Positions 1 to 64,000 of a DNA stretch of 64,000 bases are shown piece by piece (positions within the stretch are counted from its first letter, which is position 1; every line of letters starts with the position of its first letter). The notes under the pieces are model-generated. The model had not been told where the DNA came from. It did no database searches and was given only the letters and a program-made list of their open reading frames with translations. Source of the DNA: Leuctra nigra (Eukaryota > Arthropoda > Insecta > Plecoptera > Leuctridae); assembly GCA_934045905.1 (NCBI GenBank), contig OW203767.1, forward strand, positions 24,245,073-24,309,072, written 5' to 3'. The position numbers and the translations under genes were made by a program.

Positions 1-940
1 AGTGCAGGCAGGTAGCCGAGCTACGTCACGCACTCGAGCTCGTCTCAGGCTAAGTCCCGCGCCGCCCGGCGATGAGCTAACCTTCTCCCCATATATACTT
101 AACCCACCTTGGTAGTGGCCTATTTGATACAAAGTTGGGCAGTATAGTCTTCGTATTAGTGTGTCATTAACTTATTGGGCACTGTAATAGGGATTACTAA
201 AGCAGAATCGTGATTTCCCAGTGTTGTGTGTGTTCATTTTATAAATATTTGTTGTTTGAATTGTCTTGTGTCATTTCCTTGCGGATTATGTTTGTTTGGT
301 TTGGTTGCTGATTGTTTACGGTGCTGGTGTTGTTATTTTGTTAATATCATATTTTAGTGAACCCATGCTTCGAGCTTAATTTAAATTAGGAAATTTGTTT
401 TAATGTTTTATGGTGTGATTATGCTGAGTCATTGTCTGAAAGATACCATGATCTATTGGCAATAAATATAAACTTAATTTAAATAAATAAAGTACTGTTT
501 ATTGTACCTAATGAAGAACTACTCCATGCAGTTAGATCGATATAGGTAACAATTCCCCACCAATGGACTGCCACCTTGACGTGGTGGTGGGACTTAAGGG
601 GCCGGCTCACATACGAGTTGGCCCCAACCAAGTGCAGTCCAGGATCGACCTAGTCCCATGCCCTCCCCAAATTCGCGGGCCCCTCGGGCCGGCCTCCCCC
701 CTCGAGATGGTTATACCCCTGAAATCGAGTCCCACCGGCCCGAAGCTCTCCACCCCCCGGTCTGTCCCCATTCTGACCTGGCTTTCCCACCAGTTTCAGA
801 CTTCCCCAGATCGGGCCCGTTAGGTCGACCCCTCCCGATGTCCTCCACTTAGTTCAACAAAGTTAAAAGTTAAAATTAATGTGCGCAATATAACCTCGTC
901 GTTGACGCGCCGTTAAACTCTAATAATCAATCAATAGGTA
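1..940. other. unresolved GC-richer segment, possibly transposon-derived
   Basis: No gene is recognised here. The first 120 bases and bases 555-850 are clearly more GC-rich than the surroundings. A small hairpin (CCACcttgacGTGG) lies near 572. The segment ends near 925-940 in a run of TCAA-type repeats after 'gccgttaaac', a tail seen at the 3' ends of some insect LINEs. The short reading frames at 563-852 have no recognisable domain. A transposon remnant is the most likely reading, but this is inference. Confidence 0.3.
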
Positions 941-1488
941 ACAATTAGGGAATTGGTGATAAATCTGTTCAATTTTCCATATGTACTACCTTGGTACTTA
1001 GAAAAACATATCGAATCAATGTTGGCTACGGTGAATAATGAAGTTAGTAAATATTGGTATGGTGGGGGGGGGGGGGGGGGGGGTTAGATGTTAGAATAAA
1101 AATGTGGGGGTTAGTGATTGATAGAAACCCGTAAATGTCACCAGAAATATTCTTAAATATATTAGATAATAGTAGGTAGGACTTCGTGCATAAAATGTGG
1201 TAGGAGGGGAAACGATATATTGTACTGTTGGCAACAACATAATGGGTTTGGTGGTAAATGTGTATAAATTTCACCATCCTCAGAACAATTAGCTTATCAA
1301 CATCTAGTCGCATATAAATTAGTTTGTTGAGGCCTGGGTGGGTTAGAATATAGAAAAAATAGAAATCAGATGACGAAATCAAATAATTTGAAAACAAAAC
1401 ATCAGATAATATATCAATCACTTCATTAAAATACAAAAGTAAAATTTATTGAAACATGAATATAACAATAAGCTGTACAAAAACTTAC
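941..1488. other. intron or downstream flank of the serine protease; poly-G tract
   Basis: AT-rich sequence with a run of about 18 G near 1065-1083. I see no exon, and in particular no minus-strand codons for the GDSGGP motif that should complete the neighbouring protease. The remaining protease exon or exons would lie beyond the left edge of the window. Confidence 0.4.
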
Positions 1489-4400
1489 CTGCAGTTGGCA
1501 GACAGATCGGGCGGACCGCGTTGGTGTAGACGACCGGGTGTTCCAGCCGCATCAGTGCAATGTCATAGTCAAAGTCGACGTAGCGCGGGTGTCTCAGAAT
1601 GTTGCTCAGCCGCAGCAGCACTCGCCCGGGCTCTTGCTTCAGGGCCCGGTTGTGCACGCCCAGAGCAACCGCGTACTTGTCCAGTGCAGGGTAGAGCTCA
1701 GTGGGCCTATACGACAAGACACATGCTAATTGACGCAGACGGACGACGGATACGCCATACCTAAACATCGTATCCGTCTCCGTTGTCCGTCGTCCGTCCG
1801 CGTCGTCCGTCTGCGTCAATAGGGAAGTGAAGTTTAGATTTTAGAATAATAAATATTTTATGAAAGTTGAGATGTTGTTGAAGGCAGATGTGGTATTGTT
1901 TTTGTTGTGTGATGAATAGTTTTCAAAGAACGAATTTACAAAGTTTGGTATTTTGTATCTGTCCATGAAACACAACTTGACGTCACACGCCGAGTCGGGC
2001 CGTATAGATAATGTTAGCCATGAGCCGGTTCTATGCATCCCGTAACACAGGGAACACGGCGTGTGACGTACAGCTTGTTTTTGCAGAGGAGTGAAATGTA
2101 GAAAACTAATAAATTAATTATGGGAAATATATTAATTAAAAAAAATATAATAAATATAAAATTGCACGTTGCTCTTTGATCCTATACTGTATGTAAACAA
2201 AATATAATCTCAACATTCACCTATTCCCCATTGTGCATCGGTCTTGACACTTTTGTGCACAATCTCTCCGCTTTTTCTTTCATGACCAAATAGAAGAGAG
2301 TATAATGTCATGTGTCAGCTGTCAGCAGATTAGAGAGCTGCTCTTCACTATCAGGGACCCTATTCCTGACAAAAGTGGGAGCTACTAGTAAGTATGAGAC
2401 AAAACTGACAAAAGTGTTATCAATTCAATTGGAATCCAGCAAGATTATATTGGCTGATGCCGATTTTCTCACTATTTTTTTCTCATAATACTCACTCTCA
2501 CTTTTTTCAGGAATAGGGCCCCAGCTCTTTGCTTTTACTTGACAGTGTATCCAAAGAAATTCAAATGGTATGTATGGTTTGTATGCTTAGTTCGGAAAAG
2601 TAAGAACACTTTATACCTATATTTTTACATATAGAGAAATTTAATTATTAAATTTCTCTTTTTCATATTATATACAATTCCGCATTTTGTATATTGCGAG
2701 GGGTTAACAACTCCGGAAATCTGGTGTACTAACCTGGAAAATCCTTGAAAATCTTGGAAATCGGAAAAACTTAAGAAATCTTTCAAAATATTTAAAAATC
2801 CTTAAAAATCTATGAAATCTTTAGAAATCTTCGAAAATCTTCGAAATCTTAGGAAATCTTAGGAAATTTTTAGGGTTGGGCGAACCTGTTCGAAAACCGA
2901 ACCGAACCGAACCTCCCTCGCTGCACCAATTTGAAATTTCAGCCAAGATTTCGTTCCATCTTAGTGTTCTACTAGACGGTTCTAGATAGAGGCTGTGTGA
3001 CAAAGAAGCTCCAAAGAAGAAATAATGCACAATGTTCAGTTTATTTTACTTTTCTTACCTTTTTCGTGCATTAATTCACGGAAAATGACGGAAGTGAATG
3101 AATTTTATCAAAAACAAAATCACTCTGGGCTATTACCCCTTGTGCAATCTACGCCAAGAATGTTTGATGTTATTTTTGTGTGTCATGACTAAGTAACTAG
3201 GAAAACGCTCAGTGTAACGCGTTGATGAGCGAGCACGGGTACGTGCAAACTCTCGAACCGGAAATGCGTACACAACGCACAGAAAACATATACTTCCATA
3301 TTGAATGAAGTATGATCACTCAATCAACATAAAAGTATGCTTTTCGTCGAAACTTAAAAATAGCATCTAAGCACCCTGGTAAATATAGCAAATCAGATTC
3401 AATTCAATTGGCTCTGGAACACATTCATTTCGATACTTCATTACTGACAGATATTAAAAATGTCAATAAGTTCATACGATCTTAACTGATTGAGATGAAA
3501 TTTTGTAAAATAAGAGACATTGTTGGTCTTAATGATCATGCAAAATATGAGTTTGATCAGAATAATCGAATACCGTTTTCATTTTTTAGCCTGTCAGGAG
3601 ATATTTATTTAAATTTTAACCAATGAATGGATTTCAAAAAAAATTAAGGTCAGCAAACAGAAAAGGTTGTATCTACATGTGTACAAAATTTCAGATCGAT
3701 CGGTGAAACGGTGCGACTTCCATTGCTCCAGATAGCAGCCAAAAATATAAACAAAAATACAAAAAAAAACTGAGGTCCGTGTCTAAAGAGTCAAAAGGAG
3801 ACGCTCGCTTCGCTCGCTCAATAAGTGATAAAACAATGCAAGTAAAAAATACAAGAGGTTCGGTTCGGTTCGGAGGTTCAGTCAAATATTTAAGGTTCGG
3901 TTCGAGGTTCGGTTCGGTTAAAAAATATGGGGTTCGCACAACCCTCCAATCTTGTGAAATATGGAAATCTTGTAAAATCTACATAAATCCCAGGAAATCT
4001 TTAAAAACTTTCGGAAACCCATGCAATCTTAAGAAATTTTCGGAAATCATTGAAATCTTCAGAAATCTCGGATATCTTGGAATCCGAAATCATGCGTACA
4101 CCAAAACTATTACTAGGAAAACGCTCTGAGTAACGCGTTGATGAGCGAGCACGGATACGCCCAACACCTCGAACCGAAATTCTGTTTATCGAAAATGTCC
4201 CAATTCCTAAAATATTGGTCCCAATAACCACGCAATGTTTTAACTTAAGTTGATCGATTAAACCTTTGGGATTGAACGATTCCTTGTTAATTTTCAAAAA
4301 TCACAGGATCTCGTTTTAAACGGTCATCAGTTTCATATACGTTTGAAAGTTTCTGCTCTAACAACCTTGAACTGAAGATTCGAAGATGCCGTGAAATGTG

Positions 4401-7088
4401 AAATGTGAAATTAGAGAAATATGACAGCCAACACGCAAAATATCCGTAAACTGTCAATAACTTTTGAATTTAAACACAGTTTAGTCTGAAAATTGTCAAA
4501 AATACTGATAATGTTGAACCCAATGACCATGCAAATTTTTAAGTTGATCGGTCATACAGTTCTGGTTTAAATTTCAAAAAGCACATGAAATATTTTTTTA
4601 AATTTTAACCAATGGGACGATTTGGCTGAAAATTTGTAAAATAAGAGACAATGTTGGTCTTAATGACCATGCAAAATATAAGGTTGATCACATTTGTCGA
4701 AGACCATTTTCATTTTTCAGCCTATCAGGAGATGTTTATTTAAATTTTAACCAATCAATGGATTTAAAAAAAATTAGGGTCAGCAAACAGAAAAGGTTGT
4801 CTCTACATGTGTGCAAAATTTCAGATCGATAGGTGAAACGGTGCGACTTCTATTGCTCCAGATAGCAGCCAAAAGTAAAAACAAAAAAAAATAAAAACAA
4901 AAAAAAAAAAAAAAACAGAGGTCCGTGTCAAAAGAGTCAAAAGGAGACGCTCGCTTCGCTCGCTCAATAATATGTTAACCCCTCGGTAAATTGATGTTGT
5001 TGACATACGATTTGGTGCAGTGCGCCGCTGTGAGCACCCACTGATGTGCTATGAGACTGCCCGTGCAGTGCAGATTGATCTCCTCGTCCTGTAGCATGAT
5101 GAACACCATCCACGGGTATTCATCGGGCTCGGCCTCCATGCCGTCCAGGATCTTACTCGAACCCATCTTGTTGGCTTGGGTCTGAGGTTCCACTTGGGTC
5201 GCGTTCTCCTTCAGCCAGCGGTGGTTCAAGCGTTGGATGCGTGCTGGTTGGGAGATGCCACGGATAGGTCCACTTTGGAACCCACATGCGTCGCTGTCTG
5301 GACATTTTTTTTATCTGTATAATTTGAGGGTTAAATTTCCATCTTCATAATATAAAGATGAATAATAATATAATTTTTTTTTGAATATACTGTAAAAATT
5401 TTTATACAAAAACTTATTACACTTCGTAGGCCCAATGATATTTCTAAATTTTTCTTTTTTTCTTTTCAATATGTCTATGTTATGTCAGAAAAATGTAATT
5501 GTTTCGATATTTCTCCTGATGAAGGCCGCAGAAAGTGGCTGAAATATTGAGATTGTGATATAAAAATTAAAGTTTGTGTACCGTCTCAAGAAAAGTTTTT
5601 TTTTTATTTGAACAAATCCAAACTAAAGAAGGAAAACAAAAACAAATTAATCGACACAATCAAGTTTGGGAAGGCAATAATACGTCCAACAAGTTCCCTT
5701 TTTAAAACTTTTGAGTGAATGCGTCTGTAGAGCAAGTTGGGAGGAGGAGGTCGTGGCCTACTAGTAGGAACCTTCCCATCATTTGCTTCTCGGTATTATT
5801 GCAAACAGTGGTGTAATCCTGAAATAATTTAATAGTATACGCCCTTTTTATTCGTAATTTAGGTCCTGGGTACTCTCAATTTATTTACTATAGACATTTC
5901 ATTTTTTCAAATTTTAGTTGGCTTTTTCATGCTTCAAATACAATTTAAATTTCTAAAATTGAATAGAAATTGAATAGTACCTATAAGCAATTTTCTGTAT
6001 GAAATTGCATCTTGACGACACCTTGACTGTAATATGTTTTAATCAGGTATGGTGTGTGAGATAAAAGTTGAACGCTTGCATAGCGTGTCCACCTATAGGT
6101 ATAAATGTGGAGTTTTGCATCTATAATTCCCTCGAGTGATAGTTTTAAAGATATTTTTATAACTTTAAATTATAACAGATGTCATATTGGTCGGTTTCTA
6201 AATGATTCGAAGTTCACTGATCTCTTTAATTAATTTTGAATAATATATTGATACTTTTTGTACAAATATCTGAAAATAGTTATAGCTTTCAAATAAGCTC
6301 TTAATTTATTTGTGAACAGACGGACCTTTTTGAAAAGGAACCTCTTCATCACTGATCACAACATTGTTTGACTACTTATGATTATGATAATTATATAAAA
6401 GGAAGTAAATACCTGATATAATTGAAGGCGCACATTGAATCTGCTTTACTCGGATGATCCAATTTGATTCCTGATTTTGTCGCATGACGATGATTTGAAC
6501 TGCATCCATTCTTTCGATTTGAATCACAGCTGTTGAAAACATATTTTTAATGACAACTCCAAATTGACATTCTACAAGTGTTTCGAAAAAAAATAATTGT
6601 ACCTACATGAGTAACCAGTCAAATGTCCACACAATGGAGCATTGAAACCATTTTTCTGGTTTTTATGTAAAATTATTATAAAATCTTCGTAACATACTAA
6701 ATTCTTCGCAGACGCTATTTGCATGTGAAGAAAATCAATTCTAAAACAAATAATCGGTATGATTATTTACTTATTTATCATCTTTACCACTAAATATGGC
6801 TTAAATTGAGCTAAGTACCTACCTCACTCCACAAGTGTCTGCCCTTGTTTTTACTGTCAACGAGCAAACGATGGAACTGTAACTAGTCATCGGTGTCTGA
6901 AGAAATGACACGATATCTGATGTTGTGCCTTGGCAATATGCCTCAGCTAGAAGGTCTTGATTTCCCTTGGATCTGGTATCATAAGAAGACCAGTGGTTGT
7001 CCCGGCTCTTCTTCTTGTTGTTCATGACAAAGTTAGCTTTTTGTAGAGTTACATTAATTGTTAGAAATATGAGTAATAACTTGCTCAT
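1489..7088 (-). CDS. CUB-linked trypsin-like serine protease, 3' end missing
   Basis: Secreted S1-family serine protease, five exons in phase: 7088-6823, 6740-6607, 6529-6413, 5297-5009 and 1706-1489. Exon 1 encodes a signal peptide (MSKLLLIFLTINVTLQ). Exons 1-3 look like a divergent CUB domain ending WIIRVKQIQC, as in insect CUB proteases. Exon 4 carries the activation site (SSKILDG), the EYPWMV start of the protease domain and the catalytic His (LTAAHC). Exon 5 carries the catalytic Asp (DYDIALMRL) and ends at VRPICLPTAG with donor GTAAGT. The donor GTATGT at 5008 joins in phase to the acceptor at 1707. The catalytic Ser exon is not in the window, so about 341 residues are visible. Intron 4 holds two Helitron-like copies and a short palindromic MITE. 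CUB assignment is by resemblance only; the protease domain is certain. Confidence 0.8.
1729..1820. mobile_element. 92-bp palindromic MITE beside a splice acceptor
   Basis: A perfect 20-bp inverted repeat (ATTGACGCAGACGGACGACG at 1729-1748, its complement at 1801-1820) flanks a core full of further CCGTC and GACGG words, so most of the element can fold. It lies about 20 bp upstream, in gene direction, of the acceptor at 1707-1708 of the protease exon, occupying the place of the polypyrimidine tract. Confidence 0.6.
2710..2930. repeat. degenerate GAAATCTT-type array ending in an ACCGA repeat
   Basis: Many imperfect copies of 'gaaatctt/gaaaatct' run from about 2740 to 2870 and are followed by 'aaccgaaccgaaccgaacc' at about 2895-2913. 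A mirror arrangement (ggttcggttcgg, then gaaatct repeats) occurs at 3855-4110, with a Helitron-like copy between. It may be one low-complexity repeat family present twice in opposite orientation. Confidence 0.5.
3196..3821 (-). mobile_element. Helitron/Helentron-like non-autonomous element, copy A
   Basis: Read on the minus strand it begins TTGAGCGAGCGAAGCGAGCG (3821 downward) and ends in the 3' hairpin CGCTC..GAGCG, TTTTC, CTAGT (3196). Flanks differ from those of the other copies immediately outside these limits. 626 bp, no coding capacity. It lies in intron 4 of the serine protease. Confidence 0.65.
3845..4111. repeat. GGTTC repeat followed by degenerate GAAATCTT array
   Basis: 'ggttcggttcggttcgg' at 3858-3874 and again at 3894-3918, then imperfect gaaatct units to about 4080. 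It is the inverted counterpart of 2710-2930 and separates Helitron-like copies A and B. Confidence 0.5.
4112..4967 (-). mobile_element. Helitron/Helentron-like non-autonomous element, copy B
   Basis: Same termini as copy A: 5' TTGAGCGAGCG (4967 downward) and 3' hairpin plus CTAGT (complement of actag at 4112). 856 bp. Its 5' end is about 40 bp from the splice donor at 5008 of the protease exon, so the insertion stopped just short of the coding exon. Confidence 0.65.
5500..5551 (+). ncRNA. hammerhead-ribozyme-like core, probably retroelement-derived
   Basis: CTGATGA (5516-5522), a short stem (GGCC..GGCT) and GAAA (5541-5544) match the conserved core order of a hammerhead ribozyme. The outer strands cgatatttc and gaaatattg are also nearly complementary. 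Such motifs are known in Penelope-like and related retroelements. Cleavage-site geometry was not verified, so activity is uncertain. Confidence 0.3.
5715..5810 (-). mobile_element. LINE 3'-tail-like fragment
   Basis: On the minus strand this reads 'gcaaatgatgggaaggttcc...ccacgacctcctcctccc'. The same pattern is seen at 45180-45375, 52215-52345 and more weakly at 12420-12610. It resembles the conserved 3' untranslated tail of a widespread insect non-LTR retrotransposon family; this is recognition from memory. Confidence 0.4.
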
Positions 7089-7478
7089 AATTCCTGTTAA
7101 ATGTTAGCTAAGTTTATTGCACACGCACAAACCACTTGCACTTTTCAAACCTTACACGTTTGAACTGTTTATTTTCTCTTATTCTCTCTTCAATTAGAGA
7201 AATCATGTATTTATTAGTATAGACACTCATTATAGGGGAGTACGTGAACTTTATATAATATTATCTATTCAGTCTCGTGATTATATTAATCATAATCTTG
7301 AAAAGAAAACATTTAGAAAACATGCGGGAACATTTTTAAATTTTAGCGCCGCTCTTACAAATGGAGTATCTCCATGATGAAGGTGTTTGGCACACTTTGC
7401 GGTGAATGAATATCTTTGGTGTCACGGTGACGTAGAGCGAAAGTCACACCCCCTTTTCAGTCATATGATCGATCTGCA
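7089..7478. promoter_or_regulatory. 390-bp head-to-head intergenic (bidirectional promoter region)
   Basis: The protease start codon (minus, 7088) and the ATP6AP1 start codon (plus, 7479) are separated by only 390 bp, so both promoters must lie here. Near the ATP6AP1 side are 'ggtgtcacggtgacgtag' (about 7418-7435) and a CATATG E-box (7462-7467). No experimental site is implied. Confidence 0.4.
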
Positions 7479-8771
7479 ATGGCCATACGCGAAATGTCTT
7501 CTAACGTTTTAACATTCTATTTAATAGTGTTATTTGCGTTATTTGCAAATGTTTGTGCTAAGGAATACGTTCCTGTATTACTCTGGGAATCTAGTGCAAC
7601 TGGAAGTGAAGATGTTGGATCTCGGCCGGCCCTTACCAAATGGCCCACAGACGAATTTGCAGACTACATTGCCAAGAAGGTGAACTCCTACAAAGAAAAG
7701 CCTTTGATTGTTGTGTTTTCCGAGGAGAATCTGAGTATTGAAGACTTCAGCTGGCATGATGTATCGGAGCAAGGTTCATTTCCTCAACTGGAGAGTTTGA
7801 CAAAGAAGTCGACGAGAGTGAACTTTTTCCCATCCGTTCATGCTCCGCTACGAGCTATCAAAGATCTAGTCAACGACGGTTATGCGTATAAAACAGTTGA
7901 TCTGAACAACAATAAGAATGCACCGGTCACAGCCGATGATGGCACTGTGTTGCTGATCAAATTGGAGGACCCTGAATCTACCGAAGATCGTCCCACGTTT
8001 CTTAGCCGCCACGACAAAATAATCAAAGATATTTACACCGAGCTTCTCTCCAAGCATCCTCGTATCCTTACCGTCTACACTGGTCGCTATGCATCGTTCT
8101 TGGACACCGATCCCGAGCCAATCCACCGAGTACGAAGACTTTTGGCAGAGACCAACGAAACAGCAAAAGCACCAGCCGAAGGTGACTCGAAACTGTGGCG
8201 CGACAAAGATAGCAAAGTATTCATGTATTTCGCTGGTCCTTACCCAACTCTTACCTCCGATAACACCTCTCAGGAGCTGAAGACTTACACAGATACGCCT
8301 ACGATCGACGAACGAGACAACTTACAGCGCTTCATCGTCACTTTCGCAGCCCAAGGTCGTAAAATCACTTTGCGTTTCCGTTTTCCCATGTCTCGAAACA
8401 GTTACTGGTCCTTGCCGACAATCGAGTATGAAGAATCTGGTAAAACCCTCTGGCTTGAAAGTGCCTCCGAACCCATCGAGGCGCCCAACAACTTCTCGTA
8501 CCATTGCCGTCGCTCCATGTTTTTCAAGAACGGATCCGTCACTTTGAACTTGACCGACGTGCAAATAGAGCCACGCTTGCAGAAACCGATGTTCTCCGAC
8601 AGCTACGATTGCGTCTGGTTCTTCACGGCACCCATCTGGTCTGGAATATTCGTCACCTTCCTCTTGGCTCTCATCTTGACTTGGGGAATTACGATGATCA
8701 TGGACATCAGAACGATGGACCGGTTCGATGACCCCAAGGGTAAAACCATCACCATCAGCGCTACCGAATAA
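7479..8771 (+). CDS. ATP6AP1: V-type proton ATPase subunit S1 (Ac45)
   Basis: Accessory subunit of the V-ATPase, a type I membrane protein acting in assembly and targeting of the proton pump in the secretory and endolysosomal system. The 430-residue reading frame is intact. It has a signal peptide of about 27 residues before KEYVPVLLWESS, a long luminal region with several N-glycosylation sequons (NLS, NETA, NTS, NFS, NGS, NLT), a single membrane span at about residues 384-407, and the family's cytosolic tail motif TMDRFDDPKGKTI. A furin-type RVRR lies at residues 217-220, matching the proteolytic maturation known in the family. The gene has no intron here, unlike its neighbours. It could be a functional retrocopy or an intron-poor native gene. 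AATAAA occurs at 9195-9200. Confidence 0.93.
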   Translation: MAIREMSSNVLTFYLIVLFALFANVCAKEYVPVLLWESSATGSEDVGSRPALTKWPTDEFADYIAKKVNSYKEKPLIVVFSEENLSIEDFSWHDVSEQGSFPQLESLTKKSTRVNFFPSVHAPLRAIKDLVNDGYAYKTVDLNNNKNAPVTADDGTVLLIKLEDPESTEDRPTFLSRHDKIIKDIYTELLSKHPRILTVYTGRYASFLDTDPEPIHRVRRLLAETNETAKAPAEGDSKLWRDKDSKVFMYFAGPYPTLTSDNTSQELKTYTDTPTIDERDNLQRFIVTFAAQGRKITLRFRFPMSRNSYWSLPTIEYEESGKTLWLESASEPIEAPNNFSYHCRRSMFFKNGSVTLNLTDVQIEPRLQKPMFSDSYDCVWFFTAPIWSGIFVTFLLALILTWGITMIMDIRTMDRFDDPKGKTITISATE

Positions 8772-9424
8772 ACGTATTGCATCTGGTATAGAATGTTGTA
8801 GATTATCTGGTAGGTTGTGGGTTGTAGATTTCTTTCGTGGGGCTTATTGTTCACTCATATCAATATTTTCAACTCTCATAATGGCATAATCACAGATAAC
8901 AATTGATATTAATTAGGTAGTAACTCAACATTCCACTTTGCCAGATGATTAGTAACTTATTAGCTAGAATCTCATTGAATGCTCATTAAAAAAAACATTG
9001 AGATCTTTGTTGTTGGTGTAGATAAAAGTACTATCTACGTAAAATATCTGTACATTTGTGTTAAATTTATTAATTTTAATCAAGTTATTTATAAATGTGT
9101 ACCTAAAAGATCTGGAATGTTGTTGTAGTTGACTGAAAGAACAATCTTGTAATTAGGAAGAAGTCATGTTGAATTAAATGATCTAGGTGTTGTAAATAAA
9201 TACAAGAGTGTCTACTTAATGTTGTGAGCGTAGGACATAGTAGAATAGAAATGTCAAGGCACAATTAATAGCCTCTAGATAAATCAATATAGTTCAATTA
9301 AAACCCAACTCATTTAGAAACAGTGAATATTTTATTTTTATTTATAACAACACATAATTCCTGTTACGTTCACATAATCACAGATAATTTTGTTTCCCGG
9401 TATTCCTCATAAAAGCGCATATTT
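8772..9424. other. convergent 3' regions of ATP6AP1 and heparanase
   Basis: No gene is seen. It contains AATAAA on the plus strand at 9195-9200 (for ATP6AP1) and TTTATT at 9331-9336, that is AATAAA on the minus strand, about 90 bp beyond the heparanase stop. The two genes therefore end tail to tail. Confidence 0.5.
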
Positions 9425-12400
9425 TCACGCGAAGTAAGCTATCTCTGAGCATGCAGGAATGATAACACCATGCAACACAAAGAATCCTATTGAAAGAGGC
9501 GGCAACATCAGTTCCGTACTCTTGGAAATTGTCGGGTTGAAGCGCGGCAGACTTCCGTCTGGTCTCAATTCCAGTCTGACTCCGTTAAGGAGCACGCTCT
9601 TAGACGCGAGACCATCCTCTCCGACGAGAACGTACTCGTCGAAAAACACGTCCCCGCTTCTCTTCGGTAGGCCCTTGAGCTTGACGATGGCGTGATTGTT
9701 CAGCATGTTAATCCCGAACAAGGTTACGGTTCCGTTGGACGACTTTGCCGCTTTCGAAGGTGTGCAGTGGCAATAGATACGAACTGAGCCGAGCAATTTA
9801 GTAGCCTTGATCACTTTTGGGCCGACAAGTCGTTTATAAAGTACGGACAACCACCAATCCTAAAAAAGAAAACTTAGTTTTGGCCCAGAGCTGTAGTAAT
9901 TCTACCTATAGAAATAGCATCAGCATTTATATTTTTCTGATAAAAATATTCTAGATGAAAAACTAATTGAATAAAAGTTACGCTACCTAAGTAATAATTT
10001 AATAACTATATTATTTAAATAGGATTGACATTAGTATTATTTGGGCTGTCAAAAATTCAAAAAGAGTTATTGAAATGATAAATAACTAGTGATGGGACAT
10101 GAAAATTTTCAAGAATTTTTTTAACTTTCCGACAGCAGTTGGTACACTGTTAGTAACACTTTTAACTTATTTTCAGCTTATTCTTGTGCAGGTGTAGGTG
10201 CTAGCTTCGCACTATTATACATCTCTTTTCACTGGTCTCCATTATGCCATCATGGGCATCCACGGGGAGGGGTGGGGGAGGGGGGGGGGGGGCAAGGTTA
10301 GGATTTAAACATCAACTTTTGGTGTTGTTTTAAGTACATACCTACAGTTTCATTTTGTAAACAAAAAAATTTAAAATATTATTTCAGAGTATCAAAAAAA
10401 CCAAAAATGCCCTGTGGGTTTTAACAAACGTGTCAAATTTTAAAAAATTATTGAGTAGGTATTTTAACAAAATACAGCTCATTACGTCTCAAAATTGATT
10501 TCAAAGTATCCAAAAACCAAATAAGCCCTGCGGGGCAGTGTGTGGAGCCTCTCGCCCCTTAAACCGTGGAAAATTGTTTTTCTAGGCTTACCCCCCCCCC
10601 CTTGCAGAAATCCAGCGGATACCCATGCATGGCAGGGAAGAAACTTAGAAATGTTTTAAAACATAACATAACACCTAGCATATTAATGACAAATCAGCAC
10701 AATGCAAGTATTGTAAATGGCAATCAACGATAAACGTTACGTATAATTTTTACATGCAAACACATGAAATTTTTTTTCACATTTTTCACATCGAAATTTG
10801 CATGTTATTTTTTTTTTGAAATGTGACATACATAGGTGTACAAGTTATTTGTGCAAATTTTAAGGCTTGAAAATTTTCATGAAAATTTTCATGAATAATC
10901 CCATCACTATAAATAACCCACGTCAAATATTAAGTTCAATATAAATAATAAGTTATAACAACTGAGAGTCTGAAAGCTATTGTTATTTATGCTTTACGGT
11001 GAATGCTCAAATTTTCACTCTATGAATGTGATGTGGGGGGACAACATCACAAAGCTATTCGACACTAAAAGTATCTAGAGAATGCGCTGATATCAGTAAG
11101 ATGGCCGCTCACGCGAGTACAATCCCAGTGCGCGTGCGTACTTTTACATACAAGTCACTTAGATGTCAATGGGCTTCCACGCTGCCATTTGCTCTCACTA
11201 TACGGAGCGCTAGCTACTATTGTCCTTTTTCCTTCCACGCATGCGTCTGTACAAAATTACAGATAGATGACAGCTCAGTATAAACTTCTAGTATTTGAAA
11301 TATAATGCCAAACTGTTGTGTTCGGAGTGAAGGTAATTGTTTTAAAATGTAACATACTACTAAAATGTATAGAAATAGTTTCAATTACTTACTTTTTATA
11401 CTAGAAGATCACTTTATGTTAAACAACTTCTTTTGTTTTCAATTCAGAAAAATCTAGCAAATGTCAACAACATTTGATCTGTTGCCATAGCAACGGGGAA
11501 CAATCGCACCCAGCTCCCTCTATTCTACGCTTGAAGTGTGGAGCCCCATTGTAACGAGTTCAGTAAAAAGTTATAAATACATCGCGAAATAACAGAAATT
11601 AATGCTTACCTCAGTGTCAACGATCAAATACAATTGGCATATTTCATTACAGCACACATTCATTCAAATTCTTGTAAAGACGAGTTGTCTATTCACCAAA
11701 GAAGCAGCATTTGACAGATTGCAATTGTTTGAACGAGGCGTCAAGAAAAATGTGTGTTCAGAAGGCTGTGAGAAAAACAATTGCAACTGTCAAATGGTGA
11801 TTTTTTGTGAATAGACATCTCGTTTTCTTAAGAATTTGATTGAATGTGTGCTGTAATGAAATATGCCGATTGTATTTGATTGTTGACTCTGAGGTAAGCA
11901 TCAATTTCTGTTATTTCGCGATGTATTTATAACTTTTTACTGAACTCATTACAATTGACATCTAAGTGACTTGTCTGCACGCACCCTGTGCGCATGAGCA
12001 GAAATACTCGTTGGAGGAGATGGTAATTTTTTCCGCTAGGTGGTGTTTTGCAACTTTTAGTGTCGAATTGGAGCATAACTCTCAAGGAAAGGAGAAATAC
12101 ATAATGAGGGATGGAACATTTTTCCATAATGTCTACGAAAGCTTACGGGTAAGGGATTAAGAGTCTGCTCATCCAGCAGCGAGTAATATCCGTGATAGAG
12201 AGATTGCCTGACGACGACACTGATTCCCTCTCGAGCTGCGACGCCCAGCTTGTCGAGCCACAGGAAGCCGGCCACGAAGCTGTCCGAGATTCCCCAAGCA
12301 CCTCCGCCGTACGCAGACCCCGTTTCAGCTGTAGACAACGTTTCGTTAGAACTTCATATCAATATTGGGACAGAGGTAGGAAGAAAGTTGGCAACAACTA

Positions 12401-15329
12401 TGTGTTCGATTACCCACAGCCGTCCTTCTTGTCTGAGGTTTTAGTGGTTTCCCTCAGACGAGAGTAAAATGATTGGAAAGTTTAGGTTACCTACTGCTCC
12501 ATAACTGCCTGCTTCCTGCAATCTATTCCTACCTAGATTTATCATCATCTCCCTATAATCATCATAATTCGTAACTATTAATCCGTCACAATTAGTAGGT
12601 AGGATACCTAATTGAAGAAGAGTCTACCATTTATTTTTTAAACTTTATACCTAAATTAACTTCTTATTTCTATTAGGTCCTATATTTTCGTTAAAAAAAA
12701 ATCATGTCCGTGTCCCGCTATTCAACTTTATATTTTCAAGTACCTATGAGGAGAAATTTAGCTTACATAATGTGTTGGTATTCTCATATCTTTTCATCTA
12801 TCAGGTAGGTAGTACCTACTAGCTAGACAAAATAATCTTTTTTCTAAATCCATTGAATACAAAATATTAGACCTTCTGGTTTCAGAATTCAAAGATTTTT
12901 CTTAGAGATGACATGGGAGACAACTGATTTTGAGGGATTTTGCATGACGTTACACTCAAATGATTGTGAAGACCTAGAAGACCTGATCGAATCAGACCAG
13001 CTAGCTATAAATAAAAGCATGAGAAGCATTTTGGCATTTCTAAACCTAATAAAAGACAAAAGTGTTTACTCACATAGCCAAATTGGTGGTGGAGTGGTCT
13101 TGTTGTACACTTCAACTACGACATCTCTCACTTTTTCAATTTGCTCGTACAACACATTTAGAACCTCGGCTGTTATGTCCTTCAAATGTGCAGTGTGTCC
13201 GTTTAAATAATACCTTTTGGAGAGATTCAAATGAAGTTTAGTTCTAGAGATCGAAGCTATTTCACATTCAATTTACTAAATTAATATTTCAACTTACTGG
13301 TGCCAACTGACTCCACTTATCGAGTTGTTTACGTTTCGAAGAAAATCTTTCAAGTACGGGATTGCGGAATCATTTGGTAATTTTGGTCGCGTAACATCTG
13401 GTCCCAATATCAGCGCCGTAGCATAACGAGGAAAAGTGTTTAATATCTTCTTCAGAGCGATGAAATCCTTGGCGAGTTGAGCTCCGGTAATGTTGATGCC
13501 GAAGACATGATGGAATGAATTCGGTTCTGAAACAAATAGATTTGTTTTTAAATAGGAATAGAGTCTCACAAGATTTGAAGTGAGATATGGCAAAGTCAGT
13601 AAATTAAGTTTTTAAATGAGTGTCAGTTAGAGTGGTTGGGACTTAAGAGGCAAACGGAAGCGAACGGGAATCGCACTGTTCGTCAGAGCGTTTTTTTGAA
13701 ATTTTGTCTTCCACTAAATAATTTTAAAAAATCAGACAGTAACGACCCATAACAGCCCAATAGACTAAATAATGCCGCACACTGGAGTTCATAATGACCT
13801 CTTTGAGGTCACACCAGAGGTCATAAAGTACATACTCCAGTGTGTGGCATTATTTAGTCTATTGGGCTGATATGGGTCGTTACTAGGTATCTGATTTTTT
13901 AAATTATTTAGTGGGATTACAAAATTGCAAAAAAAAAACGCTCTGATTCCCGATTCCCCGATTCCCGTGCGATTCCCGTTGGCATCCGTTTGCCTCTTAA
14001 ACACTACCTTGTCATAAATGATAAAATTGTAAATTAAGAATTTAAGTAAAATGAGCTCAACTAGGTACAGAAGGTACCTATATTGAGTTGTGTACGTAGG
14101 TACTGTACTCCATAAGATGAATTTAGAAAATTAAAAATTATACCATTGCCCAATTGCCAATCCACATCGAAGCCATGATCGTCTGAGAACTTGATTAGAT
14201 CTAGGGCGTTGGAGCTGTTCCAGTTGTCCCCGTCACGTAACAGAACGTTCAGGTCAAACAATATCTTTAGTCCAGCCTTCGTTGCAAAGTTGTTTAATGT
14301 TATCCAATCATTGCCTGCAAAATATTCAAGAATACAACTTATAAAAATGCCTTACTTATTAGGTGCGTACTTATATTAGGTACTACGTCTGCAATTATGA
14401 GAAAAGTAGATAAATCGAATCACAAGAAAGAACGTTGTGCGGAAAAGAGAATTTGAACCATTTCTGCGAGGGGCGAGAAAAGGAGGTAGGTAGGTATCCT
14501 ATTTCCATCAATTGGGTGTAGGCAGAAAACTGTTGTTAGTAACCTACCATAGTGTTGTAACTGCCTAGACTGACATTTATTATTATTATTATATCTTTAT
14601 TATATCTTTATTTGCAACAGAAACCAAATTCCACAATGTGCAAATATAATAAAAACATATAGCAGACAAAACAGATTTCTCTGAAACAGGTTCGTTAGAT
14701 AAGAAAAAAAAACAGAACATTTAACAAGATAATATTAAATAACACATTAGTCAACAATGAACAGAGACAAATTACAGTGTTTTAATTACATTCAATTTGA
14801 ACACAGTTATGGTATTAAAATTAAAATCCAGATGACAGTTAATTTTGACCATCCTGAGTGTTCTACATAACTTCATCTAGTAGTAATTTGACTTTTGTTT
14901 ATATTTTAGCTTACCAGTCATTGTGAAGTTAGTGATGTTATTGACTAGGGTTTCATTGTTAAAAGAGTAAACGTCTCCATCCATGAGACTTATTGTCCTA
15001 TTCGGTTGGCAAACTTCTGTTGTATTTGTGTGCAGCATTTGTTCATCCACATAGCTGGAAGCTGGTAGTGGCGCTACGTCGGGGGAATCAGCAATAAAGA
15101 TCAGCCTATCGGCCATAGTGCCTCCGATTCGAAGGTAGCCAGGTGCTAAGTGTCTCGTCATCTTCAAGAACTTGGGCGAACTTATGTTCAGATGACTCCA
15201 TCGTTCTTGGATCAACGAAGCGTCGAGCGCAACGCTGAGGAACCCGATGTTTGTCAAGCTGAGTAAACACTTTGTGTCTAGCTCCACAACTTCTTCCCAC
15301 GAGAAGTTTACGTTACAAAAGATCAGCAT
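9425..15329 (-). CDS. heparanase, glycoside hydrolase family 79
   Basis: Endo-beta-glucuronidase that cleaves heparan sulfate chains in the lysosome or extracellular matrix. Six exons join in phase: 15329-14915, 14314-14144, 13526-13298, 13213-13074, 12328-12147 and 9859-9425 (stop TGA 9427-9425), giving about 523 residues from the first visible Met. Exon 1 has the family signature ([17 protein letters not shown]). Exons 2 and 3 form the proton-donor motif DWQLGNEPNS, and the catalytic Glu codon is split by that intron. Exon 4 has YYLNGHTA. Exon 5 has the nucleophile motif [13 protein letters not shown]. Exon 6 is the C-terminal beta domain. The frame stays open upstream of the Met with a strongly hydrophobic stretch ([17 protein letters not shown]), so the true start and signal sequence probably use an upstream exon. 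The introns are loaded with MITEs. Confidence 0.9.
10087..10909. mobile_element. hAT-type non-autonomous element with 8-bp TSD
   Basis: Termini TAGTGATGGGA (10087) and TCCCATCACTA (10909) are inverted repeats, extended by CATGAAAATTTTC words. Both flanks are TAAATAAC (10079-10086 and 10910-10917), an exact 8-bp target duplication as expected for hAT. It lies in the last heparanase intron and contains another inverted-repeat element at about 10244-10634. Confidence 0.75.
10244..10634. mobile_element. nested inverted-repeat element with G/C runs
   Basis: Imperfect terminal repeats TGCCATCATGGGCATCC and GGATACCCATGCATGGCA flank poly-G (10273-10292) and poly-C (10591-10602) tracts and two 'ccctg(c/t)ggg' motifs. 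The same 'ccctgcggggc' motif recurs in the hAT element at 28949-29874. It is nested in the hAT element 10087-10909. Confidence 0.5.
11130..11990. mobile_element. foldback (long palindrome) element in heparanase intron
   Basis: The left arm is 11130-11169 plus 11549-11735 and the right arm is about 11775-11990. They are near-perfect reverse complements, sharing for example acaagtcacttagatgtcaa, aaaagttataaatacatcgc and gcatatttcattacagcaca. The left arm is interrupted by a separate 379-bp MITE. Arms of over 200 bp with a loop of about 40 bp would form a large RNA hairpin in the pre-mRNA. Confidence 0.7.
11170..11548. mobile_element. MITE inserted in the foldback arm (TGGGCTTCCAC family)
   Basis: The ends TGGGCTTCCACGC and GTGTGGAGCCCCA are imperfect inverted repeats. 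The intact right arm of the surrounding palindrome reads gatgtcaattgtaatgag, which gives the empty site: the MITE sits between gatgtcaa and ttgtaacgag. The start 'tgggctt..cac..gctgccatttgctctcac' is shared with the element at 16910-17516. Confidence 0.6.
12420..12610 (+). mobile_element. degenerate LINE 3'-tail-like fragment
   Basis: 'tttccctcagacg' followed by atcatcat-rich sequence resembles the tails at 45180-45375 and 52215-52345, but is more decayed. It is in the fourth heparanase intron, antisense to the gene. Confidence 0.3.
13643..14000. mobile_element. TTAA-flanked MITE (piggyBac-type target)
   Basis: Starts TTAAGAGGCAAACGG and ends CCGTTTGCCTCTTAA. The interior is a long palindrome, with 'cccaatagactaaataatgcc' matching its complement on the other side. 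TTAA at both edges fits piggyBac-type target duplication. About 358 bp, in the heparanase intron between the two halves of the catalytic Glu codon. Confidence 0.65.
14575..14665 (-). mobile_element. LINE-type 3' tail fragment
   Basis: On the minus strand: 'cacattgtggaatttggtttctg...caaataaagatataataa', ending in an ATA/TAA repeat. This is typical of truncated non-LTR retrotransposon 3' ends in insects. It is in the first heparanase intron. Confidence 0.35.
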
Positions 15330-15619
15330 CAATATTAATAGTATTGCAAATGCAGTACACAGGAATTTACATGTTGTTGATCTAGAGTTGCAAAATCTCC
15401 CCGAACCTGGTGAAATATGGAAAGCAGAGCCTAGATTAATAAATTTAATTTATAAGGTACCTACCTACCTACCAAGGTACTACGTACCTACAAATTATTT
15501 TGGTATCAATTGAATTTGTGGTGTTTATATTTTTAAATTTTATTGGCATCATTCCAACATGCTGAGAAAACTTGGGAACAAAAATTGAGATGAGACAACA
15601 AAATGTTTTGTAAGTATTA

Positions 15620-15833
15620 CACTCGACAATTCATAATAACGGTAGGTATTTGAACGAAACAGATTGGCTGCTGGTCAGGTTCATTGACAATCAATCCTTG
15701 TTATTATCAATGAAATCAGAGCTCACCTACTAGAGGTAGATGACGAGTAAGTATAGACTTCATCAGATAATGCCATCACATTTTTTTCAGACAATCCATT
15801 TCTTTCAAATACCTTTTTATGAATTGTCGAGTG
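15620..15833. mobile_element. Tc1/mariner-type MITE, TA target site
   Basis: The inverted ends CACTCGACAATTCATAA and TTATGAATTGTCGAGTG are flanked by TA on each side (15618-15619 and 15834-15835). The interior ('ggctgctggtcaggttc...caatccttgttattatcaatga') is shared with the element at 45519-45727. Confidence 0.65.
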
Positions 15834-16443
15834 TACCTATCGCCCTTTGACTATGTAGGTAGTATCGCTGCAAGTGGATTTTTTCCCTTCATATTTAGCG
15901 AAGGATAGAACACTATTTAAAACATTGGCATAAAGAACATAACATTCTTTTCCCAGCTTGAAGAATATAAAGTAGAGGTTAGGTGCTGTTGTTGTTGATT
16001 CTGCTTACCATTTGACTGCTCTGGAATGCTTGAATGCGGTGTCAGTGAAGTTGTCTCCTCTGATAATCCCTTATAAGGGATCATTTCAATATACTAGCCT
16101 ATATACTTGTTTAATGAAGTTAAACGAACGACTTCAAAAGAACGATAAAATCTGTCAAAAATATCTGATAACTCTCACTCAGCTGTTTTGTTTACGCCTG
16201 CACTCTTGCCAAAGTTGCGGTTGCTATGGTAACCAATGATGCCAGACTTCTAAACTCATGAAAGTGACATTTAAAAAATAAGAAATACTAACTACCTAAC
16301 TAACTAATCACCTGTTTGTAAAATTGCATAGTTCAAAATACGAGTATAAAATAAAATACGAAAAAAAATAGGAAGACTTTTCAATCCTTAAAAATGTAAA
16401 ATGATGTACAATAATTAATTAATATTTTCATTTAAAAGTAAGT
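15834..16443. other. intergenic, heparanase to CAP gene
   Basis: Separates the heparanase 5' end from the CAP 3' end, both genes being minus. No exon is seen. 'gttgcggttgctatggtaacc' near 16214 is a palindromic word recurring in other MITEs of the window. Confidence 0.3.
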
Positions 16444-19400
16444 TTATTTATTCTTTATTATCACTAAATATGTGAGTAAAAACATGTATTGAACGACATT
16501 GATATTGCCTTTTCCAGACTTAGAGGCAGTATATGTACGTCTATCGGGCATTTTCCCGATCTCACCTGAAAAAAACAAGTATTTTAATTGCCAATCAATC
16601 AATAAAAGAATGTTAGTAATTATTACTTTACAAATTGAAGACGACTTTAGTGTTGACTTACTTCTCCAACTTTGAGCGGGGACGTCGCAGAGACCTGTGT
16701 AGACGACGTTGGGCGTCAGACCTTCAGGGCATCGCGACGCCGACGTCTCTCCTGTCATGTAGACGGCGACGGCGTCGATGTTGCCGGCCGGTGCGTAGTT
16801 GCAGACCAACAGCTCGACGCTAGTGCCATCTGGTGGGACATTCATCGTGGAATAATAGCAAACTCTCGCAAAGATTCATAGTCTTGAGTTTATACTTTCT
16901 GCTTTTAAATGGGCTTGTTCACTGCCATTTGCTCTCACCAGGATCGCTAGCATCGGATTAGATTGGGCAGCTTCGTTGGGCCGAGATTAGTAACATTTTT
17001 CTTAGTAACCAAAATGTCCGTGGGATAGCGCCAGCGGTTGAGAAACATCTTTGGTAGCAACTAAAATGAGTTTTAAAGAGTTTAAATAACCAATTTATGT
17101 ATAGTCTTTGGTAGTCTGTTGTAATCTCAAATACATTTAAAAATGTAAATTACAGTGTCCTACGTGCATAATATCTTTGTAAAACGAAATGTCATCATTG
17201 ACCCAACATAAATTCCATATTTTTAAATTTTCGTCATCTTGCCGCATTCTAATCTCTGCCCAGTAAATAGTTTTCACATGAAAACAAGATACGACTTCAG
17301 GCTACATCTTTGTACTATGTACATTTGAGTTTTTTTTGCTTTTTCTGTTAATTTTTAGGTCATTTTTAATAATGTAAACACTCTGTGCCGTAATTATTTG
17401 TACCGGAAATCAAAGCCGGAAATGACGTCATTTTGTTACCAATCTCGGCCTAAGGTCGGATTAAAGTACGTAACATAGTGGCGCCATCTATGCTGAGCTT
17501 TGCGTGAACAAGCCCATTGCAAAGTACATAATATGGAGCAAGAGATCAGCATTTGAAGATAAACGAAATCCAAACTGTGGATTTGTAACAACTTGTTAAA
17601 AAAATAGGTAGGTATACCAAGGAAAGGAGCATTTTTATGTAGATCATATAACTATTATCTCTTGGTGTAGGACGGTATTGGTACAAGAGAATCTGTTTTA
17701 CCCACATGAAGCAATCACCAGATTGGTTGGAAACAAACAGTTCGATCCAACCATAAGTTATTAGCAATTACGAACAAGTTGGCTCAGTCAGACACGCTTT
17801 AGGAGCTGTACTCTGGAGGTCCCCACAGTCGATTTCTCAGACCGGCCGTGGGAAATGAACGGAGATCACCATCTGAGCCAACTTGCTCCATGTGATGTCA
17901 CTTACTGCCCCTGTCCATCACCCTCCTGCCGCAGCCGACTTGCTCCATGGGATGTCACTTACTGCCCCTGTCCATCACCCTCCTGCCGCAGCCGACTTGC
18001 TCCGTGTGATGTCACTTACTGCCCCTGTCCATCACCCTCCTGCCGAGCCGACTTGCTCCGTGTGATGTCACTTACTGCCCCTGTACATCACCCTCCTGCC
18101 GCAGCCGACTTGCGCCGTGTGATGTCACTTACTGCCCTGTCCATCACCCTCCTGCCGCAGCCGACTTGCTCCATGATGATGTCACTTACTGCCCCTGTCC
18201 ATCACCCTCCTGCCGCAGCCGACTTGCTCCATGTGATGTCACTTACTGCCCCTGTCCATCACCCTCCTGCCGCAGCCGACTTGCTCCGTGTGATGTCACT
18301 TACTGCCCCTGTCCATCACCCTCCTGCCGCAGCCGACTTGCTCCGTGTGATGACACTTACTGCCCCCGTCCATCACCCTCCTGCCGCAGCCGACTTGCTC
18401 CATGTGATGTCACTTACTGCCCCTGTCCATCACCCTCCTGCCGCAGCCGACTTGCTCCGTGTGATGACACTTACTGCCCATGTCCATCACCCTCCTGCCG
18501 CAGCCGACTTGCTCCGTGTGATGTCACTTACTGCCCCTGTCCATCACCCTCCTGCCGCAGCCGACTTGCTCCGTGTGATGTCACTTACTGCCCCTGTCCA
18601 TCACCCTCCTGCCGCAGCCGACTTGCTCCGTGTGATGTCACTTACTGCCCTGTCCATCACCCTCCTGCCGCAGCCGACTTGCTCCATGTGATGTCACTTA
18701 CTGCCCCTGTCCATCACCCTCCTGCCGCAGCCGACTTGCTCCATGTGATGTCACTTACTGCCCCTGTCCATCACCCTCCTGCCGCAGCCGACTTGCTCCA
18801 TGTGATGTCACTTACTGCCCCTGTCCATCACTCTCCTGCCGCAGCCGACTTGCTCCATGTGATGTCACTTACTGCCCCTGTCCATCACCCTCCTGCAGCA
18901 ACCGACTTGCTCCGTGTGATGTCACTTACTGCCCCTGTCCATCCCCCTCCTGCCGCAGCCGACTTGCTCCATGTGATGTCCCTTACTGCCCCTGTCCATC
19001 ACCCTCCTGCCGCAGCCGACTTGCGCCGTGTGATGTAACTTACTGCCCCTGTCCATCACCCTCCTGCCGCAGCCGACTTGCTCCGTGTGATGTCACTTAC
19101 TGCCCCTGTCCATCACCCTCCTGCCACAGCCGACTTGCTCCGTGTGATGTCACTTACTGCCCCTGTCCATCACCCTCCTGCCGCAGCCGACTTGCTCCGT
19201 GTGATGTCACTTACTGCCCCTGTCCATCACCCTCCTGCCGCAGCCGACTTGCGCCGTGTGATGTCACTTACTGCCCCTGTCCATCACCCTCCCGCCGCAG
19301 CCGACTTGCTCCATGTGATGTCACTTACTGCCCCTGTCCATCACCCTCCTGCCGCAGCCGACTTGCTCCGTGTGATGACACTTACTGCCCATGTCCATCA

Positions 19401-22400
19401 CCCTCCTGCCGCAGCCGACTTGCTCCGTGTGATGTCACTTACTGCCCCTGTCCATCACCCTCCTGCCGCAGCCGACTTGCTCCGTGTGATGTCACTTACT
19501 GCCCCTGTCCATCACCCTCCTGCCGCAGCCGACTTGCTCCGTGTGATGTCACTTACTGCCCTGTCCATCACCCTCCTGCCGCAGCCGACTTGCTCCATGT
19601 GATGTCACTTACTGCCCCTGTCCATCACCCTCCTGCCGCAGCCGACTTGCTCCATGTGATGTCACTTACTGCCCCTGTCCATCACCCTCCTGCCGCAGCC
19701 GACTTGCTCCATGTGATGTCACTTACTGCCCCTGTCCATCACTCTCCTGCCGCAGCCGACTTGCTCCATGTGATGTCACTTACTGCCCCTGTCCATCACC
19801 CTCCTGCAGCAACCGACTTGCTCCGTGTGATGTCACTTACTGCCCCTGTCCATCCCCCTCCTGCCGCAGCCGACTTGCTCCATGTGATGTCCCTTACTGC
19901 CCCTGTCCATCACCCTCCTGCCGCAGCCGACTTGCGCCGTGTGATGTAACTTACTGCCCCTGTCCATCACCCTCCTGCCGCAGCCGACTTGCTCCGTGTG
20001 ATGTCACTTACTGCCCCTGTCCATCACCCTCCTGCCACAGCCGACTTGCTCCGTGTGATGTCACTTACTGCCCCTGTCCATCACCCTCCTGCCGCAGCCG
20101 ACTTGCTCCGTGTGATGTCACTTACTGCCCCTGTCCATCACCCTCCTGCCGCAGCCGACTTGCGCCGTGTGATGTCACTTACTGCCCCTGTCCATCACCC
20201 TCCCGCCGCAGCCGACTTGCTCCATGTGATGTCACTTACTGCCCCTGTCCATCACCCTCCTGCCGCAGCCGACTTCCTTCGTGTGATGTCACTTACTGCC
20301 CCTGTCCATCACCCTCCTGCCGCAGCCGACTTGCTCCATGTGATGTCACTTACTGCCCCTGTCCATCACCCTCCTGCCGCAGCCGACTTGCGCCGTGTGA
20401 TGTCACTTAATGACCCTGTCCATCACCCTCCTGCCGACTTGCTCCATGTGATGTCACTTACTGCCCCTGTCCATCACCCTCCTGCCGCAGCCGACTTCCT
20501 CCATGTGATGTCACTTACTGCCCCTGTCCATCAACCTCCTGCCGCAGCCGACTTGCTTCGTGTGATGTCACTTACTGCCCCTGTTCATCAACCTCCTGCC
20601 GCAGCCGACTTGCTCCATGTGATGTCACCTACTGCCCCTGTCCATCACCCTCCTGCCGCAGCCGACTTGCTCCGTGTGATGCCACTTACTGCCCCTGTCC
20701 ATCACCCTCCTGCCGCAGCCGACTTGCGCCGTGTGATGTCACTTACTGCACCTGTCCATCACCCTCCTGCCGCAGCCGACTTGCGCCGTGTGATGTCACT
20801 TACTGCCCCTGTCCATCACCCTCCTGCCGCAGCCGACTTGCGCCGTGTGATGTCACTTACTGCCCCTGTCCATCACCCTCCCGCCGCAGCCGACTTGCTC
20901 CATGTGATGTCACTTACTGCCCCTGTCCATCACCCTCCTGCCGCAGCCGACTTCCTTCGTGTGATGTCACTTACTGCCCCTGTCCATCACCCTCCTGCCG
21001 CAGCCGACTTGCTCCATGTGATGTCACTTACTGCCCCTGTCCATCAACCTCCTGCCGCAGCCGACTTGCTTCGTGTGATGTCACTTACTGCCCCTGTTCA
21101 TCAACCTCCTGCCGCAGCCGACTTGCTCCATGTGATGTCACCTACTGCCCCTGTCCATCACCCTCCTGCTGCAGCCGACTTGCTCCGTGTGATGTCACTT
21201 ACTGCCCCTGTCCATCACCCTCCTGCCGCAGCCGACTTGCGCCGTGTGATGTCACTTACTGCCCCTGTCCATCACCCTCCTGCCGCAGCCGACTTGCGCC
21301 GTGTGATGTCACTTACTGCCCCTGTCCATCACCCTCCTGCCGCAGCCGACTTGCGCCGTGTGATGTCACTTACTGCCCCTGTCCATCACCCTCCTGCCGC
21401 AGCCGACTTGCTCCATGTGATGTCACTTACTGCCCCTGTCCATCACCCTCCTGCCGCAGCCGACTTGCTCCATGTGATGTCACTTACTGCCCCTATCCAT
21501 CACCCACCTGCCGCAGCCGACTTGCTCCATGTGATGTCACTTACTGCCCCTATCCATCACCCTCCTGCCGCAGCCGACTTGCTCCATGTGATGTCACTTA
21601 CTGCTTCTGTCCATCACCCTCCTACCGCAGCCGACTTGCTCCATGTGATGTCACTTACTGCCCCTGTCCATCACCCTCCTGCCGCAGCCGACTTGCTCCG
21701 TGTGATGTCACTTACTGCCCCTGTCCATCACCCTCCTGCCGCAGCCGACTTGCTCCATGTGATGTCACTTACTGCCCCTGTCCATCACCCTCCTACCGCA
21801 GCCGACTTGCTCCGTGTGATGTCACTTACTGCCCCTGTCCATCACCCTCCTGCCGCAGCCGACTTGCTCCGTGTGATGTCACTTACTGAACCTGTCCATC
21901 ACCCTCCTGCCGCAGCCGACTTGCTCCGTGTGATGTCACTTACTGCCCCTGTCCATCACCCTCCTGCCGCAGCCGACTTGCTCAATGTGATGTCACTTAC
22001 TGCCCCTGTCCATCACCCTCCTGCCGCAGCCGACTTGCTCCGTGTGATGTCACTTACTGCCTCTGTCCATCACCCTCCTGCCGCAGCCGACTTGCTCCAT
22101 GTGATGTCACTTACTGCCCCTGTCCATCACCCTCCTGCCGCAGCCGACTTGCTCCGTGTGATGTCACTTACTGCCCCTGTCCATCACCCTCCTGCCGCAG
22201 CCGACTAGCGCCGTGTGATGTCACTTACTGCCCCTGTCCATCACCCTCCTGCCGCAGCCGACTTGCTCCATGTGATGTCACTTACTGCCCCCGTCCATCA
22301 CCCTCCTGCCGCAGCCGACTTGTTCCGTGTGATGTCACTTACTGCCCCTGTCCATCACCCTCCTGCCGCAGCCGACTTGCTCCATGTGATGTCACTTACT

Positions 22401-25400
22401 GCCCCTGTCCATCACCCTCCTGCCGCAGCCGACTTGCGCCGTGTGATGTCACTTACTGCCCCTGTCCATCACCCTCCTGCCGCAGTCGACTTGCTCCGTG
22501 TGATGTCACTTACTGCCTCTGTCCATCACCCTCCTACCGCAGCCGACTTGCTCCATGTGATGTCACTTAATGCCCCTGTCCATCCCCCTTCTGCCGCAGC
22601 CGACTTGCTCCGTGTGATGTCACTTACTGCCCCTGTCCATCACCCTCCTGCCCCAGCCGACTTGCGCCGTGTGATGTAACTTACTGCCCCTGTCCATCAC
22701 CCTCCTGCCGCAGCCGACTTGCTCCGTGTGATGTCACTTACTGCCCCTGTCCATCACCCTCCTGCCGCAGCCGACTTGCGCCGTGTGATGTAACTTACTG
22801 CCCCTGTCCATCACCCTCCTGCCGCAGCCGACTTGCTCCGTGTGATGTCACTTACTGCCCCTGTCCATCACCCTCCTGCCGACTTGCTCCGTGTGATGTC
22901 ACTTACTGCCCCTGTCCATCACTCTCCTGCCGCAGCCGACTTGCTCCGTGTGATGTCACTTACTGCCCCTGTCCATCACCCTCCTGCCGCAGCCGACTTG
23001 CTTCGTGTGATGTCACTTACTGCCCCTGTCCATCACCCTCCTGCCGCAGCCGACTTGCGCCGTGTGATGTAACTTACTGCCCCTGTCCATCACCCTCCTG
23101 CCGCAGCCGACTTGCTCCGTGTGATGTCACTTACTGCCCCTGTCCATCACCCTCCTGCCGACTTGCTCCGTGTGATGTCACTTACTGCCCCTGTCCATCA
23201 CCCTCCTGCCGCAGCCGACTTGCTCCGTGTGATGTCACTTACTGCCCCTGTCCATCACCCTCCTGCCGACTTGCTCCGTGTGATGTCACTTACTGCCCCT
23301 GTCCATCACCCTCCTGCCGCAGCCGACTTGCTTCGTGTGATGTCACTTACTGCCCCTGTCCATCACCCTCCTGCCGCAGCCGACTTGCTCCATGTGATGT
23401 CACTTACTGCCCCTGTCCATCACCCTCCTGCCGCAGCCGACTTGCGCCGTGTGATGTCACTTACTGCCCCTGTCCATCACCCTCCCGCCGCAGCCGACTT
23501 GCGCCGTGTGATGTCACTTACTGCCCCTGTCCATCACCCTCCTGCCGCAGCCGACTTGCTCCGTGTGATGTCACTTACTGCCCCTGTCCATCACCCTCCT
23601 GCCGCAGCCGACTTGCTCCGTGTGATGTCACTTACTGCCCCTGTCCATTACCCTCCTGCCGCAGCCGACTTGCTCCGTGTGATGTCACTTACTGCCCCTG
23701 TCCATCACCCTCCTGCCGCAGCCGACTTGCTCCGTGTGATGTCATTTACTGCCCCTGTCCATAACCCTCCTGCCGCAGCCGACTTGCTCCGTGTGATGTC
23801 ACTAATTGCCCCTGTCCATCTCCCTCCTGCCGCAGCCGACTTGCTTCGTGTGATGTCACTTACTGCCCCTGTCCATCACCCTCCTGCCGCAGCCGACTTG
23901 CTCCATGTGATGTCACTTACTGCCCCTGTCCATCACCCTCCTGCCGCAGCCGACTTGCTCCATGTGATGTCACTTACTGCCCCTATCCATCACCCACCTG
24001 CCGCAGCCGACTTGCTCCATGTGATGTCACTTACTGCCCCTATCCATCACCCTCCTGCCGCAGCCGACTTGCTCCATGTGATGTCACTTACTGCCCCTGT
24101 CCATCACCCTCCTACCGCAGCCGACTTGCTCCATGTGATGTCACTTACTGCCCCTGTCCATCACCCTCCTGCCGCAGCCGACTTGCTCCGTGTGATGTCA
24201 CTTACTGCCCCTGTCCATCACCCTCCTGCCGCAGCCGACTTGCTCCATGTGATGTCACTTACTGCCCCTGTCCATCACCCTCCTACCGCAGCCGACTTGC
24301 TCCGTGTGATGTCACTTACTGCCCCTGTCCATCACCCTCCTGCCGCAGCCGACTTGCTCCGTGTGATGTCACTTACTGAACCTGTCCATCACCCTCCTGC
24401 CGCAGCCGACTTGCTCCGTGTGATGTCACTTACTGCCCCTGTCCATCACCCTCCTGCCGCAGCCGACTTGCTCAATGTGATGTCACTTACTGCCCCTGTC
24501 CATCACCCTCCTGCCGCAGCCGACTTGCTCCGTGTGATGTCACTTACTGCCTCTGTCCATCACCCTCCTGCCGCAGCCGACTTGCTCCATGTGATGTCAC
24601 TTACTGCCCCTGTCCATCACCCTCCTGCCGCAGCCGACTTGCTCCGTGTGATGTCACTTACTGCCCCTGTCCATCACCCTCCTGCCGCAGCCGACTTGCG
24701 CCGTGTGATGTCACTTACTGCCCCTGTCCATCACCCTCCTGCCGCAGCCGACTTGCTCCATGTGATGTCACTTACTGCCCCCGTCCATCACCCTCCTGCC
24801 GCAGCCGACTTGTTCCGTGTGATGTCACTTACTGCCCCTGTCCATCACCCTCCTGCCGCAGCCGACTTGCTCCGTGTGATGTCACTTACTGCCTCTGTCC
24901 ATCACCCTCCTACCGCAGCCGACTTGCTCCATGTGATGTCACTTAATGCCCCTGTCCATCCCCCTTCTGCCGCAGCCGACTTGCTCCGTGTGATGTCACT
25001 TACTGCACCTGTCCATCACCCTCCTGCCGCAGCCGACTTGCGCCGTGTGATGTAACTTACTGCCCCTGTCCATCACCCTCCTGCCGCAGCCGACTTGCTC
25101 CGTGTGATGTCACTTACTGCCCCTGTCCATCACCCTCCTGCCGCAGCCGACTTGCGCCGTGTGATGTAACTTACTGCCCCTGTCCATCACCCTCCTGCCG
25201 CAGCCGACTTGCTCCGTGTGATGTCACTTACTGCCCCTGTCCATCACCCTCCTGCCGACTTGCTCCGTGTGATGTCACTTACTGCCCCTGTCCATCACTC
25301 TCCTGCCGCAGCCGACTTGCTCCGTGTGATGTCACTTACTGCCCCTGTCCATCACCCTCCTGCCGCAGCCGACTTGCTTCGTGTGATGTCACTTACTGCC

Positions 25401-28400
25401 CCTGTCCATCACCCTTCTGCCGCAGCCGACTTGCGCCGTGTGATGTAACTTACTGCCCCTGTCCATCACCCTCCTGCCGCAGCCGACTTGCTCCGTGTGA
25501 TGTCACTTACTGCCCCTGTCCATCACCCTCCTGCCGACTTGCTCCGTGTGATGTCACTTACTGCCCCTGTCCATCACCCTCCTGCCGCAGCCGACTTGCT
25601 CCGTGTGATGTCACTTACTGCCCCTGTCCATCACCCTCCTGCCGACTTGCTCCGTGTGATGTCACTTACTGCCCCTGTCCATCACCCTCCTGCCGCAGCC
25701 GACTTGCTTCGTGTGATGTCACTTACTGCCCCTGTCCATCACCCTCCTGCCGCAGCCGACTTGCTCCATGTGATGTCACTTACTGCCCCTGTCCATCACC
25801 CTCCTGCCGCAGCCGACTTGCGCCGTGTGATGTCACTTACTGCCCCTGTCCATCACCCTCCCGCCGCAGCCGACTTGCGCCGTGTGATGTCACTTACTGC
25901 CCCTGTCCATCACCCTCCTGCCGCAGCCGACTTGCTCCGTGTGATGTCACTTACTGCCCCTGTCCATCACCCTCCTGCCGCAGCCGACTTGCTCCGTGTG
26001 ATGTCACTTACTGCCCCTGTCCATTACCCTCCTGCCGCAGCCGACTTGCTCCGTGTGATGTCACTTACTGCCCCTGTCCATCACCCTCCTGCCGCAGCCG
26101 ACTTGCTCCGTGTGATGTCATTTACTGCCCCTGTCCATCACCCTCCTGCCGCAGCCGACTTGCTCCGTGTGATGTCACTTACTGCCCCTGTCCATCTCTC
26201 TCCTGCCGCAGCCGACTTGCTTCGTGTGATGTCACTTACTGCCCCTATCCATCACCCTCCTGCCGCAGCCGACTTGCTCCGTGTGATGTCACTTACTGCC
26301 CCTGTCCCTCACCCTCCTGCCGCAGCCGACTTGCTCCGTGTGATGTCACTTACTGCCCCTGTCCATCACCCTCCTGCCGCAGCCGACTTGCTCCGTGTGA
26401 TGTCACTTACTGCCCCTGTCCATCACCCTCCTACCGCAGCCGACTTGCTCCGTGTGATGTCACTTACTGCCCCTGTCCATCACCCTCCTGCCGCAGCCGA
26501 CTTGCTCCGTGTGATGTCACTTACTGCCCCTGTACATCACCCTCCTGTCGCAGCTGACTTGCTCCGTTTGATGTCACTTACTGCCCCTGTCCATCACCCT
26601 CCTGCCGCAGCCGACTTGCTCCGTGTGATGTCACTTACTGCCCCTGTCCATCACCCTCCTGCCGCAGCCGACTTGCTCCGTGTGATGTCACTTACTGTCT
26701 CTGTCCATCACCCTCCTGCCGCAGCCGACTTCCTCCGTGTGATGTCACTTACTGCCCCTGTCCATCACCCTCCTGCCGCATCCGACTTGCTCCATGTGAT
26801 GTCACTTACTGCCCCTGTCCATCACCCTCCTGCCGCAGCCGACTTGCTCCGTGTGATGTCACTTACTGCCCCTGTCCATCACCCTCCTGCCGCAGCCGAC
26901 TTGCTCCGTGTGACGTCACTTACTGCCCCTGTCCATCACCCTCCTGCCGCAGCCGACTTGCGCCGTGTGATGTCACTTACTGCCCCTGTCCATCACCCTC
27001 CTGCCGCAGCCGACTTGCTCCGTGTGATGTCACTTACTGCCCCTGTCCATCACCCTCCTGCCGCAGCTGACTTGCTCCGTGTGATGTCACTTACTGCCCC
27101 TGTCCATCACCCTCCTGCCGACTTGCTCCGTGTGATGTCACTTACTGCCCCTGTCCATCACCCTCCTGCCGCAGCCGACTTGCGCCGTGTGATGTAACTT
27201 ACTGCCCCTGTCCATCACCCTCCTGCCGCAGCCGACTTGCTCCATGTGATGTCACTTACTGCCCCTGTCCATCACCCTCCTGCCGCAGCCGACTTGCGCC
27301 GTGTGATGTCACTTACTGCCCCTGTGAATCACCCTCCTGCCGCAGCCGACTTGCTCCGTGTGATATCACTCACTGCCCCTGTCCATCACCCTCCTGCCGC
27401 AGCCGACTTGCGCCGTGTGATGTAACTTACTGCGTCTGTCCATCACCCTCCTGCCGCAGCCGACTTGCTCCATGTGATGTCACTTACTGCCCCTGTCCAT
27501 CACCCTCCTGCCGCAGCCGACTTGCGCCGTGTCCGCCCACACCAGCTGCGTGTAGGCGTCGACCCGACGTCGGGACGCTTCCTCGGCGTCGTAGCACTGT
27601 ATGAGACGCGCGTCGACGTGGACGACCTGCGTGAACCATGAGTGCACGCAGGATGCTGGGTCCAGACTGAAGTCGCCGGTGCGGTCGCTAAGAGTCATTA
27701 CATTCTGACCGACTCGCATGTCTAAATGACAGGAAGTATTAGTCAGGGGACGAACGGGTCGAAAACAATTATTAGTCATGCTACAGGCATTACTTTTTAA
27801 TTTCCCTAACTCTTTCTTGGGGAGGTAATGGCAAGTTTCCAGGGGCTGTTCCGTCCATTAAAATTATGTCACTGATTTTAGGTCTTCATTGACGCCCCCT
27901 CTCCCCCTCCCCCATGGCATAGCAGTCAAAGATTTTCTCCTAGTAATAACGTCACAAAATGTGGACGACCCCCCTCATTGAAATTTTTGATCAAATTCAT
28001 CTTGATTTTGATTTTAGAAACTATTATTAAAAATTACCGATTACCTGACAATACAGCCTTTTTTATCAAATTTGTTCAGTTTTAAAAATAAAACATTTAA
28101 GGAAAGATGAGTTTTGGAAGTGTGACGTCACACAACTATTAACCCCCCCCCCCCCCCCCCCCCAAAAAAAGCGACCGGAAATTCGCGTGCCAATTTTCAC
28201 GCTATATGGGACGAAAATTTGTTTCGGCGCTCGGATTTGGCCCTCGAGAAAGACTTGGCAAAATAGTAGATATTTTCTGCATACTTTTCGGCGTAAAGGG
28301 ACAGAGTTTCGGCGCAAATGCAAGAAAAATGGTTTCGGCGCACGGGGAAACGTGAATTGACGTACCCCGTTCATCTGCCATTTACCTGTCACATCCCGGC

Positions 28401-28728
28401 ATGCATCTCTCCCGTCGACCCCCTGGTCCGCCCACCGCTGCGCCACCGTCGCCAACTCGTCGTTCCACGTCAACGCCCTCATGTTGCTCGCCCTCGGCTG
28501 AGTCGTCAGGACGTCGGGCATCAGGACGACGCCCCGGGCGACGCCGTCGCGGACCTCGTTGTGCTTCTCCAGCAGGACGAGCTTCTCGGCGGCGCTCAAC
28601 GGCGTCGTGGCGGCGTCCCTCGGGTAGAGGCACATGGTGTGGTCGGTGCAGAGTTTGCAGTAGTCGGTACAGAGGGAGGGCGTTGTGGCGAGGAGGTGGA
28701 GGATGATGGTTGTGAGATAGAGTGACAT
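16444..28728 (-). CDS. secreted CAP (CRISP/antigen 5-like) protein
   Basis: Cysteine-rich secreted CAP-superfamily protein. Four exons join in phase: 28728-28386, 27721-27488, 16862-16662 and 16565-16444 (299 residues). It has a signal peptide (MSLYLTTIILHLLATTPSLC) and then an insect antigen-5-type N-terminal Cys pattern (TDYCKLCTDHTMC). CAP motifs follow in order: EKHNEVRDGVARG, ALTWNDELATVAQRWAD, RVGQNV, YTQLVWADTAQVGCG, LLVCNYAPAGN and YTGLC. The C-terminal 40 residues end in a hydrophobic run (YMFLLTYLVII) that might be a membrane or lipid anchor. The biological role of such proteins in insects is unsettled (saliva, venom, hemolymph, reproductive tract). Intron 2 is 10.6 kb and mostly a minisatellite whose unit is a copy of the exon 2 tail and its splice donor. 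The acceptor at 16863-16864 was chosen by phase and is the least certain joint. Confidence 0.85.
16910..17516. mobile_element. MITE 48 bp from a CAP splice acceptor
   Basis: The ends TGGGCTTGTTCAC and GTGAACAAGCCCA are inverted repeats. An inner pair, ggccgagattagtaac and gttaccaatctcggcc, reinforces the symmetry. It contains 'ccggaaatgacgtcatttt' (17404-17436), resembling the TGACGTCA/CCGG repeats at 59.2-60.4 kb. It shares its outer sequence with the MITE at 11170-11548. Confidence 0.65.
17878..27540 (-). repeat. 57-bp minisatellite, about 170 copies, built from the CAP exon tail and its 5' splice site
   Basis: Head-to-tail 57-bp units fill 9.7 kb of CAP intron 2. Read in gene direction each unit contains the last coding bases of exon 2 (CGGCTGCGGCAGGAGGGTGA then TGGACAGGGGCA) followed by the donor GTAAGTGACATCACATG. 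The unit at the 27.5-kb edge is the real exon end. Variants differ by single bases (CCATG/CCGTG/GCCGTG) or lack 6 bp (51-bp units). Higher-order duplications are visible: about 911 bp (18.4-19.3 vs 19.3-20.2 kb) and about 2.4 kb (21.4-23.8 vs 23.8-26.2 kb). Because 57 is a multiple of 3, long plus-strand reading frames exist, but they are by-products. In the exon frame on the minus strand each unit has TGA right after the donor. Confidence 0.95.
27789..28385. other. CAP intron 1 with poly-C tract
   Basis: Intron between exons 1 and 2, with a run of about 22 C at 28143-28164. No additional exon is seen. Confidence 0.4.
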
Positions 28729-28925
28729 TTTCACACATTGTCTCTGCGGAAGAAAATATTCCCATCGAAGTTTTTGTAGCATATAACTCTATTTTTATCA
28801 CTTAATTACAAAAATTTACATAAAAATTAAAAATATAGCATCCAAGCATGAAAGAAGGTGTGCACAAATTTTAATTAATTCTGAACTTCTGTGTTGTTTA
28901 CATATTTGTGAAAACAGTGAGATAA

Positions 28926-30566
28926 ATTGGACCGTGTTTAGCAATAAGCAGGCGCGTAGGAAGGGGGGGGAGTGGGGGTCAATGACCCCCCCACTTTTCA
29001 TCTTGACACCCCCAGATATAACCCCCAGATACACACAAATTTTGATAAAGAGATCCAAAAATGCACAAATTTGCTCCATTATGAGGTTGAATTCTCAAAA
29101 TTTTCCCAAGTTTTGCAAAGCTAATTGAACAGAGGTATTATCCAATTAGACAATAACTCATTTGTCCAACATGATCATCCTCATGAATACAATTTAATAA
29201 TTACACGTTAAACTATGATACCGAATAAGCACCGTTTTCAAAGCAATTCCAAAATCTACTCATAATCGATTATCTTTAGGGATTTTATCGAATAACAAAA
29301 TTTACAGATTATAATGCATTTTGTCAAAGTTTCCCAAGAATATTGCATATCACAAATTTTAAATTTCTTTGAAAACGATGCCAAAATAGCTTCAAATTCG
29401 ATTCTTTTGCATCAAAAACTCAAAAAATTCCCTGCGGAGCCAATGGGGATTCTATAAAAACAAATAGTTACAGTTATATTACATTTGTATAAAGTTTCCA
29501 CAGAATATTGCATTTCATACATTTTAAATTTCTTTGAAAAGTATGCTAAAATAGCTTTAAGCTCGATTATTTTATATCAATAACCCAAAAAATTCCCTGC
29601 GGGGCCAATAATGGGTATTAAAAACAAATAGCTACAAATTATATTACATAGTTTCCACAGAATATTGCATTTCACACATTGTAAATTTCTTTGAAAAATA
29701 TACAAAAAAGCTTCAAATTCGATTCTTTTGTATCCAAAATTCAAAAAAGGCCCTGCGGGGCAATTTGGGTTGCGGGCTTCCCAGACCCAATTGTAACGAC
29801 GACTACTTTTCCTCACATTCATTGATCCCCATAATTTTGACCCCCCCACTCAAAATGAAGTTCCTACGCGCCTGGCAATAAGGAACCAAGCGACATTTTG
29901 AGGTTTTTGAGTTAGCTGTGGAAATATATTCAACTTGGTTCAGAGAACATAAAACAAATAAGATCCAAGCAAAAGCATGCCTGTAATGCCTATTAAACGC
30001 AAACAGCAGGCCTGTAATGCCCATTAAACGCAATAAATAGAAATGAAAAAGGAACCAAGCGCCAAAATCAGAAATCTAGATACGCAATAAGGATCCAAGC
30101 GCCACTTTAACATGTAAAATTATAACAAGGATCATTGTAAGCTTTGCCATAAGGATCCAAGCGCCATAGGTAATTAAAGCTAACCTATGTATAATATACT
30201 TACATATACTTCTGATATTTTTGCTCCATTTGATTGCTTTTGATGAAATACAATTAAAATATTTCTTGTATACCACACAAAATTCACAAAACACTATAAA
30301 AACAACATATTTGTCGCTTGGTTCCTTTTTGCAAAAAGGAACCAAGAGCCCTTTTTGCCATGTTTTTCTTTAATATTATTAAAATACGCACTTGAATATG
30401 TAATATAGTCCTTAACAATGTAATATCAATATGTTATCTAATCATATATAACAAGTCTCACGTCAAGAAAGTATCCCAGATTTTAATATAAGGCTGTACG
30501 CAAATGTCCAATTATCTCAGTTCAATGAATTGGCGCTTGGGTCCTTATTGCTAAACACGGTCCAAT
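28926..30566. mobile_element. large inverted-repeat element disrupted by a hAT insertion
   Basis: The left end attggaccgtgtttagcaataagg, allowing for the insertion at 28949, and the right end ccttattgctaaacacggtccaat (to 30566) are reverse complements. The interior has at least five copies of 'aagga(a/t)ccaagcg' in both orientations. It is upstream of the CAP gene. The hAT element 28949-29874 interrupts the left terminal repeat. Confidence 0.65.
28949..29874. mobile_element. hAT-type non-autonomous element with 8-bp TSD
   Basis: Ends CAGGCGCGTAGGAA and TTCCTACGCGCCTG, with subterminal 'gacccccccac'. Flanked by exact 8-bp duplications GCAATAAG (28941-28948 and 29875-29882). Inside are three tandem units of about 160 bp (starting near 29319, 29487 and 29645), each with 'agaatattgcat..ttcttttg..ccctgcgg'. 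Confidence 0.8.
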
Positions 30567-31775
30567 TATCCAATATTGACAAAACGAGTATGTTCACGTA
30601 CAGGTATTTGCATTACCAGATTGAATTAAATATTTACAGGTTATCAATACTGCATACCTATAGCTTTTTTAGCAATCCTTTCTCAGAATGTGCCATCCAA
30701 AAATATTTTTTTTCTTTCTCTTTACGTAAGAATAATCAAGGAAAATTTTAAATAGGTTGGTTCCATAGTTTTGGCTTCAAATATACAAGGTACTGTTCAC
30801 ATTTTCCCCCCGCCAATTAAATCGATATTTAAAGTACCAACATTTTGGGAACCTATCAAATAATTAAATTTGCTACTTCGCCAACTATTTTGGGAAATCA
30901 ACAGTTGTAAAATCGTATTCAAACTTGAGTTCTTGTCAGGACAACAGTGTGAAGATCCCAGGACATAAATAGTTGCAAAAGAAGGATTTTAAATGAAATC
31001 CACGGCAAAACCTCACACAACTATTGTAGCTAGTCAGTGGTCAATGTGTCCAGTAATAAATGTCACTTGCAATGAAGTGCAATGGATTGTACTCATTCAT
31101 CCTGTTCACTGGACCTGATAACATTTATACACTCTAAATTCTTCGTTTTATTACCATGAAACTATCTGGATGCTTCAACCTCCTCTATCGATACATATAA
31201 GAATTACAATCATGAATGGATGGAGTTTGGACCACCCGCAGAAGTCATCCCAAACGGACATTGTGGTGAGCAACAATCACTAAGTGACAAGGAAAATGAC
31301 AGCAACTCAGCATGGGGTAGTGTTGAAATCGATGTAGATTTTATATTTTCGATTCATTCGTAGCAGACGATTTATATCAAATGTCGGTTTTGTATGTTTG
31401 AGAGAGCTTCTTCATATTTTTGACCACACACAGAGCTAGGGTCAAATATGTTTGGTGGGTCACTGAGCATCGATTGGGGGTTTTTGTTGAATATTACGTG
31501 TTGGGGATTTCAATGATGGTTTTTGATATTGGTGAATGTTGGTGATTTTATTTGTTGGAATTGGGATGGATTAGATTGGGTAATTTCTCATTGGTTTGTG
31601 ATTTTGACCTGAGAAATAGTTGTAGACGGTTGATTCGGGTTGATATACTAAAATCTTCGATATTTTAATTAAGGACATAGTATAAAAAAGTCAAAAAGCT
31701 ATCGGATCCCTGGTATTACAAACAAAACAATATTTGGACTATGGTTCAGGCCACTCATTCATATTAGTGTTTCAT
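30567..31775. other. intergenic, nothing recognised
   Basis: AT-rich sequence between the inverted-repeat element and Helitron-like copy F. No exon, RNA gene or clear repeat boundary is seen. Confidence 0.3.
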
Positions 31776-33085
31776 TTGAGCGAGCGAAGCGAGCGACTCC
31801 ATTTGGCTCTTTTAGCACGGACCTCTGTTTTTTTTTTGTTTTTTTTTTTGTTTTTGTTTTTGTATGCTAAAGGAAGCAATAGAAGTCGCACCGTTTCACC
31901 GATCGACCTGAAATTTTGCACACATGTAAAGACAACCTTCTCTGTTTGCAGACCCAATTTTTTTTGAAATCCATCCATTGGTTCATTGTTAAAATAAGTA
32001 TCTCCTGATAGCCTAAAAAATGAAAATGGTCTTCGAGAAATGTGATCAAACTTATATTTAGCATGGTCAGTAAGACCAACAAAGTCACTTATTTTACAAA
32101 TTTTCAGCCGAATCTGTCAAGAAAGTATGCACTTATTGACATTTTTAATAGCTGTCAGAAATGAAACATTGAAAATGAATGTCTTTCCAATGCAACTGAA
32201 TCTGATTTGCTTTAGGTACAAGAGTGTTTTGATGGTATGTACACTTTTTTAGTGAAAAGCAGATATTTTTATGTTTATTGAGTTGATCAAATTTGAATAA
32301 TTCAATTTGGATCATAGTTTCCAACAAATCATTTCGAGTTTTTAAGGACCTTGATTGTCTTTTCTTCAATTCGTAGTTCTGATGGCCGTGCCTCCCGTGT
32401 TTCTACTTGGCTGATTTTGCATCCAGGAGGGATTAGAAACATAAGCTCACATTTCAATAATATCATTGAGTGGCGTTTGTTCTCTTCTAGCGTTCACACG
32501 TCATTCCAAATCTCTCCTGCATTTTGCTTCTTTTCGTTGATAATTTTGGCAATTTGGTGTACTTTGTGAAGGTATTAGTAAAATTGAATCGCTTTTAAAG
32601 CATAGATATTAGGTATCTACAGTTTTTGTCCAGGGGATTGATTATTTCAAATTATTTTCTTCTTGGAAACGATGGATTTATTCCGTTTCTGAGCTTCTGT
32701 CTAGCCTGACATTTCCTTGAAGGTTGCTATTTTTTTTTGAAAGTTTTGATTCATTCAGTTCAAAACATTACGTTGTCTTATTTTAATTGTGGAACGTTGG
32801 ATTCATTCCGTTTCTAAACTAGGTAGTTACTATTTTACCTGATCCGTTTTTTTGTGTGGAACTTTGATTCCTTTCGCTTATTAGTTGAAAGGTGTTGACT
32901 TTATTTTCATATTTGCGAAGTTTTGTTCAAGATTCATTTCGTAACATTACGACATTGAATACATTACGTCTTTGAGCACACATTTCGTGCATTTCAAACA
33001 TTGATCACACAAATATTATTGTACTTTAATTAGGTAGGTACTCTACTTCTTACTTTTTCATTACCTATCTTATCCCTATTTAAAC

Positions 33086-33301
33086 ATGCCGAAAAATGGA
33101 AAGACTTCTGCTAGAATGAAAGCCATAAAGGCGAAAAAGCGTCTGCGTGAAATTGAAGATCAAGAAACTGACGAAGCTAAATCTAAAAGGTTGAAACAAA
33201 AAGCATCAAGGAGCAAAGAGACCCCCGACCAGACTGCTGCAAGGAGATACTCAAACAATCAACGCAATACCCGCTCTCGTGCAGCGGGTATTGCCGATTG
33301 A
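33086..33301 (+). CDS. 71-residue basic ORF in Helitron-like copy F
   Basis: Encodes a very basic, probably helical peptide starting MPKNGKTSARMKAIKAKKR, with a KETPDQTAARRYSNNQRNTR segment near residues 45-64. Such R/K-rich 'ETPxQ..ARR' repeats occur at the N-termini of Helitron-type Rep/helicase ORFs, which would fit its location and orientation inside the element. The frame stops after 71 codons with no Rep domain following, so it would be a truncated remnant. The family assignment is inference. Confidence 0.35.
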   Translation: MPKNGKTSARMKAIKAKKRLREIEDQETDEAKSKRLKQKASRSKETPDQTAARRYSNNQRNTRSRAAGIAD

Positions 33302-33729
33302 CCGACCAACTAAAAACTCCGCATGGTAATTGGTAGCAACATTTAAGGTATTTTTGCCAATTTTCAGTCTAATTTGTAGTTATTTTCAGAAGTTTTTGTA
33401 ATTTTAGGGACATTTTGTGTGTTGGCTGTCAAATTCACGGCGACTTCGAATCTTCAGTTCAAGGCAAGGTAGTTAGAGCAGAAAGTTTCAAACGAAATGA
33501 AACTAATAATGACCGTTTAACAGATTGATCTGATATTGTGTACACAGTAATATCATATCATATGAGTGGTCCCAGGTATATTCGCGTTTAAAATCAAAGG
33601 AGTCGACATCTGGAGGCTGCTTCGCCAACTAATCTATCTAGGTGAAAAATCTTTTGTTTTTCATTTGTTTTCATCTGTCAATAGATGTTCAACCGGTGAA
33701 TTTACCTATTTAAAAGCAAATTAAATCAG

Positions 33730-33951
33730 CAAATCGATACTGTAGTGTTCCTCAATGTTCAAACAAAGAATCAACAGCTGCAGATGGACTCTCCTTTCAT
33801 TTATTCCCGAATGACGATGTGCGGGAGAAACAATCATCTGCAATCTGCTTTGAAGATTGGCAAGAGGGTTTCCAAAATGCACGTAAGCTTTATTATTCTA
33901 TGATGTTAGTGTGTGGGGAACATTTCAAAGCAGATAACTTCTTTTACTCTG
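33730..33951 (+). pseudogene. THAP zinc-finger exon, captured by the Helitron-like element
   Basis: Open frame in phase from CGA at 33735: RYCSVPQCSNKE, then LSFHLFPND, then VCGEHFKADNFF. This is the C-x4-C ... C-x2-H pattern and FHxFP box of a THAP DNA-binding domain. It is bounded by an AG at 33728-33729 and a donor GGTAAGA at 33951-33955, so it looks like an internal exon, lacking its start codon and downstream exons. Several core residues of the domain are atypical. It lies between the 5' and 3' ends of Helitron-like copy F, as expected for gene-fragment capture. It could instead be a live exon with partners outside. Confidence 0.6.
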
Positions 33952-34734
33952 GTAAGACTTGTATTATATTGTTTTGATAAATCTGAAATAAGTTCATAAA
34001 TCGTCAATGCAGGCTGCTCTAACCCGAAAGCACTACACATTACTTCTATACACCTTGTCTATCCTACACAGGACAAGTGCTGCTACCTAGCCAGGTTTTA
34101 AACGCCAATAGTTTGAAGGATATCATGTGATTTTTGAAACTTAACAAGGAACCGTTCAATCAAAGGTTTAATCGATCAACTTAAAACTTAGCAAGGTTAT
34201 TGGGACCAATATTTTTGGAAATTTTGGAGATATTTATACAAGTCTGTGACGAAATTCAAGAATTATTGGCTTTTAATGACATTTTCGATAGACATAATTT
34301 CGGTTCGAGGTGTTGCGTGTATCCGTGCTCGCTCATCAACGCGTTACTCAGAGCGTTTTCCTAGTAATATTTCTTACTATCAATTTTATTTTGATGATTT
34401 CGAATGTATTTCTTTGGACACAATTATTTTTTCAAATGAGCAAAAAGCACTTTCAATGCCAATGTCATTTGTCGTAATGGTGAACAATGGTCAGAGCTTC
34501 CTGAAAATGTAGACTGATTAACAAACACATGAGCACCCTAAAATACATTTTTTGTTCCAAGTTTTTATTTCACCAGTCAGTCCATTCGAGAATCTCACAG
34601 AAAACCGCCACAAAAACACAACTTCTATGTGATGTGAAGTTATCAATACAATCTGTCCTGCAGAAAAGAGAATTGAAACTAGAATCTATATAAATGGGAA
34701 TTCGTTCCATTTTTGGCGTCCAGCTTTTAGAATG

Positions 34735-34885
34735 TCTAAAGTAGAGATGGGCGATTCAGCATAAGAAATCGATTCGTCGATTCGATTCGATTTTTTTACA
34801 TTCGATTCGATTCAAATATTTAATCGACCTTAAAAAATCGATTTTCCGATTAATCGAATCGATTTTCAAAGTCACTGGTGGGCGT
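34735..34885 (+). repeat. ATTCG-rich simple repeat after TAGAGATGGGCGATT
   Basis: 'attcgattcgattcga' words and their complements follow 'agagatgggcgatt'. That start is a common hAT MITE end and is similar to TAGGGATGGAG at 43063. No matching right end was identified. Confidence 0.4.
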
Positions 34886-37800
34886 GCGTGTGAAGGCCCC
34901 CTGACTCTAAAGATCCTTCTTTGACGTCCGGTGAACCAGAATCGTTAAACTTTTTTGCTCATTTGTAGATTTTTACAACTTCAAAACTTACCTAAGAAAT
35001 ACCTCAAGAAATTGAGCTTTTTATTGGTGATCATAGTTTTTATGTATATTCTATTCCCCTTCTCTTGTCCCTACTGACATCAATCAATAGAAATGGGAAG
35101 GTAGGAAGTGGAAATCACAAATGACAACAACAATGCACACCGCGACGTCATTCATTTCAAATCACCAAAAGAACTAGATTCACTTACAATTTGTTTCGTT
35201 ACATCCAGCCTCTATCATTGATAGCTTTCACAGAGCAATTTGTACTCAGCCAATGATAATCAATCTTCTTACCTAAAGACGAAGAAAATAACTTGAACAC
35301 ACTTCCTGCATTTGTCGATCAATCTTTTGCGAAGACATTAGTTCATTGTTGCTTCATTCATTCAGTTGCTGGCATTGTTGCGTGCGCAGAGCTTCTAATA
35401 GAGCATTGTTGTCGGTAACCCGTGGCGACGGGTTGTTTTGTCTGCTGCTTTTATATTTCTTGCAGTGTTGTCACCTAAAAGTCATTCCCTATTTTCTTTA
35501 TTTTGTTTTGGCACTTTTCTTGAAAGTTGAGGCTTCAGTGGGTTATTCGCAAAGCTTTATGTTTTGTATATAATTAGATTTTTTCAGTTATAATCTGTTT
35601 ATTTTTTTTATGGTTACATTTAAAATTTTGCAGTTTATTTTATGCCAAATTATTGTTGGCAGTACCAGTAACTTGGCGAAACGATTTCACGAATTGTTTT
35701 AATAAAATTTTGCTTGACCCTCCTTTTAGATCTCAATTCTTTTAGATGGGAGGTGTGGCACGGTTGTACTTTTAAAAGCTTTTGTTCTTGTGCAGTTGAA
35801 GTTACTATTTACGTTAACCCACAATAATATGTTTTCTTGAATTTCATTGATTTTTTTGTAGTATCACAATCTTATATACCTACCTATAAAGTCCAAGTAT
35901 AAAATCAGATATTTTAATATTTAAAATACGAAGGACATGCCACAGCAAGGCATAAAATAGGAATGGAAATATTTCAACTTCAAACACGCGATCGAAATGA
36001 GTTGTTATATTATTCTCTTCAAGAATAATTGCAAAATTGTAACAGAGAGTATTCTCAGTATCGGTTTGAGAGTGATTTGGTTAGCTCTTCTGAACATAGC
36101 TTCTCTTGATATTATCTCAACAAAACGACGCGACAAGAAGATTCATCATGTTCAAATCGGTGGTGAAGATAATGGATGACTTAGGTAAGGTTTGCTACAG
36201 ACAGTCGATTATTGATTAAAGTCTGGAGTGTTATAAAAGTAGAGTGTAGTTTTGGTATGGAAGATGAATATTGCTATTTGAATTGAATTGAATAATGGCA
36301 ATCTGAACTGACGTCAGCTGACCAAAATCTTACTGCAGAGTGCAGAAGTATAATCATTTCTTTATTGATATTCCTTAGTTTACTTGGGACCATTATTAAA
36401 AATAGATTTATTGAAAAATTGAGGAATGTCACCAGCATCCATGCAACAACTACCCTATAGCGAGCGTCACCATGGTACTTGACACTTTTCCGTCCTTCAG
36501 CCTGCAACGATATCAACTATTCGTTCAAGCGATTATAAATACTGTAGAGTGATAATAAAGGGAGCGTCATTTTTTTAGAATTTGGTGTTAAACATTTTTT
36601 GATTAATAATTAATTACCTATAGGTAGGTACTTAGTTTTCATATGACTATAGAAAACGCCTTCAAAATAACCAATTTCCAAATTATTTTGTAACTTCTTT
36701 TGAGGTAACATTTAAGTCCAGTATCCTTGGTATTTTCACCACCTGATGAATAGTCGCGTCCATATTAAACGCGTTTAAAATATCAGCTTGTTGCGTGATC
36801 TAAAGGGAAATATTGAACCCAATCGTCTTCGAGAGTTTGGATTGGCTGGGTCTAGTCGGTCGATTGGAACTGTCGAGTTTTTATGATTTGGCAAACTCTG
36901 TGAACGCCTGTTTCCAGTACATTCTATAATCGGTGTGCACGAATTGCGTCATATTATGTTTTATTACCTACGTCTTCTAGTAGCGTAAATTCAGATTTCC
37001 GCCCCCCCCCCCCCCCCCCCCCAATACTTTTTTATTAAATTATGAAGGTATACCTACACTATTTGTTATTTCTTTATTTCTGACCAAGTATATTATTTTG
37101 ATTTTAAAACTTAAATATATATTTTTTAAATAATAAGTGCATTTACACAGTGAGTTAGGGATGTTGAACTCTCTGCTGAATATTTCTAAAATTAAGTTAG
37201 ACTATGTATGATTAGTGTACCTATTAGGGTGCGAAATGAACATTTTTTAGAGGGGGAAGGGGGGATAGGAAAATAAAAATCCTAATGAAGAAATAAATGG
37301 AAACTACCGTTTAATCGAGGAATATCTGAAGCAATACCAATTCAAACGGAGCTGCGAGAGGGGCAAAATGTAATTGATATAATAATGCGCAGTACGCAAT
37401 ACATTCGGGTCCGGTGTATATGTTGAAGCCGCGGGGAAAATTTATCATTTTAACTCGGGTTGAAGGATTTTGGACATGCTTTATTCTACAGACCTATTTT
37501 TTTTATTTTTTCCAATTTGAGCCATATACCTATTTTCCTACGTTTCATGGAATTATGAAAATAATATTGCATATAATCATTCAAAATACCTTTTCGGGAT
37601 ATTAAATAGGTAAACCAGAGGGTGGTAAATTACCCCCCCCCCCCCCCATTAAATTGGGATGTAGTGAGAAGGAAAAGTTGGGTTGGGGGAGTTTTGTCCA
37701 TTTGGCCCGCTTTTATAGCATAGGGGGGAACATTAACTTCGTAGTTCAACTTCAAGGCCGCATAGAAAATAATCGGTAATACAAATTGTAGATATTTATC

Positions 37801-38181
37801 ATATGTCATTTCCTGTAAATAGTTTTGAAAAATATTATTCGTTCGTGATATTCAAATTTTCCCAAAATTTGGTTTGCAGCTCAAGGTCATACAAAAAATT
37901 CATCCTACATTTTTCGAGAAGTTGATTTTGTTTGCAAATTTTAAACCTGATTTTGAATCGGACGAAGTTTACTAAAAATTTAACCTTATAGAAATTCTTG
38001 TCTCGAAGATCCGCCGTGGGTGGGAAGTGACTCGTGGAGGGGAGGGGAGGGGGGCTCGGTTACCTGGTCGATGGACTGTAAAAAAGTTGTCTTATCTGTG
38101 AAACTATTTTACTGAGTTACAGTTGCTACTCTAGAGCTACCATGAGTAGATCATTGATTAATATAAACTCTTCCTCCAGAA
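34886..38181. other. intergenic; dispersed repeat and poly-C tracts
   Basis: No gene is recognised. 35540-35760 is similar to 44875-45140 ('tggttacatttaaaatt..tttatgccaaatt..ggcagt..ggcgaaa.gatttcac'). Poly-C runs lie at 37002-37022 and 37632-37647. 36455-36500 ('agcgagcgtcaccatggtac') resembles the 5' end of Helitron-like copy D. Confidence 0.4.
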
Positions 38182-41100
38182 ATGGTCGACTACTCTGACA
38201 ATGTACAGAAGAGCTTCAAGAATCGCCTGAAGTTCTATCTGCCACGGATTTGCTTATCTTTACTTTGCTTCGAGGCATTCTTCAACAGATACTTGTACTT
38301 CTTCATCAACTACAAAGAGATAACAGTAACAGAACTGCCGAAACTGATTGTGCTATTGAACACCTCTACAATCATCTCGATCCATGTTGGTAACATCTAC
38401 TGGCAACACGCTCGATTACGCAAATGGATGTGTGTTCTGGAGAAGATCAATCACAGATTCTCATCCGAGAAGAAACGTCAAAGAAGAGTGGTTGAGAAAG
38501 TGACGAAGCTGAATGATCTAGGGTACAAGTACTACTCGGCGCTGGCATTAGCTTTCGCCTTGCCATTTGCAGTTGGAGCTTTTACCTGGTTGGTAATGGA
38601 AAAAGAGTTATCAGATGGGTAAGCATCTACAGACGTCTGCTGTACCGGTATCCAGCTTCATACTTCTCCTGAAAGGAGTCACTTGGTTTGGTGACGATGC
38701 ACATGTGCATGCAAAATTGTATTGTACATTAACTGGCCTTGAGGCAGCTCTGGTTTCCAAGGGCTGAATTTTGATGCTCTGAGGGAAAAACGCACAACGG
38801 TCGCCTTTGCCAAGCCACAATAATCACCTTTGGTCGTCTTTGACAAACCTGAAATCCAGCGGAAAAATTAGTTGATTGTTAAAGCCGGCCATTTATACGT
38901 TTTCCTCCCGCAAAGCGTCTAAATTCCGCCATTGGAAACCAAGCTAAAATTCTGTAACTCCAGAGGTAGAAGGCCGGAAGACAATTTTCTTGATTTTGCG
39001 GTGCACACTTTTGGAATTAAGAAATCAATCTTTATCAATTGCCGTTTGACTGATGTCAACATAAGTAATATTGAAGTATTCTCTTACGTAATGACTCGTG
39101 TCACCATTACAAATATGATTGGATGAAACAGAATTATTGGTTTCTGAGCTCACCTCAAGAATAATTGAAAATGACTACCGGCCTTTTATCTCTGATATAC
39201 AGAATTATATTTCTAAAACTCATTGTAACTTCTATCGTATCTTCCAGACTCGATTTACCCTATGACGTAGACATATCGCCTAATAGGGAGATCACCGTGT
39301 TCGTGCACGTCGTCTCCTGGTCGGTGACGATGTTCCTGGATGTAACTTCCCACTTGATTTCAATGACGCAATTGCATCATTTATATGGCCAGTATCATGT
39401 TCTTCGTGGCAATCTGGAGAACATCCGAGATGACAGTCTCAAGCAAGTCAAGAGAGAGCGAGGTCAGAGGAAGCACTTCTTGCAACATTGGAACTCGGTA
39501 CAAGACGATGATCGGAACCGATACAAGCTTGAAGTAGAGATGCAGAGACGAATGAGAGACTGCATCAAGCACCACCAGGCACTTATCAAGTAGGAACACA
39601 ACTTTTATTATCAAGTGGTTTATCTACAGCAACTATGTCGGTTTCCCACATTCCAGATTCCACCTTCTCCTATCCACACAGTCCTCATCTCAACCCTCTT
39701 ACCTCCATGGCCGAACTCACGCCGCTTTAACGTCTCTTTTTAGATCGTCCTCTTCTTCTACCTGGAGGCATACACTTGTTAATCCTTTTGGGACATCTCT
39801 CCTCTCCCATCCGTTGTACTGCACATGGCCATACCAACAAAATCTCCCTTCGTTCGAGGTTCAACCTTCATTCGTATTCTGATCTTTTCATTCCTGATGT
39901 GTTCAATCCAATTAGAGACCCGGTATCCTTCTCAAGAAATCCGTACACTACTTTTAAAAGTCTTATTTATGGCAGGGTAGGACCAACATTGGATTATGGA
40001 ACTATAGATTAATTGCGGCTATTTTCTCACTAACCCTCGATTGTTATAGTTATAGCTAATCTAAAGTGGCTCCTACCACTTACCAGGGATAAAGTAAAAT
40101 TTTGTATAAAACTTTGAAAGGAATTGTGATTAATTAATGTATCCAATGTAAATTTCATTTTATTTATCATTTACTTGACAAATTATGTTTGAATATCTTT
40201 CTTTGAAGCTGCATCCTTGTGGTCAATCATTATGTTGTACAGCTTCAGTTGTTTATTAAATGAAATTCTCTCAATTATTTACCTATTGTATTTTACAGAA
40301 GTTTTAATGAACATGTCGATATCTTCACATCGAATATATTGAGTGGAGTCATCTTCTGCCTAGTGACCTGTACATTGGCAGTTGTTTATGCGTCTATTGT
40401 AAGTCTGACGAAATGTTGTTAAAATTAGAGCGTCAATTTGTACGTATATGTTCGTAGAGTTCAGCACTATACTATAAAGTTGATGAAAGGAAGAGTGCAA
40501 AACTGGGTACTGAAACGGAAGGAAGTTTTCTATTTTCTATTGATCAGCACAGCACGTCTTTTACTTAATTTTCTTACCGTATTTCTTTACGACTATAATT
40601 ACTTTTAATCCTTATAAAGGAACGAAAAATGATCGGGCTCCATTTGCTAGGAACGATTAATGTCGTTTTCGGCTGGCCGCACTGGGGTTGCACTGAGCTG
40701 CACTGAGTGCAAGTAGCGTGTTCGACTGGCAGTGCGCAGTTGCTCTGGGGCAATGTTTTCGTATTCGACTGGGAAGTGGTGCACACTGGGTGCGCACTCA
40801 GTGCACTATTTCTTGCTCGGAAATATTAGGTAGAGTTGCCCCCTCCACTCCGCCGCACTCCGACAAAATGGCGGCGCGAAAAACAAAATTGATGTTGTTA
40901 CTGGAGGTTTTCCTTCAAAACACTCGGGAGCTCAATTTCTTCGGTTGCCATTTGAAAATAGCTGTCAGTGTCAAAACACAAAATCAAAACATATCATTCG
41001 TATTCGGCTGAGACCGCACTGGGGGCAGCACTAGGCAACACTAGGGCAAAACCACGTTACGACATGACGTCACGATCAAGAACTCAGTGTAACCCCAGTG

Positions 41101-43844
41101 CGGCCAGCCGAAAACGACATAAGATAATTGAGCGAGCGTAGCGAGCGTCACTACGGTACTCTTATGGCACTTTCTCTGTGTTTTTTTTTGTCTGCACAGC
41201 CTAGGTTAAACCGCACATTCAATCAATCTGAAACTTTGCACATGCTAACGTAATCTATGCGGTCCCTGGGATCGTTTTTGAACGGGCTCCTGTGATTGGT
41301 TCAAGTTTTAACAAAATTATCTTTCGATTGGTTTCTGCGATCAATTTGAAATATTAGCAAAGTCATTGTAATCAACATTTTACCCAATCATACAAAGTTT
41401 CAGCCAAATCCTCCCATTGGTTAAAATTTAAAACCATTTTTCATGTGATTTTTTAAATTTAAATTAGAACAGATTGACCGATCAACTTAAAACTTCGCGT
41501 GGTCATTGCCCATTGGTACCAACATTTTAGGTATTTTTGCCAATTTTCAGTCTTATCTATCGTTATTTTCAAAAGTTTTTGTCATTTTAGGGACATTTTA
41601 TTCGATAATCTTGAAATATTTGAAACATTTATACTACATTTTCATCCCTGCCTTCTTTAAGCATCTGCTCCAAGGCCTGTAGAGCAGCAAAGCAGTACGG
41701 CCGTACGCGCATCAAATCGGATGCAGTACGAAGGCCAAATCCTCCAATAGGCAACTCTCTCTAGTTAGCAATTTCATTAAAATATTCTGAATTTAGTAGA
41801 GGAACATATTTCGATCATGCCCACATATATATTTTCACAGAATAACATTATTTCTCTGAATAAACAGTGTTTTCCCGATCACTATTCTTCATGAAATTCC
41901 TCACATTCCAATCTTAAACAAGAACGCGCTGCGATTGGCTCATCGGTCTGTGACGTCAGAATGGTGCAGCTGACTTTTGACAGAATCAAATACAATGGTG
42001 TTATGTGCTGTGATAAGTTTAAGATGTTTAAACTTTTGGATATTGAATTTTCTCCGGCATATTATGGCAATTTGCTGTATGTGTACATCATAATTGTAAT
42101 GTGCTATATTATTAATGAAGAATAATGGATGAGCAGTGTTGAAATGAGTTTTAAATCGAAGGTAAGTACCTAGGTCTATCCGTCACTTGCTGTCACAAGC
42201 TCCAAGTTGCATTGTTATGACGGAAGTGGCTACAGTCACGGTACCCCGTGACAGCAGTGAAATGCAAAATGGCCGGCACGCTCCCGTGACAGCAGTGAAA
42301 AATGACACCTAAACACTGCTGCCACGGGGGGGGCGTGCACACGCGCTGGCGTGAAAGCAGTGTTTCTATGGTTTGGCCCAAGCGGCTGTTTATTTCTTGT
42401 TTATTATTGAAAATTACATTTACGGCTGTATCTACACTATTTTTTACAAAACGACACAATGGATCTGTTATTCATCCAGAGTATTTATATGGAGATTGAA
42501 AAGTTGGAGAGAAAATCGTCTTGTGCCGTGTCGTGTATCGTGACTATGGGGATGTTGCATGTTCTGTGCTCGCTCATCAACGCGTTACACTGAGCGTTTT
42601 CCTAGTTACGTTTCTAAATGGAACTGTGTAGATGGAAGCTTGTGTATTAAAGAGTAATTTGCTTATCCAACAGCACCGAACATTTGATACCCTCACATGT
42701 GTACTGATTGGAACGTTCGTATTTGGGGCATCAATTCTTTTCGTCTTCTGTTGGTTGTTCGACAAAATAACCGAGACGGTAATGATATAAATCAATACAG
42801 TGAAGTTACTTGGTCCACACGTTGGGCGCCATTTGAAACCCTCTCGTCACTTAATGTTTTAGTGCGAAGGAGTGAGGGAGGCTATCTACGGATGTGATTG
42901 GTTCGAAGCGTCGGAAAGCTTCAAGCGTTCAATGCGTATCATGATGTCGATGGCTAACCAACCTTCTGCAGTGATGATTGCCAGTACAATTCCGCTGTCG
43001 TTAGATACATACCGAGAGGTGAGTTGAACTTTGAAAATATCGATGCCCTTCATGATTTGTTTTAGGGATGGAGCGAACTCGGATTATGATATCGACTATC
43101 GATATCATTTATATATCAATATACATCGATATATCGAAGTATCGATATACAACGATATATCGAAGTATTGATATATCGAAGTATCGATATATCGATATAT
43201 AGATATATCGATATATTGAAATATTGAAATATGAAATATCGATATATTGAAATATCGAAATATTGATAAATGGAAAGAATATATTTAGATGTACAGGAAT
43301 GGAAATATTGATATATCGCAGGAATGTATTAAATTGATCCTAAAACTGCTAGGAATTTCAAAAGAAAATGTAAAAAGAAATAACACAGCCGTTCCAAAAT
43401 ATTGGGTCACTATCCAGATAAGAAAGAAAATGTGAATAATCTGAGAAATTGTACATACATCTGGTAAACGCTGCACTGCAAATATGAATTATTTTGCCAT
43501 AGTGGGTATAAACTACAATTAAGAACATAATTGTATCATGCGGAAAGGCTTCAATATTTCGATATTTCAGTACCGATATTTCAATATTTCGATATTTCAA
43601 TATTTCAATATATCGATATATCGATATTTCGATATTTCAATATATCGATATTCAATATATTCAGGTATCTATATTTCGATATTTTTTATATTGATATATA
43701 TCGATATATCGATATTTTCTCCATCCCTAATTTGTTTAGTTTGAATTAATTATATTAACTTACTCGAGATTTCTGTTCCAGGTATTTAAGATAGCTCACA
43801 GTTATTATAATTGTGTTTCATCCACAGTTAAAAGCTATTCTTAA
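38182..43844 (+). CDS. insect odorant receptor (7tm_6), complete
   Basis: Ligand-binding odorant receptor subunit, expected to act with the co-receptor Orco in the dendrites of olfactory neurons. Six exons join in phase: 38182-38618, 39248-39589, 40299-40398, 42674-42778, 42863-43018 and 43782-43844, total 1203 bp, 400 residues, the usual family length. The start is MVDYSDNVQKSFKNRLKFYL. HHQALIKSFNEHVDIF spans the exon 2/3 joint and matches the conserved pre-TM4 region. The C-terminal family signature is clear: REAIYGCDWFEASESFKRSM, then PLSLDTYREVFKIAHSYYN. Acceptors and donors are canonical. Introns carry a LINE fragment, a Harbinger-type MITE, Helitron-like copy D (ending 67 bp before exon 4) and a hAT-type element. 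The exon sequence is uninterrupted, so it is probably functional. Confidence 0.9.
38960..39230. repeat. dispersed repeat, partner at 46600-46835
   Basis: Shares 'tatcaattgcc.tttgact.atgt', 'gtattctcttac', 'gtgaccattacaaat.tgattg' and 'ctcgcctcaagaat' with 46600-46835. It is in intron 1 of the odorant receptor. It could be a transposon, or the partner could be a relic of a duplicated receptor gene. Confidence 0.45.
39640..39860 (-). mobile_element. LINE reverse-transcriptase C-terminal fragment
   Basis: The minus-strand translation contains WYGHVQ, then in a shifted frame RMGEERCPKRINKC, MPPGRRRGRSKKR and RRRWNLECG. This is the typical C-terminal tail of insect non-LTR retrotransposon polyproteins. 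It is frameshifted and truncated. It sits in intron 2 of the odorant receptor, opposite in strand. Confidence 0.6.
40661..41119. mobile_element. PIF/Harbinger-type MITE with TAA target duplication
   Basis: Ends TGTCGTTTTCGGCTGGCCGC and its complement, with the inverted repeat extending to about 37 bp with one mismatch. TAA flanks both sides (40658-40660 and 41120-41122), the 3-bp duplication typical of Harbinger. 459 bp, in odorant receptor intron 3, directly abutting Helitron-like copy D. Confidence 0.75.
41128..42606 (+). mobile_element. Helitron/Helentron-like element, copy D
   Basis: 5' TTGAGCGAGCGTAGCGAGCG and 3' hairpin CGCTCA..TGAGCG, then TTTTC, CTAGT (42602-42606). 1479 bp with no coding capacity recognised. 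It lies in odorant receptor intron 3 and ends 67 bp upstream of exon 4. Confidence 0.65.
43063..43729. mobile_element. hAT-type element filled with ATATCGAT palindromes
   Basis: Ends TAGGGATGGAG and CTCCATCCCTA, flanked by exact 8-bp duplications ATTTGTTT (43055-43062 and 43730-43737). The interior is mostly 'atatcgatat' and 'gatatttcaat' repeats in both orientations around a 250-bp unique core. It occupies most of the last intron of the odorant receptor. Confidence 0.8.
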
Positions 43845-45174
43845 GAGTCATTACCACTCCAGAATTTTGAGATTCGGATGAACAAAAGTTTAAACAAATG
43901 TATGAGAATGCAATTAATATTGCGTTGGTTCTACCTTACTACTGTGCTTGATGTTTGCTCTATTATCGTGTGTTGCATTAAAAAATCATGAATAGGAGTT
44001 TGCTGAACTTTTGAAGCCAGCTAAATTTTCACAAATTATAGAGATAATTATGATCCGTATTTTCAGTGCGGATATCTAGGTGGGTATATAATAGAGTTTT
44101 TTCTTGAAGTGGTGTGCCTATAAGCAATACTTCTTTTGCCACATTTAAAATCTGTGCAACTGTGTAATTTGTAGCACCTTAAAAATAATTTCTTTTAGCT
44201 AATTATGTCAACAACTTCACTTCCGGTCAAAATATTGGGATTTTCTTTAAAGTGGTAGGTATAGCATTATTGTGTCTATAGTGTTGCCAAATTTGAAAAT
44301 TCTCGATGTAACTGTTTGAATAGATAACTGTAATTGATTAATGATTATTAAATATGTTTAATTGATGTAACTTTGTGACTGTCTTTTTCCGCTAAAATGT
44401 CAACAACTTCACTTCGGTCAAAATATTTGGGATCTTTCTTGAAGTTGTCTCGATGTAACTGTCTGGTTTGAAACGCCTATATTAATAACTTAACAAAAAT
44501 CGCTAAAGTGTCAACTACTTGATCATTTCGGGTAAACAATTGTTGGGTTTTCTTCCAAAATTCTTCCACTGTTAAAAATTGCCATTGTTGTTTCAATGTA
44601 TTGGGAAACCGAATCTCCAAACAGCTAGGAAAATATCTGGTACATTGCATGGAATATGTGTAAATGCTTTTTTTTAAATCTTTAGATTTTTTTATTGGGA
44701 AATCTCTCGAAATATTTGAAAATCTCTAAGTTCATTTTAACTTTCCCAACACAGTGTATGAAAAAATCTCTCCAAAAAATTGAGAAAATCAAAATTAATT
44801 TAAAAACAAAATAAAACAATAAAGCTGAATCTGATCCAGACACTTCTTCTGTCTCCTTGAGGCAATGCGCAAAGCTTTGTGAATTATATATTTATTTAAT
44901 TTTTCAATTAATTAGATTTTATTATAGTTTTAACCTGTTAAAATGTTCTTTTATGGTTAACATTTAAAATTGTTGAGGATTCTTTAATGCCAAATTTAGA
45001 TACAAAGCTAAGTTCAGAGTTTGGCGGCAGTCATTGGGCGAAATGATTTCACCAAATTAAGTGCAAAAATATTATAACAACATTTATTTTGACCCACCAA
45101 TTGTATATGCTCCATAGATATCTTTTTAAAATGCTAAGGATCACCCTTTTACAAAAATCCAACTTAAATCTTAC
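43845..45174. other. downstream of odorant receptor; dispersed repeat
   Basis: No gene is seen. 44875-45140 is the partner of the repeat at 35540-35760. 'gtcaacaacttcacttcggtcaaaatattgggattttctt'-like sequence recurs imperfectly at about 44210 and 44400, suggesting an old local duplication. Confidence 0.35.
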
Positions 45175-45375
45175 CTGCGCCCTTCTTGACTGTGTTATTT
45201 CTTGGTATCTAATACCCTCAGTCGACAGGCAAATGCTGGGAAGGTAGCATACTAATAGACCACGACCGCCTCCTTCCCACCTTACCTACTCTTCACCATC
45301 ATCTCCCAATCATCATCATAATCATTCATCCGTCGCCATTAGCCTCGCTGCAGAACAGTGCGACGTTAAACACTA
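45175..45375 (+). mobile_element. LINE 3'-tail-like fragment
   Basis: 'ccctcagtcgacaggcaaatgctgggaagg...ccacgaccgcctccttccc...ccgtcgccattagcctcgc...gtgcgacgttaaac' is the best-preserved copy of the tail also seen at 5715-5810 and 52215-52345. It resembles a 3' terminus widespread in insect LINEs, recognised from memory. Confidence 0.5.
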
Positions 45376-45518
45376 AAGGTACCAAAAAAAGACAAATCTT
45401 ACCTTAAACGTGCCATTATAATGACGGTCCTGAGTAAATACAGGTATTTTCATTGGTGATTGTACGCAAAGGAAAATAAAAGAAAGGGAATAAAGAAAAT
45501 AAAGAAGCTCGTTGGGAA

Positions 45519-45727
45519 CACTTGGCCAAAATAAAAACGGTATTTGAACGAAACAGGTTGGCTGCTGGTCAGGTTCCTTGACAATCAATCCTTGTTACTA
45601 TCAATGAATCAGAGCTCACCTACTACAGATTTAAATGACGCGTTAGCATAGAATTCATCTGATTATCAATCAAATCTTTATCAGCATATTATTTTCTTTA
45701 GAACACCGTTTCTACTTTGGCCAAGTG
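45519..45727. mobile_element. mariner-type MITE, second copy
   Basis: The ends CACTTGGCCAAA and TTTGGCCAAGTG are inverted, and the interior matches the MITE at 15620-15833 ('aacgaaacaggttggctgctggtcagg'). The termini have diverged compared with that copy, although the interior is close. Confidence 0.6.
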
Positions 45728-46461
45728 TACGTTCTCACCTTCTTTTGAATTTCATTGAGAAAGTAATATTGGAAATTGAAGAAAATCACCTAAATAGTTT
45801 GTCTTGATTCCAGCCTCAGCAACTCAGCATGACATTTGACCCACATCGTTTCCTTGCCCAAACATTATTAATGTCCTCTAACGTCTCATGTAGCTTGACG
45901 TCATTTTTAGGGCTAAACTCTGTATTTCTTACAATTTCTTGTTTTGAAATCTGGCTCCTGAATATGCTTGTTGAATGGTGTGAAAGTGAGTTTTGTCAGC
46001 GAAGTGATTGTTTCCCTGCAACCCGCTGCGCCTCTGACTTTGTCCTAGACGCAGGGGTAGTTGAGTCGGTGACGCACCCCTGGGGCGGTGTTGTCATTGC
46101 AAATGGCGGGGTTCCGTTATCGAGGGGTTACTTTAATAGATTACTGAAACTATCCCCCCCCCACCCCTCCTCACTCTTCTGAACAGTCCTGTTGGCTTTA
46201 TTGTGTTAGTAAGGTTTGTGACTCCCCCTTTTTGTGATTAAATGTTTTGCATACTGGGGACGCCATTTTAGTTTGTGGTTTAATTAAGTTTGGATCATAT
46301 GTGGTTCTTAATTTGAATTTACATGGTTCAATTGTGCAAATTTTCGCTCATCTAAATTTTATCTGTAATTCATTCAATTACCAAATTTATTGAAACGAAC
46401 GTCGTTTGTAATTTTTTAAATTGAACGACCTACTTTTTATAATCAATTTTTTAAGATGACT

Positions 46462-46602
46462 AAAGGCCGGTTAATACTAATGTTAAAACGAGTAGTTAAG
46501 TTTAAACGGTCATTCAAGTACTACCATTGGTTGTTGCCATGGCAATATAGTTCTATTCAACTGTTTAAAATTTAGCAGAGAATTGAAAAACTGGCCCTAA
46601 AT
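46462..46602. mobile_element. small MITE (TAGGGCCAGTTTTTCAAT family)
   Basis: Left 'aaaggccggttaatactaatg' and right (complement) 'tagggccagtttttcaattc' are imperfect inverted ends. It contains 'ccattggttgttgccatggc', shared with 53905-54233. Confidence 0.4.
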
Positions 46603-47175
46603 AGTAAAGAAGAAAAGGTTTGCACACTTTGTAATGATTTAACCAAGCTCTATCAATTGCCTTTTGACTAATGTTAAGAAATACAGTTATCTTAAAGTAT
46701 TCTCTTACCAAATGATATGTGTGACCATTACAAATGTGATTGAAAGAACACAGAATTACTGGTTTACGAACTCGCCTCAAGAATCAAAATGAAAGCGACA
46801 TTGGGCCTTCTACCTCTGAGGTACAGATACGATTATCGAAGTTGACCATTGAAGAAATAATATGACATTGATTTATAAGGAAATATCTCCTCACTTAAAA
46901 TAATTGTTAAATTTGTAGTAAAATACGTATTTATTGAGCGCTTCGAAGCAATATTTTCAGTTTATCACATAATATTTTAGCTCCATTTAATCATTTTACT
47001 AAACTTATAAAATTATGTATAAGAAATTATAATAAATATACAAAAATATGCTACAGCACTAAATTAGAATATGTTACATAAAAAAGTATCGCAATTGTAC
47101 AGAAGAATATTTACAAATTGTTCGAGTCTTTCTTCTCAGCACTATTAAAATCATGTCACTTTCCTAATTTGCTTT
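46603..47175. other. repeat partner and zinc-finger gene 3' flank
   Basis: 46603-46835 is the partner of the repeat at 38960-39230. The rest is AT-rich. TTTATT at 46929-46934 is a possible minus-strand AATAAA for the zinc-finger gene. No gene is seen. Confidence 0.35.
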
Positions 47176-48090
47176 TCACTTCATGCCATACAGATACGGG
47201 TACGCATGTGCCGGTATCGGTAGGAAGGGCACCAGCATGGCTTGCCGATGATACTGGGGCTGATGGGTGCGCGCGTGCTTCTTGAGATGGTCTTTACGTC
47301 CGAACCGCTTGCCGCAAGACGTACACGCGTAAGGACGCAAGCCGCTGTGGATTGTCACATCACTACATGCCGTACAGATACGGGTACGCATGTGCCGGTA
47401 TCGGTAGGAAGGGCACCAGCATGGCTTGCCGATGATACTGGGGCTGATGGGTGCGGGCGTGCTTCTTGAGATGGTCTTTACGTCCGAACCGCTTGCCGCA
47501 AGGCGTACACGCGTAAGGACGCAAGCCGCTGTGGATTGTCACATCACTACATGCCGTACAGATACGGGTACGCATGTGCCGGTATCGGTAGGAAGGGCAC
47601 CAGCATGGCTTGCCGATGATACTGGGGCTGATGGGTGCGGGCGTGCTTCTTGAGATGGTCTTTACGTCCGAACCGCTTGCCCCAAGACGTACACGCGTAA
47701 GGACGCAAGCCGCTGTGGATTGTCACATCACTACATGCCGTACAGATACGGGTACGCATGCGCCGGTATCGGTAGGAAGGGCACCAGCATGGCTTGCCGA
47801 TGATACTGGGGCTGATGGGTGCGGGCGTGCTTCTTGAGATGGTCTTTACGTCCGAACCGCTTGCCGCAAGACGTACACGCGTAAGGACGCAAGCCGCTGT
47901 GGATTGTCACATCACTACATGCCGTACAGATACGGGTACGCATGCGCCGGTATCGGTAGGAAGGGCACCAGCATGGCTTGCCGATGATACTGGGGCTGAT
48001 GGGTGCGGGCGTGCTTCTTGAGATGGTCTTTACGTCCGAACCGCTTGCCGCAAGACGTACACGCGTAAGGACGCAAGCCGCTGTGGATAC
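47176..48090 (-). repeat. 184-bp tandem multiplication of the terminal zinc-finger exon, 5 copies
   Basis: Five nearly identical copies, period 184 bp, of the last exon from the end of finger 2 to the C-terminus. The copies are joined by a 14-bp filler (tgtcacatcactac) that is not part of the exon. The first copy in gene direction is the real exon. It terminates at TAG (47917-47915), created at the junction, whereas the last copy ends ...YLYGMK-stop. Since 184 is not a multiple of 3, downstream copies are out of frame with one another and would be 3' UTR. Copies differ at only a few bases, implying recent expansion. Confidence 0.9.
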
Positions 48091-51000
48091 GCTTGTGTCG
48101 TGTGAGCTCCTCGTTACGCGTGAAGGTTTTGCCGCATGATGAGTCGTCGCATTTGAATGGTCGCTCGCCTGGGGACAATAGGAGATGGTTCATTAGTTGT
48201 TGATAGAAACAATAATTCACAATTTTGATTGGTGTGTTCGGTTGATTTCGCTCGCGATTTTGCCGCTTGTTGCAGGCACATTTTTGGATACGATTAGAGA
48301 CAAAATGGGTTGACGAAATTATTTGAAATTTAAATTGTGATTAGATAAAATACAAACTTAGGGTTATCACTTGGCACATTTTTAATTTTTTGCTTTAATA
48401 ATAATAGTTAGTTGATTTTTGGTGAAAAATTTTATATTTTCTTGTCTCGCTGGGTGCCACAAGAAATTTAATTTAATAAATGTGCCAAGAGATAACCCTA
48501 AGTTTGTCTTTTATCTAAACATGATTAAAATTTGAGATCAATTTGTTAACGGGTTTGATCTCCAATCGTATCGGTAATTAAATCGTTTTGCGCTGTTTTG
48601 TTGATTAACGGTGCCTAATTAACAAGGCATGAAGCAAAATTGAAAAAGTGCTACTAATATTCAATTAGACTGATCATGTGAACATCCTGTCAAAGTTACA
48701 CTTATTTATGAAACAATAGTGAACGGTCACAGGTATAGTTTTTGATTGAGATCCTGTGATTTAAACGCTCGGTCGATCATAAAACTCAACGTTTTAAGAA
48801 TTTTCAGACAAATCAGTCAAGAACTTCAAGAGTAATTGACATATTACGGACATGTTATGCGTTCTAAAATATTTGTAAATGTATTTAAAGAAATACAAAA
48901 TATAATATTATTGCTGGAGAACAAGCACGTTCAGCGTTCTCTTCCTCAATTTACAAGGTAAAGAAAGAGCAGCAACTTACACACGAACATATTCGCATGC
49001 AATACGAAGGATCGCTCATCAACGCGTTACACAGAGCGTTTTCCTAGTTGTGTGTACTTTAGCTAAGTACCAAACAGAATAATGAATGTATTGCATTACT
49101 GGGCAAGGGAATAGAAAGAGTTGCGATTAGGTTAATTCAGGTACCTAATGTTGTTTGGCATGAACACAAAGAAAAGCTCACGGTGTCATCTTGACCTAAA
49201 AAGAGTGAGTTGTGAATGATTCAAGAGCATTGTTTATACGATTATTTATAAATTAAACTCAATTGACAGAAAAGATTGACAGGATTTGAGGAAACGATTT
49301 ATAGAATAAGGGTTATGAAATGGCCATGTATTGATTTTATATTCTAATTTCGCTATTGTTGAGTCGTCAATTGTGATGAAAGTACTGAGTGTTTTACATA
49401 AATGTTCAAATGGAGGCATACATTGATAATTTAAGTTTAATTTAAATATAATTATGAAAGAAGAATTTAAAATTCTAAATTTTAACACGTGACACAGGTA
49501 TTTTAAGAGAGAATTTTCCAGCTTTAATTATATTGTATTATCAAATTAATACATTTATATAATACCGCTTTAATTGTGTATTGAATATACAGAATCTGGG
49601 CGACTATCGAAATAATATATGAAATTAAAAATAATAACTGCATACTTCATGCTATAATATTCTGGTAAAAATTGAACAGTTTTAACAACCGTACTGTTTA
49701 CTTTAATGAGGCAACTAAGAAAATGTGTATTTTCTTATTCTCATCTAACTACATCCATATCCTGCTCAGAACTCAATTTGCTATTTAAATTTGTGAATCA
49801 TTGTAAAAATTAAATAGGTACCTACATATTAAAATATAGAACTGCTCTGTCTCATAAAGATTTGGTAAAAATATACTGTTATCAACATTGATATGATCGG
49901 GTGTGCCATCTCCAAAATAAGACATCTCACAACAATGTGTTATTGAGATCCAGTAGGTAGGATATCCAATCATCAATCAATTAATTAGATAGCTACAGTT
50001 AGTTTTGTCAGGACTTGGTTTTTTCTGCTACGGCACTACTTAATATTTTTGAAACCCCCACTGATCAATCTGAAATTTATTTGACTTGCAATCAGTCTTC
50101 AGAATGTTATAAAAAGTTTTGATAAAACAATAATTACCTCAAATACGAATTTAGTTTTAACTCATCTTATATTCCAAATATTCACTCATATTTCACTAAT
50201 ATATGACGTTAGGTGACAATTTGCGCAAACTTGCGGTCAAGTTGAGTTATACACTTTAATGATTTGCAATCAAAGCTTACCCTGTTCACACTGAAGATTC
50301 GATCAATTGATACAGTTCAATTTCAATCGAAATCAAAATGGAGTCAAGTATAAAGCTGAACTTTAAAATGTTTGTGAAATGTTTGTTACATGAAAATTAG
50401 AGCATGATTTTTGTAAGTTCTTTGTTGTAAAATGTAATTTATATTGTTTGATCATAGACATGTCTATGGTTTGATCTTGACTTCGATCATGGTTAATATT
50501 TCGATCGCGTTCTTACAACTCAATCGAGATTTGGATCATGATTAAGTTCGATTGAGTTCAGTTCACACACATTTTTAGATCATGGGTGGGATTACATATA
50601 AAATTAGAACTTTCTTGTCACGGTGGCAAGCTTCTCATCTCAATGTTATTAACGGCCTTCTAGGGTCTTGTCACTGTGACAAGGAAGTTATCATTTTATG
50701 TGATCGCACCCCATAATCGAATCCTGAGGGAAATCGGTATACAAAGTTGTAAGAAGAAATTCTGAATCTTAGATAGTTGTTAATTACCTGTATGAATGCG
50801 GATGTGACCCTTGAGCTGTCCATTATTACTGAAGGCGACCTGGCAATGCGGACACCTATACTTCTTGGGCCGCTGTTTCCTGTTGCCTCCTCCCTTCATG
50901 CCGTGCTCATGCAGTTGCAACAGCCTCGCGTACTCCTCCAACTGTCCGGGACTCGGCATGACGCCGTGCATGAGCGCCGCCTCCATCGCCATCTCCGACG

Positions 51001-51364
51001 CCAGGACGTCGTGCGGCGTCGCCGTGTAATAGCCGCCGAGCAGCGGCGACGGCGTGTGCAGGCGTTCAAGGACGTGGGGATCGAGATGAAGAGGGTACTG
51101 ATTCGACGTCGGCGTCTTCGGACGAAATGCGGACGACGATCCCGAACTGATGGAGTTGTCGTCACGGATCGTTTTCTTCTTGCGTCTTTCAATACGTCTT
51201 GATTTCGACTCGGCGTCGGTTTTCGACGTCGTCGATATCGTCGAGTCCTGGTGATTGTGGGACGTTGTTGAGACTGGAGGCGGCGTCTTTAATTCCGACG
51301 CCATGTCGGAACTTTCTGGCGGCGCCCACGGTCGAAATAAACCACCCATAGCTAACGAACTCAT
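47915..51364 (-). CDS. three-finger C2H2 zinc-finger transcription factor
   Basis: Nuclear DNA-binding protein. Exon 1 is 51364-50788 and exon 2 is 48168-47915, joined in phase within the first finger-linker (IHTG|ERPFKC), 276 residues. The N-terminal 155 residues are Ser/Thr/Pro-rich with a basic stretch (KSRRIERRKKKTIRDD). Three C-terminal C2H2 fingers follow with recognition helices around SNNGQLKGH, RNEELTRH and RKDHLKKH, linked by HTGERPF and HSGLRPY. Spacing resembles the Sp/KLF/EGR style, but I do not recognise the ortholog and give no symbol. The terminal exon is tandemly multiplied downstream. The effect on the protein is only the loss of a last Lys, because the array junction supplies the stop. 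Confidence 0.85.
48341..48518. mobile_element. 178-bp MITE in zinc-finger intron
   Basis: Inverted ends of about 40 bp with few mismatches: TTAGATAAAA..ACAAACTTAGGGTTATC at left and its complement (gataaccctaagtttgt, ttttatctaa) at right. No clear target duplication. Confidence 0.65.
48700..49048 (+). mobile_element. Helitron/Helentron-like element, 5'-truncated copy E
   Basis: Has the family's 3' end (CGCTCATCAACGCGTTACAC, AGAGCG, TTTTC, CTAGT at 49044-49048) and some internal sequence ('ttaagaattttcagacaaatc', 'acatattacggacatgttatgcg'), but no 5' terminus. It lies in the zinc-finger intron. Confidence 0.5.
49049..50787. other. remainder of zinc-finger intron
   Basis: AT-rich with no exon or clear element. 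50450-50580 has clustered 'gatcatg/ttgatc' words with dyad symmetry. Confidence 0.3.
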
Positions 51365-51720
51365 TGGCGACTAGATTCTATCAAAAATACACGACGTAAC
51401 TTTATTGATTTCAGTCTTCGATAAGGCACTTAACACTTAAACACACTTTAATTAACAAGTTTAAAATGACAGGATTAAGATGTCTAAGGACCACGACACT
51501 GATCGGATTTGCAAACAAACACCTCGTTTAAACCTAACACCTGACTTGACGACTTCGCTCTAAGAGGATTATTGTGAAATGTCGGGGTCTCACTTTAGCC
51601 ATGGCTCTTTATACACTTCTATATTAGACATTCTCTGCACCCTCAGTTGGCCATTTAGGGGATGTAGGGAGGGGATGTTGAACATAGACTAAATGGCACC
51701 TCCCCGTCTTCACCCTCTTC
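51365..51720 (-). promoter_or_regulatory. presumed 5' UTR and promoter of the zinc-finger gene
   Basis: The segment directly upstream of the start codon (minus). No core promoter element can be named with confidence. A CT-rich tract on the plus strand lies at 51700-51740. Confidence 0.3.
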
Positions 51721-51977
51721 ACCCCTCCACCCTCCTCGTCATTGCGCTGATTTAGTTACTATGAAAAGTCGAGTGGTCCACGGTCCATTCATGCATTGTG
51801 ATGGAACAGATTCTATGGGAGAAATGGTTAGCTGTGTGTAAAAGATTTGTATTGTTAGAACTTAGCACATTCCTTAAAACATCATATATTTAGGACTGAT
51901 TTAATCTGACATAAAAGTAGACACACATGTCTTCTTGTGTTTCTTCTTCCACGGCATTTCCAAACTTTACCCCCTTT

Positions 51978-52008
51978 ATCAATTGGCATTAATTTTTAAT
52001 GCCAATTA
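51978..52008. repeat. perfect short hairpin
   Basis: aattggcatta and taatgccaatt form an 11-bp perfect stem separated by a few T. Otherwise 51721-52180 shows nothing recognisable. Confidence 0.4.
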
Positions 52009-52214
52009 TTATTATTAAAATTCAATTATTAAAACGTCTGGACTGGCATACTGGAACGCGTTCCAAATGTATTGCCCTTGTAATTTCATGCAATCTTTAC
52101 CCGATTGTTTCAATTAGAAATAGAAATAAATATATTATTATTAATTGTCTTTAGTCCTGGAATAGAATCTCTGGATTTGGAACTCCGCTCTGGAGTCCCA
52201 GGTTTGACGCATTG

Positions 52215-52345
52215 CCGACCTTCTTGAAGTTCTTTCGTAGTTTTCCTCAGTCGAGCGGCAAATGATGGGAAGGTCTCCTACTCATATGCCACTGCCGCCT
52301 CCTCTCACAGTCCACCCTCAATATTATCATCATCAGCATCATCAT
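52215..52345 (+). mobile_element. LINE 3'-tail-like fragment
   Basis: 'ttttcctcagtcgagcggcaaatgatgggaagg...ccactgccgcctcctctcac' followed by an ATC/CATCAT repeat; same family as 45175-45375. Confidence 0.45.
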
Positions 52346-53904
52346 CATCATCCACAGACGAAAATATCTGCATATGATGTCACAGCAGACCAAAATCTCA
52401 CTGGTGCACAGATGCTTCAGTATATAAATAATAAATAATCAATCTCTTCCTTGATAAAATTTCCTTATTTTGATACCATTTCTGTTAAACAATTGCAAAA
52501 TTTCCTGTGAACCAGTGAAATGAACACTAAACACTAAACACTAAATACGCTAGGAAACAGCGTAGGAATACGTCCTTGGTATCAAGATAGATCAGGACGT
52601 CTAAAACCAACACTAAAAATTGTTTTTAAAGTTTTGCAATGGGTTTGTCAAGCTTTTGACAGAGACTCGGTAACGAATTTTCAAATGTCTATCACAAATC
52701 ATCTAAAACAATTTAAGCGCAAACTATTGCTGCACTAACTTATGTTGCTCGTGAATTTAATGAAAGTTTGGTCTCGCAATATTTGCGTCGCCCTCCTGCA
52801 ATATCTGACAGATTCTGTGTCGCCACCGAGATGGGGGTGATTTTGTATAGAAGATTGATCGCGCTAGTTTGGGGTTGTTTCGAGTGAGGCTGAGGGGCAT
52901 TCTGCGGCTTCTTGAGGGCTTGCTTTGTAGCCACTGAGTGGGGGTTGGTCAGCGTGATTTACATGATGCTTTTATATTCTCAATTCTATCATTTTTTATT
53001 TTTTTGTAAAAGGCAAGGAACTTTTAAAATAAGTGTAGTTACAATCTTTAATTTAATCCACACAAAGTGGGTCCATTCCTTCGGAAAAGTGTGTGATTTT
53101 ACATTATGAGTTGCCAAATCCACTAAAGTCGACGAAAGATTGGGTATAAAGAGTCATCAAACTTTGATGACTTTTTGATGACAGTATACTTAGTTCTAAA
53201 TGTATCAACAAATATTTCCTTGTGCAATTTATTATTTAATGCTTTCAGTAAGAAAAATATACAAATTTCATTAAACTTCCCACATTTTGAAATATAAAAC
53301 TCATCCTAAATTGCCTTATTCAAGCGAGTTTCAAAATATTATGAAAATTTTACATTAATTTTGACAAAATTACTAATCCAGAGCTTTAGATTTCGCTTAT
53401 CGAAACTTTTTCTACAAAATTAGCCAAATAAAATGAGTTCCAAATTTCTATGAACACACAAAAAGTTAACAATTTCCATAACTCTGCAGCATCTGCATGG
53501 CATAGAGAAAGAAACGTTTGCAACTGTCGAGTTGCATTTGTCCATCTTGAAAGTGTTCAACTTGAATTGTCCATCTTGAATTGTTCAACTTAGAATTGTC
53601 CGCTTGCTGTGTTTGTGTGAACGTTTAGAACTCTTTAGACTCTGGAATAATGCATCGAGGGGTTGCAACTTGCAGTCCGATCAATCTTCAACCCTTCAGT
53701 TAGGTGATTGCAGGAACGGGGTGACTTGTGTTGACGGCAAATTTGCCCGGCACAAGATGGATTGGATGATTAGGGTTAAAATCGTCAATATTTTAAACTT
53801 TTAAGCTTTGAACTGTCGAAATCGTATGCTACTGATGAGGACCGAGTTAAAAGTTGCCGAGTTGTTCTTCAAATGTTTTTTTTACTTATTGACTTCACCA
53901 TTAG
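52346..53904. other. intergenic, nothing recognised
   Basis: Short frames only. Imperfect 'ttgtccatcttgaa.tgttcaact' repeats occur at 53538-53600. No gene or element boundary found. Confidence 0.3.
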
Positions 53905-54233
53905 GGCAGTTTTTCAAGACTCGGCTAAATTTTACCTAATTTTACCTTTTTTTTTTATTTTTTGTCTTGATTAGGACTAAATTGACATGGCATACAACCG
54001 ATGACATTCCTTGAATGCCCGTTTAAAAATAACTGCTGGTTTTAGCAGAGCATTGAAACACAATAAGCCCTTAGTGTTTTAATAGTCGCTTCTTTCAATG
54101 CCCTGTTAAATCAGTATAGTTAACTTTAGCAGTAATTGAGTGGTCATACAAAGAATGTCATTGGTTGTTGCCATGGCTATATAGTCCTAATTCGTTCGAA
54201 TTTATCAAAGCATTGGAGAACCGGCCTAAATTT
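53905..54233. mobile_element. MITE-like inverted-repeat element
   Basis: Left TAGGGCAGTTTTTCAAGACTC and right (complement) TAGGCCGGTTCTCCAATGCTT are imperfect inverted ends. The interior 'cattggttgttgccatggc' and ends relate it to 46462-46602. Confidence 0.45.
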
Positions 54234-55770
54234 GTAATTTTATTACGAATTTTCGCTTGTTGTATATCGTATGTGGCTGTTAATATTAAACATACTTTAC
54301 AAATATGTGAAGTTAATTACATAGCTTTGTCTCCAATTTACTGAAGTGATCAGCATCAGCTTAAATGATCAGCAATTTTATTTTTAATATGTATCGATGC
54401 TCCTGGCTCCCATTGACCATATGACCGAATATTTTCAAACATTTTCAAACTCTCAATCTTTCGTAGATCAAGCTAATCGTTACTCTTTGTACCAGACTTT
54501 ATGGCACCAGTTACTATTTCTTTGAAAGAATTTACTTACAAATTATGTATATTGTCAGAAGAAATCAGTAAAACGTATCAAAATGTAGGTTACAATAATT
54601 TGTACAAGTGTCAATTCACGCCACATTCTTAAAACAGATTACTGATAGATTGATCTCATCAATCATTCCCAATCACGCGTTCATTCACTACCATTCATTC
54701 ACAAACTTCATGATTTTCACATTCAAGGAAAAAAACCACTCGAGTCTGCCCTCAATGATCTAAAAACCTTTAAAAACGTGGGCAAATGTCTCTGGCGGTT
54801 GATGTATCGCTTATTGTTGCACAAGAGAGCTTGCGTAACCGGCCAGTAGGCTATTGAAAGTCGGACGATGGTCGAGGAGGGTTGAATCAGATCGGATGAA
54901 AGAGATGATAAAGATTCGAGATGTGGTCGTGTGAATTTAACGTGTGAGGTCTCAGAGGAGATAAATTTTATGACGGTTTTGTAGAGATGTCCATTCTTAA
55001 ACTTTATGTGTAGCAACATATTATTTAATTTTAAAAGTTATTTTACTGTGTGGCCATAGTGCCAAAAAAATGTACTGGCCACTTTTTTTTTTAATTTGTA
55101 AGAATTCGTTTATTTGTTGCGACATACATAACTACGTTAACACTGCCATTATAAAATGGATTCCTCATACATAGAAATAAATTATACATAATATAATATG
55201 ATTGATTGGCTAGATAAATGGGAAATGATAGGCATGATATTCATTGAATGAATTAAAAATGAATGCAGTAAAAGTATAAATATTGATGATGTTGATGATT
55301 GTGATAATGTTTTATTGAATTATAAATTGCAGGTCAAAGCTGTTCCATCTCCAAGAGAATAAGTATGTAGATCACGTGTATAGATCGTGCAGAATGTAGA
55401 TCGATTACACAACCATTCTTTTATAAATGTTTCAGCTGGCCTGTTATGATTTAAAAATGTTTGTACCTGTTTCTTCAGAAAGTGGAACTTTAGAAACTAA
55501 AACATAATTTTATTTTAACATAAAAGTTAAATTTATTAAGAAAAAAGTGTGTACACATAATTACAAAATATAGTTGATCAGCTTGTACATAGAACACATT
55601 TTGCTGCAAAATTCAAGGTGGAAATCTTTCAAATTCTAAATTCTGTGAATTAGGTACTAGGTATCAAGTTTAATTAAAATAATTTCAATTGATAATGTTT
55701 GTAAAGTTATATTAAATTTGTACCTACATTATTTAAAATATGAATAATTTTCAAAGAAGAACCTATAAAT
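54234..55770. other. intergenic; possible LINE tail
   Basis: No gene recognised. 54723-55019 is open on the minus strand but has no domain. 55085-55200 ('tttatttgttgcgacatac...') resembles a truncated LINE 3' end. Confidence 0.3.
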
Positions 55771-55817
55771 ATCACCGCCTTCTTCAAGCAGTGAGTGTGC
55801 ATGAAGAAGGCGGTGAT
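55771..55817. repeat. perfect 15-bp hairpin abutting Helitron-like copy C
   Basis: ATCACCGCCTTCTTC (55771-55785) and GAAGAAGGCGGTGAT (55803-55817) are perfect complements with a 17-base loop. The right arm touches the 3' end of copy C and replaces its usual CTAGT terminus. Confidence 0.6.
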
Positions 55818-55819
55818 AC

Positions 55820-56953
55820 AAACGCTCTGAGTAACGCGTTGATGAGCGAGCACGGACACGCGCAACACCTTGAACCGAAATTCTGTTTAACGTAAATTTC
55901 CTTAAAAGCCAATAATTCTTGAATTTCGTCACAGACTTGTATGCAAATCTTTAAAAATTCCTAAAATATTGGTCCCAATAACCATGCAAAGTTTTAAGTT
56001 GATCGATCAAACGGTTCCTTGTTAATTTTCAAAAATCACAGGATCTCGTTAAAAAATATACCAGCAGGGCGATTGTATAACTTTCTTAGCCGAGATAATG
56101 GATCGTTATCTATACCAATTGATGAAAGTAAACTATTAATATCATTGTTAATCATTTGAATTGTGCAAAAGCTACGAGAATATGAAATAAAATCACATTA
56201 TTTATCTCAGGAAGTCGACTTTAAGCACTTGAATTGCTTTACCTTCTGATGGGCTAAATTACTTTCATCAATTGGAGTAGATAACGATCCATTATCTCAG
56301 CTAAGAAGTTATACAATCGCACTGCTGGGACTACTCATGATATAAATGTGTCGATCTGTTGAACGGTCATATCAGTTTCTATGCGTTTGAAAGTTTCTCT
56401 AACTACCTTGGAACTGAGGCTCTATGTTGCCGTGATCAAAATATTTACAAGAATTTAACAGCCAACACGCAAAATGTCCGAAAACTCTCAAAAACTTTTG
56501 GATTAAACACAGATTAGTCTGAAAATTGTCAAAAATACAGATAATGTTGGTCCCAATGACCATGCAAAGTTTTAAGTTGATCGGTCAAACTGTTCTAGTT
56601 TAAATTTCAAGAATCACCTGATTATTTTTTCAATTTTAACCAATGGGAGGATTTGGCTGAAAATTCGTAAGATTGGGAACATTGTTAGTGGTAATGACTT
56701 GTCAAAATTTCAAATTGATCCAACCAATCGAAAGATATTTTTTTTAAATTTGAACCAATCAGTGGATTTCAAAAAAAAATAGGGCCTGCAACGCCCAGAA
56801 ATGGTCCGTACACGTGTGCAAAATTTCAGCTCGATCGAAGAAAAACTGTGACCTGTATAGCCTCACCTAGCAGAAAAACGGGGAAAAAAAACAAAAAAAA
56901 ACAGAGGTCCGTGCCAAATGAGCCAAAAGGAGACGCTCGCTTCGCTCGCTCAA
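55820..56953 (-). mobile_element. Helitron/Helentron-like element, copy C
   Basis: 5' TTGAGCGAGCGAAGCGAGCG (56953 downward) and 3' hairpin sequence (55821-55853), but the last bases (ctag) are missing. An inner pair of inverted sequences ('atggatcgttatctatacc..ttgatgaaag' near 56097 and its complement near 56265) is unique to this copy. About 1.1 kb. Confidence 0.6.
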
Positions 56954-57540
56954 TAATCAGCATGAAAGTTGCTGATCTGTCTTTAACAATTTGCAAAGTA
57001 TCGAGGAAAAATTGAAATCTTCTGAAAATGGGGCTTACTATACTAAAAATATTGACTATTTGTATACTTATAATCGGATAAAATGTTGGTCAACATTTTA
57101 TCTTGATTTGAAAAAAGGTTCATTTTCACTTTTCAGCCAATCAGAGGATTTTGCTCAAATTCTATGACCACTGAGATGTTGTAGTGGTGCAAAATGTAAG
57201 ATATATTGGTTGACCGGTGTTACCTCGGCATTGCCTACCAAACAAGAAAAACAATTACAAACGAAGGAAACGCTGAATTCGTATGTTTATCCATATCTTA
57301 TGCAGTTGTGATTGTCGTGTTGCCAGATGTACCAGAATGTTTCGCCATCTGGAACTGCACCAATATGATGAGATATGTCGTCACAGCCCCGACCATCTGG
57401 CAACAGAGCAACAGATTTTAACATTGGATTTAGGTGTTATTTTCTTTAGTAACACTGATTCGATAATGATGGCCACAGTACTGCAAGTACTGCAAATATT
57501 AGAAGTCGAAGCATATTATTTGATTATAAAATTCCCTTAA
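56954..57540. other. intergenic, nothing recognised
   Basis: Short reading frames at 57206-57540 show no domain. Confidence 0.3.
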
Positions 57541-57713
57541 GGAAAACAAAAATGGGACAACAATTCATTGATTACATTGGGCCCTTAATATACAACACTA
57601 TTCCGTTAGACATCAAAAAAGCAGAGTCTGTATTAATTTTTAAACATTATATCAATAACTGGCTAAGTACATTAGACCGTGACACCATTATTAAAATGAT
57701 ATATAGAAGTTAG
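57541..57713 (+). mobile_element. LINE reverse-transcriptase C-terminal fragment
   Basis: The frame reads GPLIYNTIPLDIKKAESVLI, then FKHYINNWL, then a stop. This matches the 'YN.LP..I....S...FK..L..WL' ending of many non-LTR retrotransposon polyproteins. 5'-truncated. Confidence 0.5.
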
Positions 57714-57809
57714 TGACTCAGCTCACGTGTTTATTTGTTTATTTATTTTGTAACATATTTCGTACTTGATGACGATGCTACTCAAATATATTGTCTTTGT
57801 TAATTTGTA

Positions 57810-59087
57810 CCCAGAAAAAAACACTCCGTGTAAAAAAGGCAGCCAAGTCTCTTTACTTTAAAAAAATTCAACACCGAAAAGGAGTGATATCAAAAAAAAA
57901 GCCAAGTCAATGACATTTCCAAATATTTAATCGTATCTTTGAAATAAAAGTATAAACACCGAGAAATACTTTACAAAAGGACTTGGCGCATCGTTTTTTT
58001 AAAGACATCATTCTATCCTAAAAGTGGAAAGAAATTTACAAGTAGGTACATTTTCCTCTTTCTATTAGAGCCAGAATCTATGAATCAAGCTACTTTTAGT
58101 AATGACTATTTTATAGTTTTGTCAATGGCGATAGAAGCATGATTTTATGCTGTAATATATAAGTAATATAAGGGTGAAAGAATTACATAACAATTGGAAG
58201 TGGTGAGAATGTAGGTTTCTTTGGAAAACTTCCATGGAGTCAGGAGTCAGGATCCTCATCAGTGTGTTGTGTCTAATGTCCGCCCGTCCGATCGGGTAGC
58301 TCAGTTGGTAGAGCTCTCGCCCGGCAAGTGAGAGGTCCCAAGTTCGTGCCCCGGTTCGGTCGGATATTTTTCACAACACACATCCCTTCATATCAATTGG
58401 AAGTGGGCTCATACATATTCTTGCAGTACTGTTAATATGGCGATATTAGACTGGTATCTTTTCATAATTTGATCTTGACTGAAGTAAATCATGAAACGTT
58501 GTCAAATAATTACTAACTAATGGAACACAATTATATATTTTTGAAGTGTCAAGTGTATAAAGTTAAATTTTTTAATAGAAATTCAATATGACTGTCTTCT
58601 TTGTGAAATGTATTTTTATAAAATGTGTATTAATAGAAATTGTTACATGATGAGAAGGTATAACGCATGAGACTTAATTATATTCACCACGAAACAATAT
58701 TACGAAGATAACTATTGTGTATATTTATAGAAAGCATAGACAACAAGTTTCATAGCGTATATATTCATATAGAAAATATTTTACAGAAGGTATGTATAAT
58801 ATGTACCTAATTGAAAGATGTTTCCCTATTATTCTAAACATTCAAAATGACGGTTGTATATAAATGGCACATGCTTATGAATAGAAAAATGTCTTTAAAA
58901 AAACGATGCGCCAAGTCCTTTTGTAAAGTATTTCTCGGTGTTTATACTTTTATTTCAAAGATACGATTAAATATTTGGAAATGTCATTGACTTGGCTCCT
59001 TTTTTGATATCACTCCTTTTCGGTGTTGAATTTTTTTAAAGTAAAGAGACTTGGCTGCCTTTTTTACACGGAGTGTTTTTTTCTGGG
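57810..59087. mobile_element. element with 199-bp terminal inverted repeats
   Basis: The left (57810-58008) and right (58889-59087) arms are almost perfect reverse complements. They begin CCCAGAAAAAAACACTCCGT and include 'ggcagccaagtctctttac' and 'ggacttggcgcatcg'. The 880-bp interior has no coding frame and includes the tRNA-like sequence at 58290. No obvious target duplication. Confidence 0.8.
58290..58361 (+). ncRNA. tRNA-like sequence (Ala-GGC type), probable SINE head
   Basis: A 72-nt cloverleaf can be drawn: acceptor GATCGGG/TTCGGTC, D-arm GCTC..GAGC, anticodon stem CTCGC/GTGAG with loop CCGGCAA (anticodon GGC), and T-loop TTCGTGC. The T-stem (CCAAG/CCCGG) has two mismatches and position 33 is C instead of U, so it is not a functional tRNA gene. 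Surrounding sequence ('gtccgcccgtcc', 'gatatttttcac') suits a tRNA-derived SINE. It is nested in the 199-bp TIR element. Confidence 0.55.
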
Positions 59088-59243
59088 ATATCACTTCTTT
59101 TGTTAGTTTATTCATACAGCTTGTAGCACAGCTTGTGTCCGTGCAAGAACTTATTTCTTTAAAAAAATACGCCTATGCCGATTTGGATACTTAGAAAAGT
59201 TGCGTTTGGTATATAAGATTAAAATAATTTTCCAAGAAGAATA

Positions 59244-59835
59244 GCTTTAAGTTTCGTTACAATCGGTCCAGCCGTTTTCGATATATGACGTCACTTCCGG
59301 TTTTAGCAATGGCGGCCGAAAATAATGTCGTCTTGAATTCATAATTATTACTCCTACACATTTCCAAAATTTGTTTGCAATCGGTACAGCCGTTTTTGAT
59401 ATATGACGTCACTTCCGGTTTTAACAATGGCGGCCGAAAATAATGTCGTCTTGAATTCATAATTATTAGTACAACACATTTCCAAAATTTGGTTGCAATC
59501 GGTACAGCCATTTTCGATATATGACGTCACTTCCGGTTTTAACAATGGCGGCCGAAAATAATGTCGTCTTGAATTCATAATTATTAGTACAACACATTTC
59601 CAAAATTTGATTGCAATCGGTACAGCCATTTTCGATATTTGACGTCACTTCCGGTTTTAACAATGGCGGCCGAAAATAATGTCGTCTTGAATTCATAATT
59701 ATTAGTCCAACACATTTCCAAACTTAGGTTGCAATCGGTACAACCGTTTACGATATATGACGTCACTTCCGGTTTTAAAAATGGCCGCCGAGAACACTGC
59801 AACCTTGAATTTATAATTATTTACAAAGTACGTTT
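59244..59835. repeat. five 118-119 bp tandem units with CRE-ETS-YY1-like motif block
   Basis: TGACGTCA occurs at 59285, 59404, 59522, 59640 and 59758 (spacing 119, 118, 118, 118). In each unit it is followed by CTTCCGG and then by an ATGGC(G/C)GCCG block, and preceded by 'aatcggt(c/a)ca.cc'. TGACGTCACTTCCGG is a composite CREB/ATF plus ETS consensus and AATGGCGGC matches a YY1 core. Confidence 0.8.
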
Positions 59836-60440
59836 ACTTATATCTATTTTAAAGTATAAAGTGGTGAATTTAGCGTCATTTAGCATATTTATGACGTCAT
59901 TTCCGGTATAGGTCATAAAATGTGTGACGTCATTTCCGGTTTCGATATTTGAATCATCAAATATTACTGATTACATAAAGTTGACCGTCTAAATCGTTTA
60001 GCGCTGGTTTTGTTCTAATCTGTTTAGCCGTTTTTGAGACATGATGTCACTTCCGGTTTCAAAATGGCGGCTTCCGGTTGGTTTTATAACAAGTCAAATG
60101 AAATATCAAAAGTACAAACGTTACATAAATATCAAGACAATCGGATCAACAGTTGTTGCTGAAATGCAAATCGATGTATATTAAATTTCATGACGTCATT
60201 TCCGGTTTATTTAAAATAATGTTCAGTCTTTTGATATTGATAATCCATATAGATGACCGTCTGAAACGATTGGCGCAAATTTCGTTCCGATCGGTCCAAC
60301 CGTTGACGAGATATGACGTCACTTCCGGTTTCAAAATGGCGGCACAAAAAATTCATGGGGACAAGGTTAAATCAGACGCCAAAAGTGCACACGTGGTAAA
60401 AATGTGAGATCAATCGGTTCAGCCGTTTAGGCTGTGGCCT
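59836..60440. repeat. dispersed relatives of the TGACGTCA/CTTCCGG unit
   Basis: Further 'tgacgtcatttccggt' (59891, 59921, 60191), 'tgatgtcacttccggt' (60042) and 'tgacgtcacttccggtttcaaaatggcggc' (60314) with the same flanking 'atcggt.caaccgt' words. They look like older, diverged units of the same element. Confidence 0.6.
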
Positions 60441-61580
60441 GTTTACCGGATTTTAGCTCCAGCCTACTACTATGATTACTGATTATGAAAACCGCCCTAA
60501 AACACTGTTTTCACGGCCCTCTAGCGCGCAAAGGGCGTAACCTATTGTTCCCAAATTTGGTATATGTTGTAGGGTGGGCCATAGCTCGAAATTAAGATAT
60601 TTCGCAACAATGTGAGATTTCTTAATTTTAAGATCCAGTAGGCCGAAAATGCCACTTTGATGCTTACAGTAAAAGTGGGTTTGCTCCAGCCTTTATATGA
60701 GAGTGTGCGCGCGCCGTACGACTTGGCTGGCGTGGAGCGACCGCTCCACTAGATTTGCCAGCCCGCACACGAGATTTGTTTCTTATGCGGGCTTGCATAT
60801 CATCCAGTGGGAGTGCTATTTGTGTGTGTGTTGCCATGTAATTATTATAACTTTATTATTGTATTACTTGCACTTTTGTATACTGTATGCTATGCAATAA
60901 AATGGATTTAAAATTTAAAATTGAATTGTATTTAATTGATTTTAGAAAATAGGAACCTAAAAAATGAGAAATGAATATGAGATGGAAATGAGATTTTATT
61001 ATTGTTCACGAATCGAAAACAGGCGGAAACATAATTACGGTAATGTTCACGTCACAACTGATGGGCTGGATATTTCAACACTTCGTGAACTTTCTCTGAA
61101 TTTCTCTAAATCTCTCACTGAATAGAATTTATAGTGAAGCTTTGAGAATTTACAAACTATGTTTTTAATATTCTTTATTTATTATAGACATGGGTGTAGG
61201 TATAATACAAAAGTAATTGAGAAACATAATCAAAAGAATAAAAACATAAACAATACATCTGGATATGAACAAAACATACAACAATTAAGAAATAGGTCGC
61301 TCACTGCACCGCAATACTGATGTAGAAAACATTTTTTTTTTATTTACACTTTTATAAGAAGAAAACACATGAAAATAAATAAAATACATTTCAATGGAAG
61401 CGCGGGATACTGATCAATCAATTATGTTCACATTTCTAATTTGAAGGAAAACATTTTTTTTCATTCATTTTTCAATCTTTCTTAAATGAATTCGAATCGG
61501 GAGTTCAAACTTTACCATACTTTGCACTTGCTATAAAAATAAAATGTGCAGTCGTCAGGTTCAAGAAGTAGATTTTTGCA
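60441..61580. other. intergenic or gustatory receptor intron; LINE-like tail
   Basis: 'gctccagcct' occurs at 60459 and 60683. 61160-61300 looks like a LINE A-rich tail on the minus strand. The last gustatory receptor exon should lie in this direction but was not found. Confidence 0.3.
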
Positions 61581-61582
61581 GC

Positions 61583-62505
61583 TCACCGAGTAGGCCAGAA
61601 TCAAGTCCCCATATGACTTACCGAGTAGGCCAGGTTCAAGTCCATATGACTTACCGATTAGGCCAGGTTCAAGTCCATATGACTTACCGGGTAGGCCAGG
61701 TTTAAGTCCATATGACTTACTGGGTAGGACAGGTTCCAGTCCATATGACTTACCGAGTAGGCCAAATGCAAGTCCATATGACTTACCGAGTAGGCCAGGT
61801 TCAAGTCCATGGCTTACCGAGTAGGCCAGGTCCAAGTCCATATGACTTACCGAGTAGGCCAGAATCAAGTCCCCATATGACTTACCGAGTAGGCCAGGTT
61901 CAAGTCCATATGACTTACCGATTAGGCCAGGTCCAAGTCTATATGACTTACCGAGTAGGCCAGGTCCAAGTCCATATGACTTACCGAGTAGGCCAGGTTT
62001 AAGTCCATATGACTTACTGGGTAGGACAGGTTCCAGTCCATATGACTTACCGAGTAGGCCAAATGCAAGTCCATATGACTTACCGAGTAGGCCAGGTTCA
62101 TGTCCATATGACTTACCGAGTAGGCCAGGTTTAAGTCCATGGCTTACCGAGTAGGCCAGGTCCAAGTCCATATGACTTACCGAGTAGGCCAGGTTCAAGT
62201 CCATATGACTTACCGAGTAGGCCAGGTTCAAGTCCATATGACTTACCGAGTAGGCCAGGTTCAAGTCCATATGACTTACCGAGTAGGCCAGGTTCAAGTC
62301 CATATGACTTACCGAGTAGGCCAGGTCCAAGTCCATATGACTTACCGAGTAGGCCAGGTTCAAGTCCATATGACTTACCAAATAGGCCAGGTTCAAGTCC
62401 ATATGACTTACCGAGTAGGCCAGGTTCAAGTCCATATGACTTACCGAGTAGGCCAGGTTCAAGTCCATATGACTTACCGAGTAGGCCAGGTCCAAGTCCA
62501 CGTTG
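61583..62505 (-). repeat. 33-bp minisatellite, 28 copies, built from a gustatory receptor exon tail and its 5' splice site
   Basis: In gene direction each unit is GTAAGTCATATGGACTTG plus AACCTGGCCTACTCG, that is, the splice donor and intron start followed by the last bases of the exon. The unit nearest 62.49 kb is the real exon end (GTGGACTTGGACC, then TGGCCTACTCG, then GTAAGT). A few units differ by 2 bp (ccatggc, gtccccat) or single bases. Part of the array is duplicated as a block of about 0.3 kb. The array is open on the minus strand throughout and would encode the 11-residue repeat VSHMDLNLAYS if read through. Confidence 0.95.
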
Positions 62506-64000
62506 AAGAAGCCTCCAGCTGTAAAGACCAGGCGACGATGTAACAGCTGTCCAGAGAACTGAGTCATCTGCAGGACAATGTGAGTCTCTTTATTTGATTC
62601 TTTAGGTTAAATGAAAAACTCTGAGGAAAATCAGTGTAAAAAACCTTTATAATGCGCACTTTATTTATACGCACTTTCCCGCCCAAAAGTCGATTGATCT
62701 TTAAATAGGGCCATGAAAGAGGTTCAAGAAGAGGAAAATGATAATTTTTCACGCACATAAAGATTGCCTTTAGTTTTAGAGCATATTTATAGTGACTTTA
62801 TACGTGATACCAAAGGGAAACTGGTTTTAAAAATATATGGGTATAACAAGTATTATTATTCTACAACTTACTGCATTTCGCACTGGGAAAACTGAGGGAC
62901 CATAGTCCGGCCACGATATGCTGTGGAAAATCTCTGCAGTTTCCAGTGCCTGCAATAGACACATTTCACATCAATGGAAATTATTTTTGGTCCAAAAAAA
63001 TCTTGAAAGCCCTTTAGGAGAAAATTGCTGGCAGAAAATATATACATATTTTTTTGCTGATATTTGCGAAAACGTTGAAAAGAAACGCTCGCAGTTCAGT
63101 CGTCAATCCATGCAATACAAATTCCATATTGAATGATCGTCGTGCTTATTAACTTACCGTGTTAGTTGTCGAGTTACAAAGAAAGCAGAAACACAGAGTC
63201 TTGAAGATGTACATTACTGGTGCCACCAAGACACTGTATATTATCAAGGGATTGTCCCGGAGAGCAAATGTAAAGAACACAACCAAAATTTCCAAGAGAT
63301 TGAGAAAGTAGAGCGTGATAAGAAGCAGGATATTTATGGAGAACACATTGTTGATGAGCGAAGCTGCGTCACAGAGAGCTGCATGGATTGCCGACGCCGT
63401 CTTGACATCGGCGACGTGCACCTTGCCTCTCAGGTGGCCGTTGAGGAGTCGGAGGCGTTGGCGAACACAACTGACACAAGTCAAGTACAGACTTTCACCA
63501 ATAACCATCAGATTGTACTTCGAGAGGATAGCAAACCCACAGAAGTAAGTCCAAAATGGATTTTCGTGCGTGATATCGAAGTACGAGATGACAATGCTGG
63601 TTTCAATTACCAAGTTCAAATAAACGAGTGTCGTAAATGTTATTTTGTTTCTTTTGTGTGGAATATTAACATTCAACTTTTCTAATAAATAATCGGCGTG
63701 ATTAATCTTCGAAAATATTGTCATCACTTTAATCTGCCTTAATCCACTAATTACAAAGAGAACAACTAGAAGTAGAGTAGCCGAATAGTCGATTGTGGCT
63801 AATGGAGTTAGAATGTTTGTGGGTTCAAGAGTGTGATAAATGACTTGAAACCATGCTGTATACTGAACAATGATGAGGGCAGTTATGACTGTCAAACTGT
63901 ACGCAGCTCCGATGTAGGAGACTTGAAACTTGGCGCCTTCTGATGTAGATGTTTGGAGTTTGACGCTAGTCAGACCGACAAGTTTAGACAAGTAGAAAAG
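62478..64000 (-). CDS. insect gustatory receptor (7tm_7), partial
   Basis: Seven-transmembrane taste receptor channel subunit of chemosensory neurons. Three exons join in phase 0: 64000-63158 (open at the window edge, with in-frame LFYLSKLVGL before SVKLQTS), 62949-62872 and 62567-62478, about 337 residues. The large exon has several hydrophobic spans. The last visible exon has the family's C-terminal region QFSGQLLHRRLVFTAGGFFN. The expected final exon with the TYxxxxxQF motif is not visible; it should follow the donor at 62477. That donor is the first of 28 tandem copies. Whether splicing always uses the first donor cannot be told from sequence. The 5' end is probably just beyond the window. 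Confidence 0.85.

Follow-up and report, generated by a model that had tools for sequence, protein, structure and literature searches.

The window considered here, which is the whole stretch of 64,000 nucleotides analysed on contig OW203767.1 of Leuctra nigra, contains on its minus strand a predicted gene for a CAP (venom-allergen-like) protein, a gustatory-receptor gene and a zinc-finger gene, each accompanied by a tandem array (Table 1). On the plus strand, a single open reading frame at 7479-8771 corresponds to a V-ATPase S1 (Ac45) gene, whose best relatives among the matches listed (120 of 489) belong to a katydid (46%), stick insects and termites. Once joined, the CAP exons encode a protein that matches the PF00188 profile from end to end (positions 1-117 of 117, E 2.7e-14). 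Its sequence relatives are distributed among mixed arthropods and other organisms, and its best solved relatives by sequence are the venom allergens 2vzn and 1qnx. With respect to the second intron, an earlier note on this DNA had placed the acceptor at 16862, which likewise preserves the frame but makes the protein 11 residues longer. Position 16829 is the more likely acceptor on the evidence of the alignments, since the resulting junction is gapless against 2vzn and shows a one-residue gap against 1qnx, and by the same protein alignments the use of donor 1 leads to the canonical CAP protein.

Table 1. Features of the window discussed in the text, with positions counted from the first nucleotide of the window.
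Feature	Position	Strand	Remarks
Predicted CAP exon 1	28386..28782	-	counted from the first ATG of the open reading frame
Predicted CAP exon 2	27488..27721	-	donor 1 at 27487
57-bp exon-tail and donor array (CAP array)	17876..27532	-	170 units; the tail of CAP exon 2 forms unit 1
First in-frame TGA of the CAP intron	27480..27482	-	stops any reading past donor 1
Predicted CAP exon 3	16662..16829	-	168 nt
Predicted CAP exon 4, coding part	16444..16565	-	
Gustatory-receptor exon	62478..62567	-	its tail seeds the second array
Second exon-tail and donor array (receptor array)	61585..62500	-	33-bp unit; 28 donors (62477 to 61586)
Predicted last receptor exon	57298..57396	-	TM7, TYLIILVQF
Third array	47176..48088	-	coding tail of a zinc-finger gene in five copies of 184 bp, the first with its stop at 47917

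Most of CAP intron 2 is occupied by an array for which Tandem Repeats Finder gives a period of 57, 170.3 copies and 95% matches. An anchored search of the minus strand counts 170 units (copy number as assembled), among which 159 display an intact GTAAGT, the eleven others reading TTAAGT (three units), GTAAAT, GTAGGT and GTAAGG (two units each), GTGAGT and ATTAGT (one unit each). By way of comparison, the window outside the two donor-bearing arrays contains 23 GTAAGT in 53,427 nt, both strands included, a density that would predict about 2 on each strand of a 9.7-kb stretch. The 169 donor-to-donor distances measure 57 bp in 158 cases, 51 bp in 8 and 56 bp in 3, and the most common donor site, found in 142 of the 170 units, is GCAGTAAGTGA. 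Over 45 nt back from the donor, the tail of CAP exon 2 agrees with the consensus unit except for one mismatch, a position occupied by the variant base in 29 of the 169 donor-to-donor units. The earlier note had described the unit as the tail of exon 2 followed by its donor, repeated about 170 times from the real end of the exon inwards, and this description is borne out by the 45-nt agreement, by the anchored count and by unit 1, whose donor is that of the exon itself (exon end at 27488, GT at 27487). Its boundaries, 17878-27540, deviate by a few bases. Similarly, its statement that nearly all units keep GTAAGT stands, with a list of exceptions that omitted GTAAGG, GTGAGT and ATTAGT.

The 170 units comprise 64 distinct sequences. 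Block repeats are found at lags of 16, 42 and 44 units, where the exact runs extend over 16, 12 and 9 units, respectively, and the identity to the consensus is even throughout, ranging from 0.961 to 0.982 over thirteen bins. Taken together, the diversity of the units, the block repeats and the even identity indicate that ordinary minisatellite turnover fits the CAP array.

Since the first in-frame TGA of the intron precedes donors 2-170, all of these donors predict the same protein, which was computed for donor 2 as a product of 212 residues with the C-terminus RRVMDRGSK. As predicted from the reading frame, full-length CAP protein would thus require donor 1, and any later donor would cut the protein short. 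A TGA in phase with the unit's own donor occurs in 154 of the 170 units. An effect of the array on donor choice in the CAP gene, as suggested in the earlier note, is a fair inference.

The second array of this type is located in the gustatory-receptor gene. The joined receptor protein matches PF08395 (7tm_7, E 2.4e-31) and ends with a sequence containing the TY-QF motif, a mark of insect chemosensory receptors. The join of position 62478 to 57396 is gapless in all five relatives aligned, which were chosen from 20 matches, and by these alignments it is again donor 1 that leads to the canonical protein. The units of the receptor array read, as a rule, TCG|GTAAGT, and GTAAGT is exact in 25 of the 28 donors. 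Depending on the donor, the predicted outcome varies: with donors 2-11, each unit included would lengthen the protein by 11 residues, in frame and free of stop codons, while among donors 12-28 the frame of the last exon would be kept by three (20, 21 and 28) and lost by 14. The last intron of the same gene also harbours, at 59252-59821, a 118-bp array of 4.8 copies with TGACGTCA-like motifs, similar ones being found near 17,430 and 28,130. Elsewhere in the window, 8-bp ATATCGAT-like repeats occur in two stretches at 43089-43717.

In the third array, copies 2-5 lie beyond the stop codon of the zinc-finger gene, and the array is devoid of a series of donors. The last copy ends with ATGAAGTGA, the others with ATGTAGTGA; the former perhaps represents an older end of the gene. 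Among the five arrays with a Tandem Repeats Finder score above 500, three start with a unit that overlaps a coding exon's 3' terminus, at a donor or at a stop. The probability that random placement would put at least three of five at exon ends, computed post hoc, amounts to 5e-5, 3e-4 and 1e-3 for 11, 20 and 30 assumed ends, respectively, 11 being our own count of the predicted exons in the window. Tolerance probably accounts for this placement, since copies located after the end of the coding sequence fall in an intron or in the 3' UTR, and the seeding of arrays at exon ends may be recurrent in this genome.

The earlier note was unaware of any such system having been described. This claim fails in view of two human genes, ABCA7 and IFI6, for which donor-bearing repeats at exon ends are reported (PMC5954066; PMC2572611, PMC4526556). 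PMC5954066 describes a VNTR in intron 18 of ABCA7 that immediately flanks exon 18 and contains its donor, with 25-bp units starting with GT. Its alleles range in length from 298 to 10,678 bp, which corresponds to about 12 to about 427 units. One unit is retained, by the use of the next donor, in an isoform with a broken frame, which accounts for about 2% and remains unchanged by the length of the VNTR. The skipping of exon 19, on the other hand, increases with this length, and the longest diploid combination shows an expression 33% below that of the shortest. In human IFI6/G1P3 (6-16), a minisatellite is reported to supply multiple splice donor sites (Turri et al. 1995, as cited in PMC2572611 and PMC4526556), and according to PMC4526556 two of its downstream units act as donors, giving rise to three mRNAs. 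The CAP and receptor arrays share several traits with these exon-end donor minisatellites: both start where a predicted exon ends and include its donor, and a GTAAGT is present in 159/170 and 25/28 of their units, respectively. Like the ABCA7 VNTR, the CAP array is intronic and located at the end of an exon whose donor it includes. However, the ABCA7 unit of 25 bp is out of frame whereas the CAP unit of 57 bp is in frame and carries a TGA, and the effects of length on skipping and expression, measured in ABCA7, are only predicted for the CAP array. With respect to IFI6, the alternative isoforms are established in the human gene whereas in the CAP gene a later donor is predicted to meet a stop codon at once.

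Other systems resemble the CAP array less closely. Human UBC, according to PMC10809524, possesses tandem dual-specific splice sites of AGGT type, which act as both donor and acceptor between coding monomers. The regular spacing of splice sites within a tandem repeat is common to UBC and the CAP array, but the commonest contexts in the CAP and receptor arrays are devoid of AG|GT, as seen from the prevalent donor sites given above, and do not correspond to the dual sites of UBC. Recursive or dual-specific splicing was also rejected for the CAP array for want of an acceptor-like tract, the longest pyrimidine run being 4 nt. A long intronic tandem array occurs in intron 1 of an invertebrate gene, the earthworm metallothionein, in a report whose available portion does not mention exon tails or donors within the units (PMC12783039). 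The available portion of PMC9909926 deals with a subject other than donors.

According to the reading favoured here, at a probability of about 0.7, the 170 copies of the junction between CAP exon 2 and intron 2 are a minisatellite which likely grew passively, with donors carried along as passengers, and the use of any donor other than the first would truncate the protein. One alternative is that of a selected U1-binding platform, which would gather U1 snRNP and thereby shield a long pre-mRNA or steady the use of donor 1. The sheer number of 170 donor-like sites, with 159 exact GTAAGT instead of the two or so expected per strand, speaks in its favour. If the donors were selected, their columns should show less variation than others. 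They are indeed slightly less variable, and more so in the receptor array, where 2/162 donor cells are variant versus 37/729 elsewhere in the unit (P 0.03). In the CAP array, 12/1014 donor cells are variant versus 171/8281 in all other columns minus two biallelic ones (P 0.055, the cells not being independent). These two values leave room for weak selection on the donors, to which they lend at most weak support. Over the 169 donor-to-donor CAP units, however, the donor columns are no better conserved than the next eight intron columns (12/1014 versus 18/1352, P 0.85). Among 52 six-column windows, the donor window ranks 7th lowest for variant copies, 11th for haplotypes and 36th for kinds of change, and random sets of six columns are equally low in 13-27% of draws. 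The duplex energy computed with the U1 sequence is modest for the usual CAP donor (-6.4), compared with -9.3 for the receptor array and -14.0 for the consensus. Across the whole CAP intron (27487-16830), a count of two hexamers on the sense strand gives no AATAAA and a single ATTAAA. The suppression of premature polyadenylation put forward in the earlier note is weakened, as it would find few signals of these two kinds within the intron. The predicted probability of a fully unpaired donor (six bases) exceeds the local median in the CAP array (0.044-0.231 for 17 donors versus 0.035) but falls below it in the receptor array (0.001-0.020 for 25 donors versus 0.020), and for want of a consistent pattern RNA structure was also rejected as a mask of the donors. 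Finally, the zinc-finger array has grown devoid of donors. A selected platform for U1 thus appears unlikely.

An equally unlikely alternative would be a regulated switch between the full-length CAP protein and a truncated secreted form produced from later donors. The single product common to all these donors is consistent with such a switch, as are the one-unit isoform of ABCA7 at about 2% and the later units serving as donors in IFI6 (PMC5954066 and PMC4526556, respectively). But of all the in-phase TGA, repeated from unit to unit, only the first matters for the truncation, so that a switch would have no need of a long array. An artefact of assembly affecting the array or its length is still less probable. 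Long tandem arrays are often mis-sized, yet the 64 distinct unit sequences with their ordered block structure, and the second and third arrays built from other units in the same window, argue against it. Least probable of all, to the point of being hardly credible, is the assumption that the array is coding on the plus strand. Two long open frames do exist there, of up to 739 amino acids with a start codon and 752 codons from stop to stop, but within the array these same two frames are interrupted by 26 and 24 stop codons, any stop-free frame of a 57-bp unit (3 x 19) necessarily recurs as an open one, and the units are copies of a CAP exon of the other strand.

Coming back to the passive growth of the minisatellite, a single duplication of the junction between CAP exon 2 and intron 2 may have been at its origin. 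It may have taken place between two occurrences of the short sequence ACACGG, one in the exon and the other 57 bp further on, this breakpoint match being one possible reading of the array edges. Unequal exchange and block duplication would then have enlarged the array, which the gene likely tolerates since exon 2 can still be joined to exon 3 through donor 1, leaving the other copies in the intron. Donors 2-170 are predicted to compete with donor 1, to the benefit of a product deprived of the end of the CAP domain. By analogy with ABCA7, the array likely restrains full-length CAP mRNA to a degree that depends on its length, instead of being an evolved U1 device. As a counterpoint, the use of later donors in ABCA7 is reported to be flat with length, the length effect going with the skipping of exon 19. 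Its counterpart in the CAP gene would be the skipping of exon 3, which at 168 nt would leave the frame intact and remove a predicted 56 residues. The two further exon-tail arrays in the window speak for a general process. It is also conceivable, though rather doubtful, that a whole class of exon-end arrays exists in this genome, in which copying favours 3' ends and repeatedly places the exon tail, often together with its donor, further downstream, ladders of donors arise in many genes and the length of the array acts as a heritable dial for splicing and protein length.

A literature search at the level of titles and abstract beginnings, with most subscription journals outside its scope, returned no insect donor array. 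What looks new is the occurrence of such an array in an insect, units that consist mostly of exon sequence, with a stop codon directly after donor 1, and the close proximity of several exon-tail arrays. The CAP array appears as an invertebrate counterpart of the human ABCA7 and IFI6 repeats. It offers a natural test of donor choice, in which one right donor faces 169 near-identical copies and the wrong choices are marked by a stop codon. Moreover, if three exon-tail arrays in 64 kb are typical of this genome, they would point to an exon-end bias in the birth or the survival of repeats, which could be measured genome-wide.
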